From contig JAHIRD010000136.1 of assembly GCA_018818835.1 (NCBI GenBank), forward strand, positions 62,001-126,000: DNA of 64,000 bases, read 5' to 3'. Source of the stretch: Pseudomonadota bacterium (GTDB taxonomy: Bacteria; Desulfobacterota; Desulfobacteria; Desulfobacterales; Desulfolunaceae). Every line of letters starts with the position of its first letter. Positions within the stretch are counted from its first letter, which is position 1. The notes beneath the pieces were generated by a model. That model saw only the letters and a list, made by a program, of their open reading frames with translations, did not search any database and was not told the DNA's origin. The translations under genes and the position numbers were made by a program. Below are positions 1-64,000 of this stretch, one piece after another.

Positions 1-393
1 TTTGCCTTCGGGTGATTTTTTCCACATGGGGAGACCCCATTCTTCGAAAAGATGTACGGAATCATCAACGTGACGGCCCAAGTCATAGATAAGGTCTTCA
101 CGAACGATACCCATAAGGTCATTTCGAACCATACGGACGTAATCTTCGATGGCGTTTTCACCAACATAGGTGTTAATCGCTGAAAGGCCCTGAGCTACGG
201 CGCCGGATCGTTCCATGGCTGCTTTGTCGCAGAGGAGGATCTTGGTGTCATCGCTTGCCCATTTTTTTACTTCAAATGCGGTACCGCATGCTGCCATACC
301 ACCACCAACGATAAGAATATCAACTTCTTTTTCAATAACTTCAGGATCTCTAACTGCTTTAAGCTCTCCCAAAGGTTTATTCGGTAATGCCAT
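1..393 (-). CDS. aprA: Adenylylsulfate (APS) reductase alpha subunit, N-terminal part (gene runs off the window)
   Basis: AprA carries the FAD of APS reductase and reduces APS to sulfite and AMP in the cytoplasm during dissimilatory sulfate reduction. Only the first 131 codons are present. The N-terminus shows the dinucleotide-binding motif VDILIVGGGMAACG, typical of the fumarate-reductase-like flavoprotein fold, followed by the family-like GLSAINTYVGEN region. The ATG at 393 follows a strong AAGGAGG at 401-407. It lies 61 bases downstream of aprB on the same strand, the usual aprBA order. The rest of the protein lies left of position 1. Confidence 0.96.
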   Translation of the reverse strand, partial: MALPNKPLGELKAVRDPEVIEKEVDILIVGGGMAACGTAFEVKKWASDDTKILLCDKAAMERSGAVAQGLSAINTYVGENAIEDYVRMVRNDLMGIVREDLIYDLGRHVDDSVHLFEEWGLPMWKKSPEGK

Positions 394-454
394 ATTACTT
401 CCTCCTTAATAGTGTCATAGTCGTAATTTGACGATAGATTGTTCAACTCACATT

Positions 455-892
455 CTAAGCAAGCTGAGTAGGCCCAGACAGAGTCTTGCCATCAGCTTCT
501 TCGGTTGAAAGAAGGCCGCTATCCAGGTCTTTACCTTTAAGACTTCCGTATTCGTTCGAAGCACCTTCCGGTGTGGTTCGAATGGGGAACTTAAAGCGTT
601 TTACAACGCCGTTACGGAATTTGCAGGTCCACATTACATCTTCGGTACCCATCATTGGTACGATGCTGCTTCCCAGCGGTACAAAGTCAGAGTATCCACG
701 AACTTCAATGGCCTGAGACGGACAGATTTTTACGCATGAAAAACATTCCCAACAAGCATCCGGCTCTTGGTTGTAGGCTTTCATTTCGTTAGGATCAAGC
801 ACCATCAAGTCATTCGGACAAATGTACATACATGCAGTTTTGTCCCCGCCTTTACAGCCGTCACATTTTTCTGCAATTACATAGCTTGGCAT
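455..892 (-). CDS. aprB: APS reductase beta subunit (ferredoxin-like, two [4Fe-4S])
   Basis: AprB transfers electrons through two [4Fe-4S] clusters to the FAD of AprA. The 145-residue length is normal for the family. Cysteines C10, C13, C21, C25 (with the long CxxC-x7-C spacing typical of AprB) and C47, C50, C53, C57 supply the ligands of the two clusters. The remaining C-terminal tail, from about residue 80, is the extension that wraps AprA in known structures. The start ATG at 892 follows GGGAGG. The gene is first in the aprBA operon. The usual electron donor genes qmoABC are not in view and could lie beyond the left edge. Confidence 0.96.
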   Translation of the reverse strand: MPSYVIAEKCDGCKGGDKTACMYICPNDLMVLDPNEMKAYNQEPDACWECFSCVKICPSQAIEVRGYSDFVPLGSSIVPMMGTEDVMWTCKFRNGVVKRFKFPIRTTPEGASNEYGSLKGKDLDSGLLSTEEADGKTLSGPTQLA

Positions 893-1537
893 TAATATAC
901 CTCCCTAATTCGGCATTGATCTTAAACACCGGATCAACACCTGCGTTAACTGTTTGGCGATACAGGCCCAACAGCCGTATCACCCCTCACATCAATCGCC
1001 GGAAGATTGTTCACTTCCTGGCTGTTTCCAAAAACTAAACTGTTTTCTTATTATCCTGGGGGAAGCCGCTGATCAGCCGACACCCCAATTTTCAAAATTA
1101 TAATGCATTGATTATTTTGACAAAGATGGCCTTATAAACACCTCTACCATACAATAATCAAAGGGCAAAGTTATCACCGGGCATTATCGATGTCAAGAAT
1201 TTTCGGCCCCCTGTATCCATTAAAACGGACCATGGATTATTCATTGAAAATGCATCCCCATATCTTGGAAAAATCGAACCCATTACCACCATATATGCCC
1301 AAAATCCCCATTTTTTTTCTTACCCCTTTTCTGCCAAATAAAAAACATGCTCAACACCTCGGCCCCGGTTCATTTGAATTTTAATTTATGAGCGTGTTTC
1401 ACTTTTCCATGTTAAAAAAACATTGACATACAACCCAGACATGGTAGCTGTTGGCCATTCAACGGCTTTTTCGGCCGGGCATTTCCCCGAACGGGAAAGG
1501 GCCTTCCGGGAAAATCATAACCCTATGGGAGAATACC
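893..1537. other. Intergenic region between divergent aprBA and the YkgJ-type gene
   Basis: This 645-base stretch holds no convincing gene. It must contain the aprB promoter on the minus strand (candidate at 1097-1123) and the promoter of the 1538 gene on the plus strand. A TTGACA occurs at 1423-1428 on the plus strand, but the -10 region that would go with it is poor. The short reading frames here have no RBS and no protein-like composition. Confidence 0.6.
1097..1123 (-). promoter_or_regulatory. Candidate sigma70 promoter for aprBA
   Basis: On the minus strand a TTGTCA (1118-1123) and a perfect TATAAT (1097-1102) are separated by 15 bases, about 200 bases upstream of the aprB start. The boxes are good but the spacer is two bases shorter than ideal, so this is only a candidate. 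Confidence 0.4.
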
Positions 1538-2275
1538 ATGAGTGTCGAACCTGAATTAATAAGCATTGACGATTCGTTTATGTTTTCATGCAACTCCGGT
1601 CTGGACTGCTTTAATATGTGCTGCAAAGATGTCAACCAGTTCCTATACCCTTATGATATCATCCGGCTGAAAACAAACCTGAACCTTGGCTCCGAAGAAT
1701 TTCTGGACACCTATACCATCATTTATGCCGGGGGCACAACAGGACTTCCCGTTGTATCGTTTAAAACCCATCCGGCCAATGGTCACACCTGCCCCTTTGT
1801 GGGCGAAAATGGGTGCCGTGTTTACCCGGACCGCCCGTCCTCATGCCGAATTTTCCCCCTTGCACGGGCCATATCACGGTCTCGTGAAACCGGTGAAATA
1901 AAAGAGCATTTTGCCCTGATCAAGGACCCCATCTGCAAGGGTTTTCAAGAAAATTCCACCATGACGGTTCGACAGTTTAGCTCTGATCAGGACCTTGCGG
2001 TTTACAATGAAAATAATGACACGATGATTGAACTGATCAGTCTCAAACAACAGATCATGCCCGGCCCCCTGGATCCCGCATCCAAGGAGAAATTCGTCCT
2101 GGCATGTTACAATATTGACCGTTTCAGGTCAGCCATCTTCAATGATCAGCTTATTGAAAAACATCAGATCAACCCTGAGCTGTATGAGCGCATCAAGACA
2201 GACGATGTTGCCCTGCTGGGCCTTGGTTTTTCATGGATTAAATCAGAGCTGTTCGGCGGAAAACCTTCTTTTTAA
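1538..2275 (+). CDS. YkgJ-family cysteine-cluster (CxxxCC) protein
   Basis: This is a 245-residue protein of the zinc/iron-chelating YkgJ family. An N-terminal cluster C18-x5-C24-x3-C28-C29 is followed by C85, C93 and C103 in the characteristic CPFV...GCRVYPDRPSSCR arrangement, so a metal or Fe-S centre is likely; the biological role is unknown. The ATG at 1538 has GGGAG seven bases upstream; a longer reading from a TTG at 1451 has no support. The SDR gene follows 18 bases after the stop, suggesting co-transcription. A paralogue with the same architecture lies at 24311-25123. Confidence 0.8.
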   Translation: MSVEPELISIDDSFMFSCNSGLDCFNMCCKDVNQFLYPYDIIRLKTNLNLGSEEFLDTYTIIYAGGTTGLPVVSFKTHPANGHTCPFVGENGCRVYPDRPSSCRIFPLARAISRSRETGEIKEHFALIKDPICKGFQENSTMTVRQFSSDQDLAVYNENNDTMIELISLKQQIMPGPLDPASKEKFVLACYNIDRFRSAIFNDQLIEKHQINPELYERIKTDDVALLGLGFSWIKSELFGGKPSF

Positions 2276-2293
2276 TTTTCCTGGGGTGACCAC

Positions 2294-3106
2294 ATGGGAC
2301 AAGAAAAAGTAGCTCTGGTTCTGGGTGCTGTTAAAGGAATTGGCAAGGCCATCGGGCTTGCCCTTGCCCAAAGGGGGATCCGCACAGCCTTGACCTGGTA
2401 TGACTGGGAAGACAGTCTCGATTCCATGATCCATGATTTCTCCCAAACAGGCACAGACCATGAAATCATAAAGATCAATCTTCTTGAAACGGAAACCATC
2501 CAGAGCATGGTCGAACAGGTGATCAGACGGTTTGGCAGACTGGATATCCTGGTCAATAACATTGAGCGTGGCGGCATGCCCATTGTCCACGGGTCATACA
2601 CCCGGAATCAATGGGACCTTGAAATGGGCACAAGCCTTCGGGCCAAGCAATGGGTTTTTGAAGCTGCATACCCTTACCTGAAGCAATCACCGGATGGACT
2701 TGTCATCAATTTCTCATCCATATCCGGGATGGTGGGACGCTCCGGCCCTGTCAGCTATCTTTTTAATGAAGGCTATTCCGCACTCAACCGGGGCATCTCC
2801 CTTTTGACCGAAACCTGGGCACGACTGGGCGCTCCCCAGATCCGGGTCAATGAAATCATGCTGGGCATCATGGACACACGCCACGGCCACGGGACACGGG
2901 GGTGGGGCCTTTTACCCGAATCTGTCAGGCATGAAATCATAGAGCACACGCTCCTGGGACGAACCGGAAATAGTGATGATGTGGTAAAAACCTGCCTGTT
3001 TCTGATTGAGGATGCCCCGTTCATGACCGGCAGCGTTATTCGCCTGGATGGGGGTTATGTTCTTGGAGGAGATCGTATTTACCCCATGCCCCCCGGTGTG
3101 GAATAA
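2294..3106 (+). CDS. Short-chain dehydrogenase/reductase (FabG-like) with catalytic lysine replaced
   Basis: This 270-residue Rossmann-fold protein resembles 3-oxoacyl-ACP reductase/SDR enzymes. It has the nucleotide-binding glycine motif GAVKGIG (residues 11-17), a structural NNI at 88-90 in place of NNAG, and the catalytic serine S142 and tyrosine Y155 at the right spacing. The YxxxK lysine, however, is glutamate (YLFNE, E159), read directly from the codons TAT CTT TTT AAT GAA at 2756-2770. The C-terminal TGSVIRLDGG stretch is typical of classical SDRs. With the lysine absent, NAD(P)H-dependent catalysis is doubtful, and the protein may bind ligand or nucleotide without normal turnover. It probably shares a transcript with the upstream YkgJ-type gene. 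Confidence 0.85.
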   Translation: MGQEKVALVLGAVKGIGKAIGLALAQRGIRTALTWYDWEDSLDSMIHDFSQTGTDHEIIKINLLETETIQSMVEQVIRRFGRLDILVNNIERGGMPIVHGSYTRNQWDLEMGTSLRAKQWVFEAAYPYLKQSPDGLVINFSSISGMVGRSGPVSYLFNEGYSALNRGISLLTETWARLGAPQIRVNEIMLGIMDTRHGHGTRGWGLLPESVRHEIIEHTLLGRTGNSDDVVKTCLFLIEDAPFMTGSVIRLDGGYVLGGDRIYPMPPGVE

Positions 3107-3210
3107 CGTCAAAAACTCTTGAAAATTAGTTGATTATTTGACATTGTAATATCATCAATTTCAGGATCACTCTTTTTAAATGACTCAGGCGAAACGCTCA
3201 AGTAAAGGCT

Positions 3211-3840
3211 ATGGGAATCCCCTTAACCATTAAACCACAAACACTGATTGGATGTCCTAATTGCGACCTTCTGGTACAGAGGCCATCATCCAAAAAAAGA
3301 CATGATGCCTGTTGTCCGCGTTGTGGGTCCCTTCTTGTCAGATCCAGTTTGGACAGCATCAACAGAACACTTGCATTGAGCATTTCAGGGCTTATTCTCT
3401 TTATCCCTGCCTGCTTTCTTCCCTTGCTGGAACTCAACATTTATGGCCACACCGGCAGCTGCACCATGATCAAGGGCGTGTTACAGATGATGAAAAGCGG
3501 TTATTGGTGGATGTCATGCCTTGTCCTTTTCTGCAGCATTCTTGTTCCCTTTTTCATCCAGATGCTGCTCTTCGGCCTGAGCCTGGCCTTGAAACTGGGG
3601 GCCTGGCCCTCTCTTCTGGTCCGGCCGCTAAAATTGTATCAATCTCTGACCGAGTGGGCCATGCTGGATGTTTACATGCTCGGGATTCTCATAGCGCTGA
3701 TCAAGATGGAGGATTACGGAGATATTTTTCCTGGCCCGGGCTTATACTGTTTTATAGGGCTCCTCGTATTGGCAACCCTGTCCATACTTTCCTTTGACGC
3801 AGGCCTGGCCTGGTCACTCATTGAGAGACGAACGCCATGA
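3211..3840 (+). CDS. PqiA-type membrane protein, first half-domain
   Basis: This 209-residue inner-membrane protein matches one half of PqiA/LetA. It opens with a zinc-ribbon-like CPNC (C15, C18) and CPRC (C35, C38), followed by about four transmembrane helices. In E. coli PqiA and YebS (LetA) two such modules are fused in one chain of about 420 residues. Here they are two genes overlapping by four bases (ATGA at 3837-3840). Together with the MCE protein downstream it should form a lipid-trafficking complex between inner and outer membranes. The assigned ATG has a close-set AAAGG, so the exact start is less certain. Confidence 0.85.
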   Translation: MGIPLTIKPQTLIGCPNCDLLVQRPSSKKRHDACCPRCGSLLVRSSLDSINRTLALSISGLILFIPACFLPLLELNIYGHTGSCTMIKGVLQMMKSGYWWMSCLVLFCSILVPFFIQMLLFGLSLALKLGAWPSLLVRPLKLYQSLTEWAMLDVYMLGILIALIKMEDYGDIFPGPGLYCFIGLLVLATLSILSFDAGLAWSLIERRTP

Positions 3841-4451
3841 ACCGGGAACAGACACTGAGAAATAGCGGATTGATTCTTTGCCTGACCTGCCACAAATTGA
3901 TCCGGGCAGGTAAAAAACATCCCCGGTGCCCACGGTGCGGCTCCCTGGTCCATTCCCGGACACCCGGAAGTCTTTCCACAACATGGGCCCTTGTTATCAC
4001 AGGATTCTGGCTTCTCATTCCCGCCAATATCCTGCCCATCACCCAGGTGGTCTACCTGGGTGACGGACAGCCCGACACCATTATCTCAGGCATTATATCC
4101 CTGATCAATGACGGCATGCTCCCCATTGCCATTCTGGTGTTTCTGGCCAGCATCGTGGTGCCCATTCTGAAACTTCTGGGCATCAGTTTTCTTCTGCTTT
4201 GTGTTCAATTCAAATGGACATTCAGCGCATATCACTGTACCTTGTTGTACCGTTTCATCAGCCTGATCGGGCGCTGGTCCATGCTGGACCTGTTCATGAT
4301 TTCGATTCTCACGGCCCTGGTTGATATGGGGGCCGTGTCATCTGTAACTCCGGGACCCGGTGCAACGGCCTTTGCAACCGTTGTTGTGATCACCCTTTTC
4401 GCATCAAAGAGATTTGACCCCCGATTGATCTGGGATCTAAAGGAGACCTGA
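3837..4451 (+). CDS. PqiA-type membrane protein, second half-domain
   Basis: This is the partner half-PqiA, 204 residues, translationally coupled to the previous gene by an ATGA overlap. Its zinc-ribbon cysteines are C15, C18, C31 and C34, followed by about four hydrophobic helices and the conserved SLIGRWSMLDLFMISIL segment typical of PqiA modules. The two halves presumably pair in the inner membrane and dock the MCE protein whose gene begins two bases after this stop. No separate regulatory signal is visible between them. Confidence 0.87.
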   Translation: MNREQTLRNSGLILCLTCHKLIRAGKKHPRCPRCGSLVHSRTPGSLSTTWALVITGFWLLIPANILPITQVVYLGDGQPDTIISGIISLINDGMLPIAILVFLASIVVPILKLLGISFLLLCVQFKWTFSAYHCTLLYRFISLIGRWSMLDLFMISILTALVDMGAVSSVTPGPGATAFATVVVITLFASKRFDPRLIWDLKET

Positions 4452-4453
4452 CC

Positions 4454-6784
4454 ATGGAACCCGGCCGACATTCAGACAACCCATACATAAGCGAAGCCAT
4501 CGAAAGCAGGCCCCGGAGACTTTCCTTTGTCTGGCTGCTTCCCATCATCGCCATGATTATCGGCGGCTGGCTGATCTACAACAATTTTATCGAAAAAGAT
4601 GTCATCATCAGCCTGCATATGGAATCCGGCGCAGGATTGATTGCGGGAAAAACCCAGGTCAAGCACAAAGGCGTGATCATCGGGGTCATCAAAAAATTCC
4701 GTCTGGATGATGACTTGAAAAGTGTCGTCGCCAAGGTTTCCATCAGCCGTAACGCCGTGTCAGCTTTGCGAGACGGCACCCTGTTCTGGCTGGTTGAACC
4801 CAGAATTTCCATCGAGGGTGTCACAGGTCTCGAAACCCTTGTCTCCGGGACTTACATTGAAATAAGACCCGGCCATGGCAAACCCAAATTTGAATTCCAA
4901 GTCCTGTCAAACCCTCCGCCACTTCCCGAGTCAGAACCCGGTCTTCATCTGGTTCTGAAAACAAGCGATTTGGGTTCCATTCGTCCAGGCTCTCCCGTTC
5001 TCTACCGCAAAGTGGTGGTGGGAAGCATCCAAAGCTATGATTTCAATAAAGATAACACCGGTGTTGACGTTAAAATCCACATCAAAAGCCAATACGCCTC
5101 CCTGGTGACCCCCTGCTCCCGGTTTTGGAATTCCAGCGGAATTTCCCTGACAGGTGACCTGGGCGGCCTGACCCTTCACGCCGAATCCCTGGTCTCCATT
5201 ATTGCGGGAGGCATATCCTTTTATACCCCGTCCCAGGAAGATATCAAAAGCACAGGCCAATGCAAAAACGGAGATACATTTATACTTTATGAAGACTATC
5301 AAAGTGCCAATGCCGGCATTCCGGTCAACATCGCATTTGATTCTGCCAACGGCCTGACTCCCAATAAAACAAAAGTCTTTTATAAGGGCGTGGAAGTGGG
5401 CATATTAAAAAAAATTGACATCAACAAAAACCTGGATGGTGTTGTGGGTGAGTTCCTCTTCGTGCCCCATTCCCTTGCAGCATTGAATGAAACCACACGT
5501 TTCTGGACGGTTAAGCCCCGCCTTTCCTTTACGGAAATTTCCGGCCTGGACACGCTCTTATCCGGAATATATCTTGAAATGGATTTTGAGCTCAATGGCA
5601 ATGGCAAAAGGGATTTTAAAATTCTTAAAGAGCCTCCCCTTCTCTCGGGTAAAGACACCGGCATGATTATCACGCTGAAAAGTGACGCTCTGAATTCCAT
5701 CAATCGGGGAACCCCGATTTTCTACCGAAAACTCAAAGTGGGCTCGGTCCTCAGCTTCCGGCTTTCCAAGGACAGCAAAACCATAATGATCGATGCCATC
5801 ATTGAGAATCAGTATACACACCTGGTTCGATCCAACTCCAGGTTTTGGAACAGCAGCGGGCTTTCAATCAAGGGCGGGATCAGCGGAATTGCAATTCATG
5901 CCGAGTCACTTGAAACCATGCTCTCCGGCGGGATTTCTTTTGAAACGCCTGACAAAGGGGGAGTTCCTGTCAAAAACGGCCATGGATTTGCCTTGTTTGC
6001 CAATTATGAGATAGCCATTGAAAATGGTATTCCCATATCCATCCGTTTTGACAGAGGCCTTGGACTCAAAGAAGGGTCTCCCATTCGATTCAAAGATGTG
6101 GATGTGGGATTCATTAAACGCATCAGACCTGACAAAAATCTCGCCTCTGTCGAGGTGGACGCCCTACTTAACAGGGACTCGGGTAACCTTGCCCGACAAG
6201 ACTCCCGTTTCTGGATTGTCCGTCCCAAACTTGGCATTATGGAAACCAAGCACCTTGAAACCCTTGTGTCCGGAAATTACATTGCCCTGCTTCCCGGAAC
6301 CGGCGATCCTGCCTTTGAATTCATTGGATCGGATCAACCGCCTGTTGCGGAAGACCGCCCGGATGGCCTGGGTATTGTTCTATGGGCTCCCAGGCTTGGG
6401 TCCCTCAAAAAAGGGGTTCCTATCTATTACAAGGACGTACCCGTGGGAGAAATCGTCGATTTCAGCCTGTCCGATACGGCGAACAAGGTCATGATCCATG
6501 GCATCATCGCATCGCCCTATGCCCCCCTTGTCCGGACGAACAGCAAATTCTGGAATATCAGCGGCATGAATTTTGACTTTGGCCTTTTCAGGGGGGCGAA
6601 CTTTGAAATGGATAGCCTGGAATCCCTGATCGAAGGAGGCATTGCATTTGCCACTCCCAACCCGCCGGACACCGGGGCAGAAGCCACGGAAAATCAGACA
6701 TTCGAGCTTCACGACAAGATGGATAAATCCTGGCTGGACTGGGCACCTTCCATTTCAATAGACACCATACAGCCAAACCGATAA
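4454..6784 (+). CDS. PqiB/LetB-like MCE protein with six MCE domains
   Basis: This 776-residue protein has an N-terminal membrane anchor (about residues 24-43) and then six MCE domains, each opening with a pattern such as GSPVLYRKVVVGSI. They alternate between two types. Type A ends in FWxVxPRxS...LxTLxSGxYI, and type B ends in SxFWNxSGxS...ESLxxxxxGGIxFxTP, giving three tandem A-B pairs. E. coli PqiB has three MCE domains and LetB seven, so this length is intermediate. MCE proteins form stacked hexameric rings that carry lipids across the periplasm. No PqiC-type lipoprotein follows; downstream is repeat DNA and a pseudogene. It is last in the three-gene operon. Confidence 0.9.
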   Translation: MEPGRHSDNPYISEAIESRPRRLSFVWLLPIIAMIIGGWLIYNNFIEKDVIISLHMESGAGLIAGKTQVKHKGVIIGVIKKFRLDDDLKSVVAKVSISRNAVSALRDGTLFWLVEPRISIEGVTGLETLVSGTYIEIRPGHGKPKFEFQVLSNPPPLPESEPGLHLVLKTSDLGSIRPGSPVLYRKVVVGSIQSYDFNKDNTGVDVKIHIKSQYASLVTPCSRFWNSSGISLTGDLGGLTLHAESLVSIIAGGISFYTPSQEDIKSTGQCKNGDTFILYEDYQSANAGIPVNIAFDSANGLTPNKTKVFYKGVEVGILKKIDINKNLDGVVGEFLFVPHSLAALNETTRFWTVKPRLSFTEISGLDTLLSGIYLEMDFELNGNGKRDFKILKEPPLLSGKDTGMIITLKSDALNSINRGTPIFYRKLKVGSVLSFRLSKDSKTIMIDAIIENQYTHLVRSNSRFWNSSGLSIKGGISGIAIHAESLETMLSGGISFETPDKGGVPVKNGHGFALFANYEIAIENGIPISIRFDRGLGLKEGSPIRFKDVDVGFIKRIRPDKNLASVEVDALLNRDSGNLARQDSRFWIVRPKLGIMETKHLETLVSGNYIALLPGTGDPAFEFIGSDQPPVAEDRPDGLGIVLWAPRLGSLKKGVPIYYKDVPVGEIVDFSLSDTANKVMIHGIIASPYAPLVRTNSKFWNISGMNFDFGLFRGANFEMDSLESLIEGGIAFATPNPPDTGAEATENQTFELHDKMDKSWLDWAPSISIDTIQPNR

Positions 6785-7255
6785 TCCGGCGGTCATCCTT
6801 AAAGGCACAAACATCATGCCCCACACATCAGATGTCTATAAAATCAAAGGTAATTAACACGAAGAGCTTTAAAACCGGCGACCAGCTCCCCGCCTTCGCG
6901 GGGACAGGCTTTAAAAAGCTGAGTAAATGGATAGTGGGTTTGGTGTGTCCGCCCAGCAGATGCGTGTCTCAAACTGTGCGCTGGCCCCGTGGGAGGATGC
7001 TGTTAACATTATCTCACGGAGACACGGAGAAAAAACATGTTGCCTCTTACCTCTGTGATCTCCGTGCCTTTGTGAGAAACCTGTTTTTGATTGCGTCAAA
7101 ATAAGGCTAAATATAGATTATTCCAAATTGATTTAATAATTCCAGGGCAGCAGCAGGGGAAAAGGTTGCGCCCTTAAGTTTGTTTTCACAGGGCTTTATA
7201 AAAAAGCCTGATGAGTCCTTGAAATTTGAGCAGGTAAGGTCATTCTTGGAAAACG
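6785..7255. other. Gene-free gap with dispersed repeat fragments
   Basis: No credible gene is present. At 6868-6915 there is a fragment of the repeat family seen at 8071-8230 and 38259-38365 (ACAGGCTTTAAAAAGCTG). At 7012-7080 there is a divergent copy of the cacggag/ctccgtg inverted repeat seen at 19208 and 57141. The 90-codon frame at 6832-7104 reads through both repeats and is rejected as a gene. Confidence 0.65.
7012..7080. repeat. Dispersed inverted repeat, family A (divergent copy)
   Basis: Arms of the type CTCACGGAGACACGGAG and CTCCGTGCCTTTGTGAG face each other around a short AT-rich centre. The core is related to the fuller copies at 19208-19395 and 57141-57305. Confidence 0.6.
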
Positions 7256-8041
7256 ATGATTAAGGTGAATTGCGCAACCCTGCCAGCCAATCTTCTGGAA
7301 AGTGAGTTGTTCGGCCATGAAAAAGGGGCATTTACCGGCGCGGCAACAAAAAAGATCGGCCGGTTTGAAATCGCTAACCATTCAACGCTGTTTCTTGATG
7401 AAGTCGGCGAACTGCCCTTGGACATTCAGTCGAAACTGCTTCGAGTTCTGGATGACGGAGAATTTGAGCGTCTGGGTAATTCCAGTTCAATCACGGTGGA
7501 TGTACGAATAGTCACTGCAACAAACCGTGATCTCGAAAAAATGATCCGGGAATGAACGTTCAGGTCCGACCTTTATTACCGGTTGAACGTATATCCTGTC
7601 AGTGTCCCTCCCCTTCGCCAACGGACAGAAGATATACCGGATATGGTCTGGTCGTTCATCCGTGAATTCTGTAAAACCATGGGGCGCCATGTCACCCACA
7701 TCTCCAAAAAAAATATGAGCACACTGATGGCTTATCCCTGGCCAGGGAATATTCGGGAACTTAAAAATGTTGTGGAAAACGCCATGATTTCAAGCCAGGA
7801 AAGCACACTCCGTGTTTTACCGCCTGAACGATCGCTGGATCTGTGTCAGAATGATCTGAGTTTTGAAGGTGTCGAACGGGCCCACATCATAAATATCCTG
7901 GAAAAAACCGGCGGCCGGATCAAAGGTGCCGGCGGTGCTGCCGATGTCCTGCTTTTGAAACCCTCCACGCTCTACACGAAAATGAAAATGCTGGGTATCA
8001 CTATGGGAACCCGAACCGTGTCTCATGACCCACAACGCTGA
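7256..8041 (+). pseudogene. Sigma54-dependent activator remnant (5'-truncated, internal stop)
   Basis: The DNA encodes the AAA+ domain of an NtrC/FhlA-type enhancer-binding protein from just after Walker A ([19 protein letters not shown]) through the sigma54-contact loop GAFTGA, Walker B ([10 protein letters not shown]), the arginine-finger region, the WPGNIRELKN segment and a C-terminal Fis-type HTH (GGRIKGAGGAADVLLLKPST). The Walker A loop and any sensor domain are missing upstream. In the same frame a TGA at 7553-7555 interrupts the usual EGxFRxDLYYRLN motif. The downstream sequence continues correctly in frame, so a single GGA-to-TGA change explains the stop. The product cannot bind ATP normally, and the gene is judged dead. 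Confidence 0.88.
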
Positions 8042-8561
8042 TTTCTTGTCATTCTGACATACTAAGGGCAGGAAGAAATGGCCTCCGGCGGTTCTCCGAG
8101 GGCCAGCTTCCCCGCATAGGCAAGGAAAAGCTTTAAAAGCTGGGCCGGTCTTCGCCCAAGCTTCGCCTGACACGCCGGTCTTCGCCAAGGCTTCGCCCAG
8201 ACACGCAAAGGGGTTGGGTGGAGGGGCCTCAAAATGTGTCGAATTTAATTCGCGGCTTTACAACGAGAACTCCCGGTCTTGCAGAAGGCTACCATCCGCT
8301 TAAAAATTCCCGCCGTGGCAAGGGGACGAAATCCGCTGTCGTCTATGTTAATTATATAATTGAATAGGCACATTACAAGCCATCCAAGGCATTAGCACGA
8401 TTATGGTAATACCCTTAAAACAGATAATTGCATTTGCCGGTCAAGTCACCCGTGCCCCTTATTCAACAGGATAGGGTGGTGGGGAGATTTTGGACCTTGA
8501 GCATTGCGGGTTTTCCGACCGGTATTTTAACCTGTAAGATCGTATATATGAGGATGGTATC
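8042..8561. other. Gap between two pseudogenes, with a repeat
   Basis: No gene is recognised. The left half (8071-8230) is a dispersed repeat; the right half up to the RBS at 8550 shows nothing identifiable. Confidence 0.55.
8071..8230. repeat. Dispersed repeat, family C
   Basis: The segment containing CTCCGAGGGCCAGCTTCCC, GCTTTAAAAGCTGG and CGGTCTTCGCCAAGGCTTCG matches, in inverted orientation, the sequence at 38259-38365. Shorter pieces occur near 6868-6915 and 19452-19505. The CGGTCTTCGCC part is itself duplicated within this copy (about 8145 and 8183). Confidence 0.65.
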
Positions 8562-9795
8562 ATGCGGACCAAAAAACAGTATCGTGAAAATTTATCAACA
8601 TTGAAACGAAACATTTATTATAAAGGCGAGAAGATCGGCCGTGATCATGAGGTGTTTGATCAGACCATCGGTGTTCTTGGCCATACCTTCGATGCGGCAA
8701 TGGATCCAAAAAAAAGGATCTGTGTACGGTAAAATCCCATATCACCGGAGAAACGATCTCATCGGAGCCTACGCCCAGACAGACGTCAAAGGGGAACGGA
8801 TGCTCAGGCCGGGCCAGCAGCCTGACCCCGATCAGTATCTTCATGTTGTTGAAAGGCGGACTGACGGAATCATTGTCACAGGATGCAAAGTTCATATCAC
8901 CCAGGCTTCGGTTGCGGACGAAATCATCGTTGTGCCCACACGATCACTCGGGCCTGACGAAGCGGATTATGCCGTGGCCTTTGCCGTTCCCTCAGACTGG
9001 GATGGTGTGACCCAGGTGATTCATCCCAATAACATGCGTAAACGAGAACATTACAAGCGCGGGTTTGATTTCGGGGGTGTGGATTCCTATGTGATTTTCG
9101 ACAATGTCTTTGTTCCATGGGAACGGGTATTCCTTTGTGGCGAATATCAACATGGCGGTCTGTGCGCCCTTCTTTTTGCACTGTTTCACCGTCACAGCTA
9201 TTCGGGATGCAAACCGGCCATCGGTGATGTCACCCTTGGAATGGCGGCCCTCGCAGCAGAGGTTAACGGAATCGATAAAACACCCCATGTCCGGGAAAAA
9301 CTATCTAAAATCATTCAGATCTCTGAATTGGGCTATGCGGCTGGGTTCACAGCCTCGGAAATGGGGAAACCGGAAATCTATATTCCCGGCAAAGGGCAGG
9401 TTCCTTACGTTCCCGGAGCTTACATCCCCAATTCCATCTACTGCAATGTGGGTAGGTGCCTGACCGGTGAGTGGGTGTTCCACGAGCAGGAAATCCTGTG
9501 CGATATTGCCGGGGGCATGCCCGCAACATTTCCCTATGAACAGGATTTAACCAACAGCGATCTGAAAGGATACTTGGAAAAGTATCTGAAACGAAATTCC
9601 AAAATGTCCATGGATGACCAAATCAAATTCTGGCTTTATCTGAGCGACCTTACCGTATCCAGCCTGGCCGGGACTCTGAATTACGCCAGCTACCACGGAG
9701 GTGGCTCACCCATCATGGAACAGCAAAGCAGGATCATCCTTGAAGTCAATTCAAATATTAGCGAGGAAAACCTAAAGGATAACGATAAGGATTGA
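8562..9795 (+). pseudogene. 4-hydroxybutyryl-CoA dehydratase-family gene, frameshifted and internally deleted
   Basis: The start (ATG 8562, GAGG at 8550) gives a family-like N-terminus (MRTKKQYRENLSTLKRNIYY). The frame is lost at a run of eight A at 8708-8715: one extra A would restore KDLCTVKSHITGETI. After that a deletion joins directly to DLIGAYAQTDVKG in a third frame, which continues intact to 9795. By memory of AbfD-type enzymes the missing piece is some 70-80 codons and includes the CxxxC that provides two of the four [4Fe-4S] ligands. The other pair, His and Cys in HRHSYSGC (9187-9210), is retained. Such enzymes dehydrate 4-hydroxybutyryl-CoA to crotonyl-CoA; this copy should be inactive. 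Confidence 0.85.
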
Positions 9796-9864
9796 AAACC
9801 GCTCATCCGATTCAGCCCATGTTTGCCTTAACAGGGTCCGACGAGGTATAACTAAAAATCTCCC

Positions 9865-9985
9865 ACCATTGTCATCCATATCAGTGGCGGAACTTACACC
9901 ACTGAAAAAAAGTTCACCATTTTCCACAAACCCTTGATGTTCATTCCATTTGCAGATAACTTACACGGCATCGAAGTCTGGACAA
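9865..9985 (+). pseudogene. Relic fragment of the giant ELWxxDGT protein gene
   Basis: Translation of 9865-9983 gives about 40 residues including HISGGTYTTEKKFTIFHKP and FADNLHGIEVWT. It closely matches the internal segment HISDGTYTTEKEFTILHKP...FADKVHGIEVWRTDG of the giant minus-strand gene at 58196-64000. There is no start codon, RBS or continuation on either side. It is therefore a decayed fragment of a second copy, or a partial duplication, placed about 50 kb away. Confidence 0.85.
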
Positions 9986-10040
9986 AAACAAAACCAGTTT
10001 TTTGAGAAAACACACATGTGGATTATAAAAAGGGGGTATT

Positions 10041-11594
10041 ATGTCACGACACCTCACGATGAAGCGGCTCCGGTTTATCATGATCGCCTTATTTCTGGCT
10101 TGTCTATGTGCATGCGCCAGCACTCTTTCGTCGGAAAGACAGCCTGGTCCGATACCCCTGACGGTTCTTTTTTTCAATGACCTGCATGGCCATCTGATGC
10201 CGTTCGAAATCAAAGGCGAAAAAGGGGTTGAAGAGGTGGGTGGCATCGCCCGTATGGCTTCCTTGATCCGGCAGATCCGTGAGGAAAACAATCGCAATCA
10301 TGTGCGAACGCTGGTGCTGGTGGCTGGTGATATCCTTCAGGGCACACCCATGTCCACGATCTTTAAAGGCGAACCTGACATCAGATGCCTTAATTCCATG
10401 GAGGTAGATGCCATGACCGTTGGTAATCATGAATTCGACTTCGGATTGGATAATTTTCTGAAACTCAAAAATCAATCGACCTTTCCGTTCCTCAGCGCCA
10501 ATATCATCGGGAAAGAAAGCGGCGGTTTGTTATGTCAGCCCATGTTGGAGGTTCCCCTGGAGGGCCATGTGACATTCACCGTCATCGGCATTACCACCCA
10601 GGAATTGCTTTCCACCACCCAGGCTGAAAATGTGGTCACACTGGATGTACTCGATTCAGTCTCAGCCGTTACCCGGGTTCATGCCGAGGTAGAAGGACGA
10701 GGACCGGTGCTCTTGCTATCCCACAGCCGCCAGGAGACGGACCGCAAAATTGCCAGGGCGCTACCTGATCTGACTGCCATTATCGGTGGCCATGATCAGG
10801 TACTTATGTCTCCCTATGGCATCGAGGGTCGTGTTCCCATATTGCAAGCCTTTGAAAAAGGGCGCTATCTGGGTCGCCTGGATCTTAGCATCGACACCGT
10901 TTCCAGGCGGGCCAAACTGATCGACGCCAGCTACATCAAAGTGACCGCCGACATCGCGCCGGATCCGGAGATAGCAGCCATCGTGAATGACTATAATGCA
11001 CGACTGGGGCAACAATTCAAAGAAGTGATCGGCCGATGTGATACCTTTCTGGACGGCGAGCGGGATCATATCCGCCATCAGGAAACGAATTTAGGCAATT
11101 TCATCACGGATATCATGCGCTCCAACACCGGTGCACGAATTGCCATGATAAACGCCGGAGCCTTGCGGGCGAGCATCAAGGAAGGTCCTGTCACCGTGGA
11201 AGACGTCTTCAAGACGATGCCCTATGGCAATGAGCTGGTTCGCGTGGAACTCACCGGCGCTGAGATAGATCAAACCCTTCAACGGAGCGTGCGCGGCAAC
11301 CAGACAGATGAAGACGGCGGTTTCCTGCACGTGTCGGGCATGACATTCGATGTGTGCGGCCGGACAGCTAAAAATATAAGAGTAGGGACAGAACGGCTGC
11401 CCCTGGAACCTGATGCAATCTATTCTGTGGTGGTTCCCGACTTCCTTGCCTCGGGGGGCGATGACCATGTCATTTTCAAGAACAAACCGAAAATCAAGAC
11501 CGGATTGCCTTTGCGAGAACTGATTATCGATACCATTCGACAGCAAAAGGTAGTCTCAGTTAAAACAGAGGGACGTATTCACCGCTTAAAATAA
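10041..11594 (+). CDS. 5'-nucleotidase/UshA-family metallophosphoesterase lipoprotein
   Basis: This 517-residue exported nucleotidase has an N-terminal hydrophobic signal ending in a lipobox-like LCAC. The metallophosphoesterase domain follows, with metal-binding motifs FNDLHGH, VAGDILQG, GNHEFDFG, LLSHS and GGHDQ. The C-terminal 5'-nucleotidase domain (roughly residues 330-515) contains NLGNFITDIMR, NAGALRASI, TMPYGNELVRVELTG and FLASGGDDH. It would hydrolyse extracellular or periplasmic nucleotides to nucleosides and phosphate. The ATG at 10041 follows AGGGGG. It stands alone after a pseudogene block, with no obvious operon partner. Confidence 0.9.
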   Translation: MSRHLTMKRLRFIMIALFLACLCACASTLSSERQPGPIPLTVLFFNDLHGHLMPFEIKGEKGVEEVGGIARMASLIRQIREENNRNHVRTLVLVAGDILQGTPMSTIFKGEPDIRCLNSMEVDAMTVGNHEFDFGLDNFLKLKNQSTFPFLSANIIGKESGGLLCQPMLEVPLEGHVTFTVIGITTQELLSTTQAENVVTLDVLDSVSAVTRVHAEVEGRGPVLLLSHSRQETDRKIARALPDLTAIIGGHDQVLMSPYGIEGRVPILQAFEKGRYLGRLDLSIDTVSRRAKLIDASYIKVTADIAPDPEIAAIVNDYNARLGQQFKEVIGRCDTFLDGERDHIRHQETNLGNFITDIMRSNTGARIAMINAGALRASIKEGPVTVEDVFKTMPYGNELVRVELTGAEIDQTLQRSVRGNQTDEDGGFLHVSGMTFDVCGRTAKNIRVGTERLPLEPDAIYSVVVPDFLASGGDDHVIFKNKPKIKTGLPLRELIIDTIRQQKVVSVKTEGRIHRLK

Positions 11595-11789
11595 CAGCGT
11601 GTTATATCGAAATAAAGCAGGGGGCGGCAAACAATAGGTCGGCCGCGACCGATGATTTCTTCGCATTGACGCGGTCACAATTGGTCCGGCCATGTGTATT
11701 GGGGATGTTATAAATCTAAACGTGTCGATGCAGAGAGGGAAGGCTAAAGACGGTATGTGAACCACCTTTACCCCCCTCCTTGATTTTAA

Positions 11790-12059
11790 TTAGCGAGCGA
11801 CTTGGGCCATCAGTTGTTTATTTGATGACGACACGGCTATCGCTCCCCAAATCATGCAAATAGGCCATGTGATTAATACTCCAAATCCCAAGGTGATCAG
11901 GCCGACAACAAATGTGACAACCATCATGATTATGCCCCCCAGGATGGTTGAATACAACATTCCCAATGGTCCGAACAAAAAAGTGAGGATAAGCGATATG
12001 CCCATACTTTTTGGTGAGGATACGATGATGTGTTGAGGTGCTGCTGATTGCTCGCTCAT
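11790..12059 (-). CDS. Small membrane protein (two or three TM segments), unknown function
   Basis: This 89-residue protein starts at the ATG at 12059, seven bases after AGGAG. A hydrophilic N-terminus of about 18 residues leads into two long glycine- and isoleucine-rich hydrophobic segments (ISLILTFLFGPLGMLYSTI and GGIIMMVVTFVVGLITLGF) and a third weaker one containing a WPICMIWGAIAV motif, ending with a short polar tail. It resembles small integral membrane proteins with a GPLGMLYS motif of unknown role. It is convergent with the nucleotidase gene and has no operon partner. Confidence 0.75.
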   Translation of the reverse strand: MSEQSAAPQHIIVSSPKSMGISLILTFLFGPLGMLYSTILGGIIMMVVTFVVGLITLGFGVLITWPICMIWGAIAVSSSNKQLMAQVAR

Positions 12060-12513
12060 GATAATTCTCCTGATTTTGGTAGTTGTAAGTAAATTGATAT
12101 CCCTCATCCAATGAAATTTAAATGTCTGCCCGTTAACATAATTCAAATTTCAATTTCTCCAATAATTTTACTCGCTCTCAATCGATTCCAGCTCATCCCG
12201 TTGTTGAAGATATCCTGCAGCATACCATCATCCAAGCGGTTCTTCTGGTCAGACATGGCTCGGGTCTGCTGATTCAGCTGCTATGAAAAAATCAAATAGC
12301 GAAATTATCTGCAAGCTGCATACCAAGTTTTTCACCTCTATTATGAGTTATTTTCTGTTTATACAATAAATTAGGTAGTTAAATATGAGATATAAATTTT
12401 ATGGTTCATTCTAAATGTTAAATTTCTCATTTATTATTACATATTATTCTCATTTTGTGAATTTTTTGTACTATATATTCTTATTCGTTTTAGATTAATC
12501 ATTTCTGATCAGA
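12060..12513. other. AT-rich gap without recognisable genes
   Basis: About 450 bases that become strongly AT-rich from 12280 onward, contrasting with the GC-balanced neighbours. It ends exactly where the direct repeat at 12514 begins. No reading frame with an RBS was found. It may be part of the foreign segment that carries the ATPase gene. Confidence 0.5.
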
Positions 12514-12871
12514 CCACATAAATCGTCTTGTTCTACATGTTTCCGATCCGGATCAATCGACGTGCGCCTTTATAGCGTTTCTTATAATAGGATTTGGATA
12601 AATTGGATGTGCGGATACAGGCGTCATGGGTTGATGCATGGATAAAGGTGTTGTTACCGCTGTAGATTCCCACATGGGAAATGCGGTCCCGCCTGCCTGT
12701 GGCAAAGAAAAGAAGATCACCTTTCCGGAGGGAATCCCGGGGCACAGGTTCTCCGATTCGGAACTGGGCTGCGGCACTTCGGGGCAATTCAAATCCGTTT
12801 CGCTGATACACCACCAGGGTAAACCCGCTGCAGTCAAATCCCCGTTTCGGGGACGTACCGCCCCAGGCATA
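12514..12871. repeat. Direct repeat, left copy (358 bp)
   Basis: It matches 14511-14868 with about seven single-base differences over 358 bases, at an offset of exactly 1997 bases with no gaps. It copies the 3' part of the NlpC/P60 gene. The two copies bracket the DUF4143 ATPase gene. Confidence 0.92.
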
Positions 12872-12880
12872 AGAATACAT
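12533..12880 (-). pseudogene. Duplicated C-terminal fragment of the NlpC/P60 endopeptidase
   Basis: It encodes only the catalytic domain, from the WGGTSPKRGFDCSGF motif to the stop, nearly identical to residues 170-279 of the protein at 14530-15369. The signal peptide, lipobox and SPOR domain are absent, and the sequence upstream of the domain (beyond 12871) is unrelated. An apparent ATG at 12880 gives 115 residues with the Cys and His catalytic residues intact. With no signal for export and no good RBS it is most likely a by-product of the duplication rather than a working gene. Confidence 0.8.
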
Positions 12881-13078
12881 TTTTTGCCTGTCCCCGATTT
12901 TTTTACCTGTCCCCGATTTTTGGGATAGAAAATGATAAAATCCAATGGTGTTTTATTAAAAATAATGATATTTTCCAATTGTGTTTTGTCAATATATATG
13001 ATATTTCCCAATAAACAGTGCGGAACAAACATGCATTAACGTGAATAAACCACTTAATTATTATGGAAAAATCAAAGT

Positions 13079-14449
13079 ATGAAACGATTTGCGGAAGACT
13101 ATCTTGAACGATGGAAAAACAGAAAAGGGCGAAAGCCTCTTGTTTTAAGGGGTGCCCGCCAGACAGGTAAGACATATCTCGTTGAAAAATTTGCAGGTAA
13201 ATACTTTAAAAATTACCTTAAGGTGGATTTCGAGTTTGATCTTGCCGTTAAATCAATTTTTTCAGGTCGAGACCCTGAAAAAATAACAGAAGAACTTTCA
13301 TTATACTATGGCGTGGACATTATTGAGAATCATACCCTTTTGTTTTTTGATGAAATACAGGCCTGCCCCGAGGCAATAGCTACGTTAAGATATTTTTATG
13401 AGAAGAAGCCGGGTTTACATGTTATTGCAGCCGGGTCCCTTCTGGATTTTGCCTTACGGGATTTTGAATATTCAATGCCAGTTGGGCGTATTGAGTTTAT
13501 ATATATATATCCGATGTCGTTCAATGAATTTCTTCTTTCCATACATCCTAAACTTTATGAATTTATAAAAAAATGGACGTTTGAAGTTCATATCAGTGAG
13601 CTTATTCACAGAAAACTTTCTGAGTGTTTAAGATATTTTTTTTTTACAGGGGGCATGCCGGAAGCTGTGGCTGCCTGGATTGAAAATAACAATCTTGTTG
13701 ATGTTCAAAGGATTCAGAACTCAATTCTCACAACAATGCAAAACGATTTTGCAAAATACGGATCAAGAAAACAACAGGAACATTTGCAAAAGGTGATGCA
13801 TCATATACCTCGAAATATAGGTACAAAAATTAAGTACGTGAATATAGATCGGGATATTCGATCCGGAGTATTAAAGGAAGCCTGCCATTTGCTTGCCATG
13901 AGCAGGGTCATTTCTCTGGTATATAAATCAAATGGAAACGGGTCTCCCCTTGATGCTGAAATAAATCCAAACATTTTCAAATCCATTTTTCTTGATATTG
14001 GCCTTGTAAACAGACTGTGCGGTTTGAAACTAACGGACATGAAACAATTAATTACGATTTATGAAGGAGGGCTTGCCGAGCAGTTTATCGGTCAGGAACT
14101 TTTAAATTACGGTTTTGATTTTGAATCGCCCGGACTCTATTACTGGACCCGTGAAGAGAAAAATTCAAATGCTGAAATTGATTACCTTATCAGCCATCAA
14201 TCTACACTTGTTCCTGTGGAAGTTAAAGCCGGAAAAACAGGCAGCCTAAAGTCGCTACCAATTTTTTTATATGAGAAAAAATTAAAGCATGGCCTGAGGT
14301 TTAATCTGGGGCTTCCGTCGAAGAGTAATGTTCAGGTAAATATTCGCCTGAAGAATAGCGAAGACTGTCTGGAATACACGTTGATATCATTACCGCTATA
14401 CCTTTCAGGCCAGATTGATCGTATCCTTGATGTTGAATTGGTTAAATAG
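13079..14449 (+). CDS. AAA ATPase with DUF4143 (archaeal-type ATPase family)
   Basis: This is a 456-residue P-loop protein. Walker A is GARQTGKT (residues 25-32), Walker B is LLFFDEIQ (D91, E92), and a sensor-like AAGSLLDFAL with the MPVGR motif follows. The C-terminal half matches DUF4143, including the nuclease-like AEIDYLI...VPVEVKAGK stretch. These proteins are widespread, laterally mobile and of unclear function. The gene is markedly AT-rich compared with its neighbours and is bracketed by 358-bp direct repeats of a cell gene's 3' end, which points to recent acquisition. It is convergent with the NlpC/P60 gene. Confidence 0.92.
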   Translation: MKRFAEDYLERWKNRKGRKPLVLRGARQTGKTYLVEKFAGKYFKNYLKVDFEFDLAVKSIFSGRDPEKITEELSLYYGVDIIENHTLLFFDEIQACPEAIATLRYFYEKKPGLHVIAAGSLLDFALRDFEYSMPVGRIEFIYIYPMSFNEFLLSIHPKLYEFIKKWTFEVHISELIHRKLSECLRYFFFTGGMPEAVAAWIENNNLVDVQRIQNSILTTMQNDFAKYGSRKQQEHLQKVMHHIPRNIGTKIKYVNIDRDIRSGVLKEACHLLAMSRVISLVYKSNGNGSPLDAEINPNIFKSIFLDIGLVNRLCGLKLTDMKQLITIYEGGLAEQFIGQELLNYGFDFESPGLYYWTREEKNSNAEIDYLISHQSTLVPVEVKAGKTGSLKSLPIFLYEKKLKHGLRFNLGLPSKSNVQVNIRLKNSEDCLEYTLISLPLYLSGQIDRILDVELVK

Positions 14450-14510
14450 TTTGTCTGTCCCCGGAAACAGTCTGTCCCTGGAGACAATCACCTTGTGGCA
14501 TACATGGCTG

Positions 14511-14868
14511 CCACATAAATCGTCTTGTTCTACATGTTTCCGATCCGGATCAATCGACGTGCGCCTTTATAGCGTTTTTTATAATAGGATTTGGATAAAT
14601 TGGATGTGCGGATACAGGCGTCATGGGTTGATGCATGGATAAAGGTGTTGTTCCCGCTGTAGATTCCCACATGGGAAATGCGGTCCCGTCTGCCTGTGGC
14701 AAAGAAAAGAAGATCACCTTTCCGGAGGGAATCCCGGGGCACAGGTTCTCCGATTCGGAACTGGGCTGCGGCACTTCGCGGCAATTCAAATCCGTTTCGC
14801 TGATACACCACCAGTGTAAACCCGCTGCAGTCAAATCCCCGTTTCGGGGATGTACCGCCCCAGACATA
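14511..14868. repeat. Direct repeat, right copy (358 bp), within the intact NlpC/P60 gene
   Basis: This partner of 12514-12871 forms the 3' end of the complete NlpC/P60 gene. Both copies begin with CCACATAAATCGTC and diverge after CCGCCCCAG-CATA. Confidence 0.92.
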
Positions 14869-15369
14869 GGGGATTCCCAGATAACTGTATGCTGTTTTGA
14901 CGATACGATCCTGTAAATTATCCGGGTCCTTTTCTGTCTCGGATACCAACGGATCTTCCGCATTGATGATAAAAAAGTCATCAATGGTTTTTTCGGATTG
15001 AAGTTCCAGTGCCTGATTGCGGGCCTCTTCTTTGGTCTCAAAGATTCCGGTACGAACCGTCCACATGCCATTGGAAGTCTCAACAGTGCAGGCCTCGGTT
15101 CCAAGGGACTGCAACTGTTTGATATATGCCTCGGCACGGGCCCTGGCTTCAAAGGCAGCCACCTGGATTGAAAATTGATTTTTATCAGAAGGTGTGGTCA
15201 CATCAGGGACAGGCAAGGGATCTGTCGTTGCCACCTTGAGTGCTTTGGGGGCGCATGAGGCCAAAACAACCATGATCAGGAAAATCAGAATCGTGAGCCT
15301 GGACGCCATATTCGATCTGTTAGGGTTCATCCGATAAAAAATTCCAAGGCCTTCCTTTTTGTTCAGCAT
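14530..15369 (-). CDS. NlpC/P60 cell-wall endopeptidase lipoprotein with SPOR domain
   Basis: This 279-residue envelope protein has a signal peptide with lipobox LASC (C39), a SPOR peptidoglycan-binding domain (about residues 64-128) and a C-terminal NlpC/P60 cysteine peptidase domain. The likely catalytic residues are C181 (FDCSGF), H233 (SHVGIY) and H245. It would cut peptide cross-links in peptidoglycan at the outer-membrane face or septum. Starts at 15369, 15330 or 15309 are all possible, and none has a strong RBS. The last 340 bases exist as a second copy at 12514-12871. It is divergent from the M6 peptidase gene across a 212-base promoter region. Confidence 0.9.
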   Translation of the reverse strand: MLNKKEGLGIFYRMNPNRSNMASRLTILIFLIMVVLASCAPKALKVATTDPLPVPDVTTPSDKNQFSIQVAAFEARARAEAYIKQLQSLGTEACTVETSNGMWTVRTGIFETKEEARNQALELQSEKTIDDFFIINAEDPLVSETEKDPDNLQDRIVKTAYSYLGIPYVWGGTSPKRGFDCSGFTLVVYQRNGFELPRSAAAQFRIGEPVPRDSLRKGDLLFFATGRRDRISHVGIYSGNNTFIHASTHDACIRTSNLSKSYYKKRYKGARRLIRIGNM

Positions 15370-15581
15370 GATTTATCCACGATGTTCCTTATCGGTGAGG
15401 CTTTGTTTTGTCAAGACGTTTCCCTGGTGTTTTTGATAAGCTTCCTTTAAAGGGAATCTTTCTTTACAAATCAGTCCATATTTTTTATACAATGTCACAT
15501 CAGGGAATAAACATGCATTGATCGACCTTCGTTGTCTTTAGCCTTTAGCATGAACCCACCAAACCAAGCGAGGTATCTGTC

Positions 15582-17831
15582 ATGTGTTTACTTTTAGGAA
15601 AAACCCGGACCTTTCCCCAGGGCGACGGCCCCGGGGTCCAACTCCGTGTATTTGGCGATGAGTTCTATGCCCGTTATGAAACCCTGGACGGGTACACCGT
15701 TATTTACGACACGCGGTGTGAAAAATATTGTTTTGCCATTCTGATCAAGGGCCATCTGGCCTCAAGCGGCTGTCCCATGGATAAGCCTGTTCCCCAAGGG
15801 CTTGTCCGCCATCTTCAGGAGGACAAGGATATCCGGAACAAAAAATTTGATCAAAAATTCGCCATGATGCGCCCGGCACCTGAACCGTTTCCCGGTGTGT
15901 CCGCCACTTTGGGCGAAAACAAGGGGCTCTTACCCGGCAAGCAATTGAGTCGGGAAAGCAGGGTCACGGGGCTGACCATCCTTATCCATTTCAAGAACGA
16001 GACAAGTCAGATCACTCCGGATCATGTGAGGGCCCTCCTCAACGGGGACAATTTCACCTCATATGGGAATTTCTGTTCAGTGAAAGAGTATTATCAAACC
16101 CTGTCCAGCGGGCGACTGGAATATATCAATGATGTGGTGGGGCCTGTGGTTCTGTCCAAGAACAAGACCCATTACATTGAGAATCCCTGCATGGGAGAGG
16201 CTCTGTCTTTGGCGGTCAGTGAACTTAATATTGATCTGGGTCGTTATGACTGCACCGGACGCGGGACCGTGGATGCCATCAATTTTCTCTATGCCGGTGA
16301 GACATTGTACGAAGGATGGCTCTGGCCCCATAACCATGTCATGGACCTGAGTCTGGGCGGAATCAAGACGAATTTCTACACCATTCAAAGTCTGGGACGC
16401 CAGCCCGTGGACATGAAAATCGGGACGTTTTGCCACGAGTCCGGACATTTGATCTGCCGTTTTCCCGATCTTTATGATTACGGCAGCCGGGACGGCGATT
16501 CGGATCCCAGTTCCGGCATGGGCTACTACTGCCTGATGGCTGCGGGCAGTCACCTGGACAACGGGCGGACACCCTCCCCCATCTGTGCCTATTTGCGCAA
16601 TCTGGCCGGGTGGACAGATCAAGTCTTTCTCCTCAATGACGGCGGGGAATTTCAAATCGAGCATGGAGATTATAAAACACTTTACAAATATCAGCTGGAT
16701 ACGCGACCCAACGAGTACTTTCTGGTTGAAAACCGAAGTCGCCTGGCCATGGATCAGTATTGCACCTCACATGGCCTTGCTGTCTATCATTGCGATATCC
16801 TGGGCTCCAACGAATGGCAGGGCGGAACCGGAGACAGCCACTACCAGTGCGCCCTGGTCCAGGCTGACGGAGCCCGGCACCTTGAGAACAACGTGAATAA
16901 CGGGGATGAGGGTGATTTGTTCAGGGACAAGGCCGGACTGGTTCTTTCCCATGACACGGTCCCCTCATCAAGAGTCTGGGGTGGGGTGGAATCCGGATTC
17001 CAGCTTTACGATATCGGATCACCGGGACAGGTCATGGGGTTTAACGTGGGAGACAAAGATGAGCCGGATACCTTCGGGACAAGCCTGAGCAAGGAGTCTC
17101 GGCCGTCGATGCTGATTCCGGACAATGCGCCTGAAGGTATTTCCGACAGTATGACGATAGCCACCCGGGGCACCATCGAGCGAATACGTCTGTCCGTTGA
17201 TATCACCCATACGTATATAGGGGATTTGATGGTGGAGCTGATGACGCCCCAGGGAAAAACCCTGGTCCTTCGAGAGAAAAAGGGGGGAGATACGGATGAT
17301 CTGATAGAGGTCTATGATTCGGACAGCCTGCTGGCCACCCTGGTGGGGCAAGAAATGAAGGGGCTCTGGACACTGAAGGTCTCGGATCATGCCCGCAGGG
17401 ATACGGGAAAGCTGAGAAGCTGGAAAATTGAGGTGGACTACATCAAAAAAATATCAAATTTCTCAGAGGATAAGGTGGTGAACCGGGCCATACCGGACAA
17501 CGATCCCCAGGGCATCATGGACAGCATCACCCTGACCCAGGGGGGATCGGTGAAACGCCTTACTGTCTCCATTGATATCACGCATAGTTATCACGGGGAT
17601 TTGATGATCCGGCTTGTGTCCCCGTCGGGAAAATCCGCAACCCTTGTGGATTTCAACACCCTGGGCAGTGCCTCAGGCCCACTTGCCAGGGACTATTCCG
17701 ATACGGCCCTGGCTGATTTGAAAGCCATGATCGGTGAGCCAGTCACAGGGGATTGGACCCTTCATGTCAGCGACAACTGGCTGAGGGATACAGGGACCTT
17801 GAACCGGTGGTCTTTGAGCCTGCATTGTTAA
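15582..17831 (+). CDS. M6-family metallopeptidase with two P/Homo B-type domains
   Basis: This 749-residue protein has the zinc-binding HESGH at 285-289 followed by DLYDYG, as in immune-inhibitor-A-like M6 peptidases, and MAAGSHLDNGRTPSP, which provides the Met-turn region. Two C-terminal proprotein-convertase P-like domains follow, each with the pattern IPDNxPxGIxDSxT...ITHxYxGDLMxxL...DTGxLxxWxxxV (about residues 505-625 and 635-748). No convincing signal peptide is visible at the N-terminus from the ATG at 15582 (preceded by GAGG), which is odd for a family that is normally secreted. Export by another route, or an upstream start, remains possible. Confidence 0.9.
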   Translation: MCLLLGKTRTFPQGDGPGVQLRVFGDEFYARYETLDGYTVIYDTRCEKYCFAILIKGHLASSGCPMDKPVPQGLVRHLQEDKDIRNKKFDQKFAMMRPAPEPFPGVSATLGENKGLLPGKQLSRESRVTGLTILIHFKNETSQITPDHVRALLNGDNFTSYGNFCSVKEYYQTLSSGRLEYINDVVGPVVLSKNKTHYIENPCMGEALSLAVSELNIDLGRYDCTGRGTVDAINFLYAGETLYEGWLWPHNHVMDLSLGGIKTNFYTIQSLGRQPVDMKIGTFCHESGHLICRFPDLYDYGSRDGDSDPSSGMGYYCLMAAGSHLDNGRTPSPICAYLRNLAGWTDQVFLLNDGGEFQIEHGDYKTLYKYQLDTRPNEYFLVENRSRLAMDQYCTSHGLAVYHCDILGSNEWQGGTGDSHYQCALVQADGARHLENNVNNGDEGDLFRDKAGLVLSHDTVPSSRVWGGVESGFQLYDIGSPGQVMGFNVGDKDEPDTFGTSLSKESRPSMLIPDNAPEGISDSMTIATRGTIERIRLSVDITHTYIGDLMVELMTPQGKTLVLREKKGGDTDDLIEVYDSDSLLATLVGQEMKGLWTLKVSDHARRDTGKLRSWKIEVDYIKKISNFSEDKVVNRAIPDNDPQGIMDSITLTQGGSVKRLTVSIDITHSYHGDLMIRLVSPSGKSATLVDFNTLGSASGPLARDYSDTALADLKAMIGEPVTGDWTLHVSDNWLRDTGTLNRWSLSLHC

Positions 17832-17930
17832 AAAACTGGAAGGAATGCACATCCGGCAGGGGGAATCTGCCGGACGTGCCGGTGGAGAGGGGATGGGGGG
17901 ATTTAACGTGGATGGGGAGCTCCCGTTATT

Positions 17931-17957
17931 GTGTCCATCCATTCTCTGGATGGACAC
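17931..17957. terminator. Hairpin between convergent genes, possible bidirectional terminator
   Basis: GTGTCCATCCA (17931-17941) and TGGATGGACAC (17947-17957) form a perfect 11-bp stem with a five-base loop between the convergent M6 peptidase and usp genes. No U-tract follows on either strand, so intrinsic termination is plausible but unproven. Confidence 0.5.
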
Positions 17958-17971
17958 GAACTTAATGATCT

Positions 17972-18934
17972 CTAATTCATGATCCAGACGGCCAGAGAAT
18001 CACTCATCTCGACAACCTTTCGACCGACCCGGCCGATGAAAAATTCAAGAACAGTTGAATGGCCACGTCGGCCAAGGACAAGACTGCCGTATCCTTCTTT
18101 GCGTGATTTTTCAATCAGCCCCTGGGCTCGGCTCATATAACCTTCCAATGTGCATGTCTCAACATGTCCCACAGGTATCCCGGCCTTTTCCATGGCTTCT
18201 TTCTGAAGAGTCATGGCCTTTTCCAATTTTAACTTTTGTTTATTAATCCTCTGGAGTTCGAATTCGGGGAAACCACTGTTCATGGATGATGAAAAAAGGT
18301 CGAATTCTCCGTCGTTTAGTGGATCCATGGACCGGATCACATGGCAGAGCATAATTTTATGAGTTCCTCTTACAAAGGAAATCACGTTATTTGCAGCATG
18401 AATAGAACCTTTGGAGTTGTCAAAACCCACCAGGATTTTTTCTGTAGATGGGCGGCCTTCAACCACCACCACGGGAAGGTGAAACACCCGTGAAATAAGT
18501 TTTCCGGTCACGGATCCCATGGGAATTCCTGTCACACATCGGGTTCCTGTTTTGCCAACAACCAGAAGATCATAGCCTTTGTGCGATTCTTCGATGATAT
18601 CACGGGTCACACCAATGGCGAGCTCACGCCTTATATAGGTCACATGGTCTTTGGGGAACCCCTTTGCCAAAAAAATATCTTTGGTTTTTTCAAGACGGGC
18701 GCTCATATTTTTCGTTCGCATGTCCATCCATTCTTTGCAGGATGCTTTTTCCAGATCAGTCATCGTGGGTTTGTCTTCGATATCGAAATAAAGATCCAGG
18801 ATTTCGGCATCCACATAAAAGAGAACCACCCGGGTTCTTTCCGGAGGCAGGATCTCACTGATATAGGATGCCGCATTCAACGACTGAATGGAGCCGTCGA
18901 TTCCGATCAGAACACGTTTTTTTTCTGTATTCAT
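17972..18934 (-). CDS. Universal stress protein, tandem Usp domains
   Basis: This 320-residue cytoplasmic protein has two UspA domains. The first holds the ATP-binding pattern G-2x-G-9x-GS (GKTGTRCVTGIPMGS). The second has a similar GRRGHSTVLEFFIGR in which the last Ser/Thr is Arg, so only the first site may bind ATP fully. The start at 18934 is set by a strong AGGAGG eight bases upstream; the longer frame to 18985 lacks such a signal. It stands alone, convergent with the M6 peptidase gene. Tandem Usp proteins are common in sulfate reducers and are linked to stress survival. Confidence 0.92.
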   Translation of the reverse strand: MNTEKKRVLIGIDGSIQSLNAASYISEILPPERTRVVLFYVDAEILDLYFDIEDKPTMTDLEKASCKEWMDMRTKNMSARLEKTKDIFLAKGFPKDHVTYIRRELAIGVTRDIIEESHKGYDLLVVGKTGTRCVTGIPMGSVTGKLISRVFHLPVVVVEGRPSTEKILVGFDNSKGSIHAANNVISFVRGTHKIMLCHVIRSMDPLNDGEFDLFSSSMNSGFPEFELQRINKQKLKLEKAMTLQKEAMEKAGIPVGHVETCTLEGYMSRAQGLIEKSRKEGYGSLVLGRRGHSTVLEFFIGRVGRKVVEMSDSLAVWIMN

Positions 18935-19207
18935 ACAAACCTCCTGAATGTGGTTGGTGTCGAATATGTCACGCCGGTAACGCATATTCCGTAATCCCGG
19001 ACTTCAACAAGGAAATAGCAAGGGGCATGCCAAAAAAAACATATGAAAGAGACTGAAATTTCAGTCTTTTTAAATCACCCCAGATTTTATAACAGATATA
19101 AAACGTCGGATTTCTTTACAGGATGTAAACTGAAAGCAATTCTCCTGAATTCTGAATTCGTTCATGGTTCAGCCTCACTCGTTTCCAGACTCTGGCTTGG
19201 GACGCAT

Positions 19208-19395
19208 ATATTTTTTACTAACCACCCGTTCGCGTAGCTCACTGAAGGACACGAAGAGCAAAGCGCTGCAAAGCCGCAAGCAAAAAAGCCTCGTCTCTCA
19301 CAGAGGCACAGAGATCACGGAGAAGGGCTAAAAGCTTGGTAATGTTAGTTTTTTCTTTGTGATCTTTGTGCCTCTGTGAGAAAAATTTATGTGCA
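19208..19395. repeat. Dispersed inverted repeat, family A
   Basis: It begins with TAACCACCCGTTCGCGTAGC and ACGAAGAGCA, then carries facing arms TCTCACAGAGGCACAGAGAT and GATCTTTGTGCCTCTGTGAG around an AAAAGCTTG-containing centre. It aligns over its whole length with 57141-57305. Confidence 0.85.
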
Positions 19396-19601
19396 TCCCC
19401 CCAAGGGGGATGAGCACAGTTTAATGCCTACCCATAACTGCACTAGGGCAGGTTCCCCGCCTACGCGATGACACGCTTTAAAAGGTTGATCCGTCGTCGC
19501 CAAGGCTATAACGGAACAGGCCAATATATTTTGTGTTATGGTTTTATTCGTTTGAGATCATTAAGTCGGTCGCTATTACACACGTACTCAGTTAAAATCT
19601 T

Positions 19602-19650
19602 CATAGGTCCCATGGGTCTTATACGTCCCATAAGACCCATGGGCCCTATG
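19602..19650. repeat. Dispersed hairpin, family B (GGTCCCATGGG type)
   Basis: CATAGGTCCCATGGGTCTTA and TAAGACCCATGGGCCCTATG form a nearly perfect stem of about 20 bp. Related hairpins lie at 36855-36892, 38158-38187 and 44620-44669. Confidence 0.85.
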
Positions 19651-19856
19651 TCACTGTTATCACATAATTTATTTAGGTATTGATTCAGGTCACCTTACTT
19701 ATTCCCAAGCTCAATTCCCCCAGTGAATTATACGGCCCCCTTTTACCGGCCGGTTGACAGCACCCTTTGTTTTTACTATATTTTTCATCCTGAGCCATAA
19801 ACCAAACATGATATATACGCCCGAACATGATTTATACGCCAAGAAAGGACGCTGTT

Positions 19857-20702
19857 ATGCCCTATGCCCCAAGCGGAAATGCTGACATCTATTATGAAGA
19901 CTATGGAACAGGAGAGGCCATCATCGCTGTCCACGGTCTGATCGAAAATACATCCTACTTCACCCTGACCGGAGTGTGTGAGTCCCTGGCCAACCATTAC
20001 CGAGTAATCCCCATGGACATGCGAGCCCATGGGAAAACAAAGGTTCATGGCGAGCCCTGGGGCTATGATGATGAAACCATTGGAAAGGATATCGAGGCCC
20101 TGGCCGATCATCTGGGTTTGTCCCGTTTCCATATCCTCTCCCATTCCACCGGGGGATTTGCCTCCTCACGCTATGCCATGGAAAACAGCCATCGCTTGAG
20201 TTCTCTGATTTTGACAGATACCTCGTCGGCCACTAATTTTTTTCAGGTGAAAGACGATGGTGTAAAATTTCATGACACATTTGCAAAGAGTTTCGAAAAA
20301 CATGACTGGGAAAAAATCATGGTGGGCATCAAAATGCAACCCTTCCCCTTTTTCAGGGGCATTGCTGAGCGCAAAGACAATCAGGCCATGTATGATCTGG
20401 CCTATGAGATGATCAAGGTGGGAGACAGACACGCCATCGGTGCCTTTATCCGTTCATTTTACACAGATCCCGACCCCCGAGTGGAGGGGCTTCGAAAGAT
20501 CAGCTGCCCTACCCTGGTTCTTGTGGGGGAGAAAGACGACCTTTTTCTGGAGCCCAGCCGTTTGATGAACCGTGAAATTCCGGACTGCACACTCATTGTG
20601 TTCGAGAACTGCGGACATATGCTGGCCATTGAGGATCCGGAACGGATGAGCCGGGAAATTTTGGATTTTCTCAAGGCCCATCCGGATCAAACACCGCTCT
20701 GA
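19857..20702 (+). CDS. Alpha/beta-hydrolase fold protein
   Basis: This 281-residue cytoplasmic hydrolase has an oxyanion-hole HG motif (AVHGLIE), nucleophile S97 in LSHSTGG, acid D228 region (GEKDDLF) and H254 (NCGHMLAIED). The first glycine of the usual GxSxG is replaced by serine (S-H-S-T-G). The substrate cannot be inferred; esterases, haloperoxidase-like and C-C hydrolases share this layout. The start at 19857 has AAAGGA eight bases upstream and is preferred over an ATG at 19827. It converges with the small gene at 20703-20918, the two stops being adjacent. Confidence 0.88.
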   Translation: MPYAPSGNADIYYEDYGTGEAIIAVHGLIENTSYFTLTGVCESLANHYRVIPMDMRAHGKTKVHGEPWGYDDETIGKDIEALADHLGLSRFHILSHSTGGFASSRYAMENSHRLSSLILTDTSSATNFFQVKDDGVKFHDTFAKSFEKHDWEKIMVGIKMQPFPFFRGIAERKDNQAMYDLAYEMIKVGDRHAIGAFIRSFYTDPDPRVEGLRKISCPTLVLVGEKDDLFLEPSRLMNREIPDCTLIVFENCGHMLAIEDPERMSREILDFLKAHPDQTPL

Positions 20703-20918
20703 TCAAGATGTTTGTTCCTTTTTAATTATATTGCCCTGATACCTATGAAGCGTCAAGGCGACATAAAGTATAATAATCGTGCTGAAGGGAGAAAAGGGGC
20801 AAAAGGATTTATAGCCCAAAGCAGAGGCCTCTTTTGCACCGCCATAGGGCAGCACCGTGATCAGGGCCAGAATGGCCAGGGCCATGGAAAGAGCTCTCAA
20901 TAGTTTATGTTTCGTCAT
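20703..20918 (-). CDS. Small exported or membrane peptide downstream of the sensor kinase
   Basis: This 71-residue protein has a basic N-terminus and a hydrophobic segment (ALSMALAILALITVLPYGG), then a short FCPFSPFSTIIILYVALTL second hydrophobic stretch. It may therefore be a two-helix membrane peptide, or a secreted one with an AKEASA-like cleavage region. The ATG at 20918 has AAAGGA upstream and overlaps the last codons of the histidine kinase gene, so the two are probably translated from one mRNA. Its role is unknown; a regulator or target of the two-component system is only a guess from context. Confidence 0.68.
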   Translation of the reverse strand: MTKHKLLRALSMALAILALITVLPYGGAKEASALGYKSFCPFSPFSTIIILYVALTLHRYQGNIIKKEQTS

Positions 20919-22311
20919 GGTGATTCCTTTCTTTTGTGATCTGTTTTTCAGGCGTCATTGATTTTTTTAAATTAAAGGTGAACCGCGTCCGGCCCCGAGT
21001 CCGCGAATAGATTAGCTTTCCCCCATGAAGTTCCATAATTTTTCGTGATATCGCAAGGCCAAGGCCCGTGCCCCCAAGGTCTCTGTTTCTGGAAAAATCA
21101 ACCCGGTAAAAGGGTTCGAATATTTTTTCGGCATCGGTATCAGGTACACCCGGCCCCTGATCTTCAACAAAAAAACAGATTGAATCATGGGTCTCTTCGG
21201 CCCCAATAAAAATGCTTTCATTGGGATGTGAATAGTGAAACGCATTGTCCATCAGGTTGGAGAACACCTGTTTGAGACGTTCGTAATCACCGGTGAATGT
21301 TGAAAAAACTCCGGTGATTCGGATGTCCAGGTTAATTTGCTGCATATCAGCAGAGGGTAGATAGACCGCCCGGATATCCTTGACCAGATCGTGGGGCGTA
21401 ATCACTGTGATATTGAGAGCGAATCCCGGCAAATTCATGCGTGAAAAGGCGGACAGGTTCCCGATGAGATGATCCATGGAGGCGATATCATTATCAATGT
21501 TTTCAAGGTAACGTTTTGATTTTTCATTCACGGTGGCATCTTTGATCAATTCGGTTCCCACGCGAATTCGTGCCAGGGGGGAGCAGAGTTCATGGGAGAT
21601 ATCGGCCAGGAGCTGTTTTTTGGATTGGATCATACGGTTCACCGACTGACTCATGGCCCGTAATCCACGGATCAATTCACCGACCTCATCCTTTCTTACG
21701 CTGTTTGGGACCTCATTGAATTGCCCGGCTGCGATTTTTTCAAGATCCCGTGTAAGCTGGGTCAGGGGCCTCGTGATGCTTTTGGAAAGAGGGTAAACAG
21801 CCAGGGTGAGCAGAATTCCGATCAAAGCCAGTCCGCTTAAAAACGTGATTGAATTTCCGGTTTCGGGAAAACGCTTGGTGATATAAAGATATTCAAGGGG
21901 GACAGACCCCTGAACCACGGGAAGCATGTAGATCAAGGGGCGGCCGAAATGACTGCTTTGAACGAAAATGCCCTGCTCATTCATGCGATCAAACATGGTA
22001 TCCCGGAGTTCAATCTTTTGATCCTTGATGGACGAGGAGGATACGATTTTATGGCGGTTATGATCGAACAGGGCAATGTCGAACCCATAATGGTCTGAAA
22101 AACGATCAAAGGCCCGAACGAGTTCCGGTCCCCGCGTTACATCCCTGACCAGGGAGGCGAGATAATGGGTGTGATTTCGAAGCTGGGCATGAATATCACG
22201 AGCCAGGGGTCTTCCCACGGTGAAAAAAAACAAAAGGGTCACGGTCACAAGGGTCGTTAGGATGATACTCAAAAAATAAAGGGCCATTGTGATATAAAGT
22301 CGTTTGAACAT
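20905..22311 (-). CDS. Sensor histidine kinase (CpxA-like, two-TM with HAMP)
   Basis: This 468-residue inner-membrane kinase has TM1 near residues 5-30, a periplasmic sensor of about 140 residues, TM2, a HAMP domain (PLTQLTRDLEKIAAGQF), the dimerisation/phosphoacceptor box DISHELCSPLARIR, and a HATPase_c domain with N-box NLMDNAFHYS, DQGPGVP and GGTGLGLAIS. The start at 22311 (MFKRLYITMALYF) is chosen because the TM begins there and GGAGA lies upstream; a longer frame to 22578 reads back toward the regulator gene and looks non-coding. The gene lies 118 bases after its response regulator. Confidence 0.93.
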   Translation of the reverse strand: MFKRLYITMALYFLSIILTTLVTVTLLFFFTVGRPLARDIHAQLRNHTHYLASLVRDVTRGPELVRAFDRFSDHYGFDIALFDHNRHKIVSSSSIKDQKIELRDTMFDRMNEQGIFVQSSHFGRPLIYMLPVVQGSVPLEYLYITKRFPETGNSITFLSGLALIGILLTLAVYPLSKSITRPLTQLTRDLEKIAAGQFNEVPNSVRKDEVGELIRGLRAMSQSVNRMIQSKKQLLADISHELCSPLARIRVGTELIKDATVNEKSKRYLENIDNDIASMDHLIGNLSAFSRMNLPGFALNITVITPHDLVKDIRAVYLPSADMQQINLDIRITGVFSTFTGDYERLKQVFSNLMDNAFHYSHPNESIFIGAEETHDSICFFVEDQGPGVPDTDAEKIFEPFYRVDFSRNRDLGGTGLGLAISRKIMELHGGKLIYSRTRGRTRFTFNLKKSMTPEKQITKERNHHDET

Positions 22312-22429
22312 GCATTCATCTCCAATTCGGATACAGATATACCACGGGTATGTTAAGCCGGTATTTCCGGGAATGTAAAAAATGTGACGGGATTGTAACA
22401 GGTCATTTACACATAAAAAATTTCGGGTG

Positions 22430-23155
22430 TTAAAGGGTGTCTGGGGTATCGTCCCCCCAGGCATAACCCTTTCCCCACACAGTTTTGATGTATTCGGGGC
22501 GGGCGGGATGGCGTTCGATTTTTTTCCGTATACGGCTGATGTGAACATCAATGGAACGATCAAATGCTTCGAAGTCACGTCCCCTGGCGATGTTCAGGAG
22601 ATGATCCCTGCTCCGTGCCCGACCCGGAAAAAGGGCCAGTTCTCTTATGATATCGAATTCAACACCGGAAAGGGGGATTTCATTCCCATCCCTGAACAGC
22701 TTGCATGTCACAGGGTCAATGATAAAGGGACCGGCGTGAAACCGCTCGTCAGATGGGACAGCGGTGGGTCCGGTTAGGGGTGTTGTGGTCCTTCGAAGAA
22801 CAGCCTTGATCCGCGCAAGGAGTTCCCTGGGGTTGAATGGCTTATGCATGTAGTCATCGGCCCCCATTTCAAGGCCGATGATCCTGTCTGTTTCATCGGA
22901 CCTTGCTGTGAGCATGATCACCGGAACCTTGGAGAGAGTCCGTATCTGCCTCAGGGTCTCAAAACCGTCCAGATCCGGCAGCATGATATCAAGAACAACC
23001 AGATCACATGATGTTCCCAGAACATTCCCAAGGATCTCGATACCATCACGCCCTGTCAGAGCTGATGTTGTGACAAACAGGTGGTCATGGAAATAGTCAC
23101 GGAGAAGATCCTGAAGCACACTGTCATCATCAATTACAAGAATGTTTCGTTTCAT
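22430..23155 (-). CDS. OmpR/CpxR-family response regulator
   Basis: This 241-residue regulator has an N-terminal receiver domain with acidic D9-D11, phosphoacceptor D56 (VVLDIMLPD), the conserved Thr (MLTARS) and Lys (HKPFNP). The C-terminal winged-helix DNA-binding domain ends with the recognition region FDRSIDVHISRIRKKI and YIKTVWGKGY. It pairs with the downstream histidine kinase and is likely to control envelope stress genes if it resembles CpxR, but no target site was identified. It is the first gene of the three-gene set regulator, kinase and small peptide. Confidence 0.94.
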   Translation of the reverse strand: MKRNILVIDDDSVLQDLLRDYFHDHLFVTTSALTGRDGIEILGNVLGTSCDLVVLDIMLPDLDGFETLRQIRTLSKVPVIMLTARSDETDRIIGLEMGADDYMHKPFNPRELLARIKAVLRRTTTPLTGPTAVPSDERFHAGPFIIDPVTCKLFRDGNEIPLSGVEFDIIRELALFPGRARSRDHLLNIARGRDFEAFDRSIDVHISRIRKKIERHPARPEYIKTVWGKGYAWGDDTPDTL

Positions 23156-23212
23156 AAGACTATGCAGGACCGTTGGTTGTGCCGCCCGTTTTTGTTTATG
23201 GATGGATACGAC

Positions 23213-24076
23213 CTATACAAGACCCTTTATAAAGGGTAAGAGTTTCTCACGAATTTCAGGCCGATCCAGGGCGAAAGCAATATTGGCCATCTGGAAGCCG
23301 GCCTTGTTGCCACAGTCAAACCGTGTGCCCTCAAACCGATAGCCGAAGATGGGCTGGGATTTCAGCAGCGTTTCCATGGCATCGGTGATCTGGATTTCAT
23401 TGCCCGCACCTTTTTTCTTTTGTCCGAGAATGGGAAAAATCTCCGGTGTCAGGATATATCTACCGATAATGGCAAGGTTCGACGGGGCTTCCGAGGGTTT
23501 GGGTTTTTCTATCAAGGCGTCCAGCTGAATCACGTTATCTTCGATGTCTTTTCCGCTGATGATACCATATTTGTCGGTTTCTTCCGGAGCCACTTCCATC
23601 ACCGCAACCATGGAGGCTCTCAGCCTTGAAAACCGCTGGACCATCTGGGTCAGGACGGGCTTGCAGCCTTTGACAAGGTCGTCGGCCAGAAGAACGGCAA
23701 AGGGTTCATCGCCCACCACATCCCGGGCGCACCATATGGCATGACCCAATCCCAGGGGTTCATTCTGCCGGGTGTAGATGATGGTGCCGGTTTCAGGAAC
23801 CAGTTCCACAATTTCCTTGAGGGCGCTATCTTTGTTATTACTGCTCAGAATTTTTTCCAGTTCAAAGGATTTGTCAAAATGGTCTTCAAGGGCAGTTTTT
23901 CCCCGGCCTGTAACAAAGATGATTTGTTCAATTCCGGCGTTTAGAGCTTCTTCAACGGCATATTGAATCAAGGGTTTGTCAACAATGGGAAGCATTTCCT
24001 TGGGAAGCGCTTTGGTTGCCGGAAGAAAGCGTGTGCCTAATCCTGCCACGGGAAAAACGGCTTTTCTGATTTTCAT
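23213..24076 (-). CDS. galU: UTP-glucose-1-phosphate uridylyltransferase
   Basis: GalU makes UDP-glucose from UTP and glucose-1-phosphate in the cytoplasm, feeding LPS, exopolysaccharide and galactose pathways. The 287-residue length is typical. The nucleotidyltransferase motif GLGTRFLPATKALPKEMLP is at residues 12-30, followed by the family motifs VTGRGKTALEDHFD, LGLGHAIWCA, LLADDLV, EKP and GNKAGF. It starts at ATG 24076. It lies 57 bases upstream of the response regulator on the same strand, so it may share a transcript. Confidence 0.96.
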   Translation of the reverse strand: MKIRKAVFPVAGLGTRFLPATKALPKEMLPIVDKPLIQYAVEEALNAGIEQIIFVTGRGKTALEDHFDKSFELEKILSSNNKDSALKEIVELVPETGTIIYTRQNEPLGLGHAIWCARDVVGDEPFAVLLADDLVKGCKPVLTQMVQRFSRLRASMVAVMEVAPEETDKYGIISGKDIEDNVIQLDALIEKPKPSEAPSNLAIIGRYILTPEIFPILGQKKKGAGNEIQITDAMETLLKSQPIFGYRFEGTRFDCGNKAGFQMANIAFALDRPEIREKLLPFIKGLV

Positions 24077-24310
24077 GGGTCAACCTCAGTTATTCGTTAA
24101 ATATAAAAGCCTACGGGATCGTGTGCAAGGTGAGGGCCTGATCCCTGTCAGGACCTGTACGACATCCCCATATGATATAATCTCAATTAATTATAAAATC
24201 AATCATTGCAAAGAATTTTATTGAATTAAACACGTTTTCCGTTTAACTTACAAAGCTTGTTCACACAATCAGATTTCTGATTTATTAATTAAAACGAGGA
24301 GATGAATTAA

Positions 24311-25123
24311 ATGAGCCAGAATGAAACAGGAAACAACGCACGGATCACTCCTGTCAAACTGGGCATTGATACGAAATTCAAGTTTGAATGCCATAAAAAC
24401 ATCAGTTGTTTCACCAAGTGTTGCAGGGGTATTGACATTATGCTTACCCCTTATGATATTGTTCGGTTGAAAAATCATCTTGAACTGAGCTCCGAAGAAT
24501 TTCTCGCCATCTATACCGAACCCAAGTTGCTTGAAAAAACAGACTTGCCGGTTGTGACGCTGAAACTTCTTGATGATGATATCAAATCCTGTCCCTTTGT
24601 CAGGGACGATGGATGCCTTGTCTACCAAAACCGCCCAACAACCTGCCGTTACTATCCCCTGGGTGTCGGTACCTTGAGCCATAAAGAGGGTGCTGATGAA
24701 GATGAATTCTACTTTTTTATCAACGAGCCCCACTGCAAGGGCTTTGAAGAAGAAAAGGAGTGGACTGTCCGCGAATGGCGCAAAGACCAGGGTGTGGATA
24801 TCCATGACAAGATCAATGAGGGATGGGCAAACCTGATTGTTCTCAAACGATCGTTTCCCCAGAACATCAAGTTTTCTGAAAAAGCAAAACAGATGTTTTT
24901 TATGGGCTGCTACAATATCGATAAATTCCGGAAGTTCATTTTTGAAAGCTCATTTCTCAAAATGTATACCATTGATGATGAGACAATCGAGAACATTAAA
25001 AACGACGAAGTGGCTCTCCTGGAATTCGCCTTCAGCTGGCTCAGGGATGTTTTTTTCAACAAAGAGGAAAAAATATATAAAGTGAATGAAAACATCGTTG
25101 AAGAACGGAAAAAAACAACATAG
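24311..25123 (+). CDS. YkgJ-family cysteine-cluster protein, second paralogue
   Basis: This 270-residue protein shares architecture with the protein at 1538-2275: an N-terminal C-x5-C-x3-CC cluster (CHKNISCFTKCC, from about residue 31), then PYDIVRLKNHL and a second group CPFV...GCLVYQNRPTTCRYYP, a C in PHCKGFE and a late GCYNIDKFR segment. The two paralogues share short blocks such as SSEEFL and the GCYNIDKFR/ACYNIDRFR motif. Metal or Fe-S binding is expected from the cysteines; the function is unknown. The start follows GAGGAG. A strong terminator lies 28 bases after the stop. Confidence 0.82.
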   Translation: MSQNETGNNARITPVKLGIDTKFKFECHKNISCFTKCCRGIDIMLTPYDIVRLKNHLELSSEEFLAIYTEPKLLEKTDLPVVTLKLLDDDIKSCPFVRDDGCLVYQNRPTTCRYYPLGVGTLSHKEGADEDEFYFFINEPHCKGFEEEKEWTVREWRKDQGVDIHDKINEGWANLIVLKRSFPQNIKFSEKAKQMFFMGCYNIDKFRKFIFESSFLKMYTIDDETIENIKNDEVALLEFAFSWLRDVFFNKEEKIYKVNENIVEERKKTT

Positions 25124-25151
25124 TATTTTGAATAAGCAAAAATGATATTAT

Positions 25152-25182
25152 AAAAAGGTGCTTCCCATGAAGCACCTTTTTT
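25152..25182. terminator. Rho-independent terminator
   Basis: AAAAAGGTGCTT (25152-25163) and AAGCACCTTTTTT (25170-25182) form a 12-bp stem with a six-base loop and a T-run on the plus strand. It ends the YkgJ-type gene transcript. The A-run on the left arm means it could also act in the opposite direction. Confidence 0.92.
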
Positions 25183-25214
25183 ATTTTCTAAATGATTTTT
25201 TTGAGGTGATCTGA

Positions 25215-25976
25215 ATGATACTGACTCCTGAAACCGGGGCCCTGCTTTTTGCGACCGGGCTGTGCGCCGGATTTGTTGATTCCATTGCAGGTGGCGGCGG
25301 GCTGATCGCCCTGCCGGTCCTTCTGTCTGCCGGGCTGCCTCCCCAGCTGGCACTGGGAACCAATAAACTTCAGGGGACATGTGGAACCCTGACAGCGACC
25401 ATCAATTATATTCGAAAGGGCGAGGTCCGTCTGAAAGAGGCGCTTTATGGTATTGGTTTCACCTTTATTGGGGCCGCCGCCGGGGCATGGGCCATTCAGC
25501 AGATGGACGGCGGTTTTCTCAAGCATCTGATCCCCATTCTTCTCGTGCTGGTCTTTATCTATACCGTGGCAACCCCAAAGCTTGGATTTTCGGAAAAAAA
25601 ACCAACCCTGACCACGCCTGTTTTTTATCTGGTGTTCGGTCTAATTTTGGGGTTTTACGATGGGTTTTTCGGGCCTGGAACAGGCTCATTCTGGACCGCA
25701 GCTTTTTTGTTGCTGCTGGGATTAAACATGACAAAGGCCGCCGGGTATACCCGGGTGATGAACTTTACCAGCAATATCGTCTCGCTGACTGTATTTATCA
25801 TCGGGGGGAATGTCTGGTTTGCCGCTGGCCTCTGCATGGGAGCCGGTCAGATCATCGGTGCCCGGGCAGGTTCCGGCCTTGCCATTAAAAAAGGAGCTGC
25901 CTTTATCCGGCCTGTCTTTATTACCGTTGTTTTTTTGACTATTGCACGCCTGGTGTATGTCAATTATGTGAGGTAA
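25215..25976 (+). CDS. TauE/SafE (YfcA-type) sulfite/anion exporter family permease
   Basis: This 253-residue integral membrane protein has about eight hydrophobic helices and the repeated family motifs DSIAGGGGLIALPVLLSAG (first half) and GFYDGFFGPGTGSFWTAAF (second half), plus LGTNKLQGTCGT. Members export sulfite, sulfoacetate or other small organic anions; in a sulfate reducer sulfite handling is attractive, but nothing in the sequence fixes the substrate. It is preceded by a terminator, so it has its own transcript; RBS GAGGTGA lies just upstream of the ATG. Confidence 0.9.
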   Translation: MILTPETGALLFATGLCAGFVDSIAGGGGLIALPVLLSAGLPPQLALGTNKLQGTCGTLTATINYIRKGEVRLKEALYGIGFTFIGAAAGAWAIQQMDGGFLKHLIPILLVLVFIYTVATPKLGFSEKKPTLTTPVFYLVFGLILGFYDGFFGPGTGSFWTAAFLLLLGLNMTKAAGYTRVMNFTSNIVSLTVFIIGGNVWFAAGLCMGAGQIIGARAGSGLAIKKGAAFIRPVFITVVFLTIARLVYVNYVR

Positions 25977-26100
25977 ATTGTTTACAGATCAACACTGAGA
26001 ACTCATCATTGTGGACGAGGTTACACTCGATGTTTTAAGGATCATTAAAACAAATAAAACAGACTTGGACTTGGCTCACTCCTTTCATCATTGATTGAGG

Positions 26101-26346
26101 TTACTTGTCAGCTATTTTCTTGATATTTTCGTTGATTTTAAAAATAACGATCAATAACTCACAATAGATTCTGGCGCAAACGCCACCGCCGGCGATCATT
26201 CCGACTCCAACGATGACTCTCATGATTGAAAAATTAGAAAATATATAGCCAATTCCTCCCATAACAATAAGCACAAGCAAAATCCAATAGATAAACGTGA
26301 TCAGTTTCGGTGTAACCATGGTTTCAAAAACTAAAATGTCCTTCAT
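26101..26346 (-). CDS. DUF4282-type small membrane protein
   Basis: This 81-residue protein opens with VFETMVTPKLITFIYWILL, has two transmembrane helices and ends with RIYCELLIVIFKINENIKKI, the pattern of DUF4282 proteins. The function is unknown. The ATG at 26346 follows AGGAGATATCCCT. It stands alone between the TauE gene and the hairpin array. Confidence 0.83.
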   Translation of the reverse strand: MKDILVFETMVTPKLITFIYWILLVLIVMGGIGYIFSNFSIMRVIVGVGMIAGGGVCARIYCELLIVIFKINENIKKIADK

Positions 26347-26484
26347 AGGGATATCTCCTGATAGATGATTTAATGAAGTAAATATAATAAATCAAGCACA
26401 TTATTTCCTAAAATAGTATGAATATTCTTTATACTAAAAAATGACTAAATTCAAGGTTTCACATGGTTTTCTTTTGCATAAACA

Positions 26485-26900
26485 TGGACCGTCACAGACA
26501 AGCACGGACATGCGGTGCAGACGCTGTTTCAAGGTCCGTGTCTGTCCCTGTCCGTCCGTGACCGTCCATGAAAGAAATGGCCTGGACAAACACGGACTTT
26601 CACAGACGAACACGGACATGCGGTGCAGACGCTGTTTCAGGGTCCGTGTCTGTCCCTGTCCGTCCGTGGTCGTCCATGAAAGAAACGGCCTGGACGATCA
26701 CGGTCTTTCACGGACGAACACGGACATGCGGTGCAGACGCTGTTTCAGGGTCCGTGTCTGACCCTGTCCGTCCGTGGTCGTCCATGAAAGAAACGGCCTG
26801 GACGATCACGGTCTTTCACGGACGAACACGGACATGCGGTGCAGACGCTGTTTCAGGGTCCGTGTCTGTCCCTGTCCGTCCGTGGTCGTCCACGGTAAAC
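26485..26900. repeat. Tandem array of 108-bp hairpin units (about four copies)
   Basis: The marker GACATGCGGTGCAGACGCTG starts at 26507, 26615, 26723 and 26831, giving an exact 108-base period, a multiple of three. Each unit is a long imperfect palindrome. The left arm runs through GGACGATCACGG...CGAACACGGAC and the right arm through GTCCGTGTCTGTCC...CGTGGTCGTCC, about 34 bases each, around a loop of about 24 bases. Units are joined by ATGAAAGAAACGGCCT. The copies are nearly identical apart from the first, which has more changes. Because the period is divisible by three, open frames run through the array, but they look like by-products. Related units lie at 27425-27520 and 27700-27890. Confidence 0.92.
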
Positions 26901-27009
26901 ACCTGAAGCCTTCTATTAAGTTACCTTAAAAGACAATTTTCTTGCTTGATCACACCATTTGTTTTATGAATCAGCACAAGGATAAAAATACTCATCAAAA
27001 GGACAACAT

Positions 27010-27705
27010 ATGAATAAACAAGACTCCCTGATTCCGAAACATGGGGGTTTCCGGAAACTTAAAAGTTTTCAGGTGGCCCAGCTTGCATATGATATGACAG
27101 TTCGTTTTTGTGATCGATATATCGACACATTCAGCCGCACCCGGGATCAAATGGTTCAGGCTGCGCGTTCAGGGGTGCAGAACATCGCCGAAGGGTCACA
27201 GGCCTCGGGAACGTCGAAAAAAACAGAACTCAAACTTACAAATGTGGCCCGGGCGAGCCTTGAAGAGTTGCGACTTGATTATGAAGATTTTTTAAGGCAG
27301 CGTGGGTTCCCACAACTTAGTCCGGAGCATCCGGCGCTTTTGCGGTTTAAAAGTAGGCGGTGTGCGGTGTTGGAGGATGTTCAGTCATGGATCAGGGATG
27401 AGCGGAAGCGGCAAAGAAATGGATTGGACGCACAGGGACTGTCACGGACGTCCACGGACACACAGACAGGTGCTGCAGACGGTGTTTCAAGGTCCGTGAC
27501 GGTCTGTGGTCGTCCGTGTTCGTCGCTGTCATCGGCAGCCCTGGCTGCCAATGGTGCCCTCTCGCTCTTGAATTTGGCCTGCTATCTTCTTAATCGGCAG
27601 ATCAAACAGCAGGCCAGGGATTTTGAAGAGGATGGGGGGTTTACAGAGCGATTGTACCGGGTTAGGACTGCTAATCGGCGATTGAAAAGAAACACGGACC
27701 GGTGA
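27010..27705 (+). CDS. Four-helix-bundle (S23/23S rRNA intervening-sequence-like) protein with suffix domain, containing a translated hairpin repeat
   Basis: Residues 15-130 match the four-helix-bundle family typified by the protein encoded in 23S rRNA intervening sequences: FQVAQLAYDMTVRFCDRYID, QMVQAARSGVQNIAEGSQA, KTELKLTNVARASLEELRLD and DYEDFLRQRG. Residues 181-231 (ALAANGALSLLNLACYLLNR and following) look like the C-terminal suffix domain seen on some family members. Between them, about residues 135-174, the frame reads straight through a copy of the hairpin repeat found in tandem arrays on both sides. The ATG at 27010 has AAAAGGA six bases upstream. The molecular function is unknown; related proteins are thought to bind nucleic acid. 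No reverse transcriptase is nearby, so it is not part of a diversity-generating retroelement here. Confidence 0.88.
   Translation: MNKQDSLIPKHGGFRKLKSFQVAQLAYDMTVRFCDRYIDTFSRTRDQMVQAARSGVQNIAEGSQASGTSKKTELKLTNVARASLEELRLDYEDFLRQRGFPQLSPEHPALLRFKSRRCAVLEDVQSWIRDERKRQRNGLDAQGLSRTSTDTQTGAADGVSRSVTVCGRPCSSLSSAALAANGALSLLNLACYLLNRQIKQQARDFEEDGGFTERLYRVRTANRRLKRNTDR
27425..27520. repeat. Hairpin unit lying inside the four-helix-bundle reading frame
   Basis: GGACGCACAGGGACTGTCACGG ... TGCTGCAGACGGTGTTTCAAGGTCCGTG ... TGGTCGTCCGTGTTCGTC is a diverged copy of the 108-bp unit; arms, loop marker (GCTGCAGAC at 27472) and orientation are conserved. It is read in frame as part of the protein. The second half of the copy is read in a different frame relative to the array's first open frame. 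Confidence 0.85.
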
Positions 27706-27890
27706 TGCTGGACTAACACGGACTGTCACAGACAATCACGGACGCATGCTGCAGACAGTGCTCCAATGTCCGTGTCAGTCAGTGTCCGTCCGTGATCGTC
27801 CACAAAGAAATAACCTGGACGATCACGGACTATCACAAACGACCACAGACACGTGCTGCAGACGCTGCCTTAATGTCCGTGTTTTTTTTA
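27700..27890. repeat. Two further hairpin units downstream of the four-helix-bundle gene
   Basis: Loop markers GCTGCAGAC occur at 27748 and 27855 (107 bases apart). The first unit is complete (CACGGACTGTCACAGACAATC ... GTCCGTCCGTGATCGTCC). The second keeps its left arm but its right arm stops at GTCCGTG followed directly by eight T, which could let it terminate transcripts coming from the four-helix-bundle gene. It abuts the stop of the convergent RDD gene. Confidence 0.85.
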
Positions 27891-28646
27891 CCCAAACAAA
27901 ATCTCCACCAGATTCCGGGTATACTGCTCATCGGACAGGCCATCGGTGGCTTCCTGGGGAAAGACAAGGCGGAGTTTAAAATGGCCGGCAATGGTTTTAA
28001 ACAGGCTGATCCGGGCGATGGGGTCCAGGGTTTCCCTGCGGAGCAGGGCGTTCAATGCCACGTCGGCTTCGGCGGGATGAACGGTCTGGAGGAGCCGGGC
28101 GCAGAGATGGGGATAAGCGCGGAATGAATTAAATTTTCCTGAGAAAAGCTGGGAAAAATCGGGTTGGCGGGAGTCCGGGGACCAGACCACGATGGTGTTG
28201 GCAGCCAGGTCACCCAGGCGCTGACATTTTTTGGAAAGAAAAAGGCTGATACCACCAAGCATATAAAGGGCTGGAAGTGCATCCACAAAGCGGAGGAGAT
28301 TCCGTATCACCACCTGGTTAAAGCTGAGGTTGAGGCCCTGGGCGTCCATGACCCGAAGTCCCAGAATGCGTTTGCCCAGGGTCTGACCGTTCATGAACCA
28401 TTCCAGTAGAAATCCGTAACTTACGGAGACTGCGAAATAGGTGAGGACAGCCATGGCCATGTAGAGGTCTGCACTGATCAGGCCAAAAATGCCGAGTAGT
28501 TTGTTGATGACTTGGGCCAGAGTCAGGATACAGGCCTGGTCCACAAGCCAGGCCAGAAATCGGACCACGGGACCGGCCAGGCGCAGGAAAAAAACAAGGC
28601 CTTCGGGGGTGTGAATATCAAGGGTGGGATAGCTGCCGTGTCTCAT
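27888..28646 (-). CDS. RDD-family membrane protein
   Basis: This 252-residue protein has an N-terminal RDD domain: FFLRLAGPVVRFLAWLVDQA with the Arg and Asp of the family, two to three further helices, and the segment GQTLGKRILGLRVMDAQGLN. A soluble C-terminal half of about 100 residues follows. It is last in a ten-gene minus-strand run and overlaps the SpoIIM gene by four bases. RDD proteins are often found with SpoIIM, DUF58, MoxR and DUF4129 genes. Proposed roles include transport or envelope assembly, none proven. Confidence 0.88.
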   Translation of the reverse strand: MRHGSYPTLDIHTPEGLVFFLRLAGPVVRFLAWLVDQACILTLAQVINKLLGIFGLISADLYMAMAVLTYFAVSVSYGFLLEWFMNGQTLGKRILGLRVMDAQGLNLSFNQVVIRNLLRFVDALPALYMLGGISLFLSKKCQRLGDLAANTIVVWSPDSRQPDFSQLFSGKFNSFRAYPHLCARLLQTVHPAEADVALNALLRRETLDPIARISLFKTIAGHFKLRLVFPQEATDGLSDEQYTRNLVEILFG

Positions 28647-29647
28647 GGCTGTTTCTCCCTTTTTGTTCGGCCGCTCCGGGCAAGAAAAACAGTGAGAAGC
28701 AGCAGTTCAGCAACACCGAAGGCAATTTTGGTTGAATAGGAAATCACAGGTTCATGGTATTGGGACAAAAAGGCTTCCACAAAACCAGCCCAGATAAGCA
28801 TGACGGATACGCCACCAATAAGGGTGACCAGATCAGGGGCGACTTTTCTCAGGCGGGTTCTAAGGCCCATGGGTTTTCCCCAGCCGATCAGGGCACTGGC
28901 CAGCACAAGACCGGCTTGGCCAGCCAGCACGATGGCCGGGATTTCAATGGAACCGTGGGGCAGGAGCCAGCCTATTAGAAAAGGAGTTTGACCAGCCAGG
29001 ACATAGTCGGCCACAACAGCTCCGAGCATGACGCCGTTGGAAAAAAGCAAAATCAAGGTGCCGATGCCCCAGGTGATGCCCAGTCCCATGGCAAAAATGG
29101 AAACACGGGTGTTGTTTGCAATCAGTTGGGATGAAAAGCTGGATTTATGACCGGCCATGCGGTCTTTTTTTGCGTTTTCTTCAAAGGCCACCCGGTCTGT
29201 GGGGTCTCCCTGGAGGTGGGCAAAGGGCATGAGGGCTTCCTTGGCCTGGGGGTCCACGGCAATGGCCAGTGTTCCGAACAGACAACCTGCGCCCATGATG
29301 GCCACCGAGACCCAGAATGCCATGATCCGTCTGCGGAAGGTTTGGGGGAATTCTTTGAAAAACCAGGCCAAAAGCGAGAAGGATCGACCCCGCTTCCGTG
29401 TTTCATGAATTTCGGCAAAGGCCCTTGCCACCAAGGTCTCCAGATAGACTCGAATGGCCTGTTCCGCAGAGAAATTGATCATCCGGGAAAGATCCGAAGA
29501 TGCGCGCTGGTACAGGTAGTGAAATCGGTGAACCCCATCAAGGTCAAGGTGGAAGGCCCCATCCCGTCCCATCCGGTCCAGAAGATCTTCCAGCTCGGTC
29601 CAGTACGGCTTTTCTTCACGGATAAAGGCATTGAGATCAATAATCAT
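28643..29647 (-). CDS. Stage II sporulation protein M-like (SpoIIM/DUF95) membrane protein
   Basis: This 334-residue protein starts with a cytoplasmic helical domain (about residues 1-105, WTELEDLLDRM...YLETLVARAFAEIHETR), then five or six transmembrane segments with the family's NNTRVSIFAMGLGITWGIGT and LPHGSIEIPAIVLAGQAGL motifs. The organism shows no sign of sporulating; members outside Firmicutes occur in MoxR/DUF58 operons, as here. It overlaps both neighbours by four bases, so translation is coupled. Confidence 0.9.
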   Translation of the reverse strand: MIIDLNAFIREEKPYWTELEDLLDRMGRDGAFHLDLDGVHRFHYLYQRASSDLSRMINFSAEQAIRVYLETLVARAFAEIHETRKRGRSFSLLAWFFKEFPQTFRRRIMAFWVSVAIMGAGCLFGTLAIAVDPQAKEALMPFAHLQGDPTDRVAFEENAKKDRMAGHKSSFSSQLIANNTRVSIFAMGLGITWGIGTLILLFSNGVMLGAVVADYVLAGQTPFLIGWLLPHGSIEIPAIVLAGQAGLVLASALIGWGKPMGLRTRLRKVAPDLVTLIGGVSVMLIWAGFVEAFLSQYHEPVISYSTKIAFGVAELLLLTVFLARSGRTKREKQP

Positions 29648-31035
29648 AAGATTTGCCTCTGCTTGATGTCCATATATTGGGAAATCAGCTCAACACAGAG
29701 TCGTGAATTGTCCAAAAGAAAAAAACCGGTATTCTGACGACCCAGGGATTTTTCAAGTTCCCTGAGGTTGTTCCATACCGTATGGCCGGAAAGATGCTGA
29801 TAAATGTCGTTGATGCCTGTCACATGGGGTGTTGAAAACAACGGCCGGGCCGATGCGGGATTGAGCATGTTGACCATGACCAGGTGTCGTCGGCTGAGGA
29901 TATGGACGTTTTTCAAAAAGGTTTCAGCCAAAACCGGATCATCCAGACTGGTCAGAATGATCAGAAGGGACCGTTTTCTGATCCGGGTTCCTAAAAAGGT
30001 GAACAGTTCGGTAAAGTCCGGGCTGATCCGATGGGGCCTTGCGGTGTATAAGAGATCCCTGACGGCATTGTAGTGGGCCTTGCCGCTGCTGCTTTTGACA
30101 AATCCCAGCATGGTGTCGGCAAAAAGACCAACGCCAAAGCGGTCCCCTTGTTTTTCAGCAGCCATGGCCGTGGTCAGAGTTGCTGTGATATAGCGTTCAA
30201 GAATGGTCTCCCCTGGAAAGGGAGACGGTTGAGAATCCTCGTCGGTCCGTTTTTCATCCTGGATCCTGCCATGCTGGAAAATGGCTGCGTTCCGTGCACT
30301 CATCCTGGATCCATCGATCATCACGTAGATATCCTGGGTGCGCTCCACCTGAAACACCTTGGAAATGGGAACACCACGTTTGGCGGTGGCTTTCCAGTGG
30401 ATGTCCTCGTAGCTGTCTCCTGTGACGTATTCCCGGAGTTTTTCAAACTCCCTCCCCTTTCCCACCATGCGTCGCGCATGAACCCCCATGCCGTGGGACA
30501 GAAACAGGCTTCCCAGGGCCTTTCGCTCGGATAAAAGATCCGGATAAACACGAATGTCGCAGTGGAGTGGCAAGGTGCCACGAATGGCCCAGAATCCGGC
30601 ATGGGAAGGGCTTTCAAGAAAACACATGGAAAGAATGTATTGCCCTTGTTTCCGGCCTGTGACGGTCCAGAGCAATCGGATAAGGGCCTCCGGGTCCTGG
30701 AGTATCAGGGTTTTTTCATGGCTTGACGAGGAAAGTTCAGGGGGAAAGGCAAGGCCCATGCGCAGATGCCGGCCTTTTTTTCCCTGGTGGCTAATGACAA
30801 GGGTCAGGTCTTTTTCCTGACCCCGTGAAAGGCGAAAGACATCATCTGTGCTCACCGTGATGAAACGAAGAACCGTGATGGAAAAAAGGGCATCTATAAT
30901 GGAAAGGCAAAGAAACAGGACAATCAGGGCGTAGGTATACAGGCAAATCTCAGGGAAAAGAGATCCAAGAAGGCTTGAGGGAAATAAGATCAAACCCGTA
31001 AAAAAAAGCAGCCTGTTTGTTGGGACAATACGCAT
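29644..31035 (-). CDS. DUF58 domain protein (vWA-like, MoxR partner)
   Basis: This 463-residue protein has two N-terminal hydrophobic segments (LLFFTGLILFPSSLLGSLF and a following one), a beta-rich region, the DUF58 signature FEKLREYVTGDSYEDIHWKA near residues 195-215, then a vWA-like fold with IYVMIDGSRMSA in place of the canonical metal-site DxSxS (D, S and S are present). DUF58 proteins are thought to be clients or adaptors of MoxR AAA+ ATPases. The gene follows moxR with a gap of five bases. Confidence 0.9.
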   Translation of the reverse strand: MRIVPTNRLLFFTGLILFPSSLLGSLFPEICLYTYALIVLFLCLSIIDALFSITVLRFITVSTDDVFRLSRGQEKDLTLVISHQGKKGRHLRMGLAFPPELSSSSHEKTLILQDPEALIRLLWTVTGRKQGQYILSMCFLESPSHAGFWAIRGTLPLHCDIRVYPDLLSERKALGSLFLSHGMGVHARRMVGKGREFEKLREYVTGDSYEDIHWKATAKRGVPISKVFQVERTQDIYVMIDGSRMSARNAAIFQHGRIQDEKRTDEDSQPSPFPGETILERYITATLTTAMAAEKQGDRFGVGLFADTMLGFVKSSSGKAHYNAVRDLLYTARPHRISPDFTELFTFLGTRIRKRSLLIILTSLDDPVLAETFLKNVHILSRRHLVMVNMLNPASARPLFSTPHVTGINDIYQHLSGHTVWNNLRELEKSLGRQNTGFFLLDNSRLCVELISQYMDIKQRQIL

Positions 31036-31040
31036 ATCAT

Positions 31041-32006
31041 TTACCTGGGAACGGCCACGTCCATTAAAATGTCCCGGATCACTTCCCGGATGGTCAGGCC
31101 TTCGATTTCAAATTCCGGGCGAAGAATCAGCCGGTGCTCAAGCACGGGGATGGCCATGGATTTGATATCATCGGGACTGACAAAATCCCTGTCCGAAAGG
31201 GCGGCCATGGCACGGGATGACAAAAGAAGAGCCTGGGAAGCCCGGGGCCCTGCTCCGGTCAAAACCGAGGGGTGAACCCGTGTTTTCCGGACGATGTCCA
31301 CCATATAGGCAATCAGTTCATCCTTGATCAGAATCCCTGAAAGACCGGACCTGAATTCAGCCAGGGTTTCGCTGCCAAGGACTTTGTTGACTTTTCCGGC
31401 GGCCAGGATGGATTCCGGGGAATCGTCTCCACGCATGCTTTCGGCCAGGCGGAGTTCCTCTGCCCGGCTGGGGTGATCCATGGTGATCTTCAAAAGAAAA
31501 CGGTCTTTCTGGGCCTCGGGAAGAGGGTATGTGCCGTCGAACTCAATGGGATTCTGGGTGGCAAAAACAGTGAAATCCGGAGACAGAACATGGGTGGTCC
31601 GGTCGATGGTCACACTCCGTTCCTGCATGGCTTCCAAAAGGGCCGACTGGGTTTTGGCCGGAGCCCGGTTGATCTCGTCGGCCAGAAGAAAGCTGGTGAA
31701 CACCGGTCCCCTGATCAGGGAAAAACGGTTGTCCTTGAGGTTGAACACATGGGTTCCCGTGATGTCGGCGGGCATCAGATCCGGGGTGAACTGGATGCGT
31801 TTGAATTCACAGCCCAGCACATGGGCCAGGGTCTTGACCAGAAGTGTTTTTCCCACACCGGGTACGCCTTCCACCAGCACATGGCTGCCTGTGAAAATGG
31901 CGATGAGGCAGTGATCCACAACATGCTCCTGCCCAATGATTACCTTGGCCACCTCGGTTTTGGTCCGGGCAAGAATGTCTTTTATTTTTTCCGTATCCGC
32001 ATTCAT
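31041..32006 (-). CDS. MoxR-family AAA+ ATPase
   Basis: This 321-residue AAA+ ATPase has Walker A GVPGVGKT (47-54), Walker B LLADEINRAPAKTQSALLEAMQER, sensor 1 VFATQNPIEFDGTYPLPEAQ (with the catalytic Asn), and the C-terminal lid with AGPRASQALL and VSPDDIKSMA. MoxR proteins act as chaperones that mature or activate complexes together with vWA/DUF58 partners. It is centrally placed in the ten-gene run, overlapping the DUF4350 gene by four bases. Confidence 0.94.
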   Translation of the reverse strand: MNADTEKIKDILARTKTEVAKVIIGQEHVVDHCLIAIFTGSHVLVEGVPGVGKTLLVKTLAHVLGCEFKRIQFTPDLMPADITGTHVFNLKDNRFSLIRGPVFTSFLLADEINRAPAKTQSALLEAMQERSVTIDRTTHVLSPDFTVFATQNPIEFDGTYPLPEAQKDRFLLKITMDHPSRAEELRLAESMRGDDSPESILAAGKVNKVLGSETLAEFRSGLSGILIKDELIAYMVDIVRKTRVHPSVLTGAGPRASQALLLSSRAMAALSDRDFVSPDDIKSMAIPVLEHRLILRPEFEIEGLTIREVIRDILMDVAVPR

Positions 32007-33274
32007 GGTTTCTTCCCTTCTGACAGCAAACGATGAATTTCCCTGTATCCGGCCACGGGATCATGATCCCTGCCGGATGCCATGGTGTTTGCCGCTGTTG
32101 TGATGATGTTGAGTTTATCCGCGAAGGCTTTGGAGGCTTCATGGTTCGAGACAAAGGATTTTCCCCATTCCTTGATACAGACCCCCAGAAGATCTTTGGG
32201 GGGGATATGCCGTTTGAACAGGCTGGACAAGCCAGAGGCATGGTCACGGTCTGACACGGCACGGGTCCTGGGCAGGTTGTCGGATGGGGGCACAAAAAAA
32301 GAGGCGTTTTTCCAGATAAAAATCAGCGCCACCAGTAAAAAGGAGGCAAAGACGCCGTGAAGACCATATGTCCTGACCAGGCTTGCAATCCCCGGTTGAC
32401 TTCGAATGCCCAGATGGGACTCATCAAAGATGATGTGTTGATTTTGACCGGTAAGCCAGGTCAGAAACCCGGGCCGGAGGTCATTTTTCAAGCCCTCGTT
32501 GCTCAAAAGATAACTGTCCGAGCATAAAACCAGGCTGCCCTTTCCAACGGGTCGTTCGATCAGTACCGCTGAATCGGATAATCGTGAAACCTCTTGCCAT
32601 TCTGGATCAAGATCCGTGAAAAAAAGTGTGGAATGCCAGGGCAGATCCTCGGAGCCCAGAACGGATCTGTATGTGTCCTGGACAGCGGCCATGTGACCGG
32701 TCTGATCCGATTGCACATAGTCGTATCGAAATCCCCAGGCCTTGCAGAGATCCACGGTTCGGGCCCGCAAGGGGACATCGTCCACAGGGTCTTCACCGGG
32801 TGTTTCCTCGTCCTGTTCCGCCTCGCCCCCATGGGGTGCTGGTGGGGCGTCCCCATCGTCACTGACCTCTTCACCGTCAGGTGTATCCGGGTCGTCCGGG
32901 CATCCTTTTGTTAATGAAGAGTAAAGGCAGACCACGATGCGTCCTCCGGAATCGAGATAATCGGAAAGGGCCTGGTACATGGCATCAGGGAGTGTGTTTT
33001 CGCCTTCGGCCCGGTCTCCGATGAAAAACAGGGTTGAGGGTGTTTTTTCATGAAAACGCTGGAGGGAGGCCTGGTTCCGGGTGACCACAAGCCCTTCCAG
33101 ATGCACCAGGGAATCATGAAAGACCCGGCAGCCCAGGGGGTCGGAGCGCAAGGTTGAATAGGGAGGATAAATATCCCCCGATTCAAAACGAAGGGTGAAT
33201 AATCGCACAAGGCCCCCGGTGAACAGGGCAAAAAGAATCAGGAGAATCAGACCGTATCCGCGTTTACTGCCCAT
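32003..33274 (-). CDS. DUF4350 domain membrane protein
   Basis: This 423-residue protein has a first TM helix (residues 6-25), then a periplasmic or outward-facing DUF4350-like domain (YPPYSTLRSDPLGCRVFHDSL, TLFFIGDRAEGE, LSDYLDSGGRIVVCLYSS) interrupted by an acidic low-complexity stretch (about residues 120-165, rich in D and E), a strand-rich part, a second TM near residue 310 and a cytoplasmic tail. The layout, with GIASLVRTYGLHGVFASFLL, is typical of DUF4350 proteins paired with DUF4129 and MoxR genes. The function is unknown. Confidence 0.82.
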   Translation of the reverse strand: MGSKRGYGLILLILFALFTGGLVRLFTLRFESGDIYPPYSTLRSDPLGCRVFHDSLVHLEGLVVTRNQASLQRFHEKTPSTLFFIGDRAEGENTLPDAMYQALSDYLDSGGRIVVCLYSSLTKGCPDDPDTPDGEEVSDDGDAPPAPHGGEAEQDEETPGEDPVDDVPLRARTVDLCKAWGFRYDYVQSDQTGHMAAVQDTYRSVLGSEDLPWHSTLFFTDLDPEWQEVSRLSDSAVLIERPVGKGSLVLCSDSYLLSNEGLKNDLRPGFLTWLTGQNQHIIFDESHLGIRSQPGIASLVRTYGLHGVFASFLLVALIFIWKNASFFVPPSDNLPRTRAVSDRDHASGLSSLFKRHIPPKDLLGVCIKEWGKSFVSNHEASKAFADKLNIITTAANTMASGRDHDPVAGYREIHRLLSEGKKP

Positions 33275-34952
33275 GGCCTACGATCCTTTCCTGATTTTCG
33301 GCAAAATGCATCACATCCTCTTTTACCAGGGGATGCATGCCATACCAGATTTTTTCGAATTGACTCACACTGACAGTGAAACGATTGATCATGTCTTGTT
33401 TATCGTGGGCCCTGCGATAAAGTTCGTCGTGATAGTCCCGGTTGGATTTGTAATGGGCCACGGTGATCAAACCATGGTCGGATAAACGGGCCAGGGTTCC
33501 CAGGTAAAGCGCCCGCATGGCCAGCCGGAACTCCCCTTTTTCAAGCAGGCTATTCGCCAGCTGATTCCAGGAATCCCAAGGAAGTTGGTCAGCACCGACG
33601 TTCTCATCGGATACATCCACGAAAAGAGATGTTTCTCCATGATCCTTATGGGGTGCCCGCCGTCGTGACATAAGGTTTTTTAGTGCCACACCCACCAAAA
33701 GCACCAGGGTCAGACCCAGAAGACCGTACAGAAGATAGCGGATCATGGGGGACTGGGTGTTTTCCTGGGTATCACTGGTTTTGTCCGGCTTGGGTAAGAA
33801 TTTTTCCAGCCAGTTGAAAAAGGCTTCGATCCATGACGCGATACGGCTGAAAAAGGCTTTGATGGGAGGTCCGATCCAGTTGAAAAAGGCTTGGATCATA
33901 CCCGGCTCGGTCTCCTCGGGATTTTTTTCCCTGGGCATGCGCCAGGCAAAGTCCCTGCGGCTCAAGACCTCATGGATGGATTTTTCCAATTTCTCGGGGT
34001 TTATCACCGTTTCGCTCCCCATGGGCTTTACCAGGTCTTGGGACTCTGTTGGCTGGGCCAGGGCCGTGCAAGGACCAAGAAAAAGGTGGGCAGTGAAACA
34101 AAAAAATACAAGGGGTAAAAGGGCCGTGGATGCGATTTTCTTAAGCTCTGCCGTGAGATCATCCCCGTTTTTTTCCGAGGATCCGTAAAAAAACCTCAGG
34201 GTGTAGACGGTCTTGACAAGGGGGTCCACACACAGATGTGTGAGACACACCACGCTGACAAGAAAGGTGCTGTTCATGGGATTGAATCCGCCCAGGGTAA
34301 AAACCGATTCGATTCCAAACAGGCTTTTGGCCATCTGGGGCAAAGAAAAAACAAAAAAGCCCAGGTTGAGCATGACAATCAGTTTAAATAAAAGGAGGAT
34401 AAGCATAACCATGTGATTCTGTCCGGGCTGGTCAGAGGCGGTTTTAAAGGTGTCTGATATCACCCGTCCCAGGGGCATTCCGCTGGAGCAGTCCGCAATC
34501 AGGCAATTCTGATAAAAGGCATAGACCCAGGCATAGGGAAGCATCATCAGAAAGGCCAGGGGAATAATCAGAATGGATGATGCATGCATCAGTGCCTGGA
34601 ATGCCGTCAGGCGGAACACAGACAATACCGTGTTCTCCTGTGATCTGATCCCCCCCAGATGGAAAAACAGGTTTCGCGTAAACACAGACTGAAGGCATTT
34701 CATCCAGATAAAAAGAAGAGCAAGGCCCAGTGATGCAGGAGCCAGATAATCCCCGGCAAAGGCGCTTTGGCTCATGTCTCCCCAGAAAAAAAGCAGTCCC
34801 ATAACAAAGGGCAGGGTCCCGGCAAAATAGAAAACAAGCAGTTTGAAGGGGGCGTTCCGTAAAAGGAAAACAGCTTCTTCGATAATGGCGATCCCACTCC
34901 GATGGGTGAATGGTTTTGGCGTTCCCATCCTGTTTACCATAATGATTTCCAC
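33264..34952 (-). CDS. Large membrane protein with C-terminal DUF4129
   Basis: This 562-residue protein has about six N-terminal transmembrane helices (to about residue 310), a periplasmic or loop segment with SIHEVLSRRDFAWRMPREK, a repeated amphipathic stretch (FFNWIGPPIKAFFSRI, FFNWLEKFLPKPD), one more TM (YLLYGLLGLTLVLLVGVAL) and a cytoplasmic DUF4129 domain at about residues 445-555 (FRLAMRALYLGTLARLSDHGLI...YHDELYRRA). It overlaps the DUF4350 gene by 11 bases and the small zinc-protein gene by 19 bases. Confidence 0.85.
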   Translation of the reverse strand: MEIIMVNRMGTPKPFTHRSGIAIIEEAVFLLRNAPFKLLVFYFAGTLPFVMGLLFFWGDMSQSAFAGDYLAPASLGLALLFIWMKCLQSVFTRNLFFHLGGIRSQENTVLSVFRLTAFQALMHASSILIIPLAFLMMLPYAWVYAFYQNCLIADCSSGMPLGRVISDTFKTASDQPGQNHMVMLILLLFKLIVMLNLGFFVFSLPQMAKSLFGIESVFTLGGFNPMNSTFLVSVVCLTHLCVDPLVKTVYTLRFFYGSSEKNGDDLTAELKKIASTALLPLVFFCFTAHLFLGPCTALAQPTESQDLVKPMGSETVINPEKLEKSIHEVLSRRDFAWRMPREKNPEETEPGMIQAFFNWIGPPIKAFFSRIASWIEAFFNWLEKFLPKPDKTSDTQENTQSPMIRYLLYGLLGLTLVLLVGVALKNLMSRRRAPHKDHGETSLFVDVSDENVGADQLPWDSWNQLANSLLEKGEFRLAMRALYLGTLARLSDHGLITVAHYKSNRDYHDELYRRAHDKQDMINRFTVSVSQFEKIWYGMHPLVKEDVMHFAENQERIVGHGQ

Positions 34953-35248
34953 AAGGTGCCCTCATGGAAGGAGGCAGGAAGAGATAAAAGAAAACGACCG
35001 AAATAAAAAAAGAACAGCCAGATCACCATAAGTCCCCCGGCAAATGAGAACAACGATCCAAGGCCCATAAGGTTTTTTTTGTGAGTCAGTCCACCATGAT
35101 TTTTTGCAGACAGACAGTCCCTACACAGAACCTGTTCTTCATGTTCGGTGATGCATTCCCGGCAGAAATAGCGTCCGCAATCCGGACATCGGGCAACGGC
35201 TTCACGCAAACCATGGTTTGAGCAGCGCTGCTCTGACAGGGTTTTCAT
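34934..35248 (-). CDS. Small B-box-like zinc protein with one TM helix
   Basis: This 104-residue protein has the ligand pattern C9, H12, C21, C24, C29, C32, H36, C42, C45, as in B-box-type zinc fingers, followed by one hydrophobic helix (MGLGSLFSFAGGLMVIWLFFF) and a short tail. The zinc part would be cytoplasmic. It is translationally coupled on both sides (four-base overlap upstream, 19-base overlap downstream). B-box-like domains are best known in eukaryotes; in bacteria they appear in membrane proteins of Desulfobacterota and Acidobacteria with unknown partners. Confidence 0.8.
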   Translation of the reverse strand: MKTLSEQRCSNHGLREAVARCPDCGRYFCRECITEHEEQVLCRDCLSAKNHGGLTHKKNLMGLGSLFSFAGGLMVIWLFFFYFGRFLLSLPASFHEGTLWKSLW

Positions 35249-36249
35249 GATTGAAATCGCCTTCTGATAAGGACAAGTCCCCAGATTCCAAGAACAAAAC
35301 AGATCACGGTCTGAAACAGATCCAGGGTCAGAAAGACCGGGTGATCAAAGGGATTCATCTGGGCATGCATTTTCAAAAGGGTCATTTGATTCATAAGCGG
35401 CTGCTTTTGATCGCCCTTTTCAAACATCAGATAGATCATTTCCATATAACTTTGGATAAACCCCAGGATCACAAGGCCCAGACTGGCCCAGGTCAAATTC
35501 TTTATAACCGATGACAGGGAGCTGCCGGTTTGACGGACAAGGGCAACCACGGCCGTGATGCAGAATCCGAAAAAAAGAAGAGTCCCGATGATAAGGGTGA
35601 AATAAGAGCGATTGAACAATGAGAAAATGGACAAAATCCCCACCAGGATGAGCAGCATGAAAAGGGCTTTGTGCCAGCTGCCTTTTTCAAAGGACGGCGG
35701 CGTTTCCCCAAGATTCGAACGGGTCATGGGTGACACTGAATTCTGTCCGTTTTCAAACAAGAGGTTCAGGTTTTCCCGGTCCAGCTGTCCCTGGACCGCT
35801 TCAATGCAGGGCTTGAGCCTGGCCATCATTTTCAATGTGGGCCTAAGACGGTTTGAAGGGCTGAGTTTTTCCTTCCGCACGGCCGTGACGATCCAGCAGG
35901 CACAGGAAGGACCTCCTGCAAGGCAGACCAGGAAATAAAACAGAAAAATAGGAGAAAATATAAAGAAAAAAACCGAGGCCGGATTCTGATCGTCAATCCA
36001 GAAAACAAGACCAAGGACGGTAAATCCAAGAAATAAACCAAGGACTAAAAACGTTTTGTAAAAATTTTCCTTTGTTTTGGCGATGAGGATGCTTTTGATA
36101 TCTTTGTAATAAAAACGCCTGTAAGTCTCGCTCATTCCGCTGGATTCGATTAAAAGAAGGTGATCCGGACCTTCCCAGAGTGTGTCACTTCCAAAGGTTT
36201 TTCGCTTTTTCCCTGGAAGACGCTTGTATTTCTTATCTTTTTTTTCCAT
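35245..36249 (-). CDS. Integral membrane protein of unknown function in the MoxR run
   Basis: This 334-residue protein starts at ATG 36249 (MEKKDKKYKRL), after AAGGG; the upstream in-frame extension to 36339 overlaps the preceding gene and is not used. A basic N-terminus is followed by a PH-like strand region (TLWEGPDHLLLIESSGMSETYRRFYYKDIKSI), two TM helices, a soluble segment and about four more TM helices. The C-terminal third (VFLTLDLFQTVICFVLGIWGL) resembles a generic membrane protein. The family is not recognised. It is coupled to the zinc-protein gene downstream. Confidence 0.75.
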   Translation of the reverse strand: MEKKDKKYKRLPGKKRKTFGSDTLWEGPDHLLLIESSGMSETYRRFYYKDIKSILIAKTKENFYKTFLVLGLFLGFTVLGLVFWIDDQNPASVFFFIFSPIFLFYFLVCLAGGPSCACWIVTAVRKEKLSPSNRLRPTLKMMARLKPCIEAVQGQLDRENLNLLFENGQNSVSPMTRSNLGETPPSFEKGSWHKALFMLLILVGILSIFSLFNRSYFTLIIGTLLFFGFCITAVVALVRQTGSSLSSVIKNLTWASLGLVILGFIQSYMEMIYLMFEKGDQKQPLMNQMTLLKMHAQMNPFDHPVFLTLDLFQTVICFVLGIWGLVLIRRRFQS

Positions 36250-36259
36250 GGGGCACCCT

Positions 36260-36823
36260 TTAGACTTTTGTGACCAAATAATAGATACCCAAGGACCAGG
36301 CAATGATCTGAAGACTTGAAAGAATACCGGCCAGAACAAGCCTTAACCGGCTTCCCCTCACAAGACTTGGGGGTGCATTCCAATATCTGAAAACCATGAA
36401 AAGGGACATGGGGGCCGTGATAATGGTGAAGTAGAAAATGAACAAAGGCCAAACCGCAAGGCGGAATGCAATGCCATCATAGAGCGTACGGTGGTTTTCA
36501 AGGTCCACCAACTTCTGTTTCTTTTTTCCGCTTTCAAGGCAGGTAAAGCAGATATGTTTGCCGGACATATCCACATCGCAGAGGGCACACAAAAACCGTC
36601 CACAGGCATCGCAGGAAATCACCGCCTTTTTCCCCGGATGATAAAAGCAACCCGCCTCATGGTCCACAAGAAGGGCCTCGGCTTTATCAGAGGGCATATC
36701 CATGACCAGGGCCGCCGGGAAAAGATCCACGCGAAGGGGCGTTTTACACGAGGAACAGGGCACCAGGGCATTGACATTGATGGCCCTGGCTGGAACCGGT
36801 GTTTGACAATGGGTACATTGCAT
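36260..36823 (-). CDS. Zinc-ribbon plus B-box-like membrane protein
   Basis: This 187-residue protein has an N-terminal zinc ribbon (C3, C6, C23, C26), then a B-box-like set C59, H62, C71, C74, C79, C82, C92, C95, then two to three TM helices. It is a relative in design of the 104-residue protein two genes downstream. The stop lies ten bases before the next gene. The role is unknown; two B-box proteins in one operon suggest a structural or adaptor job in the same membrane assembly. Confidence 0.8.
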   Translation of the reverse strand: MQCTHCQTPVPARAINVNALVPCSSCKTPLRVDLFPAALVMDMPSDKAEALLVDHEAGCFYHPGKKAVISCDACGRFLCALCDVDMSGKHICFTCLESGKKKQKLVDLENHRTLYDGIAFRLAVWPLFIFYFTIITAPMSLFMVFRYWNAPPSLVRGSRLRLVLAGILSSLQIIAWSLGIYYLVTKV

Positions 36824-36854
36824 GGGATCAGTTCCCTATCACTGGTGGATGTTC

Positions 36855-36892
36855 ATGGGACATACAGGACCCATAGGACCTATATGTCCCAT
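36855..36892. repeat. Dispersed hairpin, family B
   Basis: ATGGGACATACAGG and CCTATATGTCCCAT face each other around a short centre containing CCCATAGGA. It lies in the 96-base gap between the GYF-RDD gene and the following zinc-protein gene, inside the otherwise compact ten-gene run. Confidence 0.8.
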
Positions 36893-36919
36893 ATCATTAT
36901 GGCTTGGATTTATGCAGCA

Positions 36920-37699
36920 TCATAGGCCGCTTTTTTTGATGACACGGGTGTTGCATATCCTGTCATGGAGAGCTCGCTTTTCTTCATCCCATGCTGCCAT
37001 AAGATAACCGATACAAAGGATCATGCCGCTGACCAGTTCGGCGAAATAACGGCCAAAACCCCTCAAATAGCTCACGGCTTCATTGTCCGCTGTGATGACT
37101 TTCAATCCACAGGCCATTTTGCCCGGGGTGGCACTGAACTTCCCTAAGAAAAAGGAACTGTAGCTGGCAGCAACCAGGATCTGCAAGAACCCCAGAGAAA
37201 GGGTGTACTGGATGGCTGCGGCAGGGTCTTCAAGGGTGGACATCATCATGCCAGCCATGACACCGCTGATGGCCATGTTGACCACGGCCAGGATCAGGCC
37301 GTCGATGAATTTGGCGGCAAACCGGATCCAGAATCCCCCGTAAACCAGCCCGCCAACGGCCACGCCTTCCTTAAGTTTCTGGACAAACAGGGGTTTGCAC
37401 GCGGCACAGACCCGTGCATGCTCAAACCGCACCAGTTCATCCTCGGGCAAGCTGCGGCCACATTCGGAACATTGACCCTGGGGAACAGGTGCTCCCTCTG
37501 CAGGCATATCAGGAACCGCCTCCGGGGTCTGGGTTTTTCCCAGGTAATCAGGGACCTCCATCAGGCGCTTCCAGCCGGGAAGTGTGCTGTTCCAGACCAT
37601 GGTTTTTTCCGTGATCTGCCCGTTTTTGACACAGGCCTCAAATTCAGCGTCCTCAATCGGCCCCATACGTTCTTTACCAATAGCATAATACCATTTCAT
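36920..37699 (-). CDS. GYF_2 domain, zinc motif and RDD membrane protein
   Basis: This 259-residue protein has a GYF_2 (DUF4339) domain at residues 1-52 (WYYAIGKERMGPIEDAEF, typical Trp/Tyr-rich start and WNSTLPGWKRL), a zinc-knuckle CSECGRSLPEDELVRF...VCAACK at about residues 77-102, and a C-terminal RDD domain (GFWIRFAAKFIDGLILAVV, SATPGKMACGLKVI, LHDRICNTRV). It is first in the ten-gene minus-strand run. The combination suggests a membrane protein that gathers proline-rich or zinc-bound partners, but no substrate is known. Confidence 0.88.
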   Translation of the reverse strand: MKWYYAIGKERMGPIEDAEFEACVKNGQITEKTMVWNSTLPGWKRLMEVPDYLGKTQTPEAVPDMPAEGAPVPQGQCSECGRSLPEDELVRFEHARVCAACKPLFVQKLKEGVAVGGLVYGGFWIRFAAKFIDGLILAVVNMAISGVMAGMMMSTLEDPAAAIQYTLSLGFLQILVAASYSSFFLGKFSATPGKMACGLKVITADNEAVSYLRGFGRYFAELVSGMILCIGYLMAAWDEEKRALHDRICNTRVIKKSGL

Positions 37700-38157
37700 C
37701 AGCGACCTCCCGGTGACCCTGTCAAATTAAAAAAAATCCCCATGTACCTGGGCTTTAACAGCAACGACAGCTCAGGACGGGGAATACATATAAAATGCAA
37801 TGGCGTTTTAAAACGTCTTCATAATTTTTTTTGTTAATTTGTTAAACTATAAACAGGCTGAAATTCAGAACAATGTTGGTCAAACGATCCATCAAACTAA
37901 GAATCTGTGCTATTAGTAATAAATGTTCTTTTTCATATCAAGAAGAAAATGTATTTAAACCGAAAGTTCGGCTGTGGTGAGTAAAAGAAACGTATTTATT
38001 CACGGGGATATTTATTCCAGCCAATCCCCAAGCTCGATTTTAAAAGTTGCCAAATAGGTATTATTTTCTTGTTCTTCTCGCTCCCAGGCTCCAGCCATGC
38101 CGATGGAGGCAAGAGGCTATGAACCAAGCGGCAAAGTCGCACCAAAAACAACTCTTT

Positions 38158-38187
38158 ATAGGTCCTATAGGTCCCATAGGGCTTATG
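38158..38187. repeat. Dispersed hairpin, family B (short copy)
   Basis: ATAGGTCCTATAGGTCCCAT and the following AGGGCTTAT are a shortened member. TTTATTTGGGTATTATTTCA just after it parallels the sequence after the copy at 19602. Confidence 0.65.
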
Positions 38188-38258
38188 TCTTCTCGTCTTT
38201 ATTTGGGTATTATTTCAGGCCACGTGACTCGTCCCCAAGCCCAACCCATGTGCGTGTC

Positions 38259-38365
38259 GGGGCGAAGCCTTAGCGAAGACCGAACCAGATTTTTAAAGCG
38301 TGTCCCCACAAAAACGGGAAGCTGGCCCTCGGAGAGCTGCCAGAGGCATTTTTCTTCGTGCTCTT
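38259..38365. repeat. Dispersed repeat, family C (inverted relative to 8071-8230)
   Basis: CGAAGCCTTAGCGAAGACCG, a TTTAAAGCGTGTCCCC block and AGCTGGCCCTCGGAGAGC match the reverse complement of 8071-8230 in the same block order. Confidence 0.65.
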
Positions 38366-38411
38366 CGTGTTCTTCAGCGACCAACGAGAGCGGGTGGTTG
38401 ATAAAAACGAT

Positions 38412-38436
38412 GTTCCCAGACTGGAAGTCTGGGAAC
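38412..38436. repeat. Perfect short palindrome (REP-like)
   Basis: GTTCCCAGACT, loop GGA, AGTCTGGGAAC. A related CAGGCTGGAGCCTGGGAAC lies at about 50721-50739. Both sit beside family D arms, so the pieces probably belong to one composite element. Confidence 0.75.
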
Positions 38437-38501
38437 ATGTATGATTTACCCGGGGAATAAGGCGATGGGAACGTGATCTATCCCGGAGGTCTTTGGGGAA
38501 G

Positions 38502-39050
38502 TCAATCCGCCTGATCTCTTAAAGCCAGGGGTTTGGCCAGAATTTCCGACCAGATCACAGCCCGCCTCAGGCTTTTTTTTCCGCAATGTCGGTAGGCAGC
38601 CCCTTTTTTGACCGTTTCCAGGGATTGAGGCGTTGGCTCGGACATCTGAATTCGCCGGTTCCTGTAGTCCTCGTCCTCGTCGTCCATGTCATGGGATACA
38701 AGGGGGGGAGGTGTGAGGCTGCTGGTCTTGGGTTCGTACAAAACATGCTGGCTGATGATTACGTTTTCGGCTTCTATATCCTCATCATTTGTTTCGGACC
38801 AAAGGTCATTATCCGGTTCGTCCTCCTCCAGATCATCCATGGGAAGCGGAGGAACAGGGGCATTTGGCTGCATCTGCTGGTTGGCCTTTTCGATTTCTTC
38901 TTTGATCTGGTTGGCCATGTCCTGAATTTTCTGCTTCCATCCCGAGGGTTTTGCCGTGCCCTGTTCGTTCTTGCCATGGGACAGGGCTTTCCGGATGGAA
39001 ATAATGATATAGATTACAACGCCGATGGTGATGAGGGTGTCGATTTTCAT
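38502..39050 (-). CDS. Small membrane-anchored acidic protein, unknown function (FloA neighbour)
   Basis: This 182-residue protein has an N-terminal TM helix (TLITIGVVIYIIISI), then a charged, probably helical stretch (QKIQDMANQIKEEIEKANQQ), a long acidic and proline-containing disordered middle, and a conserved-looking C-terminus LRRAVIWSEILAKPLALRD. Similar C-terminal motifs occur in membrane-anchored proteins next to floA/nfeD genes. The role is unknown. It lies 63 bases downstream of floA. Confidence 0.78.
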   Translation of the reverse strand: MKIDTLITIGVVIYIIISIRKALSHGKNEQGTAKPSGWKQKIQDMANQIKEEIEKANQQMQPNAPVPPLPMDDLEEDEPDNDLWSETNDEDIEAENVIISQHVLYEPKTSSLTPPPLVSHDMDDEDEDYRNRRIQMSEPTPQSLETVKKGAAYRHCGKKSLRRAVIWSEILAKPLALRDQAD

Positions 39051-39113
39051 AAAAAAACCTCAATGGCTTTTTTGTGCCCTTCCATGACAGGAAGGGCACC
39101 TGTTTGATGTCAA

Positions 39114-40100
39114 CTATACTTCCTTATCCTTGGTGGTGTCGTCCGCGCCGATACTTTCACGCATCTGGGTGTCGGCCATGACGTTTTTCATTTTGTAATA
39201 ATCCATGATTCCCAGATTGCCGTTGCGGAAGGCCTCGGCCATGGCCATGGGTATCTGGGCTTCGGCTTCAACAACTTTGGCCCTCATGGCCACCACCTTG
39301 GCTTTCATTTCCTGTTCGACGGCAAAGGCCATGGCCCGACGTTCTTCGGCTTTAGCCTGGGCGATTTTCTTGTCTGCCTCGGCCCGGTCGGTTTCAAGGT
39401 CGGCACCGATGTTTTTTCCCACATCCACATCTGCGATGTCGATGGACAGAATTTCAAAGGCCGTTCCTGAATCAAGCCCTTTGGCCAGAACGGTTTTGGA
39501 AATGGTATCCGGATTTTCAAGGACATTTTTGTGGCTGGTGGCCGAACCGATGGTTGAAACAATCCCTTCTCCAACCCGTGCGAGAATGGTATCGGCACCG
39601 GCACCGCCAACCAGGCGGTCAATGTTGGCCCGGACCGTGACCCTGGCAATGGCTTTGAGCTGGATACCGTCTTTTGCCATGGCGGCGATCTTCGGGGTTT
39701 CAATGACCTTGGGATTGACACTCATCTGGACAGCTTCGAGGACGTTCCGTCCGGCAAGATCAATGGCGGCTGCCTGATTGAATTTCAGGTTGATGTTTGC
39801 TTTGTCCGCGGCGATCAGGGCCTGGACCAGCCGGGTGACATTACCCCCTGCCAGATAGTGGGACTCAAGACCGTCCGTATCCAGTTCGATTCCGGCTTTT
39901 ACAGCCATGATCAGGGATTCGATGATCAGTTTGGGAGGCACTTTCCGAAAGCGCATGAACACGATGTTTAAAATACCAACATGGGCGCCGGAAACGAGAG
40001 CCTGAATCCAGAGCTTGATGGATGATCCCACGAAAAAGACCATAACGACGACGGCGATTAAAATGATGACTAAGAAAATAGTATTGAAACTAGTTGGCAT
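39114..40100 (-). CDS. floA: Flotillin-like protein FloA
   Basis: This 328-residue membrane-microdomain scaffold has an N-terminal membrane segment ([21 protein letters not shown]), then the FloA/YqfA-type SPFH domain ([55 protein letters not shown]) and a helical coiled region rich in Ala and Glu ([20 protein letters not shown]), ending with [10 protein letters not shown]. The length is normal. It follows the NfeD genes on the same strand, the usual partnership: NfeD proteases are proposed to act on or with flotillins. Confidence 0.95.
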
Positions 40101-40202
40101 ACGGACCCCCTGGGTGGTTTTGGGTTGAGGGTTGAAGCAAGATGAATGACTTACCTGCCACGGACAACCCGAAAATTTAGTTTAGACGCGTATTTAAAAA
40201 CA

Positions 40203-40679
40203 TTATTCTTTTTTGCTGACGATGATCTGGTTGCCCGTAACGGAAAGGACAACGACTTCTGAGGATCTTTCAAGATACTCGCCCCGGCTTACTACGTCAA
40301 GCCTTTTTCCATTGATCAGGGCGGTTCCCGAAGGCCTCAAATCCGTAATGGCAACCCCTTCCATTCCTATGTATTGTTCCATTTCAGGCGACTGGGATTG
40401 AACTCCCTGGTCACTGGACAGACTCTTTTTCAAGGTTGCCGGTGATTTTGCAAGGAGCTTGAACCCCACAACCAGGGAGATGGGGATCAAAATCAGATCC
40501 GCCACCACAAAGATCATCCCTGCCCCCGTCGATACAACAGAAAAAACGATATATAGGGAATAACCGATCATGGCTGTGGCCACAAGGGCCAGAATGCCCC
40601 CTGTGGGAACGATGACCTCCACGATGACGATGGCGATACCCAGCAGCTGAAGTATAAATGGAAGGAGAAGACTTTTCAT
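40203..40679 (-). CDS. Short NfeD protein (membrane plus OB-fold domain)
   Basis: This 158-residue protein has three to four TM helices in its first half, including IVEVIVPTGGILALVATAMIG, and a C-terminal NfeD OB-fold with GMEGVAITDLRPSGTALING and YLERSSEVVVLSVTGNQIIV. It lacks a protease domain, as in NfeD1b-type proteins encoded next to flotillins. It overlaps the long nfeD gene by four bases. Confidence 0.9.
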   Translation of the reverse strand: MKSLLLPFILQLLGIAIVIVEVIVPTGGILALVATAMIGYSLYIVFSVVSTGAGMIFVVADLILIPISLVVGFKLLAKSPATLKKSLSSDQGVQSQSPEMEQYIGMEGVAITDLRPSGTALINGKRLDVVSRGEYLERSSEVVVLSVTGNQIIVSKKE

Positions 40680-42169
40680 GATGATTCCTTTCGTGTGACG
40701 ATGATCCGGTTCCCATTGATTTGAGTGATAATAACCGGGGTTCCCTTTTCGATGAATTCAGCTTCGGTGATCACATCAAAAAATTCGTTTCCGATTTTCA
40801 TTTTACCCGAGGGCCGAAGAAATGACATGGCAATGCCCTGGTCTCCCACCGACACTTTGTTTGTCTCTGAGGATTCGGCATGGGAGTCCTGGAGACTCCG
40901 GGTCAAATAGGGCCCCCGGGATGCAAAGGAAAAACGGGGCAGGACATACCGGAACATGAAAAGACCTGCACCGATGGCCACCAGATAGGAGACAAGGACC
41001 ATGGTGATATTGTTGATCATGATGTCACTCTGCCAGGGCATGGAGGGTGTGGGCAAAACAAAATCCTGGAGAGACAGGACAAGGCCCACAGAGATAAAGA
41101 AAAAACCGGCAATTCCGGCTAGACCGAAGCCCGGAATGACAAAAATTTCAAAGCCCAGGAGAACAAGCCCCAGAAGAATGATCAAAAGTTCGGTGTAATT
41201 GGCCATGCCAACGGCATACTGGCTGCCAAAGGCCAAAGACAGGCAGATGATGCCCACAATACCCGGGGCTCCGAAGCCCGGAGCCTTGATTTCCGTATAC
41301 ACGGCAGCAAGACCGATCATCATTAAAATGGGGCTGATGGTCAGAATGATTCCCAGAAAGGTTTCGGTCCAGTTTTTTTCAAGGGTCACTGTTTCAAGGG
41401 AGCCATATCCGGCTTTATCAATGGCGTCATCCAGACTGGTTGCGCTTGCTTTGGAAAAACCAAGCTCAAATGCTTCCACATCGTCCATGGTTAAAAGCTC
41501 GCCTTTACGCACCACGGTTTTTTTGTTTTTCACCTGTGCTTTTTGTTTTTCACCCAGGTCATTGAATTCCGTTGCTTCAAGATACAGGGTTTTGCCATCC
41601 AGTTCCACACGGATGATTTCCAGATCGGCACTGACCATGGCTTCGGCCAGGTTTTCATCGTAGCCGTTTTTTTTGGCAAGGGAACGGAACTGGGCCCGCA
41701 GGGGGGACTGGAATTTTTCCCCCAGCATCTGGGGGCCTTCCTGGGAGTATGTGATGGGTGCACAGTCTCCGATGGTGGTGTGCTTTTTCATGGCCAGTTT
41801 ATCGCAGGCAAGGGCGATGAGGGCTCCGGCTGAAATGGCCTTGGTTTTCACATAAGCCAGGGTGGGGGCATCGGTGATTCCTGTGATGGTATCCACAATC
41901 TGAAGGGCCGAATCCACCCGGCCTCCGAAGGTGTCCATTTCAAAGACGATCAGAGGTTTTTCCGACAGGGGGATTTCCTGGACAGAACGCTTTATAAAGG
42001 CTGCCATCTGGGGGCTGACTTCCCCTGACACCGGGATCACATAGGCCTTGGCCACAGGCACTGATTTTTCGGAAAAAGCATTTGAAAAAAAACTAAAAAC
42101 CAGTAAAAGAGAAACGATGGAGGCTACCATAACGCGTATTGGAAAAAATGAATGGTCAGGGGTTTTCAT
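40676..42169 (-). CDS. Long NfeD protein with ClpP-class membrane serine protease domain
   Basis: This 497-residue protein has a signal or anchor segment (VASIVSLLLVFSFFSNAFS), a periplasmic ClpP-like serine protease domain (VIPVSGEVSPQMAAFIKRSV, FEMDTFGGRVDSALQIVDTI, with the likely nucleophile in AISAGALIALACD), then about five TM helices and a C-terminal OB-fold NfeD domain (GMAMSFLRPSGKMKIG-like, residues 425-495). NfeD1a-type proteases are proposed to cut membrane proteins such as stomatin/flotillin partners. First gene of the nfeD-nfeD-floA-unknown run. Confidence 0.92.
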   Translation of the reverse strand: MKTPDHSFFPIRVMVASIVSLLLVFSFFSNAFSEKSVPVAKAYVIPVSGEVSPQMAAFIKRSVQEIPLSEKPLIVFEMDTFGGRVDSALQIVDTITGITDAPTLAYVKTKAISAGALIALACDKLAMKKHTTIGDCAPITYSQEGPQMLGEKFQSPLRAQFRSLAKKNGYDENLAEAMVSADLEIIRVELDGKTLYLEATEFNDLGEKQKAQVKNKKTVVRKGELLTMDDVEAFELGFSKASATSLDDAIDKAGYGSLETVTLEKNWTETFLGIILTISPILMMIGLAAVYTEIKAPGFGAPGIVGIICLSLAFGSQYAVGMANYTELLIILLGLVLLGFEIFVIPGFGLAGIAGFFFISVGLVLSLQDFVLPTPSMPWQSDIMINNITMVLVSYLVAIGAGLFMFRYVLPRFSFASRGPYLTRSLQDSHAESSETNKVSVGDQGIAMSFLRPSGKMKIGNEFFDVITEAEFIEKGTPVIITQINGNRIIVTRKESS

Positions 42170-42268
42170 GAGCGTTTACGCCTTTCTGGTGGTTTTTGCA
42201 TAAACAAGGTATCAATGAATCGTTATGCAATGTCAATTTATAGCTGAAAAACAGGCGGGGATCAAGCC

Positions 42269-43069
42269 ATGAAAGAAATCATATCAGGGGTGCAGGTGAA
42301 CATTCCCTTCCGGATGTTGACGGAAGGATACCTTTCACGTTTTCTGGACCTGGGCCTGAACCCTGAGATCGGTGTGGATGCGGATGCTTTGGATCATTTT
42401 TCCTTTGATGAGTTCAAACAGGTGGCCGTCCAATTCCATGAGCGAAACCTCTCCGTGACCGTCCACGGCCCCTTCATGGACCTGACCCCGGCGTCCCCGG
42501 ACCCGGATATTGTGGCGGTGACGGAAAAACGGTTTGACCAGCTTTTCAGAATCCTTCCGGCCCTTTCCCCCAGAAATCTGGTCACCCATGCCGGATACGA
42601 TCCCCGGAGGCATTTTTTCATGGCAGACGTCTGGCTTGCCCGAAGTCTTGTCTTTTTTAAAAAAGCAGCCAAACGCCTACAGGATCTGGACTGCCGTCTG
42701 ATGCTGGAAAATGTGTTCGAGGAAAAACCTGAAGACATGATGCCCCTCTTCCGTGGAATCGATTCCTCGAATGCAGGAATATGTCTGGATGTGGGCCATA
42801 TGAACGCCTTGGGCACGGTGGGCATGGACCACTGGTTGTCGGTCCTGGGTGATCATATCGGTGAAATCCATCTCCACGACAACCATGGGGACCGGGACAG
42901 CCATCTTCCCATGGGGCAGGGCACTATCGATTTTAAAAGACTTTTCCGATTTATCCAAGAAAGAAAACCCATTTTGACCCTGGAGCCCCACCATGAAGAA
43001 GACCTTTACGGATCCCTTGAATTTCTTTCAAGTAACTTTAGCAGGTATTTCCACTGTAAAATGGAATGA
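42269..43069 (+). CDS. Sugar-phosphate isomerase/epimerase-like (xylose isomerase TIM barrel)
   Basis: This 266-residue protein of the AP endonuclease 2/xylose-isomerase superfamily has strand-end motifs TVHGPFMDLTPAS, VTHAGYD, LMLENVFE, ICLDVGHMNAL and GEIHLHDNHGDRDSHLPMG with TLEPHH near the end. The His, Glu and Asp residues in these would bind the metal. The substrate is unknown; similar small proteins are often uncharacterised. It is divergent from the nfeD gene across about 100 bases, and the toxin-antitoxin pair follows with its own operator. Confidence 0.88.
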   Translation: MKEIISGVQVNIPFRMLTEGYLSRFLDLGLNPEIGVDADALDHFSFDEFKQVAVQFHERNLSVTVHGPFMDLTPASPDPDIVAVTEKRFDQLFRILPALSPRNLVTHAGYDPRRHFFMADVWLARSLVFFKKAAKRLQDLDCRLMLENVFEEKPEDMMPLFRGIDSSNAGICLDVGHMNALGTVGMDHWLSVLGDHIGEIHLHDNHGDRDSHLPMGQGTIDFKRLFRFIQERKPILTLEPHHEEDLYGSLEFLSSNFSRYFHCKME

Positions 43070-43098
43070 TCATAGATATTTGACTTGAATTGCGTCTC

Positions 43099-43125
43099 TA
43101 TTGTGGCTATAATTGAGCCACAATA
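43099..43125. promoter_or_regulatory. Palindromic operator of the toxin-antitoxin operon
   Basis: TATTGTGGCT (43099-43108) and AGCCACAATA (43116-43125) form a perfect 10-bp inverted repeat with a seven-base spacer. A TATAAT (43108-43113) sits across its centre, and the antitoxin RBS AGGAGG begins at its right end. A binding site for the antitoxin, autoregulating the operon, is the natural reading. Confidence 0.75.
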
Positions 43126-43137
43126 GGAGGGCAAGCC

Positions 43138-43425
43138 ATGAAATTTTTGAGTATCAGGGATTTGAAATCACAATCGTCTAAAATCTGGAAAGAATTGCCG
43201 GACCAAAAAGAGATGGTCATTACGAACAATGGGAGGCCCATTGCAATTATTTCTTCCATTAATGAAAACAATCTGGAACAGATTTTGTCTGCATTTCGTC
43301 AAGCCCGGACAGCCGATGTTGTCACGTCCATGCAGTACAGCTCACATTCAAAGGGTGTCGATCAATTAACGCTTGAGGACATTAATGCCGAAATAAAAGA
43401 TGTTCGAACAAAGCGGAAAAAATGA
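43138..43425 (+). CDS. Type II antitoxin, Phd/YefM-type
   Basis: This 95-residue protein has the Phd/YefM DNA-binding and dimerisation start (MKFLSIRDLKSQSSKIWKEL, EMVITNNGRPIAIIS) and a polar C-terminal tail of the kind that wraps the toxin. It would neutralise the PIN toxin encoded next, with which it overlaps by four bases, and repress its own promoter at the palindrome just upstream. RBS AGGAGG lies eight bases before the ATG. Confidence 0.92.
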   Translation: MKFLSIRDLKSQSSKIWKELPDQKEMVITNNGRPIAIISSINENNLEQILSAFRQARTADVVTSMQYSSHSKGVDQLTLEDINAEIKDVRTKRKK

Positions 43426-43829
43426 AAATCGTATTGGACACCAACGTTCTTGTGTCCGGTTTGCTGACCCCGTTTGGGCCGGGCGGAACTATTATTCGGA
43501 TGATTGTGGCCGGGGATCTTGTTCTTGCTGTGGATGCGCGTATTGTGTCGGAATATCAGGATGTGCTCCTCAAGCCGAAATTTAAATTCAACCCTGATCA
43601 TATCGAAACCTTGATCGATTTTATCAAACGATCCTGTCAGAACGTCTCAACACGTCCATTGAAACATTCCCTTCCTGACCCGGATGATGAACCGTTTCTT
43701 GAGGTCGCCATTGCCGCCCGTGCAGATTCCTTGATTACCGGCAATCACGTTCATTTCCCATCTGACCTGTGTCAGGGCATAGCGGTTTATTCACCGTCCG
43801 CGTTTCTGAATTATTATCGAAACACTTAG
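43422..43829 (+). CDS. PIN-domain toxin (putative RNase)
   Basis: This 135-residue PIN ribonuclease-type toxin has the first catalytic Asp in VLDTNVLVSG (D6), the conserved Glu in VSEYQDVL, further acids in LPDPDDEPFLEVA and the ITGNHVHF end motif of the PIN family. It is coupled to the antitoxin by an ATGA overlap. PIN toxins cleave tRNA or other RNA; the target is unknown. No damage to the frame is visible, so the pair is likely functional. Confidence 0.93.
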   Translation: MKIVLDTNVLVSGLLTPFGPGGTIIRMIVAGDLVLAVDARIVSEYQDVLLKPKFKFNPDHIETLIDFIKRSCQNVSTRPLKHSLPDPDDEPFLEVAIAARADSLITGNHVHFPSDLCQGIAVYSPSAFLNYYRNT

Positions 43830-44168
43830 ACGGCTATGGAAAATGGGGCATGCACCTGTTTTTTCATTGTACGAGAACCATTATAAATTTAGGGATTTAT
43901 TGACTTATCCAGGCAAGGTATCTTATAATAAAGCATACAACAGAAGATACAACCGATCACTACTCTTCCGGACTCTCCGCTTATCCTTATGTTGACGTGA
44001 ACACCGTAGCCTGAAACAGCTTTTCTCCATGACGAACTCATCATGAATTCCCCTGGTGGTCTTTTAGTTGATTGACGACATTCATTATCAGAGGGCGAAA
44101 CCTTTCATCCCCATTTTTTAGGGTCCCGGACAGGGGAAGAAAGCCGACACCCTGGGAAAGGGGGCATT
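43830..44168. other. Gap of about 340 bases with nothing recognised
   Basis: No reading frame with an RBS, no repeat of the families listed here and no strong hairpin were seen. The AAAGGGGG at the right end belongs to the gene at 44169. Confidence 0.5.
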
Positions 44169-44552
44169 ATGACAGACGAGTATCTCCACAGAGATGATCA
44201 GGGCATTGCGATTCTTGACGGACACAGGCAGGGAGAAGACCGGCGGGGCAAGGATGAACGACGATTTTATGATCTGTTTGATGAACAAAGCCGATTTAAC
44301 CATCGTCACGAGCTACTCAGACGGGAGCCGGGTGAGCGGCGGATCGGTCCTGTCTATTCACGGTCTGACCTTTTTTATGAAAACCTGAGTTCCTTTATAT
44401 TCGGGGGATTTCTGATCATGATGGGCATCTGCATGTTGATCACGGGTCTGACGTTTTTACCTGTGGTCGGTCTTTATGCTGGCGTTGCAGTCATTATCAT
44501 CGGCGCCGGATTTCTGGCCCGGTCTTTCAAGGCAAACTGGCCAAGAGTATAA
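44169..44552 (+). CDS. Small protein with charged N-terminus and two TM helices, unknown function
   Basis: This 127-residue protein begins with about 75 very polar residues rich in Arg, Asp and Glu (GEDRRGKDERRFYDLFDEQS), then has two hydrophobic helices (SSFIFGGFLIMMGICMLITGL and VVGLYAGVAVIIIGAGFLA). The ATG follows AAAGGGGG, a strong RBS. The family is not recognised. It is a lone gene between the toxin-antitoxin pair and the dsr locus. Confidence 0.75.
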   Translation: MTDEYLHRDDQGIAILDGHRQGEDRRGKDERRFYDLFDEQSRFNHRHELLRREPGERRIGPVYSRSDLFYENLSSFIFGGFLIMMGICMLITGLTFLPVVGLYAGVAVIIIGAGFLARSFKANWPRV

Positions 44553-44619
44553 CTGGACTCTCCGGTTCAGGAGAGAAGAGAATTTTTTTAATCCCCAAGC
44601 ACATCGGATGGCGGCTATA

Positions 44620-44669
44620 GGACTCATGGGACCCACAGGACATATACGTCCCATGGGTCCTATAAGTCC
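44620..44669. repeat. Dispersed hairpin, family B
   Basis: GGACTCATGGGACCCACAGG and CCCATGGGTCCTATAAGTCC pair imperfectly around ACATATACGT. Confidence 0.75.
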
Positions 44670-44744
44670 CATAATCCCATTCCCCCCCCATATTTTACCC
44701 CCCCCTGAAACAGTCCCCAGCACAGGATTCAAGCAAACTAGGTC

Positions 44745-44774
44745 TTGACATAAAACAATAAAATGAACTATATG
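44745..44774 (+). promoter_or_regulatory. Candidate sigma70 promoter for rsbRD-dsrMKJOP
   Basis: A perfect TTGACA (44745-44750) and TATATG (44769-44774) are 18 bases apart, placing a start near 44782 and leaving a leader of about 120 bases before the ATG at 44901. No other box of similar quality is seen before dsrM. Confidence 0.6.
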
Positions 44775-44900
44775 GTTCGTTTGGAAAAGTTTTGAATCTA
44801 CTTGAAAATGAACGGGTTTCGTGGTGTTGCCCTCCGCTTTGGCGGAAATGATACCCATTCTATATTAATCGCCGGATATCTGACCGGTGAAGGAGCACTG

Positions 44901-45473
44901 ATGGGTTTGGAAAAAATCCTGGGCTTGAAACAATCTGAAATTACGAAAGCCTGGTTTGATCAGGTGGTGAAAACCTACCACGGAGACAGTTCCCATTTTT
45001 TGCTCGATGTGAAGGACCCTTTCAGCAATCCGGTGGGTGCGACCACGTTCAAGGCCCTGGGCGAGGTGTTTGAAGCTCTGATTTCAGGCAAGACCCGTTC
45101 AGAAATCATTCCGCTTCTGGACCCACCCATTCGCATTCGGGCCGTCCAGGAATTCTCCCCCTCCCAAGCGGTTTCCTTTGTTTTCTTTCTGAAAAATGTT
45201 GTCCGTCATTGTCTTGAAAAGGAAATCAAAAACACTGAAATCAGCGAAAAAGAGCTTTCGAATTTTGATGATAAGGTGGATGGGCTCAGCCTCATCGCCT
45301 TTGATATTTATATGGGATGCCGGGAACAGATCTTTAAATTCCGGGCCGAGCATGTGAAATCCAGAACCCTGAAGCTTCTGGAAAAGGCGGATATATTGTG
45401 TGAGGTGCCCGAAGTCGGGACCGAGATTATTCCACATAATGTTTATAAAAACGGAGGCTTCGAAAACACCTAG
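44901..45473 (+). CDS. RsbRD N-terminal-domain-like protein preceding dsrMKJOP
   Basis: This 190-residue protein is helical and matches the N-terminal globin-like RsbRD domain (RsbT co-antagonist type): SEITKAWFDQVVKTYHGDSS, KDPFSNPVGATTFKALGEVF, DPPIRIRAVQEFSPSQAVSF. No STAS or kinase domain follows, so it is a stand-alone sensor-like domain. The start at 44901 is set by AAGGAG seven bases upstream; the longer frame from 44802/44808 lacks one. Stand-alone RsbRD-like genes are known beside dsrM in sulfate reducers. Its job (sensing redox state or ligand for the complex) is inferred from position only. A gap of 165 bases precedes dsrM. Confidence 0.8.
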   Translation: MGLEKILGLKQSEITKAWFDQVVKTYHGDSSHFLLDVKDPFSNPVGATTFKALGEVFEALISGKTRSEIIPLLDPPIRIRAVQEFSPSQAVSFVFFLKNVVRHCLEKEIKNTEISEKELSNFDDKVDGLSLIAFDIYMGCREQIFKFRAEHVKSRTLKLLEKADILCEVPEVGTEIIPHNVYKNGGFENT

Positions 45474-45638
45474 TCTTTCTTTCAGGCATAGATGGATCGG
45501 TGGTGCCTTGTATTTTAGGGATGATGCAAAAGAAGCCGGACTTTGACGTCATCCTGATCCATAAGGTTAACCGATTCTGATATTCATTGGAATGAAAGAC
45601 CAGCGATTTCGGGGCACCCAAAGGGTGAGGAAAGGTAA

Positions 45639-46637
45639 ATGAGTTTAAATATTATTATGTCCCTCGTTGCAGTTGTCGTTCTGGGAGCCATTGCCTTTGT
45701 TGGGGGCAGTGTTCCGGGGCTGCAGAGTGTTTTCGGGATATGGATACCCTATGCTGCCGTGGCTGTATTTTTTCTCGGCTTTGCATACCGTATCTTTAAA
45801 TGGGCCAAGTCACCGGTTCCGTTTCGAATCCCCACAACATGCGGCCAGCAGAAATCGTTGTCATGGATCAAGCAGAACAAGATTGATAACCCCTCGTCAA
45901 CCAAGGCGGTTATCCTTCGCATGTTTTTTGAGATTGTGACCTTCCGGTCCCTTTTCAGAAACACAAAAAGCGAGATCAAAGGTGACAGAATCTCCTACGA
46001 ATGGGAAATCTGGTTGTGGCTGGCTGCCCTTGCCTTCCACTATTCTTTTTTGGCTGTATTGTTCCGCCATTTGAGATTTTTTCTCGAACCGGTTCCCTAT
46101 TGCGTTAAAATCGTGGAAACCCTGGACAGCTTTTTCCAGGTTGGACTTCCTGTGGTCTTTGCTTCGGGAATCGTTCTTTTCGCCGCTGTTCTGTATCTGT
46201 TCGCACGACGCGTGATGATCCCCCAGGTCAAATACATTTCCCTGATTGCCGATTATTTTCCGCTTTTCCTGATTCTTGGAATTGCAGGCACCGGCCTTTA
46301 CATGCGTTATTTTCTGCGGGTAGACATCGTGGCCATCAAGACGCTGACCATGGGACTTGTAACTCTTAAGCCCCTTATTCCTGCTAATGTCAGCTCCATG
46401 CTTTTTGTCCATCTTTTTCTGATCAGCACTCTTCTTGTCTATTTCCCCTTCAGCAAGCTGATGCATATGGGCGGCGTTTTCTTAAGCCCCACACGTAATA
46501 TGGCCAACAACAGCCGCATGAAGAGACATATCAACCCATGGAACCCCGATTTGGAATTCGTGACCTACGAGAAATATGAAAACGATTTCAGGGAGAAAAT
46601 GATCGAGGCTGGTCTTCCAGTAGAAAAGGAGTCGTAA
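45639..46637 (+). CDS. dsrM: DsrM, b-type cytochrome subunit of the DsrMKJOP complex
   Basis: This 332-residue NarI-like membrane subunit has five to six TM helices with histidines placed to hold two b hemes (AFHYSFLAVLFRHLRFF and FVHLFLISTLLVYF...KLMH). It exchanges electrons with menaquinone and passes them to DsrK on the cytoplasmic side. RBS GAGGAAAGG lies upstream of the ATG at 45639. The stop codon TAA shares its last base with the ATG of dsrK (TAATG at 46635-46639). Confidence 0.95.
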   Translation: MSLNIIMSLVAVVVLGAIAFVGGSVPGLQSVFGIWIPYAAVAVFFLGFAYRIFKWAKSPVPFRIPTTCGQQKSLSWIKQNKIDNPSSTKAVILRMFFEIVTFRSLFRNTKSEIKGDRISYEWEIWLWLAALAFHYSFLAVLFRHLRFFLEPVPYCVKIVETLDSFFQVGLPVVFASGIVLFAAVLYLFARRVMIPQVKYISLIADYFPLFLILGIAGTGLYMRYFLRVDIVAIKTLTMGLVTLKPLIPANVSSMLFVHLFLISTLLVYFPFSKLMHMGGVFLSPTRNMANNSRMKRHINPWNPDLEFVTYEKYENDFREKMIEAGLPVEKES

Positions 46638-48247
46638 TGGATATTAAACCGGAAGAAATGATAAAAATCAACACTAAGCCGCCAGCAAAACACTGGATGG
46701 ATATTCCGGCAGATCTTTCCGAGGGCAAATTTTGCTACCCGGCAAAGGCCAAATCCCTGGAATATCTTCATCTGCCCAATCCCAGGGACTGGTCTCCGGC
46801 TGATGAGGACTGGAAACTGCCCGAAAACTGGCAGCAGATTATCCATGAAGGTTTCAAGGAGCGACTTGATAAATACCGATCGCTCAAAGTATTTATGGAT
46901 GTCTGCGTTCGTTGCGGTGCCTGCGCCGACAAATGCCACTTCTATATCGGTTCGGGTGATCCCAAGAACATGCCCGTGCTTCGTGCCGAGCTTCTAAGAT
47001 CCATATACCGAAATGATTTCACCACCCTGGGTAAGATTTTCGGACGTCTTGCCGGTGCACGTAAGCTGACACCCCTGGTAATCAAAGAATGGTTTTCTTA
47101 TTTTTACCAGTGCACGGAATGTCGACGTTGCTCTGTGTTCTGTCCCTATGGGATTGATACCGCAGAAATCACCATGATGGCCCGTGAACTTCTGAACCTC
47201 ATCGGAGTGAATATTCACTGGATCAAGGATCCGGTGTCCAACTGCTCACGAACCGGTAACCATCTGGGTATCCAGCCACAGAACTTCAAGGAAATCATTG
47301 AATTTTTCTGTGAGGACATCGAAGAAATCACCGGCGTTGCCATCAACCCTTCCTTTAACAGGAAAGGCGCCGAAGTTTTGTTCGTGACACCCTCGGGCGA
47401 TGCCTTTGCCGATCCCGGAACATACACCTTCATGGGCTACCTGATGCTCTTCGAGCATATCGGGCTGGATTACACTCTGTCCACCTATGCTTCGGAAGGT
47501 GGTAACTTCGGTTTGTTCACGTCCTCGGATATGATGAAGAAGCTCAACGCAAAAATGTACCATGAAGCCAAGCGTCTGGGCGTAAAGTACATCATCGGCG
47601 GTGAATGCGGGCACATGTGGCGCGTGATCAACCAGTACATGGATACCATGAACGGTCCGGCCGATTTCCTCGACGTTCCCAAATCACCGATCACGGGAAC
47701 GGTTTTCGAGAACGCAGCCTCCACCAAGATGATCCATATCGCAGAATTCACCGCCGATCTGATCAAGCACAACAAGCTTAAACTGGATCCCAAACGAAAC
47801 GATCACCTCAAGGTCACCTGGCATGACTCCTGTAACACGGCTCGCGCCATGGGGCTTTTGGATGAACCGCGCCATGTTTTGAATGCTGTCTGCAACAACG
47901 TGTTTGAAATGCCTCCCAGCACCACCAGGGAATATACCTTCTGCTGCGGCAGCGGATCAGGCACAAACACCGAAGAAATCATGGAGCAGAGACTTCGTGG
48001 TGGTTTACCCAGGGCCAATGCCGTGAAATATGTTCACGACAAATACGGCGTCAACATGCTGGGTTGTGTGTGCGCCATTGACAGGGCAGTTCTTCCTCCG
48101 TTGATGAATTACTGGGTACCCGGTGTTGAAGTGACCGGACTCCATGAGCTTGTGGGTAACGCTCTGGTTATGGATGGAGAGATCGAACGAACCATGAACT
48201 TGAGAATGGAAGATTTACCAGGTGCGGAGGGTGATAGTGATGAATGA
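46637..48247 (+). CDS. dsrK: DsrK, HdrD-like iron-sulfur catalytic subunit
   Basis: This 536-residue cytoplasmic subunit has two [4Fe-4S] ferredoxin motifs (CVRCGACADKC and CTECRRCSVFC, with the trailing CP) and C-terminal cysteine-rich CCG-type domains (HDSCNTARAMG, FCCGSGSG) that bind the special cubane used for disulfide/trisulfide chemistry in the HdrD family. It is proposed to reduce the DsrC trisulfide produced by dissimilatory sulfite reductase. The length is usual. The gene overlaps dsrJ by eight bases. Confidence 0.96.
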   Translation: MDIKPEEMIKINTKPPAKHWMDIPADLSEGKFCYPAKAKSLEYLHLPNPRDWSPADEDWKLPENWQQIIHEGFKERLDKYRSLKVFMDVCVRCGACADKCHFYIGSGDPKNMPVLRAELLRSIYRNDFTTLGKIFGRLAGARKLTPLVIKEWFSYFYQCTECRRCSVFCPYGIDTAEITMMARELLNLIGVNIHWIKDPVSNCSRTGNHLGIQPQNFKEIIEFFCEDIEEITGVAINPSFNRKGAEVLFVTPSGDAFADPGTYTFMGYLMLFEHIGLDYTLSTYASEGGNFGLFTSSDMMKKLNAKMYHEAKRLGVKYIIGGECGHMWRVINQYMDTMNGPADFLDVPKSPITGTVFENAASTKMIHIAEFTADLIKHNKLKLDPKRNDHLKVTWHDSCNTARAMGLLDEPRHVLNAVCNNVFEMPPSTTREYTFCCGSGSGTNTEEIMEQRLRGGLPRANAVKYVHDKYGVNMLGCVCAIDRAVLPPLMNYWVPGVEVTGLHELVGNALVMDGEIERTMNLRMEDLPGAEGDSDE

Positions 48248-48647
48248 TAAAATAAAAATCATCGCCGGTTTGGCAATCTTTGTGCTGATTTTCACGTGTC
48301 CGTTCTGGATCAACGGTGGAAAAGCCAAAGACGTTCCAAAGCCGGTGCTTTCTGAAAAGGCCCTGGCTGCCAAAACCTGCGTTCTACCGAAAGATGAAAT
48401 GGCGAAAAACCATATGCAGCTTCTGGATGGCTGGAGAAACTCCGTTGTCAGGAACGAGCAGCGTGTTTACATCATCAAAGATGCCAATGGGATTGAAAAG
48501 GAATATGACATGAGCCTTTCCAACACATGTCTTGCTTGTCATACGAACAAAGCGGAGTTTTGTGATAAATGCCACGAGTATGCTTCTGTTAACCCTTACT
48601 GCTGGGACTGTCATGTGGATCCCAATGTCAAGGAGGCCTCACTATGA
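48240..48647 (+). CDS. dsrJ: DsrJ, periplasmic triheme cytochrome c
   Basis: This 135-residue protein has an uncleaved signal-anchor (IKIIAGLAIFVLIFTCPFWI) and three heme c sites, CLACH, CDKCH and CWDCH, the hallmark of DsrJ. One heme in known DsrJ has unusual ligation; an upstream Cys such as the one in AAKTCVLP is a candidate ligand. The start at 48240 has GGAGG nine bases upstream; GTG codons just before it are less likely. It overlaps dsrO by four bases. Confidence 0.94.
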   Translation: MNDKIKIIAGLAIFVLIFTCPFWINGGKAKDVPKPVLSEKALAAKTCVLPKDEMAKNHMQLLDGWRNSVVRNEQRVYIIKDANGIEKEYDMSLSNTCLACHTNKAEFCDKCHEYASVNPYCWDCHVDPNVKEASL

Positions 48648-49453
48648 AAAACAGAAGAGATTTTCTAAAAGTGGCCGGTGCATCGGCACTGGGTCTTTCA
48701 ACGCTTTCGGCCGGAAATGCCTTTGCCATTGGCGAGCATTTCATCCCTGCTGATCAGACAAAGAAAAAAGACAGTGTCCTTGAAGGAACCCGCTGGGGTA
48801 TGGTCATCGACACCCGAAAACTGACCCCTGAAATTGTTGAGGATGTCACGCACATCTGCCGTGAAAAGCACAATGTGCCCGATTGTCAGTTGTTTGAAGA
48901 ACCCAAAAAAAACAAAGAACACCATGAAATCAAATGGATCTGGGAAGAGCATTTCCATAATGCCTTTCCGAACATGGCGGCTGATTTTCTTGCTAAAAAG
49001 CTTGAAGACACCCCCTTTCTTGTTCTTTGCAATCAATGTGAAAATCCCCCCTGCGTTCGTGCCTGCCCCACAAAGGCAACGTTCAAACGCCCTGACGGTA
49101 TCGTGTTGATGGACTTTCATCGCTGCATCGGATGCCGTTTCTGTATGGCTGCCTGCCCTTACGGGTCACGAAGTTTCAATTTTCAGGATCCGAGAAACGG
49201 ACTTGTGGACAGAAAGCCCACCAATCCGGACTTTCCCACCCGTATGAAGGGTGTTGTGGAAAAGTGTAATTTCTGCGCAGAGCGTTTGGCGGTGGGTGAA
49301 ATGCCCCATTGTGTTGAAGTGTCCAAGGGAGCCATCACATTTGGTGATATTGGCGATGAACATTCTGAAATCAGGCTGATGCTGGAAGAAAACTATACGA
49401 TCAGACGGAAAGTTGCCCTGGGAACCGGGCCATCCGTTTTCTATATCGTATAA
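48644..49453 (+). CDS. dsrO: DsrO, periplasmic ferredoxin-type subunit with Tat signal
   Basis: This 269-residue protein has a twin-arginine signal (NRRDFLKVAGASALG) with likely cleavage after NAFA, then an NrfC-like iron-sulfur domain with CNQCENPPCVRACP, CIGCRFCMAACPYG and CNFCAERLAVGEMPHC groups. Cysteine groups for three to four [4Fe-4S] clusters can be counted. It passes electrons between the heme subunit DsrJ and the membrane subunit DsrP on the periplasmic face. Start is coupled to the dsrJ stop (ATGA). Confidence 0.95.
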   Translation: MKNRRDFLKVAGASALGLSTLSAGNAFAIGEHFIPADQTKKKDSVLEGTRWGMVIDTRKLTPEIVEDVTHICREKHNVPDCQLFEEPKKNKEHHEIKWIWEEHFHNAFPNMAADFLAKKLEDTPFLVLCNQCENPPCVRACPTKATFKRPDGIVLMDFHRCIGCRFCMAACPYGSRSFNFQDPRNGLVDRKPTNPDFPTRMKGVVEKCNFCAERLAVGEMPHCVEVSKGAITFGDIGDEHSEIRLMLEENYTIRRKVALGTGPSVFYIV

Positions 49454-49465
49454 CAGGAGGTAACG

Positions 49466-50626
49466 ATGCTAGACAAAGCGTTAAACGGAAGTAAAAGTTA
49501 CTGGCTGTGGCTGGCAGGTCTTTCAGCAATTATTGGCCTGGCTTTTCTTGTGTATATGAAACAATGGACCTTTGGTCTTGGAATCACCGGCATGCACCGG
49601 GATTTTACATGGGGCTTCTACATCGCCCAGTTCACCTTTCTTGTGGGGGTGGCTGCCGGGGGTGTGATGCTGGTTCTTCCCTATTATCTCCATGATTACA
49701 AGGCATTCGGCCGGATCACCATTCTGGGTGAATTCCTGGCCATCGGTGCTGTGGTCATGTGTCTCCTGTTTATCGTGGCAGATATGGGTCAGCCTACCCG
49801 GGCCATGAACGTCATTCTCAATGCAACACCCTATTCCATGCTGTTCTGGGATGCCTTGGTTTTGAACGGTTACCTGGCTTTAAACCTTATCATCGGCTGG
49901 AAGCTTCTGGAAGCGGAAAGAAACGGCGTTGCAGCTCCCAAGTGGGTGAAACCCCTGATCTATCTTTCCATTCCCTGGGCCTTTGGTATCCATACCGTGA
50001 CTGCATTTTTGTACAGCGGTCTTCCCGGAAGAGGATTCTGGCTCACAGCTGTTCTGGCTCCGCGTTTTCTTGCCTCAGCCTTTGCAGCAGGACCGTCCTT
50101 TCTGATGCTGCTCTGCTTTATTGTCCGGAAAAACACGAATTTTGATCCGGGTGAAAAAGCCATGAAGACTCTGATGAAAATCATCACCTATGCCCTGATC
50201 GCAAACATCTTTTTCTTTGGATGTGAGGTTTTTACGGCATACTACAGCAATATCCCGGAACATATGGCCCACATCAACTACCTGTTTGGTTTTGGTGATC
50301 ACAGCCATGGTGTCCTTGTTCCCTGGATGTGGACGTCCATGATTCTTATGATCACGGCCATTATTTTCCTGGTGCAGCCCAAGATCAGAAACAATGAAAA
50401 ATATATGCCCATCCTTTGCATTATGGTGTTTATAGGCACCTGGATCGACAAAGGCATGGGAATGATGGCCGGTGGTTTTGTCCCGTCACCCTTGCATCAT
50501 TACAATGAATATGTCCCAACAGTTCCCGAACTTATGATTACAGTCGGGATCTGGTGTGTTGGTTTTGCGGTTATCACGATTCTGTTTAAGATTGCGGTTT
50601 CCATTAAAGAGGAAATTCGAGCTTAG
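49466..50626 (+). CDS. dsrP: DsrP, NrfD-like quinone-interacting membrane subunit
   Basis: This 386-residue polytopic protein of the NrfD/PsrC family has about ten TM helices, with MHRDFTWGFYIAQFTFLVGVAAGGVM at the start (quoted motif GFYIAQFTFLVG) and EVFTAYYSN, WIDKGMGMMAGGF near the C-terminal half. It is proposed to oxidise or reduce menaquinone at the periplasmic side. RBS AGGAGG precedes the ATG. It is the last gene of the operon, ended by a terminator 30 bases downstream. Confidence 0.95.
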   Translation: MLDKALNGSKSYWLWLAGLSAIIGLAFLVYMKQWTFGLGITGMHRDFTWGFYIAQFTFLVGVAAGGVMLVLPYYLHDYKAFGRITILGEFLAIGAVVMCLLFIVADMGQPTRAMNVILNATPYSMLFWDALVLNGYLALNLIIGWKLLEAERNGVAAPKWVKPLIYLSIPWAFGIHTVTAFLYSGLPGRGFWLTAVLAPRFLASAFAAGPSFLMLLCFIVRKNTNFDPGEKAMKTLMKIITYALIANIFFFGCEVFTAYYSNIPEHMAHINYLFGFGDHSHGVLVPWMWTSMILMITAIIFLVQPKIRNNEKYMPILCIMVFIGTWIDKGMGMMAGGFVPSPLHHYNEYVPTVPELMITVGIWCVGFAVITILFKIAVSIKEEIRA

Positions 50627-50654
50627 TTTATTGGCGTGATAGTTCTAAGGTGAA

Positions 50655-50691
50655 AGAGCTCAGCCCTTTTGGGGTTGGGCTCTTTTTTTTA
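50655..50691 (+). terminator. Rho-independent terminator of the dsr operon
   Basis: AGCTCAGCCC (50657-50666) and GGGTTGGGCT (50672-50681) form a ten-pair stem with two G-T pairs, followed by a run of eight T (to 50690). It lies 30 bases after the dsrP stop. Confidence 0.93.
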
Positions 50692-51129
50692 TCCGTTCAC
50701 GGGATAAGTCATACCCGTTTCACAGGCTGGAGCCTGGGAACATGGTTTTTATTAACCACCCGCTCCCGTTGGTCGCTGAAGAACACGAAGAGCACGAGGA
50801 AGGGCAAAAGATTATCCCTGCCGGGGGCCAACCTTTTAAAAAGGTTGCCAAACATGCATTTTGGGATGAGTCAAATGTCCGCTGTCGAGATGCAAGCACG
50901 GGCACGACGCATCGTGCCCCTACCCTCCGTGGGATGATCTCACTTGTGTGCTCTTCGTGTTCTTCAGGAAGCGAAGCGACCGGGTGGTGGATATAAAAGA
51001 AAAAATTAAAAAAAGAGCGTGTCGGATTTAGTTGTAGACTTTTAGAAAAACACCATATAGTGTATAAAGTATGATATCCATGTGACATTCTTCGCAATAA
51101 ACCATTCATTTCTTGAACGATTTGGAGTT
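50692..51129. other. Gap with large inverted repeat
   Basis: No gene is supported. Most of it is the family D element at 50741-50996, preceded by a GTTCCCAG-type palindrome at about 50721-50739. The last 130 bases would contain the promoter for the gene at 51130. Confidence 0.6.
50741..50996. repeat. Large inverted repeat, family D (CACGAAGAGCACGA arms)
   Basis: The left arm has TTAACCACCCGCTCCCGTTG, GGTCGCTGAAGAACACGAAG and AGCACGAGG; the right arm has CTCTTCGTGTTCTTCAGG, CGAAGCGACCGGGTGGTGGA. The arms enclose about 150 bases holding the smaller hairpins CCAACCTTTTAAAAAGGTTG and GGGCACGACGCATCGTGCCC. One arm recurs at 38348-38405, and the left-arm theme also opens the family A copies at 19208 and 57141. 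Confidence 0.82.
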
Positions 51130-52053
51130 ATGGGAAAAAACAGGGGCTTTACCAGCAAAACGATGCGTACCTTGATGATCCTGCCTTTTATTTGGGCGGG
51201 TTTTTTTTTATGTGCCCAATCCCTGGGGGCAAAGGAAAAACCTTCGGGAGGGAAAATACAGATCACCAAGGATGACCTGACCTGGATCGGGCATACAATT
51301 TTTCAGCAGGAATGCGGGGGCAAACGCGAAAAACTCCTCACCTGGAACAGGGGAGAAGACTTCGCCTCCCTGGGAATCGGCCATTTTATCTGGTATCCCG
51401 TGGGACAGGACGGCCCCTTTGAAGAAAGCTTTCCTGCCTTTCTGAGCTTTCTGCGAAAACGGGGAATTCACCTTCCCCGCTGGATGGACGACAGGGCTGA
51501 CACTGACTGCCCCTGGAAAGATCGGAAAAGTTTTTATATGGCAAAAGACAGTGCCCGGATGAAGTCCCTGGAAGATTTTTTAATCCGGACCATGCCCGAA
51601 CAATCTCTCTTTATTGTGACCCGCCTGAATAAGGCCTTTCCGAAAATGATGGCCAATGCTCCCAGACACACAAAAATCCATGTCCGGAATCAGTTTTACC
51701 GGGTTGCGGATTCGTCAAATAAGCTCTACGCCCTGATCGATTACGTGAATTTCAAAGGTGAAGGCACACGCCTTTCTGAACGTTACAATAACGAAGGTTG
51801 GGGCTTGCTCCAGGTTCTCGAGGAAATGAAAGGAACGGAAACGGGCCATGCGGCACTAAAGGAATTTTCACGGGCGGCAGAAGCCGTTCTTACCCGTCGT
51901 GTTTACAATGCGCCCTTGCATCGAAACGAGGCTCGCTGGCTTCCGGGCTGGAAAAACCGAGTCGGAGCTTACAAAAACCTGCTGGGCCCCCTGACAATAA
52001 GGACAACGCAAAATGACAACAAAGACCGTCCAGCATCTCAGGCAGATACTTGA
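51130..52053 (+). CDS. Exported protein of unknown family (GIGHFIWYP motif)
   Basis: This 307-residue protein has an N-terminal signal-like segment (TLMILPFIWAGFFLCAQSLG) and a mature domain with a conserved-looking block ECGGKREKLLTWNRGEDFAS followed by LGIGHFIWYP, then FPAFLSFLRKRGIHLPRW and a late RYNNEGWGLLQVLEEM segment. An early Glu and a GxGH pattern recall lysozyme-type folds, but this is a guess. The start at 51130 has GGAG upstream; the frame is open to 51082. Its 3' end overlaps the next gene by 41 bases, unusually long for this window. Confidence 0.78.
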   Translation: MGKNRGFTSKTMRTLMILPFIWAGFFLCAQSLGAKEKPSGGKIQITKDDLTWIGHTIFQQECGGKREKLLTWNRGEDFASLGIGHFIWYPVGQDGPFEESFPAFLSFLRKRGIHLPRWMDDRADTDCPWKDRKSFYMAKDSARMKSLEDFLIRTMPEQSLFIVTRLNKAFPKMMANAPRHTKIHVRNQFYRVADSSNKLYALIDYVNFKGEGTRLSERYNNEGWGLLQVLEEMKGTETGHAALKEFSRAAEAVLTRRVYNAPLHRNEARWLPGWKNRVGAYKNLLGPLTIRTTQNDNKDRPASQADT

Positions 52054-52804
52054 TCAGAGACATATTCCGGCCATGGGGGCAGTCCGGGCAGAAACATTGA
52101 ATCAAAAGGCCCCAGCGGGCTTCCGGCCCATGGATCACTTTCCCGAGTCCCAGACTGTTTTGATTTTTGCAAAACCCCTGCCCTTGTCTGTCTTTTTGTC
52201 TCCTCCCCAAACCAAGATGCATTCATTCTACACCGCATCATTTCACAGCGAATATCAGACCATGAATGAAACGGTCAATGGCCTTTGCATGATTCTTCAG
52301 GAGGCCGGACATCTCAGCCTTCCGATCCCGTCCTACAGCCCCATACGATTTCATAAAGGTGAGCCCCACGGGCTTGTCAGCCTGAAACATGCCGCCGTTG
52401 AAGCAGGTCTCGGGAAAATGGGAAAAAATACCCTGCTTATTCATCCCACTCTGGGGAATATCACCCGTCTGGGAGGTCTGATGACCACCATGCCCTGGCC
52501 GGAGGATCCTTTGGGAAAACTACCCAAGCCTTGTCCGGAATCGTGCACCAAATGCATGGATGCCTGCCCTGTGGGAGCCTTGTCTCCCGCTGGAATCGAT
52601 AAAACCCGGTGCATGGTCAACTGCGTGGAACATATTCTGATGCCACCCCGGATCATGGCCCGGCTTCTGAAATGGACCACAGCCCATAGTCGCTTCATGA
52701 CCTGGATCATGGATCTTTTGACCATAAGTTTATTCAACAGTTACGGGATCTCCTGTTTCAGGTGTTTGACCGCCTGTCCGCACTTCCCGGGCAACCGTAT
52801 TTGA
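52013..52804 (+). CDS. QueG-like/ferredoxin-type 4Fe-4S protein
   Basis: This 263-residue protein resembles the epoxyqueuosine reductase (QueG) iron-sulfur region and its uncharacterised relatives. It has an N-terminal domain with HFPESQTVLIFAKPLPLSVF and VEAGLGKMGKNTLLIHPTLG, then CPESCTKCMDACPVGAL with a later C-VNC, and a second C-terminal group CFRCLTACPHF. True QueG binds cobalamin and is about 370 residues, so this shorter protein is more likely a general reductase-like relative. The start at 52013 (AAGGAC upstream) lies inside the preceding gene. Confidence 0.8.
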   Translation: MTTKTVQHLRQILDQRHIPAMGAVRAETLNQKAPAGFRPMDHFPESQTVLIFAKPLPLSVFLSPPQTKMHSFYTASFHSEYQTMNETVNGLCMILQEAGHLSLPIPSYSPIRFHKGEPHGLVSLKHAAVEAGLGKMGKNTLLIHPTLGNITRLGGLMTTMPWPEDPLGKLPKPCPESCTKCMDACPVGALSPAGIDKTRCMVNCVEHILMPPRIMARLLKWTTAHSRFMTWIMDLLTISLFNSYGISCFRCLTACPHFPGNRI

Positions 52805-53061
52805 TCGCATGTCCTTTCCTTGTCGTTGAATACAAAGGCTTACATGTTGCAATGGAACAGTAAGCCATGATAAAATAAAGATTATGATTTTCAATGCTGT
52901 GGATAAACCATTGACAGGTTCATGAGGCCTGGATCTTTCCACAAACAAATCCGAAACGTAACATCTGTCTCTTCCTGCATAGAACCTTTCCATGTTCAGC
53001 TTGAACACTGCTTTTTCGTTGATGATATTCCCCGGATTTTTCGGGGCAGGGGAAACGAGCC

Positions 53062-55665
53062 ATGGTGAAACACACGATAAATAAAATTAAACAACGCCTT
53101 TTTTTCAGCTTTATGATTTTGATTGTTCTGTTTACGGCCGTTGGCCTGCTTTCACTTTATAACCTGAAATCCATGTCCAATTTGACCCGCACGATTTACG
53201 ATCATCCCCTGGTGGTTTCAAATGCATCCCTGAACGCCAAAGCAGCCATCTTTAAAATGCACAGCGGCTTGAAAGAACTTGTTTACCTGAACACCTTCAA
53301 GGACATTGAGCCCCTTTTGATGGACATCAATCGTAACGAAAAAGAGGTGATCCAATCCCTGGATAGGGTTCAAAATCTCATTATTGGCCGGGAAGGCAAA
53401 CTTCTTGAGAAAGAAACCCGGGATCTTTTTTTAAGCTGGGAGCCCATCCGCTGGGATATCATCGCCCTTATCGGCAATCAAAAAAGAAACGAGGCCCGGG
53501 CTTTGATTACAGAAAAGGGTGCATTCCATATTACCCGACTGGAGAAAAAAGCCCAGGAGTTGAGCGATTATGCCCGCCGTAAGGCCACGATGTTCATGGG
53601 CCACGCCGAAGAGATGAACCAAAACATGTCTTTGGTTTCGGTGGTGATTCTGTGTATCAGTATCACCCTGTCTCTGATTGTGGCTTTTTTCACCATACGG
53701 AGTGTTGTTCGATCAGAAAAATCACGCCTGGAAAGTGAAACCCGGTTTTCCATGGCCTTTGAAAATGCCAATACCGGCGTTTATCTGGTCAGTCCCGACG
53801 GTAATCTCCTCAGGACCAACAAGAAAATGGCAGAAATTCTGGGCTATTCCCAACAGGACCTGGAGTCCATGACCGTGGATCAGATTACCTTTTCAGGCGA
53901 TTTGAACACAAGCCATGACTTTATGAAAAAAAGTCTGGACGGGGAGGCGAACCGGGGGGATTTTGAGAAACGGTTTGTCCATAAAACAGGGCGGCTGATT
54001 TACGGCAAAGTGACAAGTTCCCTAATTCGGTCAGCCAAGGGTCAGCCCATGTATTTTATCTCCCATCTTCTGGATGTTACGGAAAAGCAGCGAGCCATTG
54101 ATGCACTTAAAATGAGTGAGCAGCGTTACGCCCTGTCCCAGCGCATTGGGGGGATCGGCCTGTGGGAGTGGGATATCAAGGAAAACAAGGTAATTCTGTC
54201 CGATGAAACCCAGATCATTATGGGAATGGCACCAGGGACCTTCAGCGGTGGGATCATCCAGGCAAACAGTTTTGTTCACCCTGATGATGCCCTTCTATGG
54301 GAAAAAAACCTGTTTCAAAGCGTGGATGATGGCAAGGAAATCCGAATGGATATCCGCCTTGTCCGACCGGACAAGACCTTTACCTGGGTCAGTGTTCTGG
54401 GTGAAAGATACGAAGATAAAGATGGAAACCCCGAGCGTATCCTGGGTGTGATCATGGATATCAACCAGCGGAAAGCGGCTGAAAAAAATCAGCGAGAGCT
54501 TGAAAAGCAACTGCTTCAATCACAAAAAATGGAGGCCATCGGCATACTGGCCGGTGGGGTGGCCCACGATTTCAACAATCTTTTGTCCATCATTCTTGGC
54601 TATTCTGAGATGCTTTTGGAGGAAATTCCCTTTGATCATCCTCACCATGTGAGTTTGTCCGAGGTGCATGATGCCTCGGTGCGAGCCCAGGGTGTGACCC
54701 GCCAGTTGTTGGCCTTTGGCCGAAAACAGGTGCTTGAGATCACAAATCTGGATGTCAATCAGGTGATTTTGGGTTTTGAAAAATTGATGCGTCGCGTCAT
54801 CAGTGAAGATATTGAGTTCCGGCTTTTTCTTGCCAATGAGCCACTTTTTGTCAAGGCTGACAACTCACAAGTAGAGCAGGTTTTGATGAATCTTGTGGTC
54901 AATGCCAAGGATTCCATGCAAAACGGGGGGATACTCTCCATTGAAACATCGGTGGTCGTTCTTGATGAGCAAAGCACGTCAGCAAAAATGAATGTGACAC
55001 CGGGCCCCTATGTTGTGATTGCCCTGAGCGATACGGGTGTGGGCATTGATCCGGGAGATCTGGACAGGATATACGAACCGTTTTTTACCACCAAAGAAAA
55101 AGACAAGGGAACAGGTTTGGGGCTTGCCACAGTATACGGTATCGTGACACAGCATGGGGGGACCATCTGGGCTTACAGTGAAAAAGGGCATGGCACCACG
55201 TTTAAAATATACCTGCCCCAGGTCCGGCAGGACCTTTTATTTCAGGAGGAAGATCCCCTCATTATCCCGGTAAAGCCGCCCGGAAAAACATTGGAAACCA
55301 TTCTGGTGGTCGAAGATGATCTCCCCCTGGCCCAGCTGACAAGTATGCTCCTTGAAAAGAGGGGTTACCGGGTTATTTTATCGGAAAGCCCAGAGGATGC
55401 CGTAGAAAAATCAGCCAGTCATCAGGGGACCATTGATCTGATATTGACCGATGTGATCATGCCGGGCATGAAAGGACCCGAGGTTTATGAAAAGGTCAAG
55501 GAGACTTATCGGGACGTTAAGGTCCTTTACATGTCCGGATACACAGCAAACGTCATCACACGGCACGGTGTTCTGAAGGATGGTATTCAGTTTATCCAGA
55601 AACCCTTTTCTAAAACCATGCTGCTGGATAAAGTTGACCATGTATTGCGTCAGAAACACTCCTGA
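53062..55665 (+). CDS. Hybrid sensor histidine kinase (4HB sensor, two PAS, HisKA, HATPase, REC)
   Basis: This 867-residue protein has two TM helices (about residues 13-33 and 195-215) flanking a four-helix-bundle MCP-type periplasmic sensor, PAS domains at about 227-345 and 350-475 (NANTGVYLVSPDGNLLRTNK, GGIGLWEWDIKENKVILSDE), a HisKA box with H502 (GGVAHDFNNLLSIILGYSEM), HATPase_c (NLVVNAKDSM, DTGVGID, GTGLGLATVYGI) and a C-terminal receiver with phosphoacceptor D797 (LILTDVIMPGMK). This is the NtrB/ZraS-like hybrid class common in Desulfobacterota. It is followed after 31 bases by the CHASE sensor gene. Confidence 0.94.
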   Translation: MVKHTINKIKQRLFFSFMILIVLFTAVGLLSLYNLKSMSNLTRTIYDHPLVVSNASLNAKAAIFKMHSGLKELVYLNTFKDIEPLLMDINRNEKEVIQSLDRVQNLIIGREGKLLEKETRDLFLSWEPIRWDIIALIGNQKRNEARALITEKGAFHITRLEKKAQELSDYARRKATMFMGHAEEMNQNMSLVSVVILCISITLSLIVAFFTIRSVVRSEKSRLESETRFSMAFENANTGVYLVSPDGNLLRTNKKMAEILGYSQQDLESMTVDQITFSGDLNTSHDFMKKSLDGEANRGDFEKRFVHKTGRLIYGKVTSSLIRSAKGQPMYFISHLLDVTEKQRAIDALKMSEQRYALSQRIGGIGLWEWDIKENKVILSDETQIIMGMAPGTFSGGIIQANSFVHPDDALLWEKNLFQSVDDGKEIRMDIRLVRPDKTFTWVSVLGERYEDKDGNPERILGVIMDINQRKAAEKNQRELEKQLLQSQKMEAIGILAGGVAHDFNNLLSIILGYSEMLLEEIPFDHPHHVSLSEVHDASVRAQGVTRQLLAFGRKQVLEITNLDVNQVILGFEKLMRRVISEDIEFRLFLANEPLFVKADNSQVEQVLMNLVVNAKDSMQNGGILSIETSVVVLDEQSTSAKMNVTPGPYVVIALSDTGVGIDPGDLDRIYEPFFTTKEKDKGTGLGLATVYGIVTQHGGTIWAYSEKGHGTTFKIYLPQVRQDLLFQEEDPLIIPVKPPGKTLETILVVEDDLPLAQLTSMLLEKRGYRVILSESPEDAVEKSASHQGTIDLILTDVIMPGMKGPEVYEKVKETYRDVKVLYMSGYTANVITRHGVLKDGIQFIQKPFSKTMLLDKVDHVLRQKHS

Positions 55666-55696
55666 AGCCTGAACAAAACCATGAAAGGTTTTATTC

Positions 55697-57112
55697 TTGA
55701 AAAAATATCTTCCCATTATATTGTCTCTGTCCCTGGGCATCGCCTTAAGCATGATCATGTTTGTGATGGTCAATACCCGGGGTCTGGAAAACAGGCAGAT
55801 GGAATTCGACTCCCGGGCCAAGGTCGTGGCAGATACCTTGCAGAACAGGTTCAATGAATACGTGGGTGTCATTCAGTTTGTGGGGGATTTTTTTTATAAT
55901 TCCTCATCGGTCAATCGTCAGGAATTTTCCAACTTTGTCAAGGGCGCAGTTTATCGATACCCTGCCATTCAAGCCCTGGCCTGGGCTCCTCTGGTTGACC
56001 AGAAGGAAAGATCCACGCTTGAAGCCGAAGTCCGGCATGAAGGCTTTCCCGATTTCCGGATTCTTGAGATGGATTCCAAGGGACAACGGGTTCCGGCCTC
56101 AATCCGAAACACATATATGGTTGCCTTATACCTTTATCCGTTTGAGGAAAACAAAGAGGCCATGGGTTTTGATATCGCGTCGGAATCTGTCCGGCGACAG
56201 GCCATCATGGAGGCCGTTCATACGGGTATGCCCACAGCCACCCACCGGTTGATTCTGGTCCAAGAAAAGGAATATCAATACAGCATTCTCATCCTTCTCC
56301 CCATATTCAATGAGGAGATCCCGCTGGGAAAAAACCCGGAAGGTTTTGACAATCTCAAGGGATTTGTGGTGGAAGTTCTTCGAATCGACGACGTGGTTGA
56401 AGGGGCTTTGTCACTTTTTGCAGGGGACGGCATTGATATGGCTCTTTTTGATATGTCGAGCCCAGATGAGGCACAGCTCCTTTATATAAAGACAGGGCTA
56501 AGATTGGAAGAGCCAAAGTCTAAAGCTGTGCTTAACAAAAATCTGTATTCCCCGATGTTCAAACGGAAGCTCACCCTATCCGGGCGTTTATGGGAAATTC
56601 GTTTAACACCGTCACCGGATTACATCATGGCCCACAAAAAATATCAGTCTTATCTTGTCCTTTTCGGCATGGTGCTTCTAACCTTTATGATGACCTTTTA
56701 CATGTACAAAAAATTGATTTACACATCGGAAATCGAACACATGATTAAGGTGCAGATCCAAAGTAATCAAGCGCTTGAAAGCGAAATATCCATGCGAATA
56801 AAGGAAGAGCTTAAGCTTCTTTCAGCCAAAGGCAAACTTGAAAACGAGATCAAGGACAGGGTCCATGCCGAAAAACTCAGGGACAAATCCATTTCGGAGC
56901 TGACCAAAGCCCTGGCCGAGGTGAGGACCCTTCGGGGTATACTGCCCCTGTGTGCCTATTGCAAAAAAATTCGGGATGACAAAGGCTATTGGGAACAGGT
57001 GGATGTCTATATCCACAAGTATTCCCAGGCCGATATCAGCCACAGTATCTGTCCCCAGTGTATGAAAGAACATTTCCCTGACGAATTCCGTGAAATGAGC
57101 GATCAAAAATGA
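55697..57112 (+). CDS. CHASE-domain membrane sensor with C-terminal CxxC-CxxC motif
   Basis: This 471-residue protein starts with a TTG at 55697 (AAAGG eight bases before; the nearby ATG at 55681 is in another frame). It has TM1 (LPIILSLSLGIALSMIMFVM), a CHASE periplasmic domain (about 40-310, with FNEYVGVIQFVGDFFYNS, AIQALAWAPLVD), TM2 near 320-340, a coiled-coil of about 70 residues, and a short Cys motif LPLCAYCKKIRDDKGYWEQV...ICPQCMKEHFP at the end. The usual GGDEF, EAL or kinase output is absent. It may act with the adjacent hybrid kinase. The terminal Cys motif recurs in many Desulfobacterota PAS proteins and probably binds a metal; its role is unknown. Confidence 0.86.
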   Translation: MKKYLPIILSLSLGIALSMIMFVMVNTRGLENRQMEFDSRAKVVADTLQNRFNEYVGVIQFVGDFFYNSSSVNRQEFSNFVKGAVYRYPAIQALAWAPLVDQKERSTLEAEVRHEGFPDFRILEMDSKGQRVPASIRNTYMVALYLYPFEENKEAMGFDIASESVRRQAIMEAVHTGMPTATHRLILVQEKEYQYSILILLPIFNEEIPLGKNPEGFDNLKGFVVEVLRIDDVVEGALSLFAGDGIDMALFDMSSPDEAQLLYIKTGLRLEEPKSKAVLNKNLYSPMFKRKLTLSGRLWEIRLTPSPDYIMAHKKYQSYLVLFGMVLLTFMMTFYMYKKLIYTSEIEHMIKVQIQSNQALESEISMRIKEELKLLSAKGKLENEIKDRVHAEKLRDKSISELTKALAEVRTLRGILPLCAYCKKIRDDKGYWEQVDVYIHKYSQADISHSICPQCMKEHFPDEFREMSDQK

Positions 57113-57140
57113 TGGGGCACATGACGTTTTTCTTTTTTTA

Positions 57141-57305
57141 AACCACCCCTTCGCGCAGCTCACTGAAGAACACGAAGAGCACAGTGCGGCAAAGCCACAA
57201 CCAAAAAGCCTCGTCTCTCACAGACGCACAGAGATAAGGCTAAAAGCTTGTTAATGATAGTTTTTTCTTTGTGATCTTTGTGCCTCTGTGAGAAAAATTT
57301 ATGAG
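57141..57305. repeat. Dispersed inverted repeat, family A
   Basis: ACCACCCCTTCGCGCAGCTC, ACGAAGAGCAC, TCTCACAGACGCACAGAGAT, a GGCTAAAAGCTTG centre and GATCTTTGTGCCTCTGTGAG align with 19208-19395. Confidence 0.85.
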
Positions 57306-57365
57306 CATCGGCCTATATTTGTTCGCATATCCAATTTCATCGCATTTTATGAGGAGTCGGTCAAT

Positions 57366-57515
57366 TTGGTGGGCACAGCCCACTACTATAGGGTGTCGCC
57401 CCTGAGGCGGCTTTCGTTTTGCGGGCCGGTGCAATCCCTTCATTCCCAGGCCCTTGACCGCACAACAAAATACTCCGCCAATACGAAAGACCTCGTAGGG
57501 TGGGCTGTGCCCACC
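57366..57515. repeat. Inverted repeat, family E (GTGGGCACAGCCCAC)
   Basis: GGTGGGCACAGCCCACTAC (57368-57386) and GTAGGGTGGGCTGTGCCCACC (about 57496-57515, last 20 bases) face each other about 110 bases apart. This motif resembles REP-like elements seen in many bacterial genomes. Confidence 0.7.
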
Positions 57516-57593
57516 GATAAGGTCATTTTCCGCTTAAAATTTCCCACCCTCCGTCATAAAACAGCGGACAAACGGGTTTTGTTCATTTGGCTT

Positions 57594-58133
57594 CTATGAC
57601 ATCATCATCCGCATGTGGATATCTTTCTTCGTCACAAGATCCAGGCCTTCGGCATCTAATCTGGCTTCAAGCTGCCATTCAATCTTCGTTTTTCGGCGAT
57701 TGACATTCAATGCACCCAATACAGAACCCACAGCACCCAGGACACCATCGGCTTGTTGGCCGCCGCCCGGTTCATTCATATTCGGGATGTTTAAGGAGAA
57801 TTCATAAGTGTTTTCATAAGCCACAGGATACGTTTTTTTATCTTCAAGGACCAACTCATCCCTGTAGATTTCATCGTGATCCGTTCTTCGTTCGTCCCCA
57901 TCATAGACGGTCGTTATCCGATCGGCAGTCAGGCAGATCTTCAAATTATTTCCTCGGGTTTCTTTTTTAATCTTTACAGAAATAGACCCTTTTATCGTTT
58001 CGCCCGGATCAAAGGTATTCTTTTCACAATGGAGTGTTATGGTGCCTTTCATGCCTCTCATGACGAAAAAAGCAATGATTCCGACAATGACTGCAGCACA
58101 CATTGATATAATGACGATTAAACCCGTTGACAT
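57594..58133 (-). CDS. Spo0M-like/arrestin-fold protein with N-terminal TM
   Basis: This 179-residue protein has one N-terminal TM helix (LIVIISMCAAVIVGIIAFFVM) and then an arrestin-like beta-sandwich domain seen in Spo0M-type proteins: ITLHCEKNTFDPGETIKGSI, YPVAYENTYEFSLNIPNMNE, and a terminal KIEWQLEARLDAEGLDLV. The function in non-sporulators is unknown. It lies 62 bases upstream of the giant gene's stop on the same strand, so the giant gene is transcribed toward it. Confidence 0.82.
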   Translation of the reverse strand: MSTGLIVIISMCAAVIVGIIAFFVMRGMKGTITLHCEKNTFDPGETIKGSISVKIKKETRGNNLKICLTADRITTVYDGDERRTDHDEIYRDELVLEDKKTYPVAYENTYEFSLNIPNMNEPGGGQQADGVLGAVGSVLGALNVNRRKTKIEWQLEARLDAEGLDLVTKKDIHMRMMMS

Positions 58134-58195
58134 TTTTTACCCCCTTAATTTGATGAGAGCCCAGGGAAAAACGAAGCTTCCCCAGGCCCCTTTTT

Positions 58196-61100
58196 TTATT
58201 TATCCGTGGTTTTGATCAGGATGGTGCCTGAATCAATATTATGTTTCCATAAGTAGTAATGGTCTGCATCCTGGGTTGAATAGATCAGGTTATTCTCCAT
58301 CGTCTCGTTGTAAAACGTAATGTTATCATACGGTGTCGTATCAACCTCTATAAACACGTTGCTTGTCGAAGGATGCAGAGCATAGATCCTGTATTCAACC
58401 TGGGTTGTGTAATGTTGGATATTAAAATAGATGGTGTTGTTAACCACTTTAACCGGAGTCCGCAGCTGATTGTAATCAGGAAGGGTGTAAAGGGTTTTCA
58501 CCTCTACGGTTCCCCCCTCGGTTCCATCGGAGTGCCAGAGCACATCGTCTTTAACAAAATAGAGGTTATTGTCACACACAAACATCTGTTTAAGGTCAAA
58601 AAGGCCCTGTTTACTGTCTTCTTTGACCAAAAGAGTTCCAATGTCGCTACCGTCCGTTTTCCAAAGATCCATATGGGTAATGGTGTTATTGCCAGCATCT
58701 GTTGTTTGGTAGCCATGTTGAAAATAGAGAAGACCATCCACGTCGATCAGTTTGGTTGGAATTGAGGAGAACTCTTTTAATAATTGCGTCCCAGCCGTTG
58801 TTCCATCACTCACCCATAGTCCGATTTGGCTGCCGTCAAAGGCTCTTGCTGCGAAGAAGAATGTTTGATTGGAAATCGCGGCAGAATAATCGTAATACAA
58901 GGAACCTTTCACGATCTCTGTGCCAGAAGATGTTCCATCACTCTTCCATAATTCGTCTGCCCCGGCGCTTTTACCATTCACGAAAAAATACAGGGCATTG
59001 TTGACGTTGAAAAATTGACCGATTTGTCCGCTCGAAATGGTTTTAAGCTCGACTGTGCCAGCAGATGTCCCATCGGTTTGCCATAAGATGGAGTCACCAG
59101 AGCTGCCTGTTGTTCTAAAATAAACATAATCGCCAAAGGCCATAAATTGGGTGTATGCTCCCCCGGTGATGCCGTCTTTTAACGGTATGGCTTCTCCATC
59201 AGCACTGGTGACAAAGGGTTGCTCCCCATCGCCCTTATCCCCCACGTAATAATAGAGATTCTCTGACCGATACAGACCGCTGCTCACATACAAAGAGTCA
59301 CCCGTTCCGATATTGACGTCAGTGATCATTTCTGTTCCGGCATCGATTCCATCTGTTCTCCAGACTTCGATACCATGGACTTTATCTGCAAATGGAATGA
59401 CAATCGAGGGTTTGTGTAAAATGGTGAACTCTTTTTCTGTGGTGTATGTTCCGTCGCTGATATGGACGACAATGGTTTGATTCAATACACTTTCCGTATC
59501 AAACGCGCCTGTGTCGATGGTGCCGGTCCAGTCATATCCCCCGTTTTCATTGGCGCTGAAACTGATCGTTGAAATCACCGTGTCTGTGTAAGCCACAGGT
59601 GCTTCCACGGTTGTCGCGGTAACAGTAACAGTCAGTTGATCCAAGGGTGTGTCTCTGTCGGTCACGGAAAAGGAAAAGGCCATGCTATCTGCACTGTTCA
59701 CCGAAACCTCTGTATCAAAAATATCACCTATGATTTGTGGGCCTTTATATGCCGCGCCATCGTACAAGCTCAACAATTGAAGTTTCGTGCCCACGATGGC
59801 CAGGACCAGATCCCGGTCCGTATCTGCAAATTCAAAGGTTCTGATTCTCTCTTCGCTTTGATACACATTGGTATCGTCCCTTGACGGCCTCAAGGCAGAC
59901 CGGAGATAACCGGAGCAGGTGATCCCATCGGCACAGTAATATTCCCCTTCAGGGTTATATCGTAGAGATTTGACGTTCTGGGAAGATGAGCTATCCTCAA
60001 AATAATACGCTTGGGTCGGGACATCAAAACTGAGCTGATAAAATCTCAGGCCCAAACGAATAATCGATGAATACCCATCAATCGTTGAGACGAGTTGCAC
60101 ATCATTATAGCTATCATTCAACGTGAGTGTCCGGTTCAGAGGATAGTAATCCTTGAGATACACGTCATAGGAAGGGGAATAGAAAATATCCAATGTATCG
60201 GTGAGTTCTAAGCGGTCACTGCCATTGATATTAAAAAGGAGCAGGTTTTTATCCACGAGTTCAAACAAGCAATCCAAATCCGTGCTGGTACACGAGTCTT
60301 GAACGGCTTCCCAGTCCGGCCACCAAGCGTCTCCACCATCACCGAACACCAGTTTTCGTGTGAGCATCACCACATGGGATTCATCAATAAATTCGATGTT
60401 TGTTAAGGGGGCTCCAGCGCCAAAGGCATTTGAAGAGAGATGCGTTATTGCATCGCCATTAATTTCATAGAGATTCAATTTTGTGTAGGCAGGGTTTGTT
60501 TTGTCCGTCCCTGCATAATCCGTCGGCACATAAGGAACCATTAAACGCGTTCGATTGGGAGATAGCCTTGCATTCAAAAGAGAGTAGACCTGATTGTCCT
60601 CTGCATCTTTAATGAGCAGGCTGTTTTCAAGGGTCATAACGCCCTCATCGGTGTAACTGACAATCATTAATCGCGCCCCGTCATCATGGGATATGGCAAA
60701 GAGCAGCCGATTATCAGGAAGTAATTGAATCAAAGGTAAAGGCTTCACCACCTCATTTAGAGCATTTCGAAACGGTGTTCCAATGGATTTTGATGCTGTG
60801 AGAGCCTCTTTTATGGGGAGTAAATCACCGGTGAATGTACTCACATCATAGGTGAATCGATTGATTAAATAATAGGGATCAGAACCATAAGCAACAAGGT
60901 CCCCTGTTAACATGCGATCATAGATGCTGGCAACAATGGCTTTGCCCTTGAAGACATCCTGAATGCTGCCACTGATATCGATTTCACCGAGTTTTCTCAT
61001 CGTCATCGAATAGGTATCCCGACCATTACCCATCACGCCAAGATCAAGGGAGGTGTCCACGATGGGATGGAGGATACTGATGTCCCCCAGCGTCAATCTG

Positions 61101-64000
61101 AGGGTCAGAGAGACAAGGGCACTGGGTCGTCTGTTTCGATTGTGTGCTTTTTGACGTTCAAAATCCTCACTGAGCGGGTTTTCCAGAGAAAGTTGGTTGC
61201 TGGAATTGTAGATCGGATAATCACTGATCACAAGCTCGTAGTCGCTTCCGCTTACAAAGGTCCATTTTAATTCAGCCTCTGTGTTGAATAGTTCTTCGAA
61301 TAGGATGGTTTGACTGAAGACACCGATCATGTCATCATCTTCAAGACTCAGGGAATCATCTTCCATCACAGAAAGTTCGACATAGATTGCGGCTGCATTA
61401 TACCCGCCACCCGAATACAAAACCGTATTCGGTGTTTCCAGTGTTTGACCATCGGCCACATCATTAAAACGGAGGTAATCCCATGGGTGATCCCCATCAA
61501 TGATGGCTTCACTTTCTGAAAAAAGCGTCTTTAAATTCTCACCCACACACGGCTTGTCACTGACGACGCCAACAAAGGGGAGTAAACGAATCTCTGCGTG
61601 ATCATCGTCTTCATAATTGGATATAATTTTAACCCGATCAAGGGAGACGGAGATGCTGGCAACCGGGACAGAACTGACGCGCTGAAATTCGACTTCGGCC
61701 CTGGTTTTTTTATTCGTTCCCAATAAATAACGGGCACTGGATTTCAAGACATTGTTTCCATTTCCTGAAGAACCCACAGCTTCATATTCATTGAGTAAGC
61801 TATCGAGATTATCAAACAGATCCTGTCCCTGGTTCAATGTGTTGATACTGCTGCTTGTTTTCATCCTCTGTTTTGCTTCTTCAATATCGCCAGCCTGTAT
61901 CAAGTCGAAAATATCTTCTGCTTCAGCCATGATTAAAGCACTGTTAATGGCAAGGGATGTTCCCCCAATAATTTGATAAATATCAGCGGCAGATCCCAAT
62001 AGTTCATAATCGAGATTCAAAATCAAATCTGCATTTTGTGCAAACTGAAGACCCGAACTGGTGAGGTCTGCGAGACCACAGGCAATTTGTGCATAATTTA
62101 ATTTTTGTCCCTGGGTATCCACCTGGGTATTTTTTTCAGGAACACCGGACATGAAAAATGAAAAGGCGTCCTGATTATGCAAGCCATAAAAAGGGTCGCT
62201 ACTCGAATAACGGTTAATACTGACCCTGGCACTGCCCAGGGGATCATCTTGTGCTGCCGACTCCACATCATGAAGATCATCAGTTAGATCAATGGTCCCA
62301 CACATGAGGCCGACAAAATTACCCGTCACAATATTGAAGGTCTGGCTGGCCAGAAAACTTAAAAATGCCATGTTTGCAGCGTTCGTATCATAAACATCCT
62401 GATCACTTGCCGTGTAATCAAAGGTAATGGGTAATGTACTGTCTTTTAATTGGTCTAAGGGAACCCCAAAGATGGGGCGATGGGTCGGCATAATAACAGG
62501 AATGCGGGGATAACTTCCCGTTAAAGCCGATGCGATGCACGCCGTGTCCTCTGCGTCGCATCCTGTAAACTCCTGGGTTTTATAGGGGAAGCCATCGTAG
62601 GGAAATTGGCCCGTGTCCACTTGTACCGTGCGCTCACGCCAGTTTTGATACAGGTCATAATAATTGGATAACATATTGAGATACTCGACATCCTGGTACT
62701 GGCGCTGCATCGTTTGTGAAAAATCGCTCATGACGACCTGAGCCTTATACGCGTCTGTGGGATTGGCCATATTATAGGGGCCAAGTTCGCCTCTGATGCA
62801 GGTGTCCTGCATGCCGTCTTCATCCGGGCAGGCGTATGTTCGAGGATCATTTTGGTAATCGTAGGTATGAAGACTTTCATAAAGTTCTTGTCGGCGTAGA
62901 AATTCTTCCCTGTAGTTGAAGCAGCTTCCACTCGTGCTAAATTCATACCCTGTTTTTTCCGAATTTCTCCAACATTGCCAAAGAGCAACCGTATCATTCA
63001 TGACATCGTTCCGCTCGATAATGTCATCAATATAGGACGGGATAAGGAGTTTAGGAGACATGGTGGTATTCATGTCAATGGTCACTTCCCCTTCATCAAA
63101 GGGGCTGCTTTCGCCCTGGGTTTTTAAGGAAATATTTTTAACGATACCGAGTATAAATTCTTTGGTCTGAACTGCCATATCGGTATTGATCAGTGCGGTT
63201 ACGTTCAGTATTTTTTTGTTAAAAGGATCAACATCTGCGGGTGTTAACCCGTCTATGGTGTTCGATGAGATTGAAACGCAGTTTTCCGGTATGATATCAA
63301 GACGCCAGATACCGGATTCTCTGCTTAGATTTTGTAAAAGGCCCTCCTGGGTACCTGTATAGACGGTGCCTGCCGGAGAGTACAGGATGTAAGAAAACAA
63401 AGCATAGGATTCATCATCAAAATCCAGATCAAAACGGATGGCCAAGTCGGATAATTTAGAATTGATGGTACTGAAGGTATAGGACTTTGCATTAAACATC
63501 GTATTTGAATTATACAGCTCGGCTGCCTTGCCATTGCTCAGGTATTCTTGCCCATCTGATAAAACATGATGTGTGAGACGCTCCTCTTTTATCATATCGA
63601 CCAGAGTCACACTGTATGCCTGGCTGGCACCTGAAAATCGGTAAGGTTTACATCGGTTCGCATGTGTTATGGGGAGGTAATAAACAAGCGTATCGCTTGA
63701 GCTTCCGGAAGTAAGCTCATTGCCATCACTGTCAATAATGGTGGCTTGCTGGCTTGAAACGATCACTGCGATGCCGGTTTCAGGGAAAGACACAATGGCA
63801 TCATCACCCTCTGAACTCACCAGGGGTGAATCAACAGGTCCTGTGGGTATCGCAATGTTCATGGGCAAATTGGGTAATCGTGACATCATACAGGAATTAC
63901 CACCAAAGGGCACATCTCCCACATTCCCGCTTAGTTTGAGTTCATCTATGGCATTGACCAGCGTATACCCTTGCGGTATCGCCTTTGTTAATCGTTTTGA
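58196..64000 (-). CDS. Giant protein with ELWxxDGT repeats (5' end outside the window)
   Basis: The frame is open from 58196 to the window edge, about 1,930 residues, with no stop between position 63922 and 64000; the apparent GTG at 63922 is therefore probably internal. The last 330 residues hold six ELWxxDGT repeats (VWRTDGIDAGT, LWQTDGTSAGT, LWKSDGTSSGT, LWVSDGTTAGT, LWKTDGSDIGT, LWHSDGTEGGT), a beta-propeller-like family of unknown role. Before them comes an Ig/cadherin-like segment and long beta-rich sequence. It is probably a surface or secreted protein, but the N-terminus with its export signal is not in view. A relic of the same gene lies at 9865-9985. Confidence 0.87.
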   Translation of the reverse strand, partial: SKRLTKAIPQGYTLVNAIDELKLSGNVGDVPFGGNSCMMSRLPNLPMNIAIPTGPVDSPLVSSEGDDAIVSFPETGIAVIVSSQQATIIDSDGNELTSGSSSDTLVYYLPITHANRCKPYRFSGASQAYSVTLVDMIKEERLTHHVLSDGQEYLSNGKAAELYNSNTMFNAKSYTFSTINSKLSDLAIRFDLDFDDESYALFSYILYSPAGTVYTGTQEGLLQNLSRESGIWRLDIIPENCVSISSNTIDGLTPADVDPFNKKILNVTALINTDMAVQTKEFILGIVKNISLKTQGESSPFDEGEVTIDMNTTMSPKLLIPSYIDDIIERNDVMNDTVALWQCWRNSEKTGYEFSTSGSCFNYREEFLRRQELYESLHTYDYQNDPRTYACPDEDGMQDTCIRGELGPYNMANPTDAYKAQVVMSDFSQTMQRQYQDVEYLNMLSNYYDLYQNWRERTVQVDTGQFPYDGFPYKTQEFTGCDAEDTACIASALTGSYPRIPVIMPTHRPIFGVPLDQLKDSTLPITFDYTASDQDVYDTNAANMAFLSFLASQTFNIVTGNFVGLMCGTIDLTDDLHDVESAAQDDPLGSARVSINRYSSSDPFYGLHNQDAFSFFMSGVPEKNTQVDTQGQKLNYAQIACGLADLTSSGLQFAQNADLILNLDYELLGSAADIYQIIGGTSLAINSALIMAEAEDIFDLIQAGDIEEAKQRMKTSSSINTLNQGQDLFDNLDSLLNEYEAVGSSGNGNNVLKSSARYLLGTNKKTRAEVEFQRVSSVPVASISVSLDRVKIISNYEDDDHAEIRLLPFVGVVSDKPCVGENLKTLFSESEAIIDGDHPWDYLRFNDVADGQTLETPNTVLYSGGGYNAAAIYVELSVMEDDSLSLEDDDMIGVFSQTILFEELFNTEAELKWTFVSGSDYELVISDYPIYNSSNQLSLENPLSEDFERQKAHNRNRRPSALVSLTLRLTLGDISILHPIVDTSLDLGVMGNGRDTYSMTMRKLGEIDISGSIQDVFKGKAIVASIYDRMLTGDLVAYGSDPYYLINRFTYDVSTFTGDLLPIKEALTASKSIGTPFRNALNEVVKPLPLIQLLPDNRLLFAISHDDGARLMIVSYTDEGVMTLENSLLIKDAEDNQVYSLLNARLSPNRTRLMVPYVPTDYAGTDKTNPAYTKLNLYEINGDAITHLSSNAFGAGAPLTNIEFIDESHVVMLTRKLVFGDGGDAWWPDWEAVQDSCTSTDLDCLFELVDKNLLLFNINGSDRLELTDTLDIFYSPSYDVYLKDYYPLNRTLTLNDSYNDVQLVSTIDGYSSIIRLGLRFYQLSFDVPTQAYYFEDSSSSQNVKSLRYNPEGEYYCADGITCSGYLRSALRPSRDDTNVYQSEERIRTFEFADTDRDLVLAIVGTKLQLLSLYDGAAYKGPQIIGDIFDTEVSVNSADSMAFSFSVTDRDTPLDQLTVTVTATTVEAPVAYTDTVISTISFSANENGGYDWTGTIDTGAFDTESVLNQTIVVHISDGTYTTEKEFTILHKPSIVIPFADKVHGIEVWRTDGIDAGTEMITDVNIGTGDSLYVSSGLYRSENLYYYVGDKGDGEQPFVTSADGEAIPLKDGITGGAYTQFMAFGDYVYFRTTGSSGDSILWQTDGTSAGTVELKTISSGQIGQFFNVNNALYFFVNGKSAGADELWKSDGTSSGTEIVKGSLYYDYSAAISNQTFFFAARAFDGSQIGLWVSDGTTAGTQLLKEFSSIPTKLIDVDGLLYFQHGYQTTDAGNNTITHMDLWKTDGSDIGTLLVKEDSKQGLFDLKQMFVCDNNLYFVKDDVLWHSDGTEGGTVEVKTLYTLPDYNQLRTPVKVVNNTIYFNIQHYTTQVEYRIYALHPSTSNVFIEVDTTPYDNITFYNETMENNLIYSTQDADHYYLWKHNIDSGTILIKTTDK

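Follow-up and report, generated by a model that had tools for sequence, protein, structure and literature searches.

The question raised by this locus is whether a tandem array of long hairpins and the adjoining gene for a four-helix-bundle protein belong together. The stretch analysed here, hereafter the window, comprises 64,000 nucleotides of a 6.75-Mb draft genome (G000, contig C99, positions 62001-126000). Tandem Repeats Finder placed the array at 26480-26892 (no strand assigned; 3.8 units of 108 bp, 95% matches, score 700, far above all other arrays of the window), with units organised as hairpins of CACGGAC words, a loop, and GTCCGTG words. The four units at a 108-base period announced in the preliminary description were recovered, one base away from the positions given there: the loop marker ACATGCGGTGCAGACGCTGTTTCA of unit 1 lies at 26508-26531 on the + strand, with further copies at 26616, 26724 and 26832, making four occurrences in the window when none is expected. 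A 95-nt unit is present seven times at the locus, four times in the array, once in the gene and twice after it. The array copies are 88 to 100% identical, whereas identity to this unit falls to 60% for the in-frame copy within the gene (27432-27526, + strand), 80% for the copy 3′ of the gene (27708-27802) and 62% for a diverged last copy (annotated at 27815-27885, aligned over 27815-27909; neither of the two with a strand assigned), so that the contrast drawn earlier between homogeneous array units and diverged copies in and after the gene was confirmed. The two post-gene units are again 107 bp apart. CRISPR-like unique spacers had been reported as lacking, and indeed the 108-bp units are near identical throughout; a CRISPR array (identical repeats, unique spacers of similar length, cas genes) was rejected on that basis.

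The units had also been described as near-palindromic hairpins. They do fold, with DNA hairpin folding z-scores of −2.2, −2.2, −4.0 and −1.9 for array units 1 to 4, and RNA folding z-scores of −3.2 for array unit 3 and −2.2 for the in-gene copy (RNA folds at L183 and L205 covered one arm only and were uninformative), but the hairpin is itself built of smaller words with a period of about 10 bp. Each 108-bp unit consists of CACGGAC words about 3 bases apart, then the loop, then the reverse words GTCCGTG. The repeated element is an array of words and spacers, finer than the long hairpin, and it is the words, not the 108-bp hairpin, that recur in relatives. A word comprises 6 to 7 bases with a GGAC core, followed by about 3 free bases, with a period of 9 or 10. 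Words of the GTGGAC class have a fixed [GA]T ahead of GGAC (92% and 94%), with an information content of 0.06-0.10 bit at each of the three spacer positions. Those of the CACGGAC class show a fixed CA (97-98%) and then C in 77% of cases, and their spacers reach 0.03-0.36 bit. From one unit to the next, changes affect 11-12% of the bases in words, versus 60-67% of those in spacers. Complementarity between spacers of opposite arms was not above chance, even with G-U pairs included, which indicates that the arms pair by their words; a continuous long hairpin as the selected feature was rejected for the same reason. Within genes, the GGAC arm preceded the GTCC arm in all 38 cases showing both (38:0).

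The gene itself (27010-27705, + strand) encodes a 231-aa protein in which profile matches and AlphaFold recognise a four-helix bundle of S23 type and a TIGR04258 suffix domain. Its score against TIGR04258 (four helix bundle suffix) was 73.6 bits for a cut-off of 40, while the match to TIGR02436 was limited to the first helices, and the Pfam 23S_rRNA_IVP score, 28.9, fell below the 33.8 cut-off. The AlphaFold model, obtained with 48 relatives, is confident and helical (mean pLDDT 88.7). The in-gene unit codes for a linker (approximately residues 142-174) that joins the bundle helices to the long helix of the suffix; with a pLDDT of about 57, this hairpin-coded segment is probably disordered in the modelled structure. 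Best PDB matches of the model were the S23 proteins 2gsc (probability 1.00) and 2rld, the former (Xcc0516) being a homopentameric ring of four-helix bundles (PMC4990558). The fold has no known catalytic site. PADLOC returned no anti-phage defence match and PHROGs no phage-family match for the protein, and a defence or phage family was rejected accordingly. As to the link proposed earlier with hairpin insertions of 23S rRNA, what stands is the shared S23 fold: an Rfam search of the window gave no match, rRNA included, and the 23S_rRNA_IVP profile stayed below its cut-off. The S23 proteins of 23S rRNA intervening sequences (Leptospira, Coxiella; Xcc0516, PDB 2GSC) resemble the present one by their fold and by a gene tied to a hairpin; the present system differs in lying outside rRNA, in its added suffix domain, in its word arrays and in its genome-wide dispersal.

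This dispersal was apparent in the genome as a whole. The 108-bp unit used as a probe gave 49 matches. The genome contains three TIGR04258 genes, and the word that flanks the gene differs from one to the next: CACGGAC in the window, GTGGAC on contig C78, where the word is found inside the gene too, and ATGGGAC on contig C243. The word of this last gene also occurs in the window, as a small hairpin at 36855-36892 and as a hairpin array at 44618-44673 (no strand assigned to either). Genome-wide, 148 CACGGAC, 90 RTGGAC and 128 ATGGGAC pattern sites were counted, versus 1, 0 and 0 for the reversed-pattern controls, the counts being lower bounds as contigs end within repeat copies (L007, L008, L009, L013). 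The arrays are mostly intergenic, since an ORF of at least 450 nt was found at both edges for 20% of 40 arrays, whereas 77% of random positions fell inside such an ORF. Most dispersed copies of the CACGGAC class have loop and flank sequence of high complexity in common, and copying from a source is therefore required. As a separate observation, many dispersed CACGGAC hairpins are part of a compound repeat some 250 bp long (copies L005-L020, L030 and L040-L042 of this genome), which also holds ACCACCCGCTCCCGGTGGT and CTTCGTG/CTTCATGG words, poly-T and a CCCAGGC..GCCTGGG hairpin; the compound repeat with the CCCAGGC hairpin is another repeat family, for which no partner is known.

Gene and arrays were then compared over the order. 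TIGR04258 is patchy there, being present in 26 of 146 genomes and in none of the seven from the same family. RTGGAC arrays were found in 14/26 gene-positive versus 8/120 gene-negative genomes (Fisher 1.2e-7), and CACGGAC arrays in 11/26 versus 6/120 (Fisher 4.5e-6), these tests not being fully independent, as the genomes are related and the association is partly confounded by shared ancestry. ATGGGAC arrays, 128 in number here, were represented in the other 145 genomes by one single mismatched site in one genome. RTCGGAC arrays were limited to four genomes, all gene-positive, and in two of them the genes carry the RTCGGAC word class. Several genomes bear arrays and lack the gene, including G136, G094, G130 and G045; among nine gene-negative, array-bearing genomes that were re-examined, two retain part of it, namely G100, with a fragment at the end of a contig, and G020, whose bundle gene stops right behind its GTGGAC hairpin and has lost the suffix (L264 1540-1625). 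An occupied and an empty site could be compared at one position, in two congeneric species: in G089 a GTCCAC array, about 173 bp in all including AGAGGGACA words, lies between radA and an rlmE-like gene, and at the orthologous site of its congener G125 the array is absent and a short diverged remnant is left.

A scan of named genomes yielded 80 further loci, from Desulfobacterota, Nitrospirota, Lentisphaerota, Verrucomicrobiota, Sumerlaeota, Hydrogenedentota, Acidobacteria, Chlorobium, Chlamydiae, Armatimonadetes and other groups; Geotalea toluenoxydans JCM 15764 and Chlorobium ferrooxidans DSM 13031 are cultured carriers among them. Near-gene words were scored by their period, as strict 8-mers missed most loci. 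Tandem words were detected near the gene in 69 of 128 loci, about half being without a clear array at the thresholds used; the tandem-word share over the 128 loci was 22% within 250 bp upstream, 36% in the gene and 18% downstream, versus 1.6% in distant windows. Of the 97 near-gene stretches, 96 had a period of 9 or 10, whereas the distant ones had mixed periods. Word class was identical in gene and flank at 29 of the 30 loci having both. On a protein tree built by a quick method with the linker cut out, the two large classes of in-gene words need a single change (65 rows). Flank-only words need 2 changes (40 rows), when shuffled assignments need 8.4 on average and never less than 6, the shuffles ignoring relatedness. 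The minor ATCGGAC and GTCGGAC groups cluster too. The signal between word and protein is a clustering by clade over many phyla. Residues separating the classes lie at 98-141 and 176-192, while positions 21-97 hardly differ, and these two segments are, on the alignment, a candidate word-reading region. The preliminary description had proposed that repeat and four-helix-bundle gene belong together, an idea that an array unique to this locus and never near such genes would have contradicted. We found that the association of words and gene is repeated in many phyla, that the word co-varies with the protein, and that the repeats are dispersed, all of which uphold the proposal; the suggested mobility of the hairpin, or its action as RNA, stays conjectural.

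Among known systems, a close likeness is with REP/REPIN sequences and their RAYTs (REPtrons): palindromic repeats scattered between genes and sharing a short core tag, several classes per genome, and each class beside its own single-copy gene with which it co-evolves, all of these being found here. Pseudomonas fluorescens SBW25, for instance, has three RAYTs and three REPIN groups (PMC3116915). The gene linked to REPs, however, is a Y1/HUH transposase, and not a TIGR04258/TIGR02436 helical bundle, and the tag is GTAG or CGTC at the foot of the palindrome, instead of a GGAC core every 9-10 bases. Because these two defining features, transposase and tag, fail, we did not file the system as REP/RAYT. 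Unlike REPs, moreover, the present repeat is also found inside the gene, and its words measure 6-7 bases and alternate with about 3 free ones. The Avd protein of diversity-generating retroelements is related to the PF05635 four-helix-bundle family (PMC10053308) and works with a template RNA; the 12 neighbour families that recur most often within 4 kb of the gene included no reverse transcriptase, and no template/variable repeat pair was recognised among them.

Two further comparisons concern repeats within genes and the reading of spaced words. Rickettsia palindromic elements are palindromic repeats inserted in frame within protein genes, and they are not known to have a partner protein; in the present system the partner is the very gene that harbours the repeats, whose phylogeny the words follow. 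TRAP is a ring protein that sits on spaced triplet sites, with a fold unrelated to the bundle protein. A protein ring that reads short words set at constant intervals, whatever the bases between them, would yield the same grammar as observed here, where binding is a proposal.

The local pairing, the dispersal, the co-occurrence, the co-inheritance of word and protein, the free spacers and the constant precedence of the GGAC arm in genes are all shown by sequence comparison. We consider it fairly probable that array and bundle gene together make up a single two-part system, in which the bundle protein acts as a word-reader that spreads or protects the arrays. The trans part would be the S23-type four-helix-bundle protein with its suffix helix, and the cis part the arrays of the cognate word (CACGGAC plus about 3 free bases, period 10) arranged in hairpins on both sides of the gene and within it, which would have been copied to dozens of sites, most of them intergenic. 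Reading of the word is the most likely role of the protein, and an oligomeric ring whose subunits each take one word would account for both the fixed spacing and the free spacers. By reading the word, it would spread or protect arrays as RAYTs do for REPs, without a Y1 transposase domain, and an unknown enzyme may perform the chemistry of dispersal. We infer the binding, the ring form, the nucleic acid bound (RNA or single-stranded DNA) and the protein-driven dispersal. A bolder version, which we regard as improbable, is that the protein binds the hairpin of its own transcript, which lies GGAC arm first between the stretches coding for bundle and suffix, and that it writes new arrays into intergenic DNA in an Avd-like manner, helped by a reverse transcriptase or another host polymerase; word and protein would co-evolve, and the system would spread inside genomes and also, by way of its gene, from phylum to phylum.

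The main rival is a non-mobile RNA-binding regulator, where the protein would bind word arrays in its own mRNA and in other transcripts, as TRAP does, the dispersed arrays being a regulon that arose by ordinary mutation and recombination. The hairpin within the coding sequence with its fixed arm order, the constancy of word and spacing next to free spacers, the good folding of the hairpins as RNA and the intergenic position of the arrays all suit such a regulator. We nevertheless think it rather unlikely, as some 90-150 sites per word here and almost none in the seven relatives of the same family look like amplification, and the complex loop and flank sequence shared by CACGGAC copies needs copying. 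That the copying was done by an unrelated enzyme, such as a Y1 transposase, with the bundle gene as a frequent landing site or passenger, would fit with the CACGGAC hairpins contained in the compound repeats of about 250 bp, which other factors may move, with the five Y1_Tnp matches of the genome, and with some array-rich genomes in which the gene is absent. No array, however, lies within 1.5 kb of any of these five matches, which also led us to reject RAYT-driven REPs; flank words track the phylogeny of the bundle protein across phyla, and three genes are matched to three words within one genome, which makes an unrelated mover quite improbable.

Growth by tandem-repeat slippage, or as a satellite, with no functional partner could be invoked for the near identical 108-bp units and for a few long regular 9-bp runs (e.g. 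C136:80267-80434 of this genome). We judge it very improbable, because neighbouring words are kept while the spacers between them are almost random, when slippage would copy the spacers too; a simple satellite was rejected on the same grounds. It is also at odds with the inverted arms, with a period common to unrelated phyla and with words tied to the protein clade.

If the two-part reading is correct, TIGR04258 proteins, present in many phyla and without known function, would gain a testable role; widespread dispersed repeats of 9-10 bases (GTGGAC, CACGGAC, ATGGGAC and others) would be explained as what cognate proteins produce or target; and the REP/RAYT problem would have a second solution, one without a Y1 transposase. 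The word classes would provide built-in specificity controls, as the CACGGAC protein should not act on GTGGAC arrays. The TIGR04258 family is already catalogued, and its pairing with repeats, which we could not find described, appears to be new: a search of the open-access literature gave no paper linking TIGR04258 or suffix-domain proteins to repeats.

Several minor observations were made along the way. Other words adjoin suffix genes (L055, L075, L060/L189), namely GGTCTTTAA with period 9 and CCTTTCAAAC with period 10, so that GGAC is not universal. In 19 of 128 loci (L197, L176, L182, L199, L201 and others; a raw count), the bundle-suffix gene has a type I restriction-modification methylase no farther than 4 kb away, and RhuM, Fic, Bro-N and a restriction-type helicase are further recurrent neighbours. 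The gene was not found in phage records, and one large Prevotella replicon has it; phage or plasmid cargo was rejected in view of these results. Downstream of the suffix gene of Prevotella nigrescens, 9-bp CCTAGNNNN words make up a palindromic array (L266 3188-3245). As the CCTAG words downstream of the Prevotella gene match two places only in the replicon, amplification there is unsupported. The 188-bp PINSR repeat of Prevotella (PMC4755523) was considered, and no link was found. G089 and G125 contain yet another family of arrays, made of 9-bp AGAGGGACA/AAAGGGACA words, to which no cognate gene could be assigned (L237, L239, L240, L254). Finally, in one pair of orthologous genes (L066/L081), the linker differs by in-frame indels while the remainder is about 90% identical, and the 3′ end nearly so in full; the G089 member (L081) is frameshifted in its bundle part, and may be decaying.
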